From Polycladidibacter stylochi (GTDB lineage Bacteria > Pseudomonadota > Alphaproteobacteria > Rhizobiales > Stappiaceae): a stretch of 64,000 nucleotides of DNA. Below the pieces are notes generated by a model that saw only the letters and a program-made list of their open reading frames with translations, was not told where the DNA came from and did no database searches. The position numbers and the translations under genes were made by a program. Positions within the stretch are counted from its first letter, which is position 1; each line of letters opens with the position of its first letter. The stretch spans positions 186,001 to 250,000 of the forward strand of contig NZ_LLWE01000025.1 in assembly GCF_001562055.1 (NCBI RefSeq). Direction: 5' to 3'. Of the stretch, positions 1 through 64,000 are shown piece after piece.

Positions 1-45
1 TCTCGTTTCCCTCATTGGTTATTCTTAGGACCGGATTGCTTCTTC

Positions 46-849
46 TTAAGGTAAGGGTAAATCAGTAAGAGAATGGCTAGCGACCTTTAATCGCGCCATA
101 ACATCATCGAGTGTTAGGCTATATAGCTGATCTATAAATGCGCCGCTAAAGCTACCCGGCCCATTTACTTGTTCTGCAGCTATCTCACCAGCCACATTAT
201 AGCAGCCAACAGCAGCTACAACCGCTTGCGCCAGGTTTTCTTCAGCGGCTAAAAACACGCCCATATACCCGGAGAGTGCGCAGCCCATAGCAGTTACGCG
301 GTCCATGAGCAGGCTTCCATTATCAATGGTGTAAACAGTACCGCCACAGTAGATGCGATCTTGCGCACCGGTGATACAAAGCACAGACTTACCGCTCAAA
401 AAGAGTGCTTGCCAGCGATCCAGCCCCAAATAGTGTTTTAGCGCCATTGCCTCTGGTAAATTACACCGAAGCACGCTTGCACCCTGCTCCAAGAGCCGGG
501 CCGCATAAGCACACCGTTGTTCTGAACGCTCCACTTTAACCGGGTCCAAAATCCAGCGCTTTGCTGTTTCAACGCACCTTGCACTGGCAACATTAATCGC
601 CGCTTCCCTGTGCTCTTCCCACATCCCCAAATTCATGGCAACAACATCAACACTATCAACAAATGCATTCATCTCTCTCGCTGCACTTGTCATTGAAGGT
701 GTGCCACCCGCAGCCAGGATAATATTGGCTGTTACATTCTGCGCGACTGGGTTGGTAAGGCAGTGCACTTTAACAGAGCGCTGCCGGACATTTTGCAAAA
801 CACATGCTACAGCATGGCTATCTAATATTGTGGGTATTATATTATTCAC
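46..849 (-). CDS. thiM: Hydroxyethylthiazole kinase
   Basis: ATP-dependent phosphorylation of 4-methyl-5-(2-hydroxyethyl)thiazole, a thiamine salvage step in the cytosol. The 267-residue length is normal for ThiM. The N-terminal block CLTNPVAQNVTANIILAAGG matches the substrate-binding motif, LDPV lies near residue 100, and AMGCALSG near residue 190 carries the conserved Cys-Gly of the ribokinase-like active site. The start is GTG at 849, preceded by a GAGG Shine-Dalgarno six bases upstream. A TPP riboswitch lies about 90 bases upstream, so expression should fall when thiamine pyrophosphate is high. The same strand continues beyond base 1, where a second thiamine gene such as thiE is plausible (inference). 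Confidence 0.93.
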   Translation of the reverse strand: MNNIIPTILDSHAVACVLQNVRQRSVKVHCLTNPVAQNVTANIILAAGGTPSMTSAAREMNAFVDSVDVVAMNLGMWEEHREAAINVASARCVETAKRWILDPVKVERSEQRCAYAARLLEQGASVLRCNLPEAMALKHYLGLDRWQALFLSGKSVLCITGAQDRIYCGGTVYTIDNGSLLMDRVTAMGCALSGYMGVFLAAEENLAQAVVAAVGCYNVAGEIAAEQVNGPGSFSGAFIDQLYSLTLDDVMARLKVASHSLTDLPLP

Positions 850-936
850 AGTGCGCCTCGCCCCAAGTATTGCGGCGAACAGCTAAGCACTGCGCAATTG
901 CCCTTATCATAAGGCAAGTAAAGCAAATCTAGCAAG

Positions 937-1031
937 CCAATTCCCTCCGCCGGAATAACCCGGATCAGGTTCAAGGAGTTGACAATATTGTCTCTCAGCT
1001 CAAAGCTTCAGGCTTTAAGCACCCCCATTGG
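937..1031 (-). promoter_or_regulatory. TPP riboswitch (THI element)
   Basis: On the minus strand the conserved core elements occur in order: GGGGGTGC, then GCTGAGA, then CTTGAACCTGATC followed by CGGGTTATTCCGGCGGAGGGA. The closing helix P1 is formed by CCAAT at the 5' end and ATTGG at the 3' end. It precedes thiM by about 90 bases. No clear oligo-U terminator follows it, so control by hiding the ribosome site of thiM is more likely than transcription termination (inference). Confidence 0.95.
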
Positions 1032-1208
1032 TATTGTTTTGCTAGCAAAACATTTTGAGAGTCTCAAGCAGTTTTTTACTGTTATAGTGGAAAGCAAGTC
1101 ACACTCAGGTATTGAAAGCAAGACACTTAGTTTTGTATGCAATCCAAACGCAGGTTGATCTTCAAGAAAAGCCTGCCAACACGCAAAAGCAAGCTTGGAA
1201 GAAATGCA

Positions 1209-1445
1209 ATGACACCTTTTTTTATAATGATTAAATGTGAGCTGGGCAAAACCTATAAAGTTGCCGACATGATTTCCGCAGCTGAAATTGCCTCGGAAGT
1301 TTACTCGACCTCCGGCGACTACGATCTACTGGTGAAAGTTTACGTAGAAAACCAACAGGATATTGGCCATTTTATTGCCGAGAATATTCATAATATCGAA
1401 GGCATAAAAGATACCAAAACAATTATCACTTTCAAAGCATTTTAA
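1209..1445 (+). CDS. Small Lrp/AsnC ligand-binding (RAM) domain protein
   Basis: A stand-alone effector-binding domain of the Lrp/AsnC family without a helix-turn-helix, 78 residues from the chosen start. The pattern CELGKTYKVADMIS, then STSGDYDLLVKVYV, then IAENIHNIEGIKDTKTII is the usual RAM/ACT-like fold of such alphaproteobacterial proteins. The ATG at 1209 is chosen because GGAAG lies about eight bases upstream; a longer frame from 1137 adds a basic stretch without a ribosome site. It may bind amino acids and form hetero-oligomers with full-length Lrp proteins (inference). It is divergent from thiM and convergent with the next gene. Confidence 0.8.
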   Translation: MTPFFIMIKCELGKTYKVADMISAAEIASEVYSTSGDYDLLVKVYVENQQDIGHFIAENIHNIEGIKDTKTIITFKAF

Positions 1446-1508
1446 TATCTAATGCAAGAGCGAGAAGCTGACGCGCCCGAACGTGTGCCAGCTTCTAACG
1501 CTTACATA

Positions 1509-2537
1509 TCAAGCCTTTGAAGGCGTTGAAGCCCGCCCTTGTCGATTGCGATTGTATCCCCGCTTCTTTTCGCGATAGATCACAAAAATCCCGGAGGCAA
1601 CAACAATCGCCGTTCCCAAAAGCACCTCAATTGAGACTTCGTCGCCAAATAATATGTAACCGAACAAAATCGCCCAAATCATATTCACATAGTCAAATGG
1701 CGCTATTGTTGAGGCATCAGCATAACGGTAGCTTTGTGTCAGCAATATTTGCCCGATACCACCGGCAATTCCCATGGTGACCAACAGCAAAAGCTCTGTT
1801 AAATTTGGCATAACCCATTCAAGTTGCGGGAAAATCCATCCCAATGGAAAGCTCATAAGACCAATGATGGCCGAACATACCGTAAACCAAAGTACGATAG
1901 TTGAAGCCCGCTCGCTAACACACAGTTGACGAACCGTAATCATAGCACAAGCACCAAAAAATGCTGATCCAAAAGCAGCTATAAGTCCAATCATTGAAGT
2001 TTCATCGCCTTGTCCAAGGTGCGGCGAGAGCATGACCATAACACCGATAAAGCCCACCCCAACCGCGCTCCAGCGATAAATGCGAACTTGTTCATGAAGT
2101 ATGAGAGCGGCCAGCACAACAACCATTAGAGGAGAAGAAAAACCGATCGCGGTTACATCAGGCAGGGACATGAAAGAATAGGCCGTAAAGCCACAAATCA
2201 TGGCAGTTACACCAATTATGGCACGCATAATATGCCCGCCAACTCTATTGGTATACGCAAGCTCACGCATATTCCCACCATAAGCCATCACAGCTAAAAT
2301 CGGTATCATGGCGAAAAAATTGCGGGAGAACACAATTTGTGTTGTCGGTACCGTTTCCGAAGCCCACTTGACGGCACTTGCCATGATAAAAAACAGTAGT
2401 GTTGAAGCGAGCTTAAACCCAATACCTAAGATAGGGTTGGCAGCAACGCTCTGGCTTTGTTGACGATTATTCGCAGTTGTCGCAGTTTTATCCGCCCTCT
2501 GCTCCATTTGTTTTTTTAATTGTTGTGGCGCACGCAT
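1509..2537 (-). CDS. DMT-superfamily (EamA) transporter
   Basis: An inner-membrane protein of 342 residues with two EamA halves of about five helices each, roughly residues 38-172 and 185-322. Each half ends in the typical acidic motif, LILHEQVRIYRW in the first and LFGDEVSIEVLLG in the second. The N-terminal 30 residues are polar and Gln-rich and the C-terminus is basic. Substrate is unknown; family members export or import small metabolites. The motif TIAPFDY in the second half is shared with the other DMT protein at 5981, so the two belong to the same subfamily. The start is uncertain: ATG at 2537 has only a weak ribosome site, and a second ATG lies at residue 11. Confidence 0.85.
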   Translation of the reverse strand: MRAPQQLKKQMEQRADKTATTANNRQQSQSVAANPILGIGFKLASTLLFFIMASAVKWASETVPTTQIVFSRNFFAMIPILAVMAYGGNMRELAYTNRVGGHIMRAIIGVTAMICGFTAYSFMSLPDVTAIGFSSPLMVVVLAALILHEQVRIYRWSAVGVGFIGVMVMLSPHLGQGDETSMIGLIAAFGSAFFGACAMITVRQLCVSERASTIVLWFTVCSAIIGLMSFPLGWIFPQLEWVMPNLTELLLLVTMGIAGGIGQILLTQSYRYADASTIAPFDYVNMIWAILFGYILFGDEVSIEVLLGTAIVVASGIFVIYREKKRGYNRNRQGRASTPSKA

Positions 2538-3021
2538 GGGTCCAGCTGCACTTTTCTACCAATACAATATCTTGGTATATGTGTTGAGAGGAAGACACAA
2601 AAAACGCAGAACTGCGCTCAGGTTGTCTAGGGTAAGCGAGAAAATCTCTTCTTTTCAATATGCCGACACATTTTAAAACTGACAAATGATTTAAGAAGTT
2701 AGTACCACTTAATTAGATTTCTATGCCAATCACCCTACGTCTAAATACAAAGGAATAATCCGCCACAAGTAAAATATTTGCAAGTAACAGAGTGATAAAG
2801 CTAAGCAAATTATTACAATAAAACAACAACCTAAACGAGAAAATTTACGAACAATAAAAGGCTTTACCAGTACCAGTTTTATGTGATGGAAGGTTTCTTT
2901 TCCTATCGCTAAGATCGCCATTACGCTGTGGAGGGTATCTCAAAATCCCCTTCCACATGTCAACGTAAGCACAAAACGATAAGTATTAACTGGCAGCTTT
3001 GTAGTTATAAGCACTAAAAAC
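2538..3021. other. Intergenic region, no supported gene
   Basis: AT-rich. Two short minus-strand frames (2488-2685 and 2730-2921) lack convincing ribosome sites and family features. The second would encode a 63-residue peptide with a hydrophobic middle; I do not call it. Confidence 0.6.
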
Positions 3022-3933
3022 CTACGGCATGGCGTAATCAAGCGCTTGGAGCTGGCTTTTCACTCTAGCAATAAATGACTCGGACACTTCACGATGAGCT
3101 GCTTGCAAGGGGCGTATGGCCTGCACTGAAAAAGTCAAGTCAACTTCCAGCGGCATTATTTTTTGCCGTTCACCTATCAATAGCGCTGCTGAAACAGCAT
3201 TTACAATAGCACAGCATTCCATCTCTTCAACGAACCTCATAGCTGTATCAACACCACGGCACGTTATTGTTACTTTTGGCTTTATCTCACGGCGATTTAG
3301 TTCTTCAAAAAAATAACTACCAAAAGGCAAAGCCTCAGGAGGCATGATCGTCTCGTAGTCTTCAAGAAACTCCAACCGAAACACTTTCTCCGCTGCAAGA
3401 TCATGATTTTTAGGTACTACGGCAACAAACTTATCCGAAATTAGATGATCCACTTTGAAATCCATTAGGTCAGCCCGTCCAGCGATAAAACCAATATCGA
3501 CATAGCCAGCCCGAACGGCAGATAATTGCTGCATACTGTACCCAAGTTCAAAAGCGAAAACTTGGTCAGGGTATTGCTTTTTCAACTCAGAGGTAACCCT
3601 AGGTATAATCAGGTTTGTTAGAATGGAGGGAGTTGATGTGACACGGAGAGGATCACTTCCCCCATACTTGAGCTCCCCAACAAGTTGCTCGACCCTTTCT
3701 AATTGATCAAATGCAACTTTGCTCTCCCTATAGAGTTGATGCGCTTCCCACGTGGGATGTAGTCTACCCTTTTGTGTCGTAAACAGTTTGAACTTAAGTG
3801 TATCCTCAAAATAGCGAAGATGACGAGAAACAGTTGGTTGTGTTAATTTTAGTATTTTCGATGCATCGGAAATACTTTTTGTTTCGTATATGACCTTAAA
3901 GATGTCTAGCCTATGAAAATTTATTATACTCAC
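3022..3933 (-). CDS. LysR-family transcriptional regulator
   Basis: A DNA-binding regulator of about 303 residues. The N-terminal winged helix-turn-helix has the LysR signature: LDIFKVIYETKSISDASKIL, then LTQPTVSRHLRYFED, then LFTTQKGRLHPT. A periplasmic-binding-protein-like effector domain follows from about residue 90 (DPLRVTSTPSIL, GYVDIGFIAG, FVAVVPKNHDLA). The open frame extends to a TTG at 3948, but GTG at 3933 has a GCAGGG ribosome site at normal spacing and gives the usual LysR N-terminus. The nearest co-directional gene is the M19 dipeptidase upstream; no divergently transcribed target adjoins it, so its regulon cannot be inferred. Confidence 0.9.
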   Translation of the reverse strand: MSIINFHRLDIFKVIYETKSISDASKILKLTQPTVSRHLRYFEDTLKFKLFTTQKGRLHPTWEAHQLYRESKVAFDQLERVEQLVGELKYGGSDPLRVTSTPSILTNLIIPRVTSELKKQYPDQVFAFELGYSMQQLSAVRAGYVDIGFIAGRADLMDFKVDHLISDKFVAVVPKNHDLAAEKVFRLEFLEDYETIMPPEALPFGSYFFEELNRREIKPKVTITCRGVDTAMRFVEEMECCAIVNAVSAALLIGERQKIMPLEVDLTFSVQAIRPLQAAHREVSESFIARVKSQLQALDYAMP

Positions 3934-4566
3934 ACTGTAACCCTGCAAAAATATAATGTTTTAGAATTTAATTCAGATACAAAGTCCGAATGAAACACTT
4001 ATAAGCACTTTTGCCTAAGTATTGAAAGATTGTTAATTGTAAATACCAAAGCAGATTTCAAAACTTGCCAATGATATACATAGTGTTTCCCATAAATCAA
4101 TAAATACATAACCTATTGATTATAATATGTAATTATTAATTTTTAAAAAAGATCAGCATGCTAATAGTAATAGTAGATTGATGGCACAACAAGCAGGTAT
4201 CATTTATTTTTATAGTTATCATAAAAAACTTTTCGGTTCACACATTCCATTTAAATGACTTCTTGAATAATACTAGCTACCTTGAACCTTGATAAGTAAG
4301 ATAAAACTACTTCTAAGTTACAATTAACAGTGTCACCCTCAAGTACACACCCTAATCTCTAAAATGATAATTCTTCATAACGTAAAAGCTGGTGGCCTAT
4401 TATAATCGCCAAAAAATCATGCATTACAGAAAGAAAGCTTCATTCAAAATACTTCGATAAAAGTCAAGGTACCTAATGGAATGTATCAGTTGAGGTAAAT
4501 TATGTAACGATTGATCCATAATGGCAAAGCTACCCAATACTTAATTATTGAAAGTAATATCGCCTT
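3934..4566. other. Long AT-rich intergenic region
   Basis: About 630 bases without a plausible gene on either strand. Strongly AT-rich, with many short A/T runs. It must hold the promoter of the LysR gene. The 3' end of the dipeptidase gene borders it, but I see no strong GC-rich terminator hairpin. Confidence 0.6.
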
Positions 4567-5736
4567 TCATTCCTCCGGTAATACTTGGTTTAACACCCTA
4601 ATCATATTCCCACCCATAATTTTCTCAAGCGCTTCACCGTCAAAGCCCAAAACACGCAGCTCGTGTGTCAAAACCGCCAATTCACTACTATCAAAACTTG
4701 TCGTCACCGAGCCATCGTAATCGGAGCCTAGCGATACATGATCAACGCCAACCAGATCAACCGCTGCCTTAATCGTAGCCGCAACTCCCGCCGGACTATC
4801 ATCGCACACAACAGTCTTCCAATAACCAATACCAATCACACCCCCGGTTTGAGCAATTCCTTTCATCAACTCGTCAGAAATATTACGAGCACTATTACAA
4901 TGCGAGTAAATACCTGTATGGCTGTTTACAACAGGCACATTCACCATAGCCAACACATCTTTAGCTACCTGCGGGCTCGAATGGGCCAAATCAATAACCA
5001 TCCCGCGCTCCATAAGCCCTTGCACGACAGCACGTCCAAAAGGCGTCAGCCCCTTGCCACTCACACCATGTAAAGAGCCACCCAGCGCATTATCAAAAAA
5101 ATGTTGTAAACCAATAACCCGATACCCTGCCTCAAACAAAGCATCAAGATTTTCCATATTGGCCAGCAACGCGTGCGCACCTTCAAGGCCAATAAGACCG
5201 CCAATGACCTCTTTCCCTTCCCTACGCATTTCCAGAACATCACGCAGATCTTTACGAGTTTCTACTATTATTAATTCTTCAGGAGCTTTTTGCGCAGTTT
5301 CTTCAAGCTTTTGGGCTTGAAACAATGCTCTTTCAAACAGACTCCCCCAAGTTTTAGGGGGCCATAACTGGGCGATCAGTAACGGTGTAATTCGATCGCG
5401 GGCATCACTTGGGTTCGCACGATAATTCTGACCAGCCGGACTTTTCGTCACGACTGTGAATACTTGAAAAGCAACATTGCCCTCTCGCAATCTTGGCAAG
5501 TCAACATGGCCATAACTGCCCCTCTCACGTAAGTCCCGGTTCCAAAGTAGCGTATCGGCATGCCAGTCACCTACAATCAGTTTATCGTGTACCTGCTGGC
5601 TTGCTTTACTCACAACGTACGGCTGATGCACACGTACTCTATTCATTTTTGACTCAACGAAGCCAGGAGCAAACCCAAAAAAAGCAACCCCCAGGGCAAT
5701 AAATATTAATAAAAATCCATAGATAATCTTTTTCAT
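4567..5736 (-). CDS. Membrane-anchored dipeptidase, peptidase family M19
   Basis: A zinc dipeptidase of the renal-dipeptidase family that hydrolyses dipeptides, sometimes those with a D-residue. An N-terminal hydrophobic segment (residues 4-24 from this start) should anchor it in the inner membrane facing the periplasm. Metal-site motifs are present: GDWHADTLLW (His-x-Asp), GLEGAHALL (bridging Glu), LQHFFDNALGG, DLAHSS and SHTG (His), and GSDYDG near the C-terminus. Length about 389 residues is normal. ATG at 5736 is chosen over 5763 because GGGGTGG precedes it closely. The substrate is unknown. It may recycle peptides or cell-wall fragments (inference). Confidence 0.9.
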   Translation of the reverse strand: MKKIIYGFLLIFIALGVAFFGFAPGFVESKMNRVRVHQPYVVSKASQQVHDKLIVGDWHADTLLWNRDLRERGSYGHVDLPRLREGNVAFQVFTVVTKSPAGQNYRANPSDARDRITPLLIAQLWPPKTWGSLFERALFQAQKLEETAQKAPEELIIVETRKDLRDVLEMRREGKEVIGGLIGLEGAHALLANMENLDALFEAGYRVIGLQHFFDNALGGSLHGVSGKGLTPFGRAVVQGLMERGMVIDLAHSSPQVAKDVLAMVNVPVVNSHTGIYSHCNSARNISDELMKGIAQTGGVIGIGYWKTVVCDDSPAGVAATIKAAVDLVGVDHVSLGSDYDGSVTTSFDSSELAVLTHELRVLGFDGEALEKIMGGNMIRVLNQVLPEE

Positions 5737-5980
5737 CACCACCCCGATACATTCTATATGCATAAAAATATACAGTATTTATAATATAAAATTTGCAAGT
5801 AAAATAAACAGTCAATATTCACAAATGCACTTTACTAGTAATTGCTATTCTTGAATTATAATTGACCCTAGTGTTGACGGCCCCTATATTGCCTCAAACC
5901 ACACAGAACCATTAAAGCAATAATCCTTCAAACCAGACACATGCTTTAAAAGAACAAAAACGGTTAGAAAGCATCAATTA

Positions 5981-6961
5981 ATGAGCGAAGATAAATGTGG
6001 CGTTGAAACATCGACAAATACTGCCACTTATTTGCCCCAAAAACTAATAGGCTACTGGCAGCAAATGCCCGGCAACTCCAAGGGTATTGCGTGGGCTTTA
6101 CTGGCAACTTTTATTTTTGCATGCGTTAGTGCAACAATCAAACTACTGGGCGATGGAATGCACGTAACGCAAATACTGATGTTGCGCCAAGCCTTTATGT
6201 TTTTAATTTCTCTGCCGGTAATTATTCGCTCTTACCCGCAATCACTAACCACAAAAGCCCCTCTGCTTCATCTTTCAAGAACAGTGCTCGCCTCACTCAC
6301 CATGCTGCTAGGCTTCACGGCAATCATCCATTTACCATTGGCAGATAGCACCGTCATTGGCTTTGCACGCACTTTTTTCCTAACAATTTTTGCAATCCTG
6401 TTTCTTGGGGAACGTGTCGGTATTCATCGTTGGGCAGCGACAATTCTAGGGTTTATAGGCGTACTCATCATCGTTGAAGGTGCAGGCCAAGAAGGATTGA
6501 ATATTTACTCACTCATGGCATTAACCGGTGCAGCGCTCGCGGCCATGGTGGGCATCATCCTACGCAAAGTCTCCCAAGTAGACCTACCAATCACCATACT
6601 GACTTTTCAGGCCGTTTCGGTCGGTTTGGTCATGGCACCGTTTGCTATCTACAACTGGCAACCACTTACCATGCACAGCGCACTATTAATTCTGGCATTA
6701 GGTAGTTTTAGCTGGATGGCGCAAATGTGCAATATTCAGGCCATGCGAAACGGTGAAGCCACAGCCATCGCCCCGTTCGATTACACACGCCTCATTTATG
6801 CGACCATAATCAGCATTTTACTATTTAGCGTCTGGCCGACAATGAACACGTATGTCGGCGCTTTCATTATCGTTGCAGCTTCCCTATACACCATGCGCCG
6901 AGAGGCTATTTTGGGCAAAAAAGTTGCCTCATGCACCAAAACCAAAACGGATGCGCCCTAA
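5981..6961 (+). CDS. DMT-superfamily (EamA) transporter
   Basis: An inner-membrane protein of 326 residues with two EamA repeats, about residues 35-165 and 178-312. The first half ends in LFLGERVGIHRWAATILGF, the classic EamA Gly-Glu motif. The second half contains AIAPFDYTRLIY, matching the APFDY motif of the DMT protein at 1509. Unlike the first half, the second lacks a clear Gly-Glu at the matching position. Substrate unknown. It is divergent from the dipeptidase gene with a 244-base AT-rich intergenic region between them, and convergent with the acyl-CoA ligase. Confidence 0.88.
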   Translation: MSEDKCGVETSTNTATYLPQKLIGYWQQMPGNSKGIAWALLATFIFACVSATIKLLGDGMHVTQILMLRQAFMFLISLPVIIRSYPQSLTTKAPLLHLSRTVLASLTMLLGFTAIIHLPLADSTVIGFARTFFLTIFAILFLGERVGIHRWAATILGFIGVLIIVEGAGQEGLNIYSLMALTGAALAAMVGIILRKVSQVDLPITILTFQAVSVGLVMAPFAIYNWQPLTMHSALLILALGSFSWMAQMCNIQAMRNGEATAIAPFDYTRLIYATIISILLFSVWPTMNTYVGAFIIVAASLYTMRREAILGKKVASCTKTKTDAP

Positions 6962-7028
6962 TACCAAATTTCAAAATCATCCGGCAGCAACCCCAACAGC
7001 CCATGAAACAAGGTTGCTGCCGATATGC

Positions 7029-8687
7029 CTAGGTGATTTCATCTGCCTGCTTCATGGCTTCTTCTTCAACCAGCTCTTTTTTGGAAAGCTTGCCAACAAG
7101 GGTTTTGGGTAGCTCCTCGCGAAACTCGATAGATCTTGGCATTTCGATTTTCGAAATATGTTCTTTCAAAAATTCCTTTAAATCGGCTTCGCTCACACTT
7201 TCACCATCACGTAGTTTAACAAAAGCCTTGGGAGCTTGCCCTCTGTAATCATCGGGTATGGCAATCACAATAACTTCAGCGACAGCAGGATGCTGATACA
7301 TCGCCTCTTCAATCACTCTGGGGTATACATTATAGCCAGAGCATAAAATCAAATCCTTGATCCGGTCTACCAAGTATATAAAGCCATCCTCATCGCGATA
7401 CCCCACATCGCCAGTATGAAGCAATACACCGTCTTCTAGCGTTTTCTCAGTTTCTTCTGCACGATGCCAATAACCTTTCATAACCTGTGGTGCCTTAATA
7501 CAAAGCTCGCCTTTTTCGCCTTCTTCAACCACTTTTCGAGGTTCTTCGAGATCACGAAATTCAACATAAGTTCCAGGTACAGGCACCCCAATAGAACCAT
7601 CCTTGCCACTACCATCAAGCGGGTTGGCACAGGCAATAGGTGAGGTCTCGGTTAATCCATAACCTTCCACCAATACACAGCCAGTGAGACGTTCAAACTC
7701 TTGCTTCACCTCGACAGGAAGCGGAGCTCCTCCGGACATGCAATATCGTATAGATGAAAGATCATATTGGGGCGTAAGTGGTGAGTTATTGATAGCCGTG
7801 TAAATCGTCGGCACACCGGCAAATAATGTCGGCTTCGTTCGCTGTGCCGTATCAAGCAACATTTTCAAATCAAAACGGGGAAGCAATACCATTTCTGCGG
7901 CCATCAGTACAGATAGATTCTGCAATACTGTCATGGCAAAAACATGAAAGAAAGGCAACACACAAAGGGTTTTCTCTTCACCAAGCGTGGTATCGAAATA
8001 AAGCTCACGCATTTGCTCCATATTGGCAGAAATATTGGCATGTGTGAGCATCGCCCCTTTGGGAACACCTGTGGTGCCTCCTGTATATTGCAAAACGGCA
8101 ATATCATTTTGTGGGTCGATAGGTGCTTTCTCGTAGGTCCCTGTTTTCGATGTAATCTGGGCAAACGAAATATGCTTATCATCATAGATGATTTTTGCCC
8201 GGTCTTTACCTTTAAGTAGCGTGAACAAAAGTTTCTTGGGCTGAGGTAGAATATCTGCTAACCGGCAAACAATAATCTTCTCTAATGCTTTATCTTGCCG
8301 CACAGCTTCGACCACATCATAAATGACTTTCAGGTCCATCGTGATCATCAGTTTGATGCCAGCATCGCGCGCTTGAAAAGCGATTTCCCGCTCCACATAA
8401 AGTGGGTTGAAATTAACCACAATGGCACCAAGACGTAGTATTGCGAAATAGAAGATCGGATAATAGGGCGTATTGGGTAAGCAAAGCCCGACACAATCAC
8501 CTTTACGCACCCCTTGTGCGTATAACCCATGGGCAGTACGCTCCACCAACTCGCCGATCTCTCCATAAGTAAGCTTTTTGCCCATAAAGTCTGTTGCAGG
8601 CTTATCAGCAAACCGTGAAATTGTATCATCCAGGTATGAACATAAGGGACGCGGACTAAATTTCTGAACCCATTCTTCTGCTTGCAT
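7029..8687 (-). CDS. fadD: Long-chain fatty acid-CoA ligase
   Basis: Activates fatty acids to acyl-CoA with ATP, through an acyl-adenylate, for beta-oxidation or lipid synthesis. The 552-residue protein has all ANL-family motifs: YTGGTTGVPKGAML (phosphate-binding loop, near residue 200), GYGLTETSP, HTGDVGYRDEDGFIYLVDR with the hinge region, and TLVGKLSKKEL with the C-terminal catalytic lysine. ATG at 8687 fits; GGGGGAAATGCCAT-type purine-rich sequence lies upstream. It is monocistronic, with long intergenic DNA upstream. Chain-length preference cannot be read from the sequence; fadD is used as the usual symbol for this class. Confidence 0.88.
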   Translation of the reverse strand: MQAEEWVQKFSPRPLCSYLDDTISRFADKPATDFMGKKLTYGEIGELVERTAHGLYAQGVRKGDCVGLCLPNTPYYPIFYFAILRLGAIVVNFNPLYVEREIAFQARDAGIKLMITMDLKVIYDVVEAVRQDKALEKIIVCRLADILPQPKKLLFTLLKGKDRAKIIYDDKHISFAQITSKTGTYEKAPIDPQNDIAVLQYTGGTTGVPKGAMLTHANISANMEQMRELYFDTTLGEEKTLCVLPFFHVFAMTVLQNLSVLMAAEMVLLPRFDLKMLLDTAQRTKPTLFAGVPTIYTAINNSPLTPQYDLSSIRYCMSGGAPLPVEVKQEFERLTGCVLVEGYGLTETSPIACANPLDGSGKDGSIGVPVPGTYVEFRDLEEPRKVVEEGEKGELCIKAPQVMKGYWHRAEETEKTLEDGVLLHTGDVGYRDEDGFIYLVDRIKDLILCSGYNVYPRVIEEAMYQHPAVAEVIVIAIPDDYRGQAPKAFVKLRDGESVSEADLKEFLKEHISKIEMPRSIEFREELPKTLVGKLSKKELVEEEAMKQADEIT

Positions 8688-9359
8688 ATGGCATTTCCCC
8701 CGAGCTAAGAACCGAAACCACGCCTCCCACCAGCACCTATCAGTTCTTCATAAAGTAAGTTTAGTATAAGTGTTTTTACATATTTATTACTGTCATTTCT
8801 AGTGCTGAGCGTGCACAAGGTTAACCTTTACGTCAACATCACCTTTGGATCTATCTTTGCTATTGCATCCGCGTTTTAGCTAATTTCAGCATGAGTGACC
8901 TTTACCCTAGGATAATTATAGTTGTAATAATTATACATAACAACCCACACTCAATAGTTTAAAGGGTTACAATCATGCATCTGGATACTTTTTCACATAA
9001 AGAAATAATATTCGCATATTCTTTATGTTTTACGGTACTCTGTAGAGCGCTCAAGTTAGCTACATACTAGGCGTAAAGTCTCAAACACTGAGAAAACGAT
9101 AAAATTTCTAATAATTGTGAATACAATCAATTAAATCACACGAATAACCCCAATGCATCCTTGAATATTCCCATTTCAATGTTGGTTTCCACTTGCATTT
9201 CTTTCCATCTAGAAGCAATAAGACTGCATAAACTAAAGGTCTATATGCCGCAGATCTTCACCTAGGATTCTTCGGCTCAGCCGGGTGTTAACTACAAGCC
9301 AACATGCTCGTAGGAACACGATAAAAATTATGACATAAAAGCACAGACAAGGAACTGTA
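8688..9359. other. Long divergent intergenic region between fadD and zwf
   Basis: About 670 bases without a supported gene. It holds both divergent promoters. One inverted-repeat-like element, TGTAATAATTATACA at 8933-8947, flanked upstream by a 9-base direct copy of ATAATTATA (8922-8930 and 8937-8945), could be an operator. An AAGGA ribosome site for zwf lies at its right end. Confidence 0.5.
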
Positions 9360-10844
9360 ATGCCAGATAAACTGGAAGATATCGCACCATTCGACCTCGT
9401 TGTCTTCGGGGGTACTGGTGATCTGGCACATCGTAAACTCTTGCCCGCTTTATATCACCGTGAACAAGATAACTTGATACCCGAGGGGGCGCGCATTATC
9501 GCTGTTTCTCGACGCCCCTTTAGTGACGAACAATACCGCGACTGGGCCAGAGAAAACCTAAAAGAGCACCTGAGCGAACCTTGCGACCACATTCTGGAGC
9601 GTTTTCTTAACCGAATCTGTTATGTTTCCGTCAATGTACGAGAAAACCTCGGCTGGCAGGACCTAAGCGCAAAACTTGCGGGTTTCGAAAATCGTACACG
9701 CGCTTTTTATCTATCCGTTTCCCCCGATTTTTTTGGCCCAATTTGTGCAGCTCTTGGCGAGCATAATCTGGTCACAGAAAATTGCCGTGTAACCATTGAA
9801 AAACCAATTGGCAAATCCGGCACAACTGCCCGCCTGCTTAACGAAACTATTGGTGCAGTTTTCAAAGAAGATCAAATCTTTCGCATTGACCATTATCTGG
9901 GTAAAGAAACTGTCCAGAATTTAATGGCCCTACGCTTTGCCAATGTACTGTTTGAACCTTTATGGAACGCCGCGCATATCGACCATATTCAAATTTCTGT
10001 GGCCGAAACACTAGGCGTAGAAGGGCGAGGCGGCTACTACGATACAGCTGGTGCCATGCGCGATATGGTTCAAAACCATTTGCTGCAACTTCTTTGCCTC
10101 GTCGCCATGGAACCTCCAGAATCCATGGCAGCCGATAGCGTACGCGATGAAAAACTAAAAGTACTAAAAGCGCTAAAGCCTCTAGACCCGGCCAGCGTGG
10201 AAACAAATACCGTTCGCGGTCAATACCGCTCCGGTGCCTCCTCTGAAGGGGGAGCCGTCAAAAGTTATCTGGATGACTTGGGAGCAAAAAGTTCTCAGAC
10301 CGAGACATTTGTTGCTGCAAAACTTGAAATTGCCAATTGGCGTTGGGCCGGTGTACCTTTTTACATGCGAACCGGTAAGCGTTTGGCAAAGCGTGTTTCT
10401 GAAATCGTCATTCAGTTCAGGCAATTGCCCCATTCTATTTTCCCGGCAACGGCCGGACAACTGGCCTCTAACAAACTGGTAATCCGTTTGCAGCCTGATG
10501 AGGGCGTAAAAATGCAAGTGATGATTAAAGCGCCAGGTCCTGGCAACATGCGTTTAAAAGAAGTACCGCTCGACATGTCCTTTGCCGAGGCATTTCAAGT
10601 ACGCAATCCAGATGCCTATGAGCGATTACTGGGCGATATCATTCGCGGCAATCAGACACTGTTCATGCGCCGTGATGAAGTTGAAGCCGCTTGGAATTGG
10701 GTGGATCCGATCCTAGAGCAATGGGCCAGCGACCCACGTCCTCCAAGAGGCTATACAGCGGGAACATGGGGGCCTTCCTCTTCCATTGCCTTGATCGAGC
10801 GTGATGGCCGCACTTGGCATGATGATGAAAACGAGTGTTGCTAA
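9360..10844 (+). CDS. zwf: Glucose-6-phosphate 1-dehydrogenase
   Basis: Oxidises glucose-6-phosphate to 6-phosphogluconolactone with NADP(+), the entry to the Entner-Doudoroff and oxidative pentose-phosphate pathways. The 494-residue protein has the nucleotide-binding loop FGGTGDLAHRKLLPALYH at its N-terminus and the active-site motif RIDHYLGKETVQNL near residue 175. AAGGA lies six bases upstream of the ATG. In many proteobacteria pgl and edd follow zwf; neither is found here, and the next gene, 720 bases on, is eda. The cytosolic product would feed Edd and Eda encoded partly elsewhere. Confidence 0.96.
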   Translation: MPDKLEDIAPFDLVVFGGTGDLAHRKLLPALYHREQDNLIPEGARIIAVSRRPFSDEQYRDWARENLKEHLSEPCDHILERFLNRICYVSVNVRENLGWQDLSAKLAGFENRTRAFYLSVSPDFFGPICAALGEHNLVTENCRVTIEKPIGKSGTTARLLNETIGAVFKEDQIFRIDHYLGKETVQNLMALRFANVLFEPLWNAAHIDHIQISVAETLGVEGRGGYYDTAGAMRDMVQNHLLQLLCLVAMEPPESMAADSVRDEKLKVLKALKPLDPASVETNTVRGQYRSGASSEGGAVKSYLDDLGAKSSQTETFVAAKLEIANWRWAGVPFYMRTGKRLAKRVSEIVIQFRQLPHSIFPATAGQLASNKLVIRLQPDEGVKMQVMIKAPGPGNMRLKEVPLDMSFAEAFQVRNPDAYERLLGDIIRGNQTLFMRRDEVEAAWNWVDPILEQWASDPRPPRGYTAGTWGPSSSIALIERDGRTWHDDENECC

Positions 10845-10852
10845 AACAAGAT

Positions 10853-10880
10853 AAGGCTGGGTGAATAAATATCCAGCCTT
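10853..10880 (+). terminator. Possible zwf terminator hairpin
   Basis: AAGGCTGG and CCAGCCTT form a perfect 8-bp stem with a 12-base AT-rich loop, nine bases after the zwf stop. A T-tract is lacking, so the call is tentative. Confidence 0.5.
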
Positions 10881-11563
10881 AAATCACTTAAACAGCTTGC
10901 TTCAAAAGTACTCCCATAAACTATCCTGATTAGGCGTTGTTCATGTATACTTCAGCAGTCAGTGATTACTATTTTTTCATAACTAAAGCAGTTAACACCT
11001 TTATGCCTCTTTAAGGGTGAGCCTTAACAAACTGAAACAATTTAAGGTCTTATGCGTCATTAAAAGCCTTGAACCAATTGCCAATGCCCCTTAGTTATCT
11101 TGATTAAATAAACGATTAGTCATGCTTGACGTAGACAGGAAATAACATTGCCGCAAATAGGTCCATCATACCTTCTCTGTGACGTGCTCTCACTGAAACA
11201 TCAGGAAATCGGATAATTCGTTTTAGCTCCATCTTTGTTTACCATGCGGAGTAAAGTTGAGACTGATAGACGCAGCTACCGTTAAACGCTTCAACCTTCC
11301 AAGACGTTTTGTGCTAACCACTATACCGACACAAATGTGTTTTCATACGAATGTATGAATGAACATCAAACAGGTTTAAGAACTTGTTGTTCACTCAAGG
11401 TCATAAGCGATGCTTTGATCGATAAGATTGAATATGATGTTAAGCGACCTGCAAAAATTAAGTGACGTAGATGAAACAATTAGTTAGTCAACAAACCTAT
11501 AATTTTTGCCAATAATAACTTAAAGCAAACTGACTAAGTTGGCGATCTGGAGATGGATAAAAA
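10881..11563. other. Intergenic region upstream of eda
   Basis: About 680 bases with no supported gene. An 18-base inverted repeat, TTCATAC-GAAT-GTATGAA at 11342-11359, lies 205 bases before the eda start and could bind a regulator. Otherwise no recognisable RNA or repeat. Confidence 0.5.
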
Positions 11564-12199
11564 ATGACCCAAGACATTGAGCGCATTGAAGCCGTTATGA
11601 CTGCTGCACCGGTAGTGCCGGTATTGATCGTAGATGATCCGAAAAAAGCCGTTCCAATGGCACAAGCTCTCGTAAAAGGTGGCCTCCCAGCAATCGAAAT
11701 AACACTGCGTACGAACAATGCCCTTGAGTGCATCAAAGCAGTTGCAGATGAGGTTGAAGGCGCAATGGTTGGTGCCGGTACAGTACTAGACCATAAACAA
11801 TACGAAGCAGCTGTAAATGCCGGTTCTACCTTTGTAGTCTCCCCTGGTGCCACTGATGCACTCATCAATGCTGCTGCTGATTTCCAGCATGTCCCTTTGC
11901 TGCCAGGTTCATCCAGTGCTTCAGAAACAATGCGCCTATTGGAAGCCGGCTTCCAGCGTCAAAAGTTTTTCCCAGCTGTTCCTGCAGGCGGCGCACCATT
12001 CCTTAAGGGATTGGCCTCGCCACTCGCGGCCGTCAAGTTCTGCCCAACCGGTGGCGTGAGCCTGTCTAACGCACAAGAATTCTTGAAACTACCGAATGTA
12101 CTTTGTGTCGGCGGTTCTTGGATTGCTGACGCAGCAGCGATTGAAGCAGAAGACTGGGCAGGAATTGAAGCCCGCGCCAAAGACGCCGCAGCGCTTTAG
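11564..12199 (+). CDS. eda: KDPG/KHG aldolase
   Basis: Cleaves 2-keto-3-deoxy-6-phosphogluconate to pyruvate and glyceraldehyde-3-phosphate, the last step of the Entner-Doudoroff pathway. The 211-residue protein shows the class I aldolase motifs IEITLRT (catalytic Glu near residue 45), VGAGTVL, the Schiff-base lysine in QKFFPA near residue 134, and FCPTGGV for phosphate binding. It lies upstream of pgi in the same direction, separated by a hairpin. The ribosome site is weak (GGAG about 12 bases upstream). Confidence 0.95.
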   Translation: MTQDIERIEAVMTAAPVVPVLIVDDPKKAVPMAQALVKGGLPAIEITLRTNNALECIKAVADEVEGAMVGAGTVLDHKQYEAAVNAGSTFVVSPGATDALINAAADFQHVPLLPGSSSASETMRLLEAGFQRQKFFPAVPAGGAPFLKGLASPLAAVKFCPTGGVSLSNAQEFLKLPNVLCVGGSWIADAAAIEAEDWAGIEARAKDAAAL

Positions 12200-12281
12200 C
12201 ACAACCAGATTTTGGGAAATCAACGATCTCCCAACTGAACAGACCGGCCCGAGTGCATTGAATAGGCCGCTCTTACAAACC

Positions 12282-12312
12282 GCGCATTGGCCCCCGCCAA
12301 TGCGCAAATTTT
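12282..12312 (+). terminator. Hairpin between eda and pgi
   Basis: GCGCATTGGC and GCCAATGCGC form a perfect 10-bp stem around a CCCC loop, followed by AAATTTT. It lies 83 bases after the eda stop and 39 before the pgi start. It could be a terminator, or an mRNA-stabilising or attenuating hairpin if the two genes are co-transcribed. Confidence 0.6.
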
Positions 12313-12350
12313 AACAGCAAATCACTATTTGCAATTGTGGGACTAAATTC

Positions 12351-13988
12351 ATGTCGAATAATGATTCTACTTGGCAAGCTCTGGCAAACCATGCCAATTC
12401 TTTAGCCGATAAACCTTTGAAAAGCCTTTTTGCAGATAACGCAAATCGCTTTGAACATTTCTCCCGCAACCAAGATGACTTGCTGATTGATTTTTCGAAA
12501 AATCTGATCACCGAAGAAACTGTTTCCATGCTGTTGGATTTAGCCAAAGAACAGGGGCTGGAAGCCAAACGGGCTGCCATGTTCTCTGGCGAGAAAATCA
12601 ACACCACCGAAGATCGCGCAGTATTACACACAGCATTGCGTAACCAGTCGGAAAATCCTGTTATTGTTGACGGCCAGGACGTCATGCCAGACGTGCGTGA
12701 CGTACTAGTGCGCATGGGTGATTTCGCGGAACAAATCCGTTCAGGCGATTTAACAGGTGCAACTGGCAAACCGTTTACAGATATCATCAATATTGGCATT
12801 GGTGGCTCGGACTTAGGCCCGGCGATGGCCACACTAGCACTCGCCCCTTATCATGATGGCCCAAATCTACATTTTGTTTCCAACGTGGACGGTGCTCACA
12901 TCAATGACACTCTCAAAAAGTTAGACCCGCATACAACACTAGTCATTGTGGCGAGTAAAACATTCACGACCATAGAAACAATGACCAACGCGGCAACCGC
13001 CCGTAAGTGGATTGCTGACAACTGCGGCGAAAAAGCCGTTAGCGCTCATTTTGCAGCAGTATCCACAGCTCTTGATAAAGTGGCAGCATTTGGCATCGAC
13101 AGCCAGCGGGTCTTTGGTTTCTGGGATTGGGTCGGCGGCCGTTATTCCATTTGGTCTGCCATCGGGTTACCGCTCATGTTGGCCATTGGTCCAGATGCAT
13201 ATGGCGACTTCCTCTCCGGTGCTTATGCCATGGACGAGCACTTTAAAAATACCCCGCTGCAAGATAACCTTCCAGTATTGATGGGTTTGGTTGGCGTTTG
13301 GCACCGCAATATTCTTGGCTACGATACCCGTGCCATTCTCCCTTACGATCAACGCCTATCCCGTTTTGCAGCTTACTTGCAGCAGTTGGATATGGAATCA
13401 AACGGCAAGCGTGTCACCAAACAAGGTGAAGCCGTCAGTCGTGATACAGGCCCAATTGTTTGGGGTGAGCCCGGCACCAACGGCCAGCACGCTTTTTATC
13501 AGCTGATCCACCAAGGCACCAGCATTATCCCCTGTGAGTTCCTCGTCGCCGTAGAAAGCCACGAGCCAGAGCTACAAAACCATCACAACTTGCTGCTTGC
13601 CAACTGTTTGGCGCAAAGTGAAGCCCTTCTAACTGGCCGCTCTTTGGAAGAAGTAGAGGCTACTCTCAAGGCCCAGGGTAAATCAGAGGAAGACATTGCC
13701 AAGCTCGGACCTCAAAAGGTCTTCCCAGGCAACCGACCTTCCACCACAATCATTTACAAAAAACTCGACCCATTTACACTAGGCCGCTTGATCGCTCTTT
13801 ACGAACACCGCGTATTTGTTGAAGGCGTAATCTGGAACATCAACTCCTATGACCAATGGGGTGTTGAGCTGGGTAAAGAACTGGCCACTCAACTATTGCC
13901 AATGGTCGAAGGCAGCAAGGATAGTGCAGGTAAAGACAGCTCAACCGCAGGTCTCTTGGGCTATGTTCACAAAGCAAGAAAAAGCTAG
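12351..13988 (+). CDS. pgi: Glucose-6-phosphate isomerase
   Basis: Interconverts glucose-6-phosphate and fructose-6-phosphate. The 545-residue protein carries the SIS-fold substrate motif [15 protein letters not shown], the signature [16 protein letters not shown], the region [12 protein letters not shown] and the C-terminal signature [10 protein letters not shown], all in the usual order. Length is normal for the long bacterial Pgi type. Clustering with zwf and eda places it in sugar-phosphate feeding of the Entner-Doudoroff route, allowing fructose-6-phosphate to be recycled to glucose-6-phosphate. A strong terminator follows the stop. Confidence 0.96.
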
Positions 13989-14064
13989 GAACGACAGGCT
14001 ATAGGAATTCAATTCATCAATTCCAGCGGTAGTCTAAACCTAAACGAAGTAAGAGCCACCAGTA

Positions 14065-14095
14065 CCCCTCTGCGTAAAGCAGGGGGGATTTTTTT
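14065..14095 (+). terminator. Rho-independent terminator of pgi
   Basis: CCCCTCTGC pairs with GCAGGGGGG (one G-U pair) around the loop GTAAA, followed by ATTTTTTT. It lies 77 bases after the pgi stop. Confidence 0.9.
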
Positions 14096-14267
14096 GAGTG
14101 CTTCATTCGCACTGGACATATTCCTGGGCTTTTTGCATTTCTACGACATAACTTGTTTATCTTAAAAACAACTATGTACGCAGACGCCACCCCCAACTTC
14201 CCACGGCTTACCTAACTTTAATCCCTCAATGCATTATGATAGTTCCACCACGATCAAAGGAACTATT

Positions 14268-14543
14268 ATGCCTATTCAGAAAATCATAATTGTTGCGCTC
14301 TTTGCAACCGCTATGGCCGCATGTAGTGCAACGAGTAAGCAAGATCGCACACTAGTTGGCGCTGGATTGGGCGCTGCTACCGGCGCAGCAATTGGCGCAG
14401 CTGCTGGAGGCGACGCGGGCAGCGCATTAGCTGGTGCCGCCATAGGTGGTTTGGCAGGCGGTGTTGTTGGCCGAGAAACAACCCCAAAAAACTGTACCGC
14501 GAAAGACCAGCATGGCCGTACCTACAAGGTTGCTTGCCCATAA
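14268..14543 (+). CDS. Glycine-zipper lipoprotein
   Basis: A small envelope protein of 91 residues. The first 19 residues form a signal peptide ending at a lipobox-like MAAC, so it is probably lipidated. Residues 31-70 are a glycine-zipper segment rich in GAGLGAATGAAIGAAAGG-type repeats, expected to insert in or lie on the outer membrane. A short C-terminal tail has two cysteines that could pair. ATG at 14268 is chosen because AAAGGA precedes it at good spacing; the open frame begins 39 bases earlier without one. Similar to the 17-kDa/SmpA-like small surface antigens; no specific function is inferred. Confidence 0.8.
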   Translation: MPIQKIIIVALFATAMAACSATSKQDRTLVGAGLGAATGAAIGAAAGGDAGSALAGAAIGGLAGGVVGRETTPKNCTAKDQHGRTYKVACP

Positions 14544-14612
14544 GGGAGCGATACAAGCAGCACGATATATAATCAAAATCGTGCTGCCATACAGTTTATC
14601 CATTCACTAGAC

Positions 14613-15731
14613 TTAGGCCTTTAGAGCAACCTCGGGCGCAACAAAATCATAGCCCAACGTCTCAGCTACTTCAGCAACCGTTACCTGCCCTTTGTAAACA
14701 TTCAGCCCCTGCATAAACCCATGATCAGCCTGTAATGCAGCTTTGTAGCCATTATCGGCAAGGGCCAGCACATAAGGCAATGTCACATTATTCAATGCAT
14801 AAGTTGAAGTGCGGGGCACAGCGCCCGGCATATTGGCCACACAGTAGTGAACCACACCATCTACTTCGTAAGTCGGATCTGTATGCGTTGTCGCTTTCGA
14901 AGTGGCAAAGCACCCCCCTTGGTCGATAGCAACATCAACAACCACACTACCTGCTTGCATTTGGGAAATATGCTCGCAGCTCACCAGTTTGGGAGCTTCG
15001 GCGCCGGCCACCAACACAGCACCAACGACAAGGTCGGCCGAGCAAACCTGCTCACTCAGCGCAGCGCGACTGGAAAAGACGGTTTTCAAACGCGAGCCAA
15101 ACTGCTCGGACAAGCGTGACAACACATCAACATTACGGTCCAGCACAGTCACATCAGCACCAAGGCCCAACGCCATTTCAATTGCGTGTGCACCCACAAC
15201 ACCGCCACCAATGACAACAACTTTCGCAGGTTGAACACCAGGCACACCACCCAAAAGAACGCCTTTGCCACCATTGGCTTTTTGTAGTGCGCTAGCACCC
15301 GCTTGAATAGACAAACGCCCCGCCACTTGCGACATGGGTGCAAGCAACGGCAAGCGGTTGTTACCATCACGTACTGTTTCATAGGCGATACAAACAGCGC
15401 CCGATTCCACCAAATCCTTAGTTTGTTCGGGGTCTGGAGCTAAATGCAGATACGTAAAGAGCAAATGGTCAGGCCGAAGCATTTTGCGCTCAACAGCCTG
15501 TGGCTCTTTAACCTTAACAATCATCTCCGCTTGCTCAAACACTTGGGCGGCACTTTCAACAATACGTGCTCCTGCTGCAACATAATCGGCATCCAGAACA
15601 CCAATACCATGCCCAGCGCTGCTTTCAACGAGCACCTCATGCCCATGGGCAACCACTTCGTGCACGCTATCAGGTGTCAACCCAACGCGGTATTCATGGT
15701 TTTTTATTTCTTTTGGAACACCAATACGCAT
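14613..15731 (-). CDS. ald: Alanine dehydrogenase
   Basis: NAD-dependent oxidative deamination of L-alanine to pyruvate and ammonia, or the reverse. The 372-residue protein begins with the family motif MRIGVPKEIKNHEYRVGLTP and has the Rossmann loop VVVIGGGVVGAHAIEMALGL near residue 170, followed by DRN for NAD binding. AGGAGGG lies a few bases before the ATG, a strong ribosome site. It is divergent from an Lrp-type regulator 165 bases away, a common alphaproteobacterial arrangement in which the regulator activates ald with alanine as effector (family knowledge). Confidence 0.95.
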   Translation of the reverse strand: MRIGVPKEIKNHEYRVGLTPDSVHEVVAHGHEVLVESSAGHGIGVLDADYVAAGARIVESAAQVFEQAEMIVKVKEPQAVERKMLRPDHLLFTYLHLAPDPEQTKDLVESGAVCIAYETVRDGNNRLPLLAPMSQVAGRLSIQAGASALQKANGGKGVLLGGVPGVQPAKVVVIGGGVVGAHAIEMALGLGADVTVLDRNVDVLSRLSEQFGSRLKTVFSSRAALSEQVCSADLVVGAVLVAGAEAPKLVSCEHISQMQAGSVVVDVAIDQGGCFATSKATTHTDPTYEVDGVVHYCVANMPGAVPRTSTYALNNVTLPYVLALADNGYKAALQADHGFMQGLNVYKGQVTVAEVAETLGYDFVAPEVALKA

Positions 15732-15896
15732 TATTCCCTCCTATCGCGTGAAATATTTGCACCAATCTTAAAAAAAATAACACGCGATGTGGTTGCATAA
15801 TCAATCAACTATCATCAATATATGAAACAATATGCGACAATTTTCCTATAATTTCGCTGATTATTCAAACTTTCACTCACCGACACCTAAAGCAAA
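15732..15896. promoter_or_regulatory. Divergent ald / Lrp promoter region
   Basis: 165 bases between the divergent start codons. AT-rich, with a separated inverted repeat TCGCGTG (15744-15750) and CACGCGA (15781-15787). It should hold both promoters and the binding sites of the adjacent Lrp regulator (inference from arrangement). Confidence 0.55.
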
Positions 15897-16358
15897 ATGA
15901 AACTCGACCGCATCGACAAAAAGATTCTAAAACAACTACAACAAGATGGGCGTATGCCAAATGCTGAGCTGGCAAACTGCGTTGGCCTCTCGCCATCCGC
16001 ATGCCTGCGACGCCTTCGGAATTTAGAGGATAATGGTGTTATTGAACGTTACGCGGCCATTTTAAGCCCTCAAAAAATTGGCCGAAATATGAGTGTCTTC
16101 GTAGAAATATCGTTGAGCTCTCAATCAGAAGAAGCTCTCGCCAAATTCGAAAAAGCCGTGGCAAATTCTAGCGAAATCATTGAGTGCCATTTGATGGGTG
16201 GTGATGCCGATTATTTGCTTCGTATCGCTGCCGCCAACCCAGAAGACTTTGAGCGTATTCACCGTGATCACCTCACAAGGCTACCTGGTGTTGCCAAAAT
16301 GCGCTCTTCCTTTGCTATTCGATCAATTAAAAATCAACATGCATTGCCCATTGCATAA
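15897..16358 (+). CDS. Lrp/AsnC-family regulator of ald
   Basis: A 153-residue feast/famine regulator. The N-terminal helix-turn-helix reads LDRIDKKILKQLQQDGRM, then AELANCVGLSPSACLRRLRNLE. A RAM effector domain follows (MSVFVEISL, IIECHLMGGDADYLLRIA, LPGVAKMRSSFAI). The family binds amino acids as octamers. Its divergence from ald suggests it controls alanine dehydrogenase; many such regulators are named AldR. A pair of helix-turn-helix residues SACLRR matches the recognition helix of Lrp proteins. Confidence 0.92.
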   Translation: MKLDRIDKKILKQLQQDGRMPNAELANCVGLSPSACLRRLRNLEDNGVIERYAAILSPQKIGRNMSVFVEISLSSQSEEALAKFEKAVANSSEIIECHLMGGDADYLLRIAAANPEDFERIHRDHLTRLPGVAKMRSSFAIRSIKNQHALPIA

Positions 16359-16537
16359 TCAGAATGCAATTTTTAGCAATTAATGTTCATAGGGCATCTC
16401 GCGACAAGGTTTCCTATCGACCCTTCAGCACCACCGTTCTATAACTTTCATTATTCCATTTTAGTATTGCCGTACCAGCGAACATTTAAAGTGGTGGGTT
16501 GCCAGCATATCTGGCGCAGTGAATTGGAGTAGAAAAG

Positions 16538-17416
16538 GTGACACCGGTAATAACTTGCTTACACGACGGGCGCTATGAATTGGCAGAGGGGGCCGTGTGG
16601 GATGATAAAACCGCCAGCCTATATTTCTGCGACATTTTAGGGCGACACATTTACGCCTTGGACTGGGAAAGCCAAGCCATACAATCCTACGCATTTCCCA
16701 AAAAAGTCGGTTCTTTTGGTCTTTGTAAAGATGGCCGTCTTGTCGTGGCCATGCAAGATGAGATCATACTTTTTGACATGACCACCAAGTTCTACGACCA
16801 AATCGCCAGCATTGAAGGTGATGACAATCGAACACGCCTGAACGATGGGAAAGTGGGACCAGATGGGGCTTTTTGGGTTGGCACTATGGATGACCGCTCA
16901 CCGCGAGAACCCATATCGGGCCTATACCGCGTTACAATAGATGGAACTGTTACAAAAGTAGTTTCAGACCTTCATTGCACCAATGGCATTGCTTGGTCGC
17001 CAGATGCCAAAGTCATGTACCATTCAGACACCAGCCCCGGTTGGGTAGACGCCTATGATTTCGACGCAAAAACAGGACAAATCAGCAACCAACGCCGCTT
17101 CTTGCAATTAGACAACACTGTAGGACGTCCTGATGGCGGCACAGTTGATGCAAAGGGCAATTACTGGTCAGCGGGTGTATCCGCAGGAAACTTGAACTGT
17201 TTTTCCAGTGAAGGTGAGCTGTTGCAATCCATACCTTTGCCAATTCCCCGCCCAACCATGCCCTGTTTTGCAGGACCCGACTTAACAACCTTGGTAATCA
17301 CGTCTCTAAGGCCGCCCAATGCGCCTGAATTGCTGGAGCAATTTCCAAAATCGGGGAGCCTGTTTGCAATGCAGACTCAAACCAAAGGCCTGCCAACCTA
17401 CCGCTTTGGTTCCTGA
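16538..17416 (+). CDS. SMP-30/gluconolactonase/LRE-family protein
   Basis: A six-bladed beta-propeller sugar-lactone hydrolase of 292 residues. Metal-ligand motifs are present: LAEGAVWDD with the Glu near residue 17, TRLNDGKVGPDGAFWVGTMD, CTNGIAWSPD with the Asn, and GRPDGGTVDAKGNYW with the Asp. The start is GTG at 16538, with GGAG nine bases upstream. Substrate could be gluconolactone or another aldonolactone. A link to the nearby zwf-eda-pgi genes is tempting because no pgl gene is seen, but SMP-30 enzymes act on unphosphorylated lactones, so I do not claim it replaces Pgl. Confidence 0.87.
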   Translation: MTPVITCLHDGRYELAEGAVWDDKTASLYFCDILGRHIYALDWESQAIQSYAFPKKVGSFGLCKDGRLVVAMQDEIILFDMTTKFYDQIASIEGDDNRTRLNDGKVGPDGAFWVGTMDDRSPREPISGLYRVTIDGTVTKVVSDLHCTNGIAWSPDAKVMYHSDTSPGWVDAYDFDAKTGQISNQRRFLQLDNTVGRPDGGTVDAKGNYWSAGVSAGNLNCFSSEGELLQSIPLPIPRPTMPCFAGPDLTTLVITSLRPPNAPELLEQFPKSGSLFAMQTQTKGLPTYRFGS

Positions 17417-17479
17417 CACAATTCATAGCCAACACTAAGCAGGGCCTGCGTTTAACAGCTCGCAAGAGGGGTACAAATA

Positions 17480-17506
17480 AGCCCCTCCTGCGATACAGGA
17501 GAGGCT
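17480..17506 (-). terminator. Terminator at the end of the Reb operon
   Basis: AGCCTCTCCTG pairs with CAGGAGGGGCT (one wobble) around a 5-base loop on the minus strand, followed by TATTTG. It lies about 27 bases past the last rebB stop and can also serve the convergent SMP-30 gene. Confidence 0.75.
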
Positions 17507-17532
17507 CATAGCTAAAGCAAGCAAGTAGAGGC

Positions 17533-17862
17533 TTAGCGCCCTGTACCAAAAGCTTGCATAAGTGTTAGCAGTGTTGCCATTTGATCTGGAGTACCTGCTT
17601 GCCCTACTTTTTCGGTAGCTGCAGCACCTGCCATGGTATCCATTGAGTAAATCTGGATAACACCTTGGTTTGTGGCCGCTTGCGCCAGCGTATTTTGCTG
17701 TTGTGCGGCAGAAACAGAGTTTTCAAACAAGATGCCGGTCGAATGGGCCAAGGACTGGAACAAAGAACCCATTGCCATCGCTGGTGCTTCAGCGACAACC
17801 TTAACATTTGCCTGTGTCACAGCGTCTGTGATCATGGGGCTTACAGTGGTTGGATCAGCCAT
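17533..17862 (-). CDS. rebB: RebB-family R-body protein, copy C
   Basis: A 109-residue RebB-like protein, the structural type that assembles into R-bodies, coiled protein ribbons first known from Caedibacter. The family signature ITDAVTQANVKVVAEAPAMA lies at residues 11-30, followed by an amphipathic segment with HSTGILFENSVSAAQQQN and an Ala/Gly/Gln-rich C-terminus. GAGGAG lies at good spacing before the ATG. It is nearly identical to the gene at 18009: 18 differences over 106 aligned residues by eye, mostly conservative. Last gene of the minus-strand Reb operon, probably a structural subunit made in quantity (inference). Confidence 0.88.
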   Translation of the reverse strand: MADPTTVSPMITDAVTQANVKVVAEAPAMAMGSLFQSLAHSTGILFENSVSAAQQQNTLAQAATNQGVIQIYSMDTMAGAAATEKVGQAGTPDQMATLLTLMQAFGTGR

Positions 17863-17911
17863 TTTCTTCTCCTCAAGGTTGCTGATGTGAACTGTCGAAA
17901 CATAAAAACCA

Positions 17912-17960
17912 AGGCGGGAACGCGAGCCATACTTGCACTAAAAACGAACCCAACCCGCCT
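17912..17960 (-). other. Possible attenuating hairpin between two rebB genes
   Basis: On the minus strand AGGCGGG and CCCGCCT can pair across a 35-base loop, followed by TGGTTTTTATG. It lies in the 146-base gap between the two near-identical rebB genes and could tune their ratio. The long loop keeps confidence low. Confidence 0.35.
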
Positions 17961-18008
17961 GTTTATGTTTTGACAAATTGAAATGCCCACTTAATGAGGG
18001 GGCAAAGC

Positions 18009-18329
18009 CTAACTAAAAGATTGAAGTAAAGTCAGCAGTGTGCTCATTTGATCTGCAGTGCCAAGCTGACCAACTTTTTCAGTGGCAGATGCACTACTCA
18101 TGGTATCCATTGAATAGATTTGCATCACACCTTGGTTCGTAGCAGCTTGAGAAAGAGTGTTTTGCTGCTGAGAGGCTGAAACATAATTCTCAAAAAGAAT
18201 ACCGGTAGAATGCGCCATACTCTGATACAGAGTACCCATTGCCATCGCGGGGGCCTCAGCCACCACTTTCACATTCGCTTGAGTAACCGCATCAGTAATC
18301 ATAGGACTTACAATAGTCGGATTCGCCAT
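18009..18329 (-). CDS. rebB: RebB-family R-body protein, copy B
   Basis: A 106-residue RebB-like R-body subunit. The conserved N-terminal signature ITDAVTQANVKVVAEAPAMA is identical to copy C, and differences are concentrated in the Ser/Ala and Leu/Met choices of the C-terminal half. AGGAG lies nine bases before the ATG. Tandem duplication followed by mild divergence suggests that the two are co-assembling subunits or a dosage increase (inference). It follows the coiled-coil gene at 18439 after a gap of 109 bases. Confidence 0.88.
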   Translation of the reverse strand: MANPTIVSPMITDAVTQANVKVVAEAPAMAMGTLYQSMAHSTGILFENYVSASQQQNTLSQAATNQGVMQIYSMDTMSSASATEKVGQLGTADQMSTLLTLLQSFS

Positions 18330-18438
18330 AGTTTTAACTCCTGCAAGAAGCTCGTGTTACTTTAAGTACAAATAAGAGACGCCCTAAAAACACGATTGTG
18401 AAAGAATATTTTCACTAACTACTATGTAAAAATCACTT

Positions 18439-35125: not shown

Positions 35126-36012
35126 TACTGGGCTGAAGCTCCAGAATGCGTTGGCAACTTGCCATTCTGGCTACCGAAATAGCGGAAGAAGTCGGAATCA
35201 GGTGACAACACCATAGAGGTATCCCCGCCCTTCATAGACTTCTCGTAGGCTTGCATAGAGCGATAGAACTCGAAGAAATCAGGATCGGCAGAATAGGCTT
35301 CCGCATAAATTCTGTTGGCCTCGGCATCGCCCTCACCGCGTAGAATTTCCGCATCCCGCTGTGCTTCCGCCAGCAACACAGTTGCATCGCGATCAGCGCG
35401 GGAACGAATACGCCGTGATTGCTCTTCACCCTCAGCGCGGATTTCTTCAGCTTCACGTTGACGTTCAGTCTGCATACGGCGGAAAACAGCCTGCGAGTTG
35501 GCTTCAGGCAAATCTGCCCGACGGATTTTCACGTCAACCACATTCATACCAATATTCGCAGCCTGAATTTCAACAGAGCGGCGAATTTTTTCCATCAAGT
35601 CCGCACGATCATCACGCACCACTTGCGTAAACGTCGCTTTACCCAATTCATCGCGTAGGGAGGACTGTAAGAATGTGGCCAAACGGCTAGCCCCTTCGCG
35701 CACATTGTTAACTGTCTGGAAAAACTTGATAGGGTCTTCAATACGATAACGCGCAAACGCATCAACCACCAGACGTTTTTTATCCGAGGCAATGACCTCT
35801 TGCGTCGGCATATCAAGATTCAAAATACGCTTATCGATATATACAACCGATTGCCAAGGCATTTTGAACTGCAAGCCTGGTTTGGTGTGCTGACCGCGTA
35901 CTTCACCAAATTGCAACACCAACGCCTGCTGTGCTGGTGTTAAAGTAAACACACACCAGTAAAGCACCACAGCAACACCAGCAAGAACAACAGCAAAAAT
36001 ACTAGATTTCAT
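35125..36012 (-). CDS. hflC: HflC, FtsH protease modulator
   Basis: An SPFH/prohibitin-domain membrane protein that with HflK forms the large ring around the FtsH protease. The 295-residue protein has a single N-terminal transmembrane helix (residues 5-24), then the SPFH domain (FTLTPAQQALVLQFGEVRGQ, RILNLDMPTQEVIASDKKRL) and a long charged coiled-coil at 180-240 (RRMQTERQREAEEIRAEGEE). The start lies two bases after the hflK stop, with GGGAG in the hflK end. Gene order hflK-hflC is standard. Confidence 0.95.
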   Translation of the reverse strand: MKSSIFAVVLAGVAVVLYWCVFTLTPAQQALVLQFGEVRGQHTKPGLQFKMPWQSVVYIDKRILNLDMPTQEVIASDKKRLVVDAFARYRIEDPIKFFQTVNNVREGASRLATFLQSSLRDELGKATFTQVVRDDRADLMEKIRRSVEIQAANIGMNVVDVKIRRADLPEANSQAVFRRMQTERQREAEEIRAEGEEQSRRIRSRADRDATVLLAEAQRDAEILRGEGDAEANRIYAEAYSADPDFFEFYRSMQAYEKSMKGGDTSMVLSPDSDFFRYFGSQNGKLPTHSGASAQ

Positions 36013-36014
36013 AA

Positions 36015-37166
36015 TTAATTGCTCCCGTTGCTGCGTTTATTCAGCTGGTCAAGTGGCAAGTAAGGCACAACCCCGTTGCTCTCGCCAGAACCATCAATGA
36101 TGATCTTTTTATTCTTCGCCAAAACATCTTCCATGGTTTCAAGGTAAATACGCTGGCGTGTTACATCAGGCGCTTTTTCATACTGCTCGCGAACGCTGGT
36201 AAAGCGTGCTGCTTGACCCGTTGCATCAGCCACAACCTTGTCTTTATAGGCGCTTGCCGCTTCCATTACCCGCGCCGCGTTACCGCGTGCTTCCGGAACA
36301 ATTTTATTGGCGTATTTTTGCGCTTCGTTCTGAATACGCTCTTGGTCGGCCCGTGCAGCTTGCACATCACGGAATGCTTCAATCACCTGTGCAGGAGGGT
36401 CAACCTTTTGCATTTGTACGTTAATGATTTGAACACCGGCTTGATAATCATCCAATGTCTTTTGCATCAAATCCATAACAGCTTGCTGGATTGGCGCTCT
36501 GTTTTCGGTCAAAACACTATCGATTTTGGAATTACCAACCACTTCACGCATCGCACTTTCGGCAACGGCCTTCACAGTGCGTGTCGGATCCTGCACATTG
36601 AACAGGAATTCGCTCACACCAGTTGGGCTGCCTTGTATGCGCCACTGAACTTTAAAGTCCACATCAACGATATTTTCATCGCCGGTAAGCATTAGGCTTT
36701 CTTCAGGCACATCACGGGTAGAAACGCGGCTCCGGCTAATGCTTTCTTGCAGGCCAACGGTAATCTCGCGCACGCGCAAAACTTCCGGCGTTTCAACGGA
36801 GCCAATCGGGTATGGCCAGTTGTAATTCAAACCCGGTCCGGTTTGGCCCGTAACCTTACCGAATACAAGCTCAACGCCAACCTCACTAGGTTCAACTCGG
36901 TAAATACCTGTAAGCCCCCACAAGAAAAGCCCCACAAGTACAGCAATAATAACGCCCATGACGCCAAAACCGCCACCACCTGGGATCATTGTTTTCAAGT
37001 GGTCCTGACCTTTTCTCAAGATCTCGTCAAAGTCAGGGGGCGTATTGTTGTTTCCACCGCTGCGCTGTGGTCCGCCGCCCCATGGGCCACCGCCACCATT
37101 GCCGCCGCCAGGGTTGCCCCAAGGGCCGCCATTTCCGCCCCCGCCACTCTGATTGCTCCAAGGCAT
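36015..37166 (-). CDS. hflK: HflK, FtsH protease modulator
   Basis: Partner of HflC. The 383-residue protein begins with a Gly/Pro/Trp-rich cytoplasmic tail of about 60 residues (MPWSNQSGGGGNGGPWGNPG), a transmembrane helix at about 73-93 (VMGVIIAVLVGLFLWGLTG), the SPFH domain (YRVEPSEVGVELVFGKVTGQ) and a coiled coil ending near residue 330. AGAGGAAC precedes the ATG. The Gly-rich start is typical of HflK. First gene of the three-gene unit; 288 bases of upstream DNA separate it from elaA. Confidence 0.95.
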   Translation of the reverse strand: MPWSNQSGGGGNGGPWGNPGGGNGGGGPWGGGPQRSGGNNNTPPDFDEILRKGQDHLKTMIPGGGGFGVMGVIIAVLVGLFLWGLTGIYRVEPSEVGVELVFGKVTGQTGPGLNYNWPYPIGSVETPEVLRVREITVGLQESISRSRVSTRDVPEESLMLTGDENIVDVDFKVQWRIQGSPTGVSEFLFNVQDPTRTVKAVAESAMREVVGNSKIDSVLTENRAPIQQAVMDLMQKTLDDYQAGVQIINVQMQKVDPPAQVIEAFRDVQAARADQERIQNEAQKYANKIVPEARGNAARVMEAASAYKDKVVADATGQAARFTSVREQYEKAPDVTRQRIYLETMEDVLAKNKKIIIDGSGESNGVVPYLPLDQLNKRSNGSN

Positions 37167-37454
37167 ATATAGTTCCTCTTAATTACACTGCCAGCGTCCT
37201 GACAAAACCATACGACTCACACCAAGATATTGTCTCTAGGTTAGCCGTTGCTTACCAATTATTGCAATTACGGTATTCCTGCTGTTTACACGCAAAACCC
37301 CGCCATAACTGCCCGCATAATTGGCTTTCCTAGAAAGGTGGGTCTAATGCTTGATAAAACAAGTTGCACAACTGCAAATTAGTGTCAGTTTTACCACAAA
37401 AGCACTAATTGGCCCGTACTATCTGGATTATTAAGCTGTAATCCCGTGTTTTCT

Positions 37455-37919
37455 TCACGCAAAACTTCGGCGCATCAATATGTGCTCAATGCCATCCTCA
37501 AGGAAAACCTCTCCCACGGCCTCAAAGCCTGCCGCCTTATAAAGCGCTTGCGCATAAACTTGTGCTTCCAGCTCAATTGGGCATCGCGGTGCTTTATTTT
37601 GGCAATATTCCACAGCAAGCGAGAGCATTTTCTGGGCAACCCCTTGCCCTCGGGCCGCTTTATCAACCACCACGCGGCCAATTTTGCTCGCCTTGCCCTT
37701 TGCTGCATCACCAAGGAAAACCCTTAGGTATCCCGCCAGTTCTACACCGTCCTCACCTTGTGTATATAGTAAATGCCAAGCCTTACCATCTTCCCCGTCA
37801 GTATCCGGGTAAGGACAAGCTTGCTCAACAATAAAAACATCCTGTCGCAATTTCAAAACCGCATATAACTGCTGAACAGTCAGACGATCAAACGCATGCC
37901 AAGTAAACACGCCACTCAT
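37455..37919 (-). CDS. elaA: ElaA-like GNAT acetyltransferase
   Basis: A 154-residue acetyltransferase of the ElaA type. The N-terminal block FDRLTVQQLYAVLKLRQDVF followed by IVEQACPYPDTDGED is the ElaA signature, and the acetyl-CoA loop IGRVVVDKAARGQGVAQKML lies near residue 85. GGGAG, placed inside the end of folA, precedes the ATG by seven bases; only two bases separate it from the folA stop, so it is translated with folA. Substrate unknown. Confidence 0.88.
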   Translation of the reverse strand: MSGVFTWHAFDRLTVQQLYAVLKLRQDVFIVEQACPYPDTDGEDGKAWHLLYTQGEDGVELAGYLRVFLGDAAKGKASKIGRVVVDKAARGQGVAQKMLSLAVEYCQNKAPRCPIELEAQVYAQALYKAAGFEAVGEVFLEDGIEHILMRRSFA

Positions 37920-37921
37920 AA

Positions 37922-38446
37922 TCAGCTCCCATTCTTACGCCGATAGATTTCAAGGCGCGTATCCGCACTATCTTTTGCCCCACGCTCAAAGCATCGTGTT
38001 TCTTCTAAATCCCAATTCTCTAAGGAAATTTCAGGAAAATATGTATCCCCTTCAGGCGTTGCCAGCACACGGGTGATATACAGTTTCTCGGCAAGCGGCA
38101 TGGCATACTGATAAATCTGCCCCCCGCCAATAACCATGACTTCATCCCGGGCATATTCATGCCCATCAGGAGAAGCCGACTGGCACAGCGCGAGCGCCGC
38201 TTCAACACTGGCAACCACTTCGGTGCAATTCGCTTGAAAACTGGTATCCCTGCTAATGATGATATTGCGCCGTCCAGGCAAAGCTTTGCCAATCGAAAGA
38301 AATGTTTTACGCCCCATTATGATGGCCTTACCCATGGTTATAGAGCGAAAAAACTTCAAATCCGTCGAAATCGACCAGGGCATTTTATTCGCAGCGCCAA
38401 TAACGCCATTTTCAGCCACCGCAGCAATCAGCGATATCAGCGCCAT
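37922..38446 (-). CDS. folA: Dihydrofolate reductase
   Basis: NADPH-dependent reduction of dihydrofolate to tetrahydrofolate. The 174-residue protein has ISLIAAVAENGVIGAANKMP with the substrate-site Trp in MPWSISTDLKFF, the NADPH motif IIMGRKTFLSIGKALPGRRN, and VMVIGGGQIYQYAMPLAEKL followed by LYITRV. GAGG lies five bases before the ATG. It regenerates the folate consumed by the ThyA enzyme encoded in the same direction upstream, separated by the phosphatase and kdsB-like genes. Confidence 0.95.
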   Translation of the reverse strand: MALISLIAAVAENGVIGAANKMPWSISTDLKFFRSITMGKAIIMGRKTFLSIGKALPGRRNIIISRDTSFQANCTEVVASVEAALALCQSASPDGHEYARDEVMVIGGGQIYQYAMPLAEKLYITRVLATPEGDTYFPEISLENWDLEETRCFERGAKDSADTRLEIYRRKNGS

Positions 38447-38485
38447 ACCATCCTCATCTGTCTATTTTCTTTTGAAGTTACGAGA

Positions 38486-38526
38486 GCGTGTTCCCGAAAA
38501 GTGGAAGCCGGTTTTCGGGAATACGC
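38486..38526. repeat. 41-bp palindromic interspersed repeat
   Basis: TTCCCGAAAA (38491-38500) and TTTTCGGGAA (38512-38521) form a perfect 10-bp stem around GTGGAAGCCGG, flanked by an outer GCGT/ACGC pair. I recall the same consensus, with a GTGG-CCGG loop between CCCGAAAA and TTTTCGGG arms, as a common dispersed repeat in Hyphomicrobiales. It lies in the 134-base gap between folA and the phosphatase gene. Only one copy was seen in the window. Confidence 0.75.
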
Positions 38527-38580
38527 ATCAATATAATTGATTTAAGCAGTTTGAATGCTTCTATGAATTAGCCAGCTGCA

Positions 38581-39192
38581 TTAAGCGCGTTGGTTCCAAC
38601 ACTGCAATTCTATCTTTTCAGCATCAGTTATCTCAACCAAACCATAGGCACAGGTTTTGAGTTTGATGTTCACATCCTTTGGCACATGAGAAAGTGCCTG
38701 CAATGCAAAACGTGCAATACCGTTACTGGTCACCAGAAGAATGCACTGGTCTTCAGGTCCTTTTGCAACCTTGCTAAAAAACTCTTGCCAACGGGCCACG
38801 ACAGCCGGCGGATCAATCAACCACCCCTGTGGGGGAATAGCCTCTTCTTCCCATGCTTTCAATGCAGCCGCGCCGATACGCGCCACCACATCCTCTTCAG
38901 GGCGATTTTCGTCGGGACCATAATCAACTTCGGTCAAGAACGGCAGAGCGCTAAGCTCTATTTCCCCACCTTGCGCATCAAGCACAGCCAAAGCGGTTTG
39001 CCGTGTACGTTGTAACGGCGAGCAATAAGCCCGTGTAAACGCCACGCCTTGCTGCGCAAAATGCGCTGCAAGTGCCTGTGCCTGCTCCTGCCCGGAATTA
39101 GAAAGCGGTAAATCGGTGCGCCCGCCCACCCGGGTCACCACATCCCCTTTATCAAAGGTATTGCCATGTCTTGCAATAAACACCTGCCTCAT
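38581..39192 (-). CDS. Histidine phosphatase-superfamily protein
   Basis: A 203-residue protein of the phosphoglycerate-mutase-like branch. The catalytic RHG motif is in FIARHGNTFDKGD, the second Arg in YCSPLQRTRQTALAVL, and the acidic residue in EVDYGPDE. The second catalytic histidine is not found: the usual Ser-His-Gly motif reads VTSNGIARFAL, with Asn in its place. It may therefore have altered or reduced activity, or use a different residue. The start overlaps the end of the kdsB-like gene in ATGA, so the two are translated together. Confidence 0.82.
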   Translation of the reverse strand: MRQVFIARHGNTFDKGDVVTRVGGRTDLPLSNSGQEQAQALAAHFAQQGVAFTRAYCSPLQRTRQTALAVLDAQGGEIELSALPFLTEVDYGPDENRPEEDVVARIGAAALKAWEEEAIPPQGWLIDPPAVVARWQEFFSKVAKGPEDQCILLVTSNGIARFALQALSHVPKDVNIKLKTCAYGLVEITDAEKIELQCWNQRA

Positions 39193-40013
39193 AGCAGCGC
39201 CTCCAGCTCTTCATAGGGGTCACCAAGTTCGCCAATGAGCTTTTCCGCCATTACAGCATCCGCCGGAGTATCAACCCCAGACATGGAAAGCTTCGGCGCA
39301 TCTACCAGCTCCGCGTGAATAGCAAAACCGTTCTCTAAAAAACGAAGCTGTTCAAGACCTTCAAGCGTCTCGTAATGCCCCACGCCAGAGGATGTAAAGT
39401 TCTTTAAGGCAGCCATTGTGTAGCCATAAAGCCCAATATGTCGGAAGACAGGCGAGAGTAACGATTTTTCGCGCAGTACTTCCTCTTTTCTTATGGCCGG
39501 CAGAATATTCTTGGAAAACCAAAACGCCCTACCCGCCGCATCTCGCACACAAGTTGTGCCGGAAAATGGCTGTTCTTGTTTATGCGCCCGCAATACATCA
39601 AGCGCTTCCCAGTCCAGCTGAATAACCGGTGTGAAAACATCGGCCGCAATGCCGCTTTGCGCCGCTACAATAAGGCGCTCCACATGCGCAACTGGCGTAA
39701 ACGGTGCATCTCCTTGCAAGTTCAAGACAAAATCATACGCCTGTCCCATGGCCAGAGCTGCAGCCAAAGCCCGGTCGGTACCCGATGGCAACTCAGGTGC
39801 TGTCATTACATATGGCAAGTCAAGCTCGCGGCAGTGGTTGCTGACCTCTTCGCTATCCACAGCGACCACATAATCGGCCCCCGTACGTTTCGCAGCAACT
39901 TTTGCAATTTGCGCCACACGCGCCAGCAAAGTTTTACCAGCAATAAGATGCAGTGGCTTGCCAGGAAACCGGGTCGAACCAAGCCGTGCGGGAACAACAA
40001 TAAGTGTTTTCAT
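39189..40013 (-). CDS. kdsB: CMP-KDO synthetase-like cytidylyltransferase
   Basis: A 274-residue nucleotidyltransferase of the KdsB family, which activates KDO with CTP for lipopolysaccharide. It begins MKTLIVVPARLGSTRFPGKP, has LPSGTDRALAAALA, NLQGDAPFTP and the Mg-site region SMSGVDTPADA. The canonical QGDEP is QGDAP here, a position that varies in alphaproteobacteria. ATG at 40013 is chosen because it gives the normal KdsB N-terminus; the frame extends 30 bases further. It is coupled to the histidine phosphatase, so a specialised sugar-acid route is possible (inference). Confidence 0.85.
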   Translation of the reverse strand: MKTLIVVPARLGSTRFPGKPLHLIAGKTLLARVAQIAKVAAKRTGADYVVAVDSEEVSNHCRELDLPYVMTAPELPSGTDRALAAALAMGQAYDFVLNLQGDAPFTPVAHVERLIVAAQSGIAADVFTPVIQLDWEALDVLRAHKQEQPFSGTTCVRDAAGRAFWFSKNILPAIRKEEVLREKSLLSPVFRHIGLYGYTMAALKNFTSSGVGHYETLEGLEQLRFLENGFAIHAELVDAPKLSMSGVDTPADAVMAEKLIGELGDPYEELEALL

Positions 40014-40052
40014 ATTCACCGATCTTCCAATCGTAATGGCCACAACAACAAA

Positions 40053-40847
40053 TTAAACAGCGACAGCAGCTTTAATATGCGGGTGCGCCTCGTAATTTTC
40101 TAGTTTGAAATCATCAAAGCTAAAGCCGAAGATATCTTTCATTTCAGGATTGATACGCATCTGCGGCAAGGCTTTCGGGCTGCGAGACAACTGCTCACGT
40201 GCTTGCTCAAAGTGGTTGGAGTACAAGTGCGCATCACCAAAACTATGAATAAACTCACCCGGTTTTAAATCACAAACCTGTGCCACCATCATGGTCAGTA
40301 GTGCATAGGAGGCGATATTGAACGGAACACCTAAAAACACATCAGCCGAACGCTGGTAAAGCTGGCAGGAAAGTCGCCCATTGGCCACATAAAACTGGAA
40401 CATGGCATGGCACGGCGGCAAAGCCATTTCATCCACCAAAGCAGGATTCCAGGCAGAAACAATATGCCGTCGCCCCTCTGGATTGCGCTTAATCTGCTCA
40501 ATGACTTGGCTTATTTGGTCAATCGAACGCCCGTCAGGCGCGGGCCATGAGCGCCACTGATAGCCATAAACAGGGCCTAAATCGCCGTTTTCATCGGCCC
40601 ATTCGTCCCAAATCCGCACCCCATTATCTTTTAGATAAGCAATATTGGTGGAGCCGGAAAGAAACCACAACAGCTCGTGAATAATCGAGCGTAAGTGCAA
40701 CTTCTTCGTTGTCACCATAGGAAAGCCATCATTCAAATCAAAACGCATTTGATAGCCGAAAACGGACCGTGTTCCAGTACCAGTTCTGTCATCACGATCA
40801 ACACCATGATCAATGATATGCTGCATCAGCTCTAGATATTGCCGCAC
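40053..40847 (-). CDS. thyA: Thymidylate synthase
   Basis: Methylates dUMP to dTMP using methylenetetrahydrofolate. From this start the protein has 264 residues, the same length as E. coli ThyA. It has [34 protein letters not shown], the catalytic Cys in [14 protein letters not shown], and [22 protein letters not shown] at 40847 gives [15 protein letters not shown], matching the E. coli start, with AGGAGG at good spacing; the frame opens 15 bases earlier at another GTG. First gene of the group leading to folA. The permuted tmRNA gene lies upstream on the other strand. Confidence 0.96.
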
Positions 40848-41119
40848 CCCTGCCTCCTGCACCTTATTTCTCTTGGGCCCTCAATAGCAAACTCCCGACA
40901 AAAGAAAAATCCAAAACATCTCTCAAGCTCCGTTATCGCCTTGAGTACATCAAGAACCTTTGGGAAAACGGCGTTTAAAGCCCGAAAACAAGGAATCCAT
41001 ATTTTGATTGTCAACAGTTTCAATCAGGTGGCTAACAACAGCCCTTCCATTTATGCGCACTCCGACATATATTCCCCCTGCCAGCTCGTCTGGCTATAGC
41101 AATAAACTGTCAACGCAAT

Positions 41120-41400
41120 AAACCTATCGGACCCGGGGGCGGTACCCGGCGCCTCCACCAAAGCACAGAAGTATCGGCTGTGTTTCGGCGGGGGCGAAAT
41201 AGGATCGACGAGGGCGTAAAGGTTGTGCTTTTGCTCGGCATTGTACCACCGTTATCGGGCTATTTTTATAGTTGCAAACGACAACTATGCTATGGACAAC
41301 GCTGTTGCTGCGTAATGCAGTACCGGTAGTCCGCCAAGTCCCAGAGGTTTAGCTCTTTGGGCGGGGTTCGAAGGCACCTGGCAACAGAAGCCTTCACTTG
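41120..41400 (+). ncRNA. ssrA: Transfer-messenger RNA, circularly permuted two-piece type
   Basis: The acceptor piece comes first: T-stem CCGGG/CCCGG (41133-41137 and 41145-41149) with a 7-base loop, then the acceptor strand CGCCTCC, A and CCA ending at 41160. The coding piece starts at 41190 with GGGGGCG, which pairs with CGCCTCC, and continues AAATAGGATCGACGAGGGCG. The tag frame at 41274-41315 encodes ANDNYAMDNAVAA and ends in TAA. This order, 3' half before 5' half, is the alphaproteobacterial permuted form. The tag ends in Ala-Ala for ClpXP recognition. Outer boundaries are approximate. Confidence 0.95.
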
Positions 41401-41526
41401 AAAAATGTTGGCGGACCATATCCAGCCAACAGAACTGGGAAATAACATTTATTTAATAGCTAGCGTAAACAGCCCATGCAAAGCGCTGTGCGCTAACTTG
41501 CAAACACTAGGAACGTGGTGCCAAGC

Positions 41527-42234
41527 ATGGCAGAAGATGAGATGCGTTACGATATAATCATTCAAGATGCCCTGCGTGGCGCAGTTCGTAAAATCTTGAA
41601 CGAAGTTCTCCGCACCGGCTTACCTGGTGAGCATCATTTTTACATCGCTTTCGAAACTACAGCACCCGGTGTTAAAATCTCCAATCGGCTGAAAGAGCGT
41701 TACCCGCAGGAAATGACTATTGTCTTGCAACACCAATTCTGGGATTTGCAGGTAAATGAGCATTCTTTCGAGGTTGGCCTATCATTTGGCGGCGTTCCAG
41801 AGCGCTTATTTGTGCCATTTGCAGCCATTAAAGGCTTCTTTGATCCCTCCGTTCAATTCGCGCTTGAATTTGAGCCGGGCAAAACAGCGGAAGATATTCC
41901 TGAGGAATTCCGCTCCCATGATGCCAAGGCAAAAGCCGTCGAAAACATCCAAAGCCATATTGATGGCTTGGAAGCTGCTTTTTCTCACGCCCCTTCGACA
42001 GAGGAAAAAGAGGAAAAGCCACAAACGAGTCAACTGGCTGCTGTCCAAACCATTGAACCAGCATCCGCGCCTGAGCCAGAAACAGCACAAGTTTCACCAT
42101 CGCAAAGCGACGAAGAAACAATAACTTCCTCAGAGCAGAGCGATGATAGCGAGCACAACACAGAAACTGAAGAAACGAGTGAAATCTCTTCAGCGCAAGT
42201 TGTGTCACTTGATGCTTTTCGTAAGAAGACCTAA
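41527..42234 (+). CDS. sspB: SspB, ClpXP adaptor for ssrA-tagged proteins
   Basis: Delivers ssrA-tagged proteins to ClpXP. The N-terminal domain of about 130 residues matches alphaproteobacterial SspB: MRYDIIIQDALRGAVRKILN, LPGEHHFYIAFETTAPGVKI, MTIVLQHQFWDLQV, FEVGLSFGGVPERLFVPFAA. The following 100 residues are a Glu/Ser/Thr-rich tail ending VVSLDAFRKKT, typical of the flexible tail that contacts ClpX. Start uncertain: ATG at 41527, GTG at 41515, or ATG at 41542. It lies directly downstream of the ssrA gene that encodes its substrate tag. Confidence 0.92.
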   Translation: MAEDEMRYDIIIQDALRGAVRKILNEVLRTGLPGEHHFYIAFETTAPGVKISNRLKERYPQEMTIVLQHQFWDLQVNEHSFEVGLSFGGVPERLFVPFAAIKGFFDPSVQFALEFEPGKTAEDIPEEFRSHDAKAKAVENIQSHIDGLEAAFSHAPSTEEKEEKPQTSQLAAVQTIEPASAPEPETAQVSPSQSDEETITSSEQSDDSEHNTETEETSEISSAQVVSLDAFRKKT

Positions 42235-42282
42235 GCTACACATCTGTCTGATAGTATCTACTTTGGATCAAAAGTGGCAAGC

Positions 42283-42516
42283 ATGACAACAAAACTTGTC
42301 AATCTTAATCAGGTGCGAAAGCAAAAAAACAAACAGCTCGCGCAAAAAAAGGCCGAAGAAAACCGTGTTTACTTTGGCCTGACAAAGCAGCAAAGAAAAG
42401 CATTACAGCAGGAAAACAAGAGGCAACAGCAAACTCACTTGGCACATAAGCGCGAGCCAAGCGCTATTGGGGATCCCGTTTCCCCTGTAAAACCAAGGAC
42501 AAAGCCCAATGGGTAG
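42283..42516 (+). CDS. DUF4169-family small basic protein
   Basis: A 77-residue, strongly basic and Gln-rich protein. KLVNLNQVRKQKNKQLAQKK followed by AEENRVYFGLTKQQRKALQQ matches the DUF4169 pattern of VNLNxxRK and ENRxxFG. Proteins of this family lie next to small ribbon-helix-helix genes in alphaproteobacteria, as here. ATG at 42283 is preferred over the GTG three codons earlier. Function unknown; it may bind nucleic acid because of its charge (inference). Its stop overlaps the start of the next gene. Confidence 0.82.
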   Translation: MTTKLVNLNQVRKQKNKQLAQKKAEENRVYFGLTKQQRKALQQENKRQQQTHLAHKREPSAIGDPVSPVKPRTKPNG

Positions 42517-42739
42517 TTTGGTAAAGCGTTCCATCAGCCTGCATGGCCACAAAACAAGCGTGGCGTTAGAAGCAGAGTTTTGGCAAGGCCTTGAAGAACT
42601 TGCAAACCTCCGTCGACTCAGCTTAGCAGCCCTCATAAAAACGATTGATGATAACCGCGATCCCCTCGCCTCGCTTTCAAGCTGTATACGTGTCACAGTT
42701 TTAAAGTTCTATCACGATAATCGACAGGACCTCAGTTAA
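42509..42739 (+). CDS. Ribbon-helix-helix (RHH_4) domain protein
   Basis: A 76-residue protein: VKRSISLHGHKTSVALEAEF, then WQGLEELANLRRLSLAALIK, then SLSSCIRVTVLKFYHD. This is the same ordered pattern as the larger protein at 27793 (strand with TSLRLE/TSVALE, FW, LPQL/LAAL, and CxRxxxLxxY). Overlaps the DUF4169 stop by eight bases, so translation is coupled, and overlaps the convergent AsmA gene by eight bases at its 3' end. Probably a small DNA-binding dimer; targets unknown. Confidence 0.85.
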   Translation: MGSLVKRSISLHGHKTSVALEAEFWQGLEELANLRRLSLAALIKTIDDNRDPLASLSSCIRVTVLKFYHDNRQDLS

Positions 42740-45700
42740 TCGGCATTATCCGCTCACCGGGTAACTCTCTGTATTTGGGTATACGCCGCTGCAAAGGCTT
42801 GTCTGGCCGCTTTTGAGGCACTTGCTCCACATACCCCTGCTCTCCACTCCCCGGCAATAACGAAGGATCAACGAGGATCGCATCTTCATCAGGCAAACTG
42901 TCACCTGGCGCAACTAAAATCTTAGGCTCACCAGACGTTTTAGGCGCGCCTAGCCGCTTTACCGCATCACCAGGTACAAGCGCTTCGTGCCGGCCACCAA
43001 TTACTTGCGGTGCATCTAAAGCAGGCAAGCCAATGCTGGGTTTGGCAAGAGGGGGCTGCACTGCTAAAGGGGGAGGAGCATCGCTGAGCTGCCCAGCTTT
43101 CTCGGTTGGCGTATGATCACCTTTTAAAGCCGAATTTACCTTATCTAAAAAGCTTTGCGAAACCCCTTGCGACCTGCTTTCATTACTGGGTAGCCTTAAA
43201 GGTGTAGCGGGTACTTGAGCTCCGGTATTTCCGACTGAAGGGTCAAGTTCAAGCGGATCAAGTGGCACAACTTTGATTTCAGGAGCTAAAGACGGCTGTT
43301 CTAGCTTCTTTGCCTTTTCTTGCGCTGCTCGTTCGCGCTCTAACTTTTCGAGTCTAAGCTGCTCCGCTTCATGCCGTGCCTGCTCTTCTCGCCGCAACCG
43401 CTCTTCTTCAGCTTGCTTGCGCTTCAACTCAAGTAATTTCTTTTCCTGAAGAGCAATTCGTTTTTGCTCTTCTTCTATACGCTTCACATTGTGCTCAATA
43501 CTGCGCAAATTCAGGTAGGAAAGAAAAGGGGCTACATCCACATCACGAACTGGATCAAACAACGAACCACTGAACATGAACGAGGCCTGTGGGTCAGAGC
43601 CACTCACCCCGTCATCTTCTTCAGTACGTTTCATAGCGACATCGCCGCTTAACCGCCAGTTCTCCAGATCAAAAGCACCGCCACCAAAGATAGTAAGGCC
43701 ATCACTTTGCACGCGAACGCTTCTTAACCGCAACCGCCCATTATCAAGGCCAATATTACCCTCGATCTGTTCAAAAGGCATAGAGCCTGCATTTAACGCC
43801 TCAACAAACACATCGTGTAAAGCGCTCTTTTCTAAAGGCAACCCTTCATCAACTGCCTTGATGGTTTCATCAAAGGCATTGGCACTCATAAAGGCCATTT
43901 CTCCATCGCTGATACTGAAGGTTCCTCCACCGGTCAATCCGGCAATCAATCCAGCGGCGGAGCGTCCCATGCCTTCAAACTCGCCAATCGCCTGCAAGCG
44001 GCCACTTGCAACCGGTTCTCCGGCCTTACGCCACATTAGCTTTGACGCATCAGCATCATCCACCCGTAACCGGCCTGTAAGTGACATACTTTGGCCATTA
44101 CGTGTTAAGTCAAACGCACCTTCCAAAGCACCATCAGCATAAACGCCAGAAACGGCACTCATCGCCAGCTGATTTTCTCGCACTTTCAATTTACCTTTAG
44201 CGCCATCCAGCTCCAGCGCATTGGCAAGAAACAGCTTATCACTGGTCACATCAACATCCAGATTAACACCCGCCAACGATGAACCGCCAAGCGTTTGAAT
44301 GGACCATACAGAGCTATCGGTTTCTGCAAGTCCCCATGGATCAACACCAAGTAATAAATTAATCGGCAATCGCAAATCCAGTTCACTTGTTCGCAAGTGT
44401 CCCGTGCCGCGCACAACACCGGCTTTCGTAAGCTGCCCCTTAAGATCACCCTCAATAGAAACAGAATCGATTTGCCCACGTAATTCACTAAGCGTGTATT
44501 TTCGCCCAACACCATTAAGAGATGCTTCAAGGTTCGTGGAGAGCGCCCCCTCCACAATTGGCATAACATGGCCAAATGTCATAGCGAGCGGGATTAAATC
44601 ATCCGCACGTAAAGAAGCCATTGCAGTCCATTGCGCAGCACCTTTTGCTTTCATGCGGGACTGGCCTTCAACAACCAAATCAGCTCCGCCCAATTGAGCC
44701 ATCAAAGTGTAGTCAATACCTGCAGAGGGCACACCTTCCAAACTTAAACGAACATCACCTGGGCTATTCTCAGCCAATGGCACTACGGCAAACCCCAACT
44801 GCTGTAGAACAGCCACGCCATCCCCGCCACCAAGGCTGACCTCACTCATATACCGTCCGTCATAAGGGCGCTGCACCTGCCCCTCGAACAAAGTATTGAA
44901 GTCAAATTCGTTAACGCCAAGGCTGCCGCTAAGACCAATATTAAGCGAGGTATTATTACTCTCCCCTGTTGCTTCAAGTTTCCCCGTCAACTTGGCCGGA
45001 GCCAACGCAGGAGCGGCCAGTGCAAGCCGCTTGATAAAGCCACTTTTAGGAGCATATTTTTGCAACAACTGCGTCAATCCAACGAGAGATGAAGCATCAA
45101 GGTCTGCGTCTATTTCTCCGGTCGGGGCTTGCCGCAAATTCCGAATAGTCCCGTGAGCGCGCACCGAAGCACCAGCTAAATTCTTGAGTCTCAGCTCATC
45201 AATAACCAGCGTATCATTCATTAAGTCAGCACGAACAATCATCGAACGGGCGCTGACCCCGCCCGCAAGCAACTCGTCGGCGTATAAGCGAAGGTTTAAA
45301 TCGGCATTGCTAAGGGCTGTAAGCTCTTCCCCGGCAAATGCTTGAGCAAATCCTCGCAGCATATCCACATCAATGCGGTCACTATCCATATCAACAGCAA
45401 CCAGTGGCACACCATCCTTCGTGTCCTTGTAGGAAAGCGTCCCAACACTTCGCCCGCCATCCAGATCAAGTCGTAAATCAGTAAGGCTCACTTCGCCCGG
45501 CATAGACCGTAGCCGCCCTTGCATCACAAAAGGCTTCAGCCTGCTTTCCGTAATAACGCTCTGACCAGAAATCCAGCGTGCCAAATGTCGGCTATCGCCT
45601 GAAACCAGTTTAAATTCACCGCGATAACCAGCCCCCTGATTTAAAGGTGAGGAAACCTCTAAAAAACCGTTAGTAGTAAAAGCCCCCCGCCCCGGCAGGT

Positions 45701-46856
45701 CCGCTTTGAGTTCGTCAATTGTCCAACCATTCGCCTGCGCACCGGCCGCCAGTTGCACATCAGCAATCACGCCGCCATTCACAACAATACTCGGCATTGT
45801 CGACCGCACATAACCGGGATAATTCAACAACGGCATTTTATTAAGGTAGCTTATAATACTGGCAAACGCATGGTTGATATTCACCGGCTCTTGCGGTCCG
45901 CCGCCAAGCAGTCGGTCCATATCAATTTGTTTGAAATCGGCCCCAAGCTCAAAGGCCGGTGTGCCTGCGAGCGTAATCACACCATTTAAATCAAGCTTAA
46001 CCGAGCGAGCCTCACTTCCCACCTCAACATCAAAGGCCGAAAGTTCCACCCGGCCACTATCAGCAGTAAATTGACCATGACCATGATAAGCTACTTGCCC
46101 TTCAACAAGCTCTCCCACACGCTCAAAGGAAGCATCACCTTCATATGACAATGCCAGCGCTTGATTTTTTAAATAACCGTCTAAAGATACTTCAACAGGT
46201 ACTTGCTCTGGGCGTATTTTCGATTTGACCCGAATACCGTTTTTCCCCTCGGCCCGACCCGTTGCCAGTTGCACCTCATACTTGGCCCCCTCAACATCCA
46301 AACTGCCCTCAGCTTTATAGGGGCCGCTAAGTCCACGGGCACTCACAAGAAAATTGGCATTATCGCCATGGTAAACCTTAGTGCTGCGCGCATCAGTAAG
46401 CTGAAAAGAACCATTGGTAATTTCAACACGATCAAACTGTATCTGGCTTGGGTTCATGTGCGCTAAGGCACCATCACGCGGGCTACGGCGCAAAATATCC
46501 AACTTGCCTTGCTCATCCAGCCCCATGCGCAATTGCGGCCGTTCCAGTTTCATGTTCACAACGCGCAACTCGCCATGAAACAGCGAGGGTAAGTCAAGGT
46601 CGCTTTCAAACTTGGCAATCACTAACAAGGGTGCTTCGTTATCACCCACACGAATATCACTAAAAGAAACAGAAGGCGCAGGCAGCAACCGAACCTCGAC
46701 ATTGCCCAATACGGCAACGTCATGCCCAAGCATACGTTCACCATACTCTTCAAATGTTGCCCGGTAAGCAGACCAGTCAATAAACATCGGTCCAACAAGA
46801 GCCGTCACCAGCGCCAGAATTAAAGCGCTGCCAATAGTGATATAGACCGAGTTCAA
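42732..46856 (-). CDS. Giant AsmA-family protein
   Basis: A 1374-residue protein anchored by one N-terminal helix (residues 3-24) with the bulk in the periplasm. VGPMFIDWSAYRATFEEYGE and RLLPAPSVSFSDIRVGD are typical of AsmA-like lipid-transport proteins, which form a long beta-groove bridging the membranes. A charged coiled-coil segment occurs near 1130-1200 (rich in KRIEEEQKRIALQEKKLLEL), then a Pro-rich tail ending RRIPKYRELPGERIMPIN. The start codon is TTG, supported by GAGGAG. Likely role: phospholipid transfer or outer-membrane homeostasis (family inference). The long coiled coil plus Pro-rich C-terminus is unusual for AsmA. Confidence 0.86.
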   Translation of the reverse strand: MNSVYITIGSALILALVTALVGPMFIDWSAYRATFEEYGERMLGHDVAVLGNVEVRLLPAPSVSFSDIRVGDNEAPLLVIAKFESDLDLPSLFHGELRVVNMKLERPQLRMGLDEQGKLDILRRSPRDGALAHMNPSQIQFDRVEITNGSFQLTDARSTKVYHGDNANFLVSARGLSGPYKAEGSLDVEGAKYEVQLATGRAEGKNGIRVKSKIRPEQVPVEVSLDGYLKNQALALSYEGDASFERVGELVEGQVAYHGHGQFTADSGRVELSAFDVEVGSEARSVKLDLNGVITLAGTPAFELGADFKQIDMDRLLGGGPQEPVNINHAFASIISYLNKMPLLNYPGYVRSTMPSIVVNGGVIADVQLAAGAQANGWTIDELKADLPGRGAFTTNGFLEVSSPLNQGAGYRGEFKLVSGDSRHLARWISGQSVITESRLKPFVMQGRLRSMPGEVSLTDLRLDLDGGRSVGTLSYKDTKDGVPLVAVDMDSDRIDVDMLRGFAQAFAGEELTALSNADLNLRLYADELLAGGVSARSMIVRADLMNDTLVIDELRLKNLAGASVRAHGTIRNLRQAPTGEIDADLDASSLVGLTQLLQKYAPKSGFIKRLALAAPALAPAKLTGKLEATGESNNTSLNIGLSGSLGVNEFDFNTLFEGQVQRPYDGRYMSEVSLGGGDGVAVLQQLGFAVVPLAENSPGDVRLSLEGVPSAGIDYTLMAQLGGADLVVEGQSRMKAKGAAQWTAMASLRADDLIPLAMTFGHVMPIVEGALSTNLEASLNGVGRKYTLSELRGQIDSVSIEGDLKGQLTKAGVVRGTGHLRTSELDLRLPINLLLGVDPWGLAETDSSVWSIQTLGGSSLAGVNLDVDVTSDKLFLANALELDGAKGKLKVRENQLAMSAVSGVYADGALEGAFDLTRNGQSMSLTGRLRVDDADASKLMWRKAGEPVASGRLQAIGEFEGMGRSAAGLIAGLTGGGTFSISDGEMAFMSANAFDETIKAVDEGLPLEKSALHDVFVEALNAGSMPFEQIEGNIGLDNGRLRLRSVRVQSDGLTIFGGGAFDLENWRLSGDVAMKRTEEDDGVSGSDPQASFMFSGSLFDPVRDVDVAPFLSYLNLRSIEHNVKRIEEEQKRIALQEKKLLELKRKQAEEERLRREEQARHEAEQLRLEKLERERAAQEKAKKLEQPSLAPEIKVVPLDPLELDPSVGNTGAQVPATPLRLPSNESRSQGVSQSFLDKVNSALKGDHTPTEKAGQLSDAPPPLAVQPPLAKPSIGLPALDAPQVIGGRHEALVPGDAVKRLGAPKTSGEPKILVAPGDSLPDEDAILVDPSLLPGSGEQGYVEQVPQKRPDKPLQRRIPKYRELPGERIMPIN

Positions 46857-47093
46857 AGCTCCACTCCTCTTTTCAATTTAACTAAGGTGGAATAGCCTTA
46901 AAAAATCAAAGATATTGATATTAAGTCATAAACAACCATAACCGGAGCGCCAAGCACTAACATACCAAGCATCCCCACAAACCAGTATCAATTTAGCTTT
47001 AGCACGCCTACAGACAAATTTCTAAATGCGTATTCTCACTATTATTACTTAGTGGCGACTATAATCCCTTTATATAACAAGTTATCAAATACC
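46857..47093. other. Upstream region of asmA-like gene
   Basis: About 240 bases of AT-rich DNA between the AsmA start and the ClC terminator. It should hold the AsmA promoter; no gene seen. Confidence 0.5.
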
Positions 47094-47129
47094 AAAAAGG
47101 TGCCGAATGCTCATACATCCGACACCTTT
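47094..47129 (-). terminator. Terminator of the ClC gene
   Basis: On the minus strand AAAGGTGTCGGATG pairs with CATTCGGCACCTTT (two G-U pairs) around a 6-base loop, followed by TTGG after TTTTT. It starts 24 bases past the ClC stop. Confidence 0.9.
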
Positions 47130-47152
47130 AAACACATTCAGATTATACAACC

Positions 47153-48964
47153 CTATGCATAGTGATTTGATATCACCGCCCGTGCGATTTCACGGTTATC
47201 AATCACGCCAACCACATCCTCGACTTTTGGCTGTCGCCGTGCTTCAGAAACAACAATGCCGTAATAACGCTGCCGTTGATTCATTCGCGAAATAACCGAG
47301 TTAAACAGTGCGGCCTCAGGAGAAATCACAAAATCCTTACTCATAATATCGCCAAGCGTTCGTACTTCACCCGCTGCTGCAAGCTTGTAAAGCTCAGGCT
47401 CAAAGCACACAAAACCCGATATGTTTTGTCCGTTACTGACAATTATATACGAAGCTTGCGAATCCACCATTTTCTCTATGGCACTATTTATCGCTGTCTC
47501 CATTGGCAAGATTATGTAGTTTGTAGACATCATATCATGCGCTTGTTGCACCAAATACATATTCGTAAAGCGATTGACAGGTATTGGCCGACCGCGAGAA
47601 CGCAACTTGACGGTATAAATGTTTGGCACACAAATCGCACGGCGCACACCAACAGCAATAGCAACCGCCAGCACCAGCGGAACCATAACATTGTAATCAC
47701 GCGTCATTTCAAAAATCATCATGATAGCCGTCATCGAGGCACCGGTAGCACCGCCCACAACAGCACCCATGCCCACAAGTGCAAATTCGGCAACTGTAAA
47801 GCCGTTTTCAGGGAATAGGTAGCTACCAGCAAGCCCCACTAGACCGCCAATACATGCCCCCATGAATAATGATGGCGCGAAAACACCACCCGAGGCGCCG
47901 GAGCCAAGGCTAATAGAAGTTGCAAGAATTTTGGCAACCAATAGGCACCCGAGCAGTAAAAATGTTTGCGGGTTGTTATTCAAAATATCCTGAATGACAC
48001 CGTAGCCCACGCCAGCCGTGTGATAATGCCCTGTAGTAACAAAAAATGCATAGCTCATACTGCCGACAATCAGCATACCAATGACATTTTGAAGGTATTC
48101 ATTCACCGGTAGTGAAGGAAAAAAGTCCTCACAAGCAGCGAGCACTTTAATAAAAGAGTAGCCCACAAAACCGGCAAGCACACCAAGCACACCATAAGCT
48201 GCCAATTGAACAGGGTCGATCGCTGTAATCGGAGCAACCTCTGCCAAAGGCATCAAAAATGCCGGGTCAAGGCCAAGCACCAAGTGCCCCACATAAGTAG
48301 CCGTTGCCGTTGCAACCACCACCGGTAAAAACGTCCGCGAACTGGTTTCAGGCAACAATATCTCGACAGCAAACAACACCCCGCCGAAAGGCGTATTAAA
48401 AGTGGCGGCAATACCGGCACCGGCACCTGCTGATAGCAATGTGATTTTTTGCCAGCGACATAGATTAAACTGGCGTGCAATTGATGAGCCGAAAGATGCA
48501 CCGATTTGAATAATCGGACCTTCCCGCCCCACAGAGGCCCCGCTACCAATAGAGATCGCCGAAGCAAGCGCCTTAACCAGCGCAACAACGCCGCGAACAT
48601 TCCCTTTTTTGTGGTAGATGGCATACATCACTTCCGGCACACCGTGGCCTTTCGCCTCTGGCGCAAAAGTGCGCACCAGATAAACCACAATGAGGCCGCC
48701 AATAACGGGCGCTAGAATAATAAATGCGCCAAAAGGGCTCGGATCACCAAACTGATTGGCATCATACTCGAGCGAAAAAACCCCGTAAAAGAAGAGGTTA
48801 TGTATAAATGCAATTAGGTAGCGAAAAACAACCGCACCAGCGGCAGCAACAACACCAATAGCCATTGCAAACAAACACAGTACAGGGAGCGAAACTAGGC
48901 GAGATTCAGCTGTTTGCGCTGTCTCGGTATTGATACCGTTTATATTTGAATTTTCTTGAGACAT
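47153..48964 (-). CDS. ClC-family chloride/proton antiporter with CBS domains
   Basis: A polytopic inner-membrane protein of 603 residues. The selectivity motifs are intact: GSGASVGREGPIIQIG with the gating Glu, GAGAGIAATFNTPFGGVLFA, and SLGSGASGGVFAPSLFMGA. Two CBS domains follow, at about 455-505 (MMSTNYIILPMETAINSAIE) and 520-585 (IMSKDFVISPEAALFNSVIS), likely sensing a nucleotide. The gating Glu points to a Cl-/H+ exchanger rather than a channel (family knowledge). ATG at 48964 is chosen with AGG upstream; the frame stays open to 49102 but that extension has no membrane or domain features. Confidence 0.93.
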   Translation of the reverse strand: MSQENSNINGINTETAQTAESRLVSLPVLCLFAMAIGVVAAAGAVVFRYLIAFIHNLFFYGVFSLEYDANQFGDPSPFGAFIILAPVIGGLIVVYLVRTFAPEAKGHGVPEVMYAIYHKKGNVRGVVALVKALASAISIGSGASVGREGPIIQIGASFGSSIARQFNLCRWQKITLLSAGAGAGIAATFNTPFGGVLFAVEILLPETSSRTFLPVVVATATATYVGHLVLGLDPAFLMPLAEVAPITAIDPVQLAAYGVLGVLAGFVGYSFIKVLAACEDFFPSLPVNEYLQNVIGMLIVGSMSYAFFVTTGHYHTAGVGYGVIQDILNNNPQTFLLLGCLLVAKILATSISLGSGASGGVFAPSLFMGACIGGLVGLAGSYLFPENGFTVAEFALVGMGAVVGGATGASMTAIMMIFEMTRDYNVMVPLVLAVAIAVGVRRAICVPNIYTVKLRSRGRPIPVNRFTNMYLVQQAHDMMSTNYIILPMETAINSAIEKMVDSQASYIIVSNGQNISGFVCFEPELYKLAAAGEVRTLGDIMSKDFVISPEAALFNSVISRMNQRQRYYGIVVSEARRQPKVEDVVGVIDNREIARAVISNHYA

Positions 48965-49403
48965 GATAAGCCTATGCCCGCTTGGTCCTATGAGATGAGG
49001 TAAGAATATGCAGGATGAGCCAAGGCAGTAATGTTTTACAAACCTTGAGTAATTTGAACCTGATATAGGGTAATGACACCCTCCTGAACCTAGCGAGCTC
49101 AAAAATCAAGCCTATTTTTATTATTATAATGTCGCAGATACATAAACGGACGGTAAATACACTTATAAGTGTACGAAATCTTCAAAACATCCCTATAAGT
49201 AAGAAGCCCATCAGTTTAGCAAAACATCTCATTTGTCCGGCAAAAATAACTTTAAACTGCACTTAGCTATATCAAAGGTGTATTTTCAATATACACACTT
49301 TAACACTTACTACCAAGAAATACAGATATATCGGTCATTTATGCCTTTAAAGCCAACGCATCCTAGTATATGTGACCAATTGATCTGATTTATGAGATAA
49401 AAA
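48965..49403. other. Divergent region between the ClC gene and azlC
   Basis: About 440 bases of AT-rich DNA carrying both promoters. No gene is supported; the ClC frame extends into it to 49102, without a ribosome site. Confidence 0.5.
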
Positions 49404-50150
49404 ATGATTCCTAAAACGAACAAAAAAACAAAAAGGGTAGAGGGAATTGCAACCGAAGCCACCGCTGGTATCAAGGCAATTTTTCCTTTAATTTTCGCAG
49501 CAATTCCCATAGGCCTTCTATACGGCGCGGTTGCCACACAAAAGGGCATGTCGGTACTAGAGGTTACTTTAGCGAGCGCACTTGTATTTGCAGGTGGCAG
49601 CCAATTTGTTGCACTCGATATGTGGCACTATCCCCTACCGATCTTCACCATTGCTTTTGCAACCTTTTTGGTCAATCTGCGTCTTGTTCTGATGAGCTTT
49701 TCACTTGGCCCGAAAGCGCATAAAATGCAGGGTCTGCGTAAATATCTTACCTTTTTCTTTTTAACCGATGAAACATGGGCCTTAAGCGAGCAACGTGTAA
49801 CCCAAAAGCCGCTGACCTACAGTTTCATGTTAGGTTTAGCCCTTCCCTTTTACGCAAGCTGGACACTCAGTTCTGCTTTGGGCGCATCTGTCGGCGCTTT
49901 AATCGAAACCCCGGAAAAATGGGGATTGGATTTTGCCTTCACAGCGATGTTCGCCTGCTTAATCATGGGTTTTTGGAAAGGTAAATCCACCGGAATCACA
50001 TTATTGGTAACCGCACTCACCGCGGCTGCCGTTTACAAGCTGGTACCCGGTGCATGGTATATTATCGCTGGCGCTTTGGCTGGCATTATTTCTGCAGCAA
50101 TCCAATATAAACCAGAGCCACCCAAAAACGATAAGCAGCCATTACCATGA
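49404..50150 (+). CDS. azlC: AzlC-family branched-chain amino acid exporter subunit
   Basis: The larger inner-membrane subunit of the AzlCD exporter. A 248-residue protein with about six hydrophobic segments; conserved GIKAIFPLIFAAIPIGLLYG near the start, LASALVFAGGSQFVALDMWH, and FLTDETWALSEQR in the middle, all AzlC features. It exports branched-chain amino acids or their analogues. It overlaps azlD by four bases (ATGA), so they are translated together. It is divergent from the ClC gene with about 440 bases of intergenic DNA. Confidence 0.92.
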   Translation: MIPKTNKKTKRVEGIATEATAGIKAIFPLIFAAIPIGLLYGAVATQKGMSVLEVTLASALVFAGGSQFVALDMWHYPLPIFTIAFATFLVNLRLVLMSFSLGPKAHKMQGLRKYLTFFFLTDETWALSEQRVTQKPLTYSFMLGLALPFYASWTLSSALGASVGALIETPEKWGLDFAFTAMFACLIMGFWKGKSTGITLLVTALTAAAVYKLVPGAWYIIAGALAGIISAAIQYKPEPPKNDKQPLP

Positions 50151-50461
50151 ACACTCTTCATTTAATTGATAGCACTGCACTTCTATGCATCCTTGCCATG
50201 GCAGGAGTTACTTATCTGGCGCGAATAACCGGCCTGCTACTATTGCGCTTTGTAAAAATCGAAGGTCGCTTGGAAGCAGCATTGCAAGCGGTTCCTCCAG
50301 CAATCCTTATGGCAGTTATAACACCAGTTGCCATTGCCACAGGACCGGCCGAAACCCTTGCAACAGGGATTACAGCTCTTGCCGCCACAAGGCTACCGCT
50401 ATTAGCTGCAATTGCCACTGGGGTTATTTCTGTCGTTATTCTTAGGCTGTTCATGGTATAA
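50147..50461 (+). CDS. azlD: AzlD-family branched-chain amino acid exporter subunit
   Basis: The small partner of AzlC, 104 residues with about four hydrophobic segments: LLCILAMAGVTYLARITGLL, ALQAVPPAILMAVITPVAIA, ALAATRLPLLAAIATGVI and VVILRLFMV. The YLARITG and PPAILMAV motifs are typical of AzlD. Start overlaps azlC in ATGA. Convergent with the aminopeptidase gene, whose terminator lies in the 46-base gap. Confidence 0.92.
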   Translation: MNTLHLIDSTALLCILAMAGVTYLARITGLLLLRFVKIEGRLEAALQAVPPAILMAVITPVAIATGPAETLATGITALAATRLPLLAAIATGVISVVILRLFMV

Positions 50462-50486
50462 AAAAGGGGCACCATTTCGATGCCCC
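50459..50486 (-). terminator. Terminator of the aminopeptidase gene
   Basis: On the minus strand GGGGCATCGAAATGGTGCCCC (6-bp stem GGGGCA/TGCCCC) is followed by TTTTTTAT. It starts 22 bases past the stop of the aminopeptidase. Confidence 0.85.
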
Positions 50487-50507
50487 CCTAAACCCGAATA
50501 ACTCTAT

Positions 50508-52325
50508 TCACACAGTGCGGGTTGCATGTTGCAAAAACGCCAGCTCTACACCCTCTAAATACGGAGCCAAAGCCTTGGCCACTTTACCATGGTAGGTATT
50601 AAGCCAAGCACGTTCTGCCTCGGTCAACATAGCCACGTCCACCAAGGCCAAATCAATCGGCGCAAGTGTCAGCGGCTCAAACCCGAGCATAGCCAGATCA
50701 CCACCGGCTATTTCGCGCGGTTCGGTGACAAGCTCCAGATTTTCAATGCGGATACCATATTCACCGGCCCGATAATAACCCGGTTCATTGGAAAGAATCA
50801 TCCCCGGCTCGAGCGCCACCCGGCTATTGTTTTTCGCAATGCGCTGCGGCCCTTCATGCACACTCAAGTACGAACCAACACCATGGCCGGTACCATGGTC
50901 AAAGTCCAACCCTGCCTGCCAAAGTGCATAGCGGGCCAGCGTATCAAGCTGTGCGCCATTGGTGCCAACAGGAAAACGCGCACAAGCCAGCGCAATGTGA
51001 CCTTTAAGAACCAGCGTAAAGTGCTTTTTGTGCGTTTCGCTCACATCACCCACAGCAAGTGTACGGGTAATATCTGTCGTGCCATCTTCATATTGAGCAC
51101 CAGAATCAATCAGGTACAAATTACCGGCTTCAACAGCAAGATCACTGTCATGGCTAACCCGATAATGGCAAATCGCACCATGCGGACCAAAGCCGGAAAT
51201 ACTGTCGAATGATATATCCTTCAAAACACCGGTTTCCGCACGAAACTGTTCAAGCTTTTGCGCAATACTCACTTCGCTGTGCCCACCTCGCGGCACATTT
51301 CCGGCAAACCAGTTTAAAAACTTCACAAATGCCACACCGTCGCGCACATGCGCCGCTTTAGCACCTGCAATCTCACGAGGGTTTTTAATCGCCTTGGGAA
51401 GCAGTGTCGGCTCTTCACCTTCAAGCACACTGCCACCGTTTAACGCAACCGCGTCATACAGCGCTTGTCCTGCGAGTCCGCAATCAATCATCACGGTCTT
51501 GCGAGTAGCGCCACATTGGCGCAAGCAGGCAACCAGCGCCTCCATTTCATGCAGTTCTGCCAGCTCAGCTAGCGCTTCACGAACAGGACCGCTCAGCTTA
51601 CGCCCATCAATAAACAAATCCGGCTTGCCGGTGCTGTTCAATAGCGCAAAAGACAATGGCAAAGGTGTGTGCGAAACATCGCTACCGCGAATATTGAACA
51701 ACCAAGCGACTGAATCAGGTTGTGTTAATAGCGCTGTATCCGCCCCTTTATCTGCAATAGCCGCCTGCATACGGGCTATTTTATCCGCAGCAGCCTCACC
51801 GGCATATTCTATTGGATGCAATTGCACGGCTCCACAAGGCGCGGCAGGGCGGTCCGCCCAAACGGCATCAATCGGATTAGTCTCAACGCCAACCAATTCC
51901 GCACCAACCTTAGTGCAGGCCTCTTGCAATCCACGCACTTCCTGCACTGTATGCAACATCGGATCAAAACCGAGCTTCATACCCTTCGTTAGCTTGGTGC
52001 AGATGTAGTCGGTAACTGGCTCATTATGTAAATGGCGGTATTCAAAGCAATCACCATCCACCTGCTCACGAACCTGTATGGTGTAACGCCCGTCAACGAA
52101 AATTGCAGCTTCATCACGCAGCACACAAGCTGCACCGGCCGAGCCACTAAAGCCTGTAATCCACTCCAAACGACAATCATTAGGGGGCACATACTCGCCC
52201 TGATGTGCATCAGCCCGTGGAATAAGAAAACCATCAAGACCGCGCTGGCCCAGTTCCTCTCGTAACATCGCCACCCGCGATGGCCCAAGAGCCTTTGTGT
52301 TACTCACATCATATTTTTGAAACAT
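50508..52325 (-). CDS. Aminopeptidase P family protein (M24B, long form)
   Basis: A cytosolic metalloaminopeptidase that removes N-terminal residues before proline. The 605-residue length and triple-domain layout match the long, eukaryote-like XPNPEP1 type common in alphaproteobacteria: two creatinase-like N-terminal domains up to about residue 320, then the catalytic pita-bread fold. Metal ligands: LYLIDSGAQYEDGTTDITR (two Asp), HGTGHGVGSYLSVHEGP (His), LSNEPGYYRAG (Glu) and IRIENLELV (Glu). ATG at 52325 has only a weak ribosome site. Confidence 0.92.
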   Translation of the reverse strand: MFQKYDVSNTKALGPSRVAMLREELGQRGLDGFLIPRADAHQGEYVPPNDCRLEWITGFSGSAGAACVLRDEAAIFVDGRYTIQVREQVDGDCFEYRHLHNEPVTDYICTKLTKGMKLGFDPMLHTVQEVRGLQEACTKVGAELVGVETNPIDAVWADRPAAPCGAVQLHPIEYAGEAAADKIARMQAAIADKGADTALLTQPDSVAWLFNIRGSDVSHTPLPLSFALLNSTGKPDLFIDGRKLSGPVREALAELAELHEMEALVACLRQCGATRKTVMIDCGLAGQALYDAVALNGGSVLEGEEPTLLPKAIKNPREIAGAKAAHVRDGVAFVKFLNWFAGNVPRGGHSEVSIAQKLEQFRAETGVLKDISFDSISGFGPHGAICHYRVSHDSDLAVEAGNLYLIDSGAQYEDGTTDITRTLAVGDVSETHKKHFTLVLKGHIALACARFPVGTNGAQLDTLARYALWQAGLDFDHGTGHGVGSYLSVHEGPQRIAKNNSRVALEPGMILSNEPGYYRAGEYGIRIENLELVTEPREIAGGDLAMLGFEPLTLAPIDLALVDVAMLTEAERAWLNTYHGKVAKALAPYLEGVELAFLQHATRTV

Positions 52326-52680
52326 TTCTTGAGGTTACAAAGCCTCATCCCCCAAAGCAATAAGCTAATCAATCTAGGCACAATAATAGGAGCCATACAG
52401 CAATTCAAAAACAGCTATATATTGCCGGACGCATTAAAATATCATTTCGTCCAGTCCGTATTCTCCCCTAATGTGAATCAAAAGTACCGAAAAAAAGCTT
52501 AGCCATGCAACGATAACCACTCTCAAACCGTTATGTGCAAAATTTAAAACGATTTAAATAACTTAGAATAACTATAATATATTATTTATCATATTGTAAC
52601 TATTGATGTTTTACTAGTATTTTACACTATGCAAAAAACGCATAACTGACATGCGAGATTTCCTCTTTTTTTTTAAAGTT
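52326..52680. other. AT-rich promoter region upstream of DUF1127
   Basis: About 350 bases, increasingly AT-rich to the right, with ACTATAATATATT near 52570. No gene. A CTCTTTTTTTTTTAAA tract (52663-52677) precedes the conserved leader block and has a shorter counterpart upstream of the second DUF1127 gene. Confidence 0.5.
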
Positions 52681-52710
52681 AACAGGCGCATATACCTTCT
52701 TGTCAACACG
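52681..52710 (+). promoter_or_regulatory. Conserved leader block of DUF1127 gene 1
   Basis: A 30-base block, beginning AACAGGCGCATATACC and continuing TTCTTGTC, that recurs upstream of the DUF1127 gene at 61037 with four substitutions and one indel. The element CTTCTTG can pair with the Shine-Dalgarno CAAGGAG at 52760-52766 (one G-U), so it may close the ribosome site. A promoter role is not excluded. Confidence 0.6.
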
Positions 52711-52773
52711 ACGCAAACGAAGCGCCGAAACAAACAAAACAGAAATGAAGCATTAATATCAAGGAGTTAAGTC

Positions 52774-52992
52774 ATGACTATGACTGCTACTGTTACAGAC
52801 TTCGGCCAGATCAAAGACCGCAAACCATCTTTCCTGCGCCGCGCATTTGATTGCATCATTGCCGCACGTCAAGAAAGTGTACAGCGTCAGGTAAATCACT
52901 ACCTTTTGCGTTTGACCGATGAAGAACTGAACGCTGCAGGTTACGACCGCAAAGAGCTTTTAGCTCGCCGTTCAGCACCAGCTGCTTACTAA
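52774..52992 (+). CDS. DUF1127 small protein 1 (CcaF1-like)
   Basis: A 72-residue, basic, YjiS-like protein. The DUF1127 core is FLRRAFDCIIAARQESVQRQ followed by VNHYLLRLTDEELNAAGYDR, and the protein is Arg-rich. AAGGAG lies eight bases before the ATG. In Rhodobacter a DUF1127 protein, CcaF1, acts as an RNA-binding protein and is co-transcribed with the Cuckoo sRNAs that follow it (family knowledge). Here a CCTCCC hairpin array follows within 15 bases of the stop, so the same arrangement is likely. Paralogue at 61037. Confidence 0.92.
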   Translation: MTMTATVTDFGQIKDRKPSFLRRAFDCIIAARQESVQRQVNHYLLRLTDEELNAAGYDRKELLARRSAPAAY

Positions 52993-53006
52993 GTTAAAGC
53001 AGCGCC

Positions 53007-53222
53007 ATGCCTGTTAAGAGCAGGCATCCAGTTTCATAAGGGCTCTAATTTCCTCCCTAGTTGAGCCCTTTGAATAGCCAGAACCGCCCTCCCACGGAAC
53101 TGGCACCAAGACGTAGCCTGCCCTCCCACAGGAAACGTCTTACCAATAAGAGCCTCTGCAATAGGCGCCGGTGAATTCCTCCCACTTCACCATGGCAGCC
53201 TAAGCAGAGGCTTTCTTATTTT
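53007..53222 (+). ncRNA. Cuckoo/CcsR-like array of CCTCCC-loop small RNAs
   Basis: Five consecutive hairpins after the DUF1127 stop. First ATGCCTG/CAGGCAT (53007-53027), no CCTCCC. Then four that expose CCTCCC: AAGGGCTC/GAGCCCTT (53038-53070, loop with TTCCTCCC); GCCAG-AA-CCG/CGG-AA-CTGGC (53077-53104, loop CCCTCCCA); AAGACGT-AG-CCTG/CAGG-AA-ACGTCTT (53108-53141, same loop CCCTCCCA); and an outer AGCCTCTGC/GCAGAGGCT stem (53151-53212) around GGTGAA/TTCACC with TTCCTCCCAC in the loop, ending in TTTCTTATTTT. Exposed CCUCCC is complementary to Shine-Dalgarno sequences. The loops vary in sequence around a fixed core, and stems differ, which argues for selection on the loop. Confidence 0.85.
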
Positions 53223-53282
53223 CAGCCCTTTAGCCGACAGATCACGTAAAACCACTCTCGCCACAATCAACCTCTTGCGCAC

Positions 53283-53322
53283 AAAAAAGCCCACGTAAGT
53301 TCCCTCACGCAGGCTGTTTTTT
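53283..53322. terminator. Bidirectional terminator between sRNA array and prmA
   Basis: AGCCCACGTAA and a TCACGCAGGCT arm form an imperfect stem flanked by an A-run before and GTTTTTTAA after. It can end transcripts from both sides, including prmA, whose stop lies 18 bases to the right. Confidence 0.75.
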
Positions 53323-53339
53323 AACTTTTGCACCGCACC

Positions 53340-54242
53340 TTACGGCTGCCAGGCTCCGCGCACTAGGGTCAAGGTCAACCAGCCATCAATTTCGCTAGAA
53401 CGCACAAGCCGGAAACCGTGCTGCGCATAGGCCGAAATAATCCGTGGCCCATGCTCTACCCGCAAGCCGGAAAGCACCAGTACCGAGCGGTCATCCATTT
53501 GCGCACAAAACTTTGCCGACATCTGCTCCAAAGGTTTGGCCAGAATATTGGCAACCGCTAAATCAAAAGGGCCATAGGCAGCAAAACGGCGATCATCCAC
53601 ACCAGCAGCTGTAAAGGCCTTGAACAAAGGAGCCACACCGTTTTTCTTGGCGTTATCAATCGCCGCTTCCGTTGCAATTGGATCGATATCGGTTGCCAAA
53701 ATCTCCTGACGGGTCATTTTAGCCAGCGCAATCGCCAACACACCCGTGCCAGTCCCTAAATCCAAAATACGCTCGAAACGATTGCGTTTCAACAGCCGCG
53801 CCAATTCCAGCAAACAGCCCTCGGTAGTACCATGGTGGCCGGTGCCGAATGCCTGCGCCGCTTCAATCTCGATACCGATTTCATGGCTATGCACCGCATC
53901 CCGGTCATGCGCCCCATGCACCACAATCCGCCCGGCACGTACTGGCTTCAGCCCCTCAAGCGATTTGGCCACCCAGTTAATCTCGGGCAGCTCTTCCACC
54001 TCAGCTTCTTCGGGCAACACGCCATCAGCAAACAAATGCCCCGCGCGTTCATTCACCAACGCCCGCGCACTGGCCACATCACTATCAAGCACCAAAATCT
54101 CGGAAATCCAGATTTTACCGTCTTCCGATGCTTCAAAAACAGCAACCGGATATCCTTCCAGCTCAAACAAAAACTCAAGCTTGTTAGATACATCCTTCGC
54201 CTCGGCCTCAAGTGCCGGTACACGAACCCGAATGGTCGCCAT
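53340..54242 (-). CDS. prmA: Ribosomal protein L11 methyltransferase
   Basis: Trimethylates lysines of L11 using S-adenosylmethionine. The 300-residue protein has an N-terminal substrate-recognition domain (VSNKLEFLFELEGYPVAVFE) and a C-terminal Rossmann methyltransferase: EAAQAFGTGHHGTTEGCLLE, ILDLGTGTGVLAIALAKM, DIDPIATEAA and AVANILAKPLEQM. ATG at 54242 is preferred over the frame start at 54296, because GGAG lies six to seven bases upstream and it begins at the conserved MATIRVRV. Convergent with the sRNA array. Confidence 0.94.
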   Translation of the reverse strand: MATIRVRVPALEAEAKDVSNKLEFLFELEGYPVAVFEASEDGKIWISEILVLDSDVASARALVNERAGHLFADGVLPEEAEVEELPEINWVAKSLEGLKPVRAGRIVVHGAHDRDAVHSHEIGIEIEAAQAFGTGHHGTTEGCLLELARLLKRNRFERILDLGTGTGVLAIALAKMTRQEILATDIDPIATEAAIDNAKKNGVAPLFKAFTAAGVDDRRFAAYGPFDLAVANILAKPLEQMSAKFCAQMDDRSVLVLSGLRVEHGPRIISAYAQHGFRLVRSSEIDGWLTLTLVRGAWQP

Positions 54243-54387
54243 AAAATTCTCCATTGCCCATAAAGGCTTATCACGATGTATCGCCGAGTGCAGCATACGT
54301 CATGTTTTTGTTATCTTGCGCAAGCTATACAGCGATCCCACACCGCCCACCAGTAAAAAAGCAGCGTGATCCGAACCGCCAACAGCC

Positions 54388-56838
54388 CTAAGGCCTCTCG
54401 ACAAAACTATCCAGCACTTTCTTTCGGCCTGCCTTGTCAAAGTCCACTGTCAGCTTGTTGCCTTCAATACTGGCAATATGCCCATAACCGAACTTATTAT
54501 GAAAGACCCGCTCACCCTCGGTAAAACTGGAAGCAACCTCGCCAACAGACTTGGCAACCAGCTCACCCTCAATCGTTTTCGGGCCTGCCCGCTGTGCCCG
54601 TCGGCTTTGTGTCCCGCCGTGTTTGCGCCCATATGCCGCGCCAGAATTCTGTGTACGTTGTGCCCGTTGCCAGCCCGGTGTTGCATAAGAATTTTGAAAA
54701 GGGTCACGTTGGTCAAAACGCGAAGCACCATATCCCCCGCCGGAAACCGAGTTATAGCCGCCGTAATTAGAGTTTTGCTCCACAACCTCTACGCATTCGC
54801 TAGGCAGTTCCTCTAAAAAGCGGGAAGGAATAGAGCTTTGCCATGAGCCATGAATACGCCGGTTACAAGCAAACCATATTTTCACCCGCAACCGCCCTCG
54901 GGTCACCCCCACATAGGCCAGCCGCCGCTCCTCCTCAAGGCCCGAAAGTCCGGTCTCGTCCAATGCCCGCTGGTTGGGAAAAACCCCTTCTTCCCAGCCC
55001 GGCAAAAAGACAGTGTCAAATTCCAAACCCTTGGCAGAGTGCAAGGTCATAATCGAAACGGCATCCTCGCCCGCCCCGCCGTCACGGTCCATGACCAGCG
55101 AAATATGCTCCAAGAAACCGGCCATGCTCTCGAACTCTTCCATTGAGCGGATAAGTTCTTTCAAGTTATCAAGCCGCCCCGGCGCTTCGGCAGAGCGGTC
55201 TTTGCGCCACATCTCCGTATAGCCGCTTTCATCCAGCACCATTTCAGCCAATTCTGTGTGGCTTAAAACCTCAAGCTGTTCGCGCCAACGATCAAACTGC
55301 TGTAACAGCGAAAACAACGTATTACGTGCCTTGGGGCGCAATTCTTCGGTCTGAATTAAAATACTCGCCGCTTCCATTAAAGGAATTTGCTGGGCACGGG
55401 CATATTCATGCACCACCCTTAACGTGGCCTCACCCAACCCGCGCTTGGGCGTATTCACAATGCGCTCGAATGCCAAATCATCGGCGGGCTGAACAATGCA
55501 GCGGAAATAAGCCAGCGCATCGCGAATTTCCATGCGCTCGTAAAAGCGTGGTCCGCCAATAACGCGGTAATTCAGGCCCAACGTGATAAACCGGTCTTCA
55601 AACTCGCGCATCTGGTAGGAAGCACGCACCAAAATCGCCATCTCGTTAAGCATGTGGCCATTGGCTTGCAGCGCCTCGATTTCATCCCCAATAGATCGCG
55701 CCTCTTCCTGCGAATCCCATGAGGATGCAACCGAAACCAGCTCCGCCTCAGGGTCCATCTGGTCCGTAAACAGGGTTTTACCAAGCCGACCCTGGTTATG
55801 GGCAATCAGGTGCGAGGCAGCGGTGAGAATATGGCTGGTAGAGCGGTAATTGCGTTCAAGGCGGATCACCAAGGCCCCAGGAAAATCGTGCTCAAAGCGC
55901 AAAATATTGTCCACTTCGGCCCCGCGCCAGCCATAAATCGACTGGTCATCATCTCCCACACAACACACATTGTTGTTGCCCTGTGCCAGCAACCGCAGCC
56001 ACAAATATTGCGCTACATTGGTATCTTGATATTCGTCCACCAGCATATAGCGGAACCGATGCTGGAAACTCTTCAAAACATCCGGGTTATTCTTAAAAAT
56101 GGTAATACAGTGCAGTAGCAAATCACCAAAATCACAGGCGTTTAATATGGCCAACCGCTCCTGATAGATTTTATAGAGCTGCTTGGAATGGCCACTAGCA
56201 AACCCCTGCGCCTCGCCCATTGGCACTTTATCGGGCGTAATGGCGCGGTTTTTCCAGCTGTCCATCAAACCGGCGAAGGCCCGTGCTGTCCAGCGTTTTT
56301 CATCCAGCCCTTCCGCCTTGATAATCTGCTTAATCAGCCGCAACTGGTCATCTGTATCTAAAATCGAGAACGAGGATTTCAGCCCGACCAGTTCAGCATG
56401 GCGGCGTAAAATCTTCACGCAAATCGCGTGAAACGTGCCCAGCCAAGCCATGCCTTCCACACCGCCACCAAGGAAAGAGCCAACCCGCTCCTTCATCTCC
56501 CGTGCTGCTTTATTGGTAAAGGTCACCGCCAAAATCTGACCGGGCGTAGCCCGCCCGCTGGCAATAATATGTGCAATGCGCGTGGTCAGTACGCGGGTTT
56601 TACCGGTACCCGCCCCCGCCAGCACCAACACCGGTCCGTCCAGGGCTTCCACCGCTTGGCGCTGCTCGCCGTTGAGGCCGTGTAAATAGGGCGCGTTTGG
56701 CGCACGCCCTGCCATGGCCCGCGCCGCAATACCACCGGCCTTGGGCTGGGGGGCCGCAAGGCTCGCCTCTTCTTCCTGCATACCTTGCAGGTTTGCGCCC
56801 AAGTTTCTTCCGGTGTCTTGCGTCATAATCACAGCCAT
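54388..56838 (-). CDS. uvrD: UvrD/PcrA-type superfamily I DNA helicase
   Basis: A 3'-5' ATP-dependent DNA helicase for nucleotide excision and mismatch repair. The 816-residue protein has Walker A VLAGAGTGKTRVLTTR near residue 75, motif Ib FTNKAAREMKER, motif II LVDEYQDTN, motif III CVGDDDQSIYGWRGAEV, motif IV-V LHSAKGLEFDTVFLPG and motif VI RRLAYVGVTRGRLRV. An unusual Gly/Asn/Gln-rich linker (about 680-750) precedes a Tudor-like C-terminal segment VFHNKFGYGHIASIEGNKLT. The start has a weak ribosome site; ATG at residue 5 is an alternative. It lies 145 bases upstream of prmA. Confidence 0.95.
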   Translation of the reverse strand: MAVIMTQDTGRNLGANLQGMQEEEASLAAPQPKAGGIAARAMAGRAPNAPYLHGLNGEQRQAVEALDGPVLVLAGAGTGKTRVLTTRIAHIIASGRATPGQILAVTFTNKAAREMKERVGSFLGGGVEGMAWLGTFHAICVKILRRHAELVGLKSSFSILDTDDQLRLIKQIIKAEGLDEKRWTARAFAGLMDSWKNRAITPDKVPMGEAQGFASGHSKQLYKIYQERLAILNACDFGDLLLHCITIFKNNPDVLKSFQHRFRYMLVDEYQDTNVAQYLWLRLLAQGNNNVCCVGDDDQSIYGWRGAEVDNILRFEHDFPGALVIRLERNYRSTSHILTAASHLIAHNQGRLGKTLFTDQMDPEAELVSVASSWDSQEEARSIGDEIEALQANGHMLNEMAILVRASYQMREFEDRFITLGLNYRVIGGPRFYERMEIRDALAYFRCIVQPADDLAFERIVNTPKRGLGEATLRVVHEYARAQQIPLMEAASILIQTEELRPKARNTLFSLLQQFDRWREQLEVLSHTELAEMVLDESGYTEMWRKDRSAEAPGRLDNLKELIRSMEEFESMAGFLEHISLVMDRDGGAGEDAVSIMTLHSAKGLEFDTVFLPGWEEGVFPNQRALDETGLSGLEEERRLAYVGVTRGRLRVKIWFACNRRIHGSWQSSIPSRFLEELPSECVEVVEQNSNYGGYNSVSGGGYGASRFDQRDPFQNSYATPGWQRAQRTQNSGAAYGRKHGGTQSRRAQRAGPKTIEGELVAKSVGEVASSFTEGERVFHNKFGYGHIASIEGNKLTVDFDKAGRKKVLDSFVERP

Positions 56839-56976
56839 CTTGTCATAGGCGCGTCAGTTCAACCTGCGCCAATCTTGAAGTTTCGCAGAACAATATAGCA
56901 ACGCAGGCAAGTACTGAATAGCAAAACAACAGATTTATCCCTGTTGTCCCTTGGGGAGTTCATTTCAACCAACCTG

Positions 56977-57000
56977 TAAAAGGGGGCAGTTCCGCCCCCT
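56977..57000 (-). terminator. Terminator of ligA
   Basis: On the minus strand AGGGGGC and GCCCCCT form a 7-bp stem with a 6-base loop, followed by TTTTAC. It lies 38 bases past the ligA stop. Confidence 0.85.
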
Positions 57001-57037
57001 CCCATCCAAAAAACATCAGCCTGCCTGCGAAAAGCGC

Positions 57038-59221
<2,184 letters not shown>

Positions 59222-59438
59222 TCACCTTTAAAGGCAGAGTTCAAAGCTCTATAAATATCATTCGCCCTTGGCCTAATCGCTGCTCCTGTGAAAAGCAAGT
59301 ATCCCGCCCCGAACCTTCCCAAAAATCAATAGAAACAGAAAGTACATCACGCCTTCAGTTTTCGCCCTTTCTGTTTTAGTCTGCGCACAACAACACCATA
59401 AGCAACAAGTAATTCAATTAAACTCCAACGGATAAACA

Positions 59439-60077
59439 ATGCTCATTTACGACAGTGCCCACTGGCTTGCTTTTTTAACAGCCGCTTTTTTGCTTAACCT
59501 CTCCCCCGGCCCTGATATGGCCTTTATCATGGGTCACACGCTCAAAAGCGGGCGCACCGCAGGTATTATTGCCATGCTGGGAATCTGGAGCGGGGCGCTC
59601 TGCCACGTATTATTGGCAGTACTGGGCGTATCCGCCATTCTGGCCGCTTCCGCCGCCGCATTCCAGCTAGTTAAGTGGCTGGGCGTTTTCTACCTACTTT
59701 GGCTGGCCATCAAAGCCATACGCGCTGGCGCGGACCCACAGCAAGATTTGCAAGTTTCCAAACACAGTCTAGCCACCATTTACAGACACGGCATTCTGGT
59801 CAATCTTCTTAACCCTAAAGTGGCACTTTTCTTTTTGGCCTTTCTACCGCAATTTATCGAACCCACCCAAGGCCCCTATGCACTGCAAATGGCAGTACAC
59901 GGCTTTTTGGTCATCATTACCGCCGCTTTTGTCGAACCACCTCTCATATTTATGGGCGATCAACTGACAAAAAAGCTCAAAGGACAACAAAAGCTAAACA
60001 ATATTCTCAACCATTCTCTCGCCGCAATCTACATTATGCTTTGCTTGCGTTTAGCCCTATCCAATACTTCAAAGTAA
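59439..60077 (+). CDS. LysE/RhtB-family amino acid exporter 1
   Basis: A 212-residue inner-membrane exporter with about six hydrophobic segments. The N-terminal FLLNLSPGPDMAFIMGHTLK is the signature of the LysE/RhtB family, followed by SGRTAGIIAMLGIWSGALCH, and FLPQFIEPTQG in the middle. Substrate uncertain: amino acids such as lysine, threonine or homoserine lactone in relatives. It is followed after 16 bases by a second exporter of the same family, co-directional and probably co-transcribed. Confidence 0.9.
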   Translation: MLIYDSAHWLAFLTAAFLLNLSPGPDMAFIMGHTLKSGRTAGIIAMLGIWSGALCHVLLAVLGVSAILAASAAAFQLVKWLGVFYLLWLAIKAIRAGADPQQDLQVSKHSLATIYRHGILVNLLNPKVALFFLAFLPQFIEPTQGPYALQMAVHGFLVIITAAFVEPPLIFMGDQLTKKLKGQQKLNNILNHSLAAIYIMLCLRLALSNTSK

Positions 60078-60093
60078 TAACTTGAGAGTAATA

Positions 60094-60729
60094 ATGCTGG
60101 ATTTATTGCCGCCCACCACAGCCATGCTCACTTTTATGGCCGCCGTTTTAACCTTGTGCCTCACACCCGGTCCCGCTGTCATTTACATCTCCAGCGGCTC
60201 ACTCGCCCATGGCCGCACATTCGGCATGCTGACAGCCCTTGGCGTTGCCATTGGCAACATCGCCAATGCCGCTCTGGCAATACTGGGTCTTGCCGCCCTG
60301 TTCGCCTTGTATCCGCCAGCCTTTACCACCATAAAGTTTTTGGGTGCGCTCTATATGGTCTATCTGGGCCTTACAGCACTGCGCAAGGCAAAGTCCGCGA
60401 CAGTCAATTTACCAACACCAAACCAGTCATCTCTTGGCAAAATCTTTCGTGACGGCTTTATTGTTGCACTTCTCAACCCCAAAACAACAATCTTCTTTGC
60501 AGCTTTCCTGCCTCAGTTCATTACCAGCACCCAACAAGCAACAGCACAGTCATTTTTACTTGCAGCCGTTTTTTGCGTCATTGGCTTTTCAACCGATAGC
60601 ACCTACGCCCTCATTGCCGGCTCAATCAAATCAACCCTCACCAAATCACCACAGATTATTGGCCGAATCCAGTTCGTCTCGGCTCTGATTTTTATTGCAC
60701 TTGGCCTGTGGCTACTCATTTCAGCGTAA
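60094..60729 (+). CDS. LysE/RhtB-family amino acid exporter 2
   Basis: A 211-residue protein with the signature LTLCLTPGPAVIYISSGSLA, then HGRTFGMLTALGVAIGNIAN, and GFIVALLNPKTTIFFAAFLP. Only moderately similar to exporter 1, so the pair is not a recent duplication. ATG at 60094 is chosen with GAGAG just upstream; the frame starts 12 bases earlier at TTG. Likely to have a different or partly overlapping substrate, or to form a hetero-pair (inference). Confidence 0.9.
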   Translation: MLDLLPPTTAMLTFMAAVLTLCLTPGPAVIYISSGSLAHGRTFGMLTALGVAIGNIANAALAILGLAALFALYPPAFTTIKFLGALYMVYLGLTALRKAKSATVNLPTPNQSSLGKIFRDGFIVALLNPKTTIFFAAFLPQFITSTQQATAQSFLLAAVFCVIGFSTDSTYALIAGSIKSTLTKSPQIIGRIQFVSALIFIALGLWLLISA

Positions 60730-60943
60730 GCAAAAAGCCCAGATATCCTTATAGCCATGCAAAAATATGAGTCACTTTCACCTTATTTCCTAGTTTTAAA
60801 CAGCAGAACGTGATTTTAAATCGATTTAAAAAATCATTTAATCTACACATACCATTGATTTTAAATATATAATTTAATTACCCCCTAACTCATGCACTTA
60901 ATGCATAGCAGCTACGATTTCTTAGCTCTTTTTAAACACAGCA

Positions 60944-60972
60944 AACGGGCGCATAACCTCCTTGTCGAAACG
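60944..60972 (+). promoter_or_regulatory. Conserved leader block of DUF1127 gene 2
   Basis: A block beginning AACGGGCGCATAACC and continuing TCCTTGTC, the counterpart of the block at 52681. TCCTTG pairs exactly with CAAGGA, the ribosome site at 61022-61027. A CTCTTTTTAAA tract lies just upstream of it, as in the other leader. Confidence 0.6.
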
Positions 60973-61036
60973 GAAACGCTGCAGCAACAACCGCTAGGAA
61001 CGACAAAAGAATAAAGTAAAACAAGGAATTAGAAAA

Positions 61037-61252
61037 ATGATCCTATCAGCAATGACAACCGAATTCGACTTTGCACCAGCACAAAAAGGCTTTTTTGCTC
61101 GCTTGTTTGATCGCCTCGTAGAAGCCCGTCAAAAAGAAACACAGCTCATGGTTAACCATTACCTCTTGAAGCTGTCTGACGAAGAGCTGAAAGCTGTTGG
61201 CTACGACCGCAAAACACTACAAGCACAAGGCAGCAAACTCAGCATTCTATAA
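61037..61252 (+). CDS. DUF1127 small protein 2
   Basis: A 71-residue YjiS-like protein. The core FFARLFDRLVEARQKETQLM followed by VNHYLLKLSDEELKAVGYDR matches the paralogue at 52774 closely: VNHYLL, DEEL and GYDRK are identical, as are the ARQ and FF/LF positions. AAGGA lies nine bases before the ATG. Unlike the first copy, no CCTCCC hairpin array follows, only a terminator. Expression may be co-regulated with the first copy through the shared leader block. Confidence 0.92.
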   Translation: MILSAMTTEFDFAPAQKGFFARLFDRLVEARQKETQLMVNHYLLKLSDEELKAVGYDRKTLQAQGSKLSIL

Positions 61253-61337
61253 TTTGCGGCCCTAAGAAATATCAAGATTGCTGTAAAAAGCGATATTTGG
61301 AAACAAGATTATTTTCCCCGATATCTTATTCCAACTC
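61253..61337. other. 3' region of DUF1127 gene 2
   Basis: 85 bases between the stop and the terminator. It contains no CCTCCC motif, in contrast to the region after the first DUF1127 gene. Confidence 0.5.
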
Positions 61338-61402
61338 AAAAGCCCTTGCTTCCCTTGAACCTGCTAAAGGCACAATCAAGAAGCAGGGGTTTTGTCATTT
61401 TT
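61338..61402. terminator. Bidirectional terminator after DUF1127 gene 2
   Basis: AAAGCCCTTGCTTC and GAAGCAGGGGTTTT form a stem of about 13 pairs with two wobbles and a 27-base loop. The plus strand continues TTTTGTCATTTTT, and the minus strand GGGCTTTTGAG, so it may also end recN transcripts. Confidence 0.75.
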
Positions 61403-61515
61403 GTCGGCGCACTCTGCCACTACGACTGTATAGCCCTTACTAATCGGCTATCACGCCACAAGCCTACAAAGCTTAATGCGGCTATTTAGCAAATGGCAAA
61501 ATGTTTCCGGCTCAC

Positions 61516-63186
61516 CTAAACTAACGGCGCTTCCATCAAGCGGTCAGCAGCAGCACGTGCTTCTTCTGTTATTGTAGCCCCCGCCAGCATCCGCGCGATT
61601 TCTTCGCGCCGGTCCGCCTCTAAAATCTCGCGAACCCCAGTTGCCACCGTACCCATATCTGTCTCGGCCTTTTGAATAAGAAAATGCCCGTCAGACCGCG
61701 CTGCCACTTGCGGTGCATGTGTCACAGTTAAAACTTGCACGCGTTGCGCAAGGCGAGCCAAACGCATACCAATTGCTTCAGCGACAGCCCCGCCCACACC
61801 GCTATCAATCTCGTCAAAGACCAGCGTTGGTGCCGAACCTTTATCTGCCAGAGAAACCTTCAAAGCCAGCAAAAACCGCGAAAGCTCACCGCCCGATGCC
61901 ACTTTCAAAAGCGGCCCAGGCCGTGTGCCCGGGTTGGTTTGAGCATGGAATTCAACTTTATCAATGCCGTCAGCACTGCGCTGTTCCAAATCACTTTCCT
62001 GCTCAATAATCAATCGCGCACGCTCCAGCTTCAAAGCAGGCAACTCGCTTTGTACTGCTTCCTCCAGTGCCCGCGCTGCATTGCCACGCTTTAAAGAGAG
62101 CGACGTCGCCCGCACATCATAGGCAGCACGCGCTTCTTCCACCTTCTGGGCTAAAGCCTGCAACTTGTCTTCACCGGCATCCACATCTGCCAAATCTGCC
62201 GCCATATTGTCACGCAGCACTGCCAGCTCATCCACGGGGAGTGAATACTTGCGCGATGCTGCACGTAGCGCAAACAACCGCTCTTCCACTTGCTCCAGCT
62301 CACCACGGTCAAATTCTGTCGCCCGTAGCGCCAGCTCCAAACCACCGCGTGCTTCTTCCAGCTGGTCCAAAGCCCCGCCAAGCTGGTCCACAACACCGGT
62401 TAAAAACGTGGGTGCTTGCTCTACCTTGCGCTCAAGTCGGCGCATTAGGCTTGCAAGCTCTGGAATAGGCGAGGCATGACCATCCAAAGTGTCAAAGGCC
62501 TCGCGCAAATCACCGGCAATCTTTTCTACCTGCATCATGTCCTGACGACGTAAGGCAAGCTCCTGCTCCTCATCGACTTGCGGGTCAAGCGCTGTTAGCT
62601 CATCCACACTCGATCGTAAGTAATCCGCCTCTTGTCGCGCCGCTTCCAACCTCTTCTCGTGGGCACGCAACTCTTTTTCAGCTTTATGAAATTGACGGTA
62701 ATGAAAGCCGACTTCAGACAAATCGTGTTCCAGCCCGCCAAAGCTATCTATTAGCTGGCGGTGGCTTTCCACATCCACCAAGGCCCTGTCCGCGTGCTGG
62801 CCGTGCACTTCCACCAGACAATTCCCAACTTGGCGTAAAACACTGGCACTCACCGGCGCATCATTAATATATGCACGCGTTCTGCCATCTTCCGCCTGTA
62901 CCCGACGCAAAATGATGTCGCTATCAGCTTCCAGCTCATTGTCTTGCAAAACTTTACGTGCTGCATGGTCCATAGGTACATCAAAAACCGCTGTCACTTG
63001 ACCGCGCTCTTCTCCATGACGCACAAGCGAAGCGTCACCGCGCCCTCCAAGCGCCAAAGACAATGAATCCAGCAAAATAGATTTACCGGCGCCGGTTTCA
63101 CCAGTTAAAACAGTCATGCCATCGCTGAATGCCAAATCCAGCTTGTCAATCAAAACAATGTCTCGAATAGATAAAGCGGATAACAT
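61516..63186 (-). CDS. recN: DNA repair protein RecN
   Basis: An SMC-like ATPase for double-strand-break repair. The 556-residue protein starts MLSALSIRDIVLIDKLDLAF, has Walker A LTGETGAGKSILLDSLSLALGGR near residue 30, a long coiled-coil middle, the signature SGGELSRFLLALKVSLADK and Walker B TLVFDEIDSGVGGAVAEAIG. ATG at 63186 is chosen because it gives the RecN N-terminus; the frame is open to 63273 through the bamD terminator. It therefore has its own promoter, downstream of the bamD terminator. Confidence 0.95.
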   Translation of the reverse strand: MLSALSIRDIVLIDKLDLAFSDGMTVLTGETGAGKSILLDSLSLALGGRGDASLVRHGEERGQVTAVFDVPMDHAARKVLQDNELEADSDIILRRVQAEDGRTRAYINDAPVSASVLRQVGNCLVEVHGQHADRALVDVESHRQLIDSFGGLEHDLSEVGFHYRQFHKAEKELRAHEKRLEAARQEADYLRSSVDELTALDPQVDEEQELALRRQDMMQVEKIAGDLREAFDTLDGHASPIPELASLMRRLERKVEQAPTFLTGVVDQLGGALDQLEEARGGLELALRATEFDRGELEQVEERLFALRAASRKYSLPVDELAVLRDNMAADLADVDAGEDKLQALAQKVEEARAAYDVRATSLSLKRGNAARALEEAVQSELPALKLERARLIIEQESDLEQRSADGIDKVEFHAQTNPGTRPGPLLKVASGGELSRFLLALKVSLADKGSAPTLVFDEIDSGVGGAVAEAIGMRLARLAQRVQVLTVTHAPQVAARSDGHFLIQKAETDMGTVATGVREILEADRREEIARMLAGATITEEARAAADRLMEAPLV

Positions 63187-63254
63187 ACCCTGTAGCACCT
63201 CGGTGTATTGCTTTAAACAAAGCGCAGCCAACAGATAATATCTGTCATTAACTG

Positions 63255-63288
63255 GAAAAAGCGCCCCGCACAACTAGCGGAGCGCTTT
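63255..63288 (-). terminator. Terminator of bamD
   Basis: On the minus strand AAGCGCTCCGC pairs with GCGGGGCGCTT (one G-U) around a 7-base loop, followed by TTTTCC. It lies about 60 bases past the bamD stop and before recN. Confidence 0.85.
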
Positions 63289-63348
63289 ACCCAGAACAAA
63301 CAAGGTCCAAATTCGCAATTATTAAGTCTTAAACGATAGCTTTACAGA

Positions 63349-64000
63349 CTAAAGCAGCTTCAAATCCATAAAGCTTCTGGAAATCCAGCTACCCTTATTC
63401 TCTTCGGGCGAATAACCACCCTTTTTCAAAAGGCTGTAGGCTTCTTTATACCAATCACTCTGCGGGAAGTTATGCCCCAAAACAGCAGCAGCAGTTTGCG
63501 CCTCAGGCAACACACCAAGCGCGTAATAGCTCTCAACTAACCGGAACAAAGCTTCTTCCACATGGCGCGTTGTTTGGTAGTTGCTCACAACCACCTTAAA
63601 GCGGTTAATCGCTGCCAAATAATTGCGTTTCGTTAGATAGTAACGCCCAACTTCCATTTCTTTACCGGCAAGCTGGTCCTCTGCCATCCGAATGCGCTTA
63701 CGCGCCTGTTCTGCATATTCTGAATCAGGAAAACGCTCGACAACCTCTTTCATCGCATCCAGCGCTTCGCCTGTCGCCTTTTGGTCACGTCCAACATCCG
63801 GTATTTCACGGAAATAGGATTCCCCAATCAAAAAGTAAGCATAAGCAGTATCTTTATGCCCTGGATACAAAGCAACAAATCGCTTGGAAGCAGCAATGGT
63901 TTCAGGGTATTTACCCATTGTAAAATTCAAATAAGCAATATTTATTAGCGACTTACGCGCGAACTCGGAGTAAGGATACAGGCGGTCCAGCTCACTGAAC
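63349..64000 (-). CDS. bamD: Outer membrane assembly lipoprotein BamD (partial)
   Basis: A TPR lipoprotein of the BAM complex that inserts beta-barrel proteins in the outer membrane. The window holds the C-terminal 216 codons or so; the frame continues through base 64000 without a stop, so the lipobox end lies outside. Visible TPR units include FSELDRLYPYSEFARKSLIN, MGKYPETIAASKRFVALYPG, ALDAMKEVVERFPDSEYAEQ and VGRYYLTKRNYLAAINRFKV, with the characteristic KRN-type helix pairs. The bamD-recN order is a conserved alphaproteobacterial neighbourhood. Confidence 0.93.
   Translation of the reverse strand, partial: FSELDRLYPYSEFARKSLINIAYLNFTMGKYPETIAASKRFVALYPGHKDTAYAYFLIGESYFREIPDVGRDQKATGEALDAMKEVVERFPDSEYAEQARKRIRMAEDQLAGKEMEVGRYYLTKRNYLAAINRFKVVVSNYQTTRHVEEALFRLVESYYALGVLPEAQTAAAVLGHNFPQSDWYKEAYSLLKKGGYSPEENKGSWISRSFMDLKLL

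Follow-up and report, generated by a model that had tools for sequence, protein, structure and literature searches.

The window analyzed here, a 64,000-nucleotide stretch of the genome of Polycladidibacter stylochi, includes an intergenic region bounded by two genes of the minus strand: a divergent M24 peptidase gene, assigned by a domain match and called pepP here (50508–52325), and the convergent prmA gene (53340–54296), which domain and family matches identify as that of ribosomal protein L11 methyltransferase. On the plus strand between them, the sequence has a Shine-Dalgarno-like AAGGAG (52761–52766) ahead of a small ORF (52774–52992), whose 72-aa product, P0001, is assigned to an unnamed family by the ORF itself, profile searches and synteny. 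The ORF is followed, also on the plus strand, by an array of hairpins at 53007–53220 (contig C12 of the window genome, G000). In what follows, Pseudovibrio refers to a genus set of 16 genomes in which the window genome and G013 are included.

The array begins with a plain hairpin that has no CCTCCC (53007–53027; fold and sequence) and continues with four plus-strand hairpins placed by folding: hairpin 1 with the loop UCCUCCCU (53038–53070), hairpins 2 (53077–53104) and 3 (53108–53141), both with the loop CCCUCCCA, and hairpin 4 (53145–53220), a long outer, terminator-like stem in which an inner hairpin with the loop UUCCUCCCAC is nested (53170–53191). The MFE of 52993–53225 is -94.9 kcal/mol (z -8.8), and none of 200 shuffled sequences was equally stable. 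All four copies of CCTCCC that occur within the 216 nt of the array are wholly contained in apical loops of the MFE fold. Among 20,000 dinucleotide shuffles none had four or more copies, 20 had three and the mean was 0.27; in a further control a single loop-borne copy arose in 26 of 1000 shuffles and two in none. The hairpins of the window array are real, and they agree with a preliminary description of this locus, which had reported CCTCCC in the loops of four successive hairpins with unlike stems, the same octamer in two of the loops (hairpins 2 and 3), an extra plain hairpin ahead of them, and a last hairpin ending in a terminator.

Upstream of the ORF lies a composite element (52630–52654, plus strand) that was recognized from published boxes: TGCA-N6-GCAT, the LsrB box of Sinorhizobium meliloti NfeR1 (excerpts of PMC10746234), overlaps GCAT-N3-TG-N3-T, the VtlR box of Agrobacterium (excerpts of PMC7486931). 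The exact boxes overlap at 52630–52652; a candidate upstream box of the LsrB/VtlR regulon is hence present in the window. A -10-like stretch at 52688–52694 (plus strand) may function as such, and transcription perhaps starts near 52700, if the layout of NfeR1 is a guide. Counted on both strands of the window, exact LsrB boxes occur 8 times and exact VtlR boxes 14 times, the 52630 site included; a looser composite pattern, composed after the sequences had been seen, has a single match, at 52630–52654. A pattern drawn from the 52630 site is found with zero mismatches once in the 3.68 Mb genome, and at 69 places with up to two.

Loop conservation and a second array beside uvrA

The window genome has another array, which follows uvrA and is itself followed by a CobQ-type gene, a neighbor of the array seen only in this genome. 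A convergent gene that recurs at the majority of uvrA array loci, in Pseudovibrio as in other genera (for example, L044, 1744–2769 oriented), was not seen in the stretch from the window genome, which has the CobQ-type gene instead. Array patterns detected no uvrA-side array in G010, hence the 15 such loci for 16 genomes; at 14 of these 15 the promoter element stands immediately ahead of the array, and PF06568 was matched at none of the 15 examined. In other genera, DUF1127 ORFs accompany the arrays at all five loci for which ORFs were listed, and PF06568 was matched by array-locus proteins in all six cases scanned. UvrA is present in the fetched stretch at 9 of the 12 other-genus array loci; L032 and L033 have the downstream gene of the uvrA loci, and L039 shows neither it nor UvrA. 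Not every match to the array patterns is an array, and L034 and L040, likely chance matches, were excluded from the loop and promoter comparisons. Expanded arrays were seen at L032 (G020), with repeated three-hairpin blocks and two DUF1127 ORFs, and at L060 (G061), with a repeated block.

As judged by local folding, with the best of four window sizes taken, apical loops hold 77 of the 82 clustered CCTCCC copies of Pseudovibrio at pepP-prmA and 60 of the 61 beside uvrA; the copies outside hairpins number 5/82 and 1/61, respectively, and 3/82 in other genera. In the consensus fold of the arrays that lack an ORF, base pairing takes in part of the first motif out of five. Kept pairs with two-sided changes amount to 7 of 75 in nine alignable ORF-less arrays and to 4 of 47 in ten alignable uvrA-side arrays, small counts drawn from close relatives. 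Between species the stems at pepP-prmA vary and CCTCCC stays, which was the outcome that the preliminary description, in naming this test beforehand, had anticipated. These results bear on the view that the hairpins are merely 3'UTR stability elements with a terminator, and that their C-rich loops have no function in trans. The terminator-like last hairpin and the motif-free first one suit such a view, as do the terminator-like hairpins seen by eye 3' of the homologous ORF in other genera; however, free variation of stems around loops that keep CCTCCC, and the persistence of arrays where the ORF is gone, make it very improbable.

The core of the loops is shorter in Pseudovibrio, as the preliminary description had supposed for the window array. 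In other genera 63 of 82 clustered copies retain the nine-mer CCTCCTCCC, against 37 of 143 in Pseudovibrio (15/61 beside uvrA, 22/82 at pepP-prmA), a contrast that treats related species as independent; of the eight copies of the window genome, both of its array loci taken together, none retains it. CCUCCUCCC likewise is found in none of the four window loops and in 0/8 over both loci. The narrower idea that the window genome alone had lost the nine-mer was dropped (0/8 vs 37/135 in other Pseudovibrio, p 0.11). The short core could also reflect plain drift of CCUCCUCCC in a genus of lower G+C content, with no change of function, and we give this account an even chance: the G+C content of the window is 48% and the difference just cited is not significant, yet CCTCCC, which is equally exposed, has been retained, and the next base is A in 133 of the 143 copies of Pseudovibrio (62/82 in other genera). 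The comparison shows, for two unlinked arrays, that a core of nine bases can be reduced to six.

Both loci have the promoter element in common. At pepP-prmA the exact LsrB box is present in 10 and the exact VtlR box in 9 of the 16 loci; the corresponding figures for uvrA are 12 and 10 of 15, with 6 of those 10 VtlR boxes lying away from the composite. The looser composite is found at 15/16 pepP-prmA and 14/15 uvrA loci of Pseudovibrio, and is missing from both array loci of G013. The uvrA-side array site has two mismatches to the pattern drawn from the 52630 site. From the start of the composite to the first CCTCCC there are 88 nt in nine of the ten ORF-less pepP-prmA loci and 89 nt in 13 of the 15 uvrA loci. 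Anti-Shine-Dalgarno arrays and two small-protein families are in this way linked to one kind of promoter box.

Probable array gain and ORF loss between pepP and prmA

The ORF that precedes the array had been taken for a DUF1127 gene, an assignment that finds no support: P0001 has no match to PF06568 in Pfam or to DUF1127 in NCBIfam, PF06568 matches none of the 15 proteins made up of P0001 and 14 relatives, and a profile-versus-profile comparison of the family with six true DUF1127 proteins gave only weak similarity (probability 33%, E 4.5e-4, 21 columns). A PF06568 search of the window genome found one other, longer protein, on a different contig. The family itself, with the core ARxxQAxRYVNGYLLSLDDATLAxxGYDR, was matched by an order-wide profile search in 190 of 397 genomes at E 0.01, some of these matches perhaps not being orthologues, and six short relatives lack the second half of the family sequence. 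Across the order this unnamed family was observed between pepP and prmA, often with an LsrB/VtlR-like box upstream. Outside Pseudovibrio, relatives of PrmA and PepP both adjoin the ORF at 23 of the 26 loci with checked neighbors (L005–L031 minus L016); at L008, L022, and L030 only one of the two was seen beside it. A paralogue of P0001, recognized by similarity, is encoded beside a RecN/SMC-type gene (61037–61252, plus strand), and is followed by hairpins without CCTCCC.

In Pseudovibrio the array is present between pepP and prmA in all 16 genomes. Outside it, more than one CCTCCC within 220 nt of 3'UTR was found at none of 42 homologue loci (28 of L106–L134 and 14 of L141–L154), which were chosen by ORF homology and not by synteny; 39 had no copy and three had one. 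L117 and L131, two of these three, belong to one genus, g24, of another family, whose genomes (G053 and G214, respectively) have one CCTCCC or CCTCCTCCC 3' of the homologous ORF; the motif of L131 occupies a clean hairpin loop, and that of L117 is paired otherwise in the local MFE fold. The g24 copies, with the clean loop of G214 above all, are what would be expected had the ancestor of the order already possessed an array or a single hairpin at pepP-prmA, with losses elsewhere instead of a gain in Pseudovibrio, but with multiple copies absent from all 42 outside loci we consider such an origin doubtful. A related element, its pattern also composed post hoc, lies upstream of the homologous ORF at 20 of these 42 outside loci, and the promoter is therefore probably older than the array.

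The history of the ORF has been quite different from that of the array. At the pepP-prmA locus of the 16 Pseudovibrio genomes it is intact in four, shortened in two, and undetected in ten, and a search with P0001 matches the locus ORF only in G000, G011, G012, and G013. The shortened ORF of G007 matches the family profile over positions 2–44 of 72, and that of G004 is, by eye, a still shorter remnant. In a tree built from PrmA and PepP, G010, without the ORF, is the sister of G012, which has it (support 96), G007 with its shortened ORF is the sister of G011 with the ORF (100), and a clade of ten species (100) is without the ORF, apart from the G004 remnant. The outgroups suggest that the ORF is ancestral at pepP-prmA; if it is, these placements require at least three separate decays. 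The ORF is dispensable in the relatives. The array has been kept while the ORF was repeatedly lost, and what counts at the locus hence seems to be the RNA and not the protein. What is new here is that the 3'UTR of a gene for a small protein probably gave rise to an array that then outlived the protein. Two local rearrangements were observed by eye: G010 (L079), which has no ORF, has a tandem duplication of about 420 bp comprising promoter and array, and in G004 three adjacent hairpins resemble local copies with drifting stems.

Known systems and a proposed function

The Cuckoo/CcsR-like layout perceived by the preliminary description, a small ORF followed by tandem hairpins with C-rich anti-Shine-Dalgarno loops and a terminator, is what the locus contains; the covariance search that it had proposed gave a divided answer. 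At gathering level Rfam found nothing on the array; at a relaxed level ar14 (RF02344) was the best match, but with 26.6 bits it fell below the 58.8 cut-off, and four others were chance-like. The ar14 cut-off was reached by six of the seven other-genus array loci scanned (L060 fails) and by none of the 12 Pseudovibrio loci scanned. The same kind of search noted an Atu_C8 sRNA at 22782–22894 of the window (58.9 bits against a threshold of 50), and a TPP riboswitch at 925–1036 on the minus strand.

In the literature, the Cuckoo RNAs and alpha-r14 (NfeR1) have tandem hairpins, C-rich anti-Shine-Dalgarno loops, variable stems, and an LsrB box upstream (PMC10746234); Cuckoo-type RNAs occur with three and four hairpins, and RS0680a has two stem loops with an anti-Shine-Dalgarno motif (PMC3927594). 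Like the Cuckoo RNAs, the window array is a series of neighboring hairpins whose loops are conserved and whose stems vary. It differs from alpha-r14 in that the window genome has CCUCCC only, on four motif hairpins with one plain hairpin added, and scores under the ar14 cut-off, and in that the array sits behind a small-protein ORF between pepP and prmA. It is therefore a Cuckoo-like array that fails the nine-base loop and the ar14 score, yet is made of the same parts, and its tie to the Cuckoo family is the sister uvrA locus: the DUF1127-associated, CCUCCUCCC-bearing uvrA arrays in other genera of the taxonomic family are a sister system whose promoter element is related, with true PF06568 proteins and ar14-grade scores in 6 of 7 loci, whereas the Pseudovibrio uvrA locus has the array without PF06568. 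A class-wide search for three copies of CCTCCTCCC found 0 in 289 genomes, with G000 the only one of its family among the genomes listed, and this says little because the search needs the nine-mer, which the window arrays lack. In a literature search with Pseudovibrio, the name was absent among the matches listed, a statement limited to those matches.

The AbcR RNAs are not known to be hairpin arrays of the window kind. They and the VtlR/LsrB-activated DUF1127 proteins of Brucella and Agrobacterium nonetheless have the same kind of box before small proteins or sRNAs, according to excerpts of PMC7486931 and PMC12595884. CcsR1-4, which are four homologous RNAs, are also akin to the window array. 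In Rhodobacter sphaeroides (CIN1) they are tandem 3'UTR sRNAs that follow a small-protein gene, ccaF1, as described in excerpts of PMC10253847, PMC8307010, and PMC8625941. A DUF1127 gene directly upstream, as in that system, was sought for the window array and not found, P0001 having no PF06568 match; the window ORF is thus not a Pfam DUF1127 member, and it has been lost in most Pseudovibrio. Control of CcsR1-4 is attributed to alternative sigma factors that belong to the RpoE/RpoH network (PMC8307010), in contrast to the LsrB/VtlR-like element found here.

We think it probable that the locus encodes a LysR-controlled array of anti-Shine-Dalgarno sRNAs that developed behind a small-protein ORF, within its 3'UTR, and later outlived the protein. 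The hairpins, loop conservation, promoter element, and ORF history that enter into this explanation are observed; for transcription, processing, regulator, and targets it draws on analogy. Most likely, a single transcription unit would run from the LsrB/VtlR-like promoter through the 72-aa ORF into a 3'UTR with five hairpins, four of which would present CCUCCC as a mimic of the anti-Shine-Dalgarno tail of 16S rRNA. The array would probably be cut from the mRNA, as in Rhodobacter, where CcsR1-4 are released from the ccaF1 3'UTR with RNase E (excerpts of PMC8307010 and PMC8625941). NfeR1, which LsrB activates, has three loops acting redundantly at translation starts (excerpts of PMC10746234), and by analogy the loops of the window array may pair redundantly with GGGAGG-type Shine-Dalgarno sites and so, under stress or nutrient limitation, hold down the translation of many mRNAs. 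The Pseudovibrio array would have arisen within the 3'UTR of a small-protein gene older than itself; most species would then have lost the ORF and retained promoter and array. Against this explanation we count the failure to reach the ar14 score (window and 12/12 Pseudovibrio scanned), the missing CCUCCUCCC, the 5/82 pepP-prmA copies outside loops, the partly paired first motif of the ORF-less arrays, the post hoc composite, and the exact boxes in only 10 and 9 of 16 loci.

A broader proposition, in which our belief and disbelief are evenly balanced, is that in one genus two unlinked mRNAs, the DUF1127 one by uvrA and the unnamed one at pepP-prmA, each became a stand-alone anti-Shine-Dalgarno hairpin RNA: the 3'UTR either had an array already or acquired one, the ORF then decayed (at least three times at pepP-prmA), and the two promoters came to lie at almost equal distances from the first loop (88 and 89 nt). 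If this is true, the pepP-prmA series from intact through shortened to absent ORF would document in nature how an mRNA turns into a noncoding regulator. On the probable explanation given above, the locus offers a traceable example of a bacterial sRNA array that developed in the 3'UTR of its host gene and outlived it, with living intermediates in one genus.

The targets offer a further comparison. In the window genome, GGGAGG-N4..9-ATG occurs 124 times and the reversed pattern 38 times, the latter a crude control and the GGGAGG counts taking in sites inside genes. It has to be asked whether the loops titrate a protein instead of pairing with mRNAs. Several equal loops per RNA would suit a sponge, and in Rhodobacter CcaF1 binds RNA and contributes to the maturation of the CcsR RNAs (PMC10253847), but the conserved core complements GGGAGG, a sequence that in this genome precedes ATG more often than its reverse does, the loops of NfeR1 act by pairing (excerpts of PMC10746234), and the small protein encoded in cis has been lost in most Pseudovibrio; titration is thus an improbable alternative. 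Within the window, GGGAGG start sites at 24721 and 27171 stand ahead of frames that are 192 and 185 aa long, respectively.
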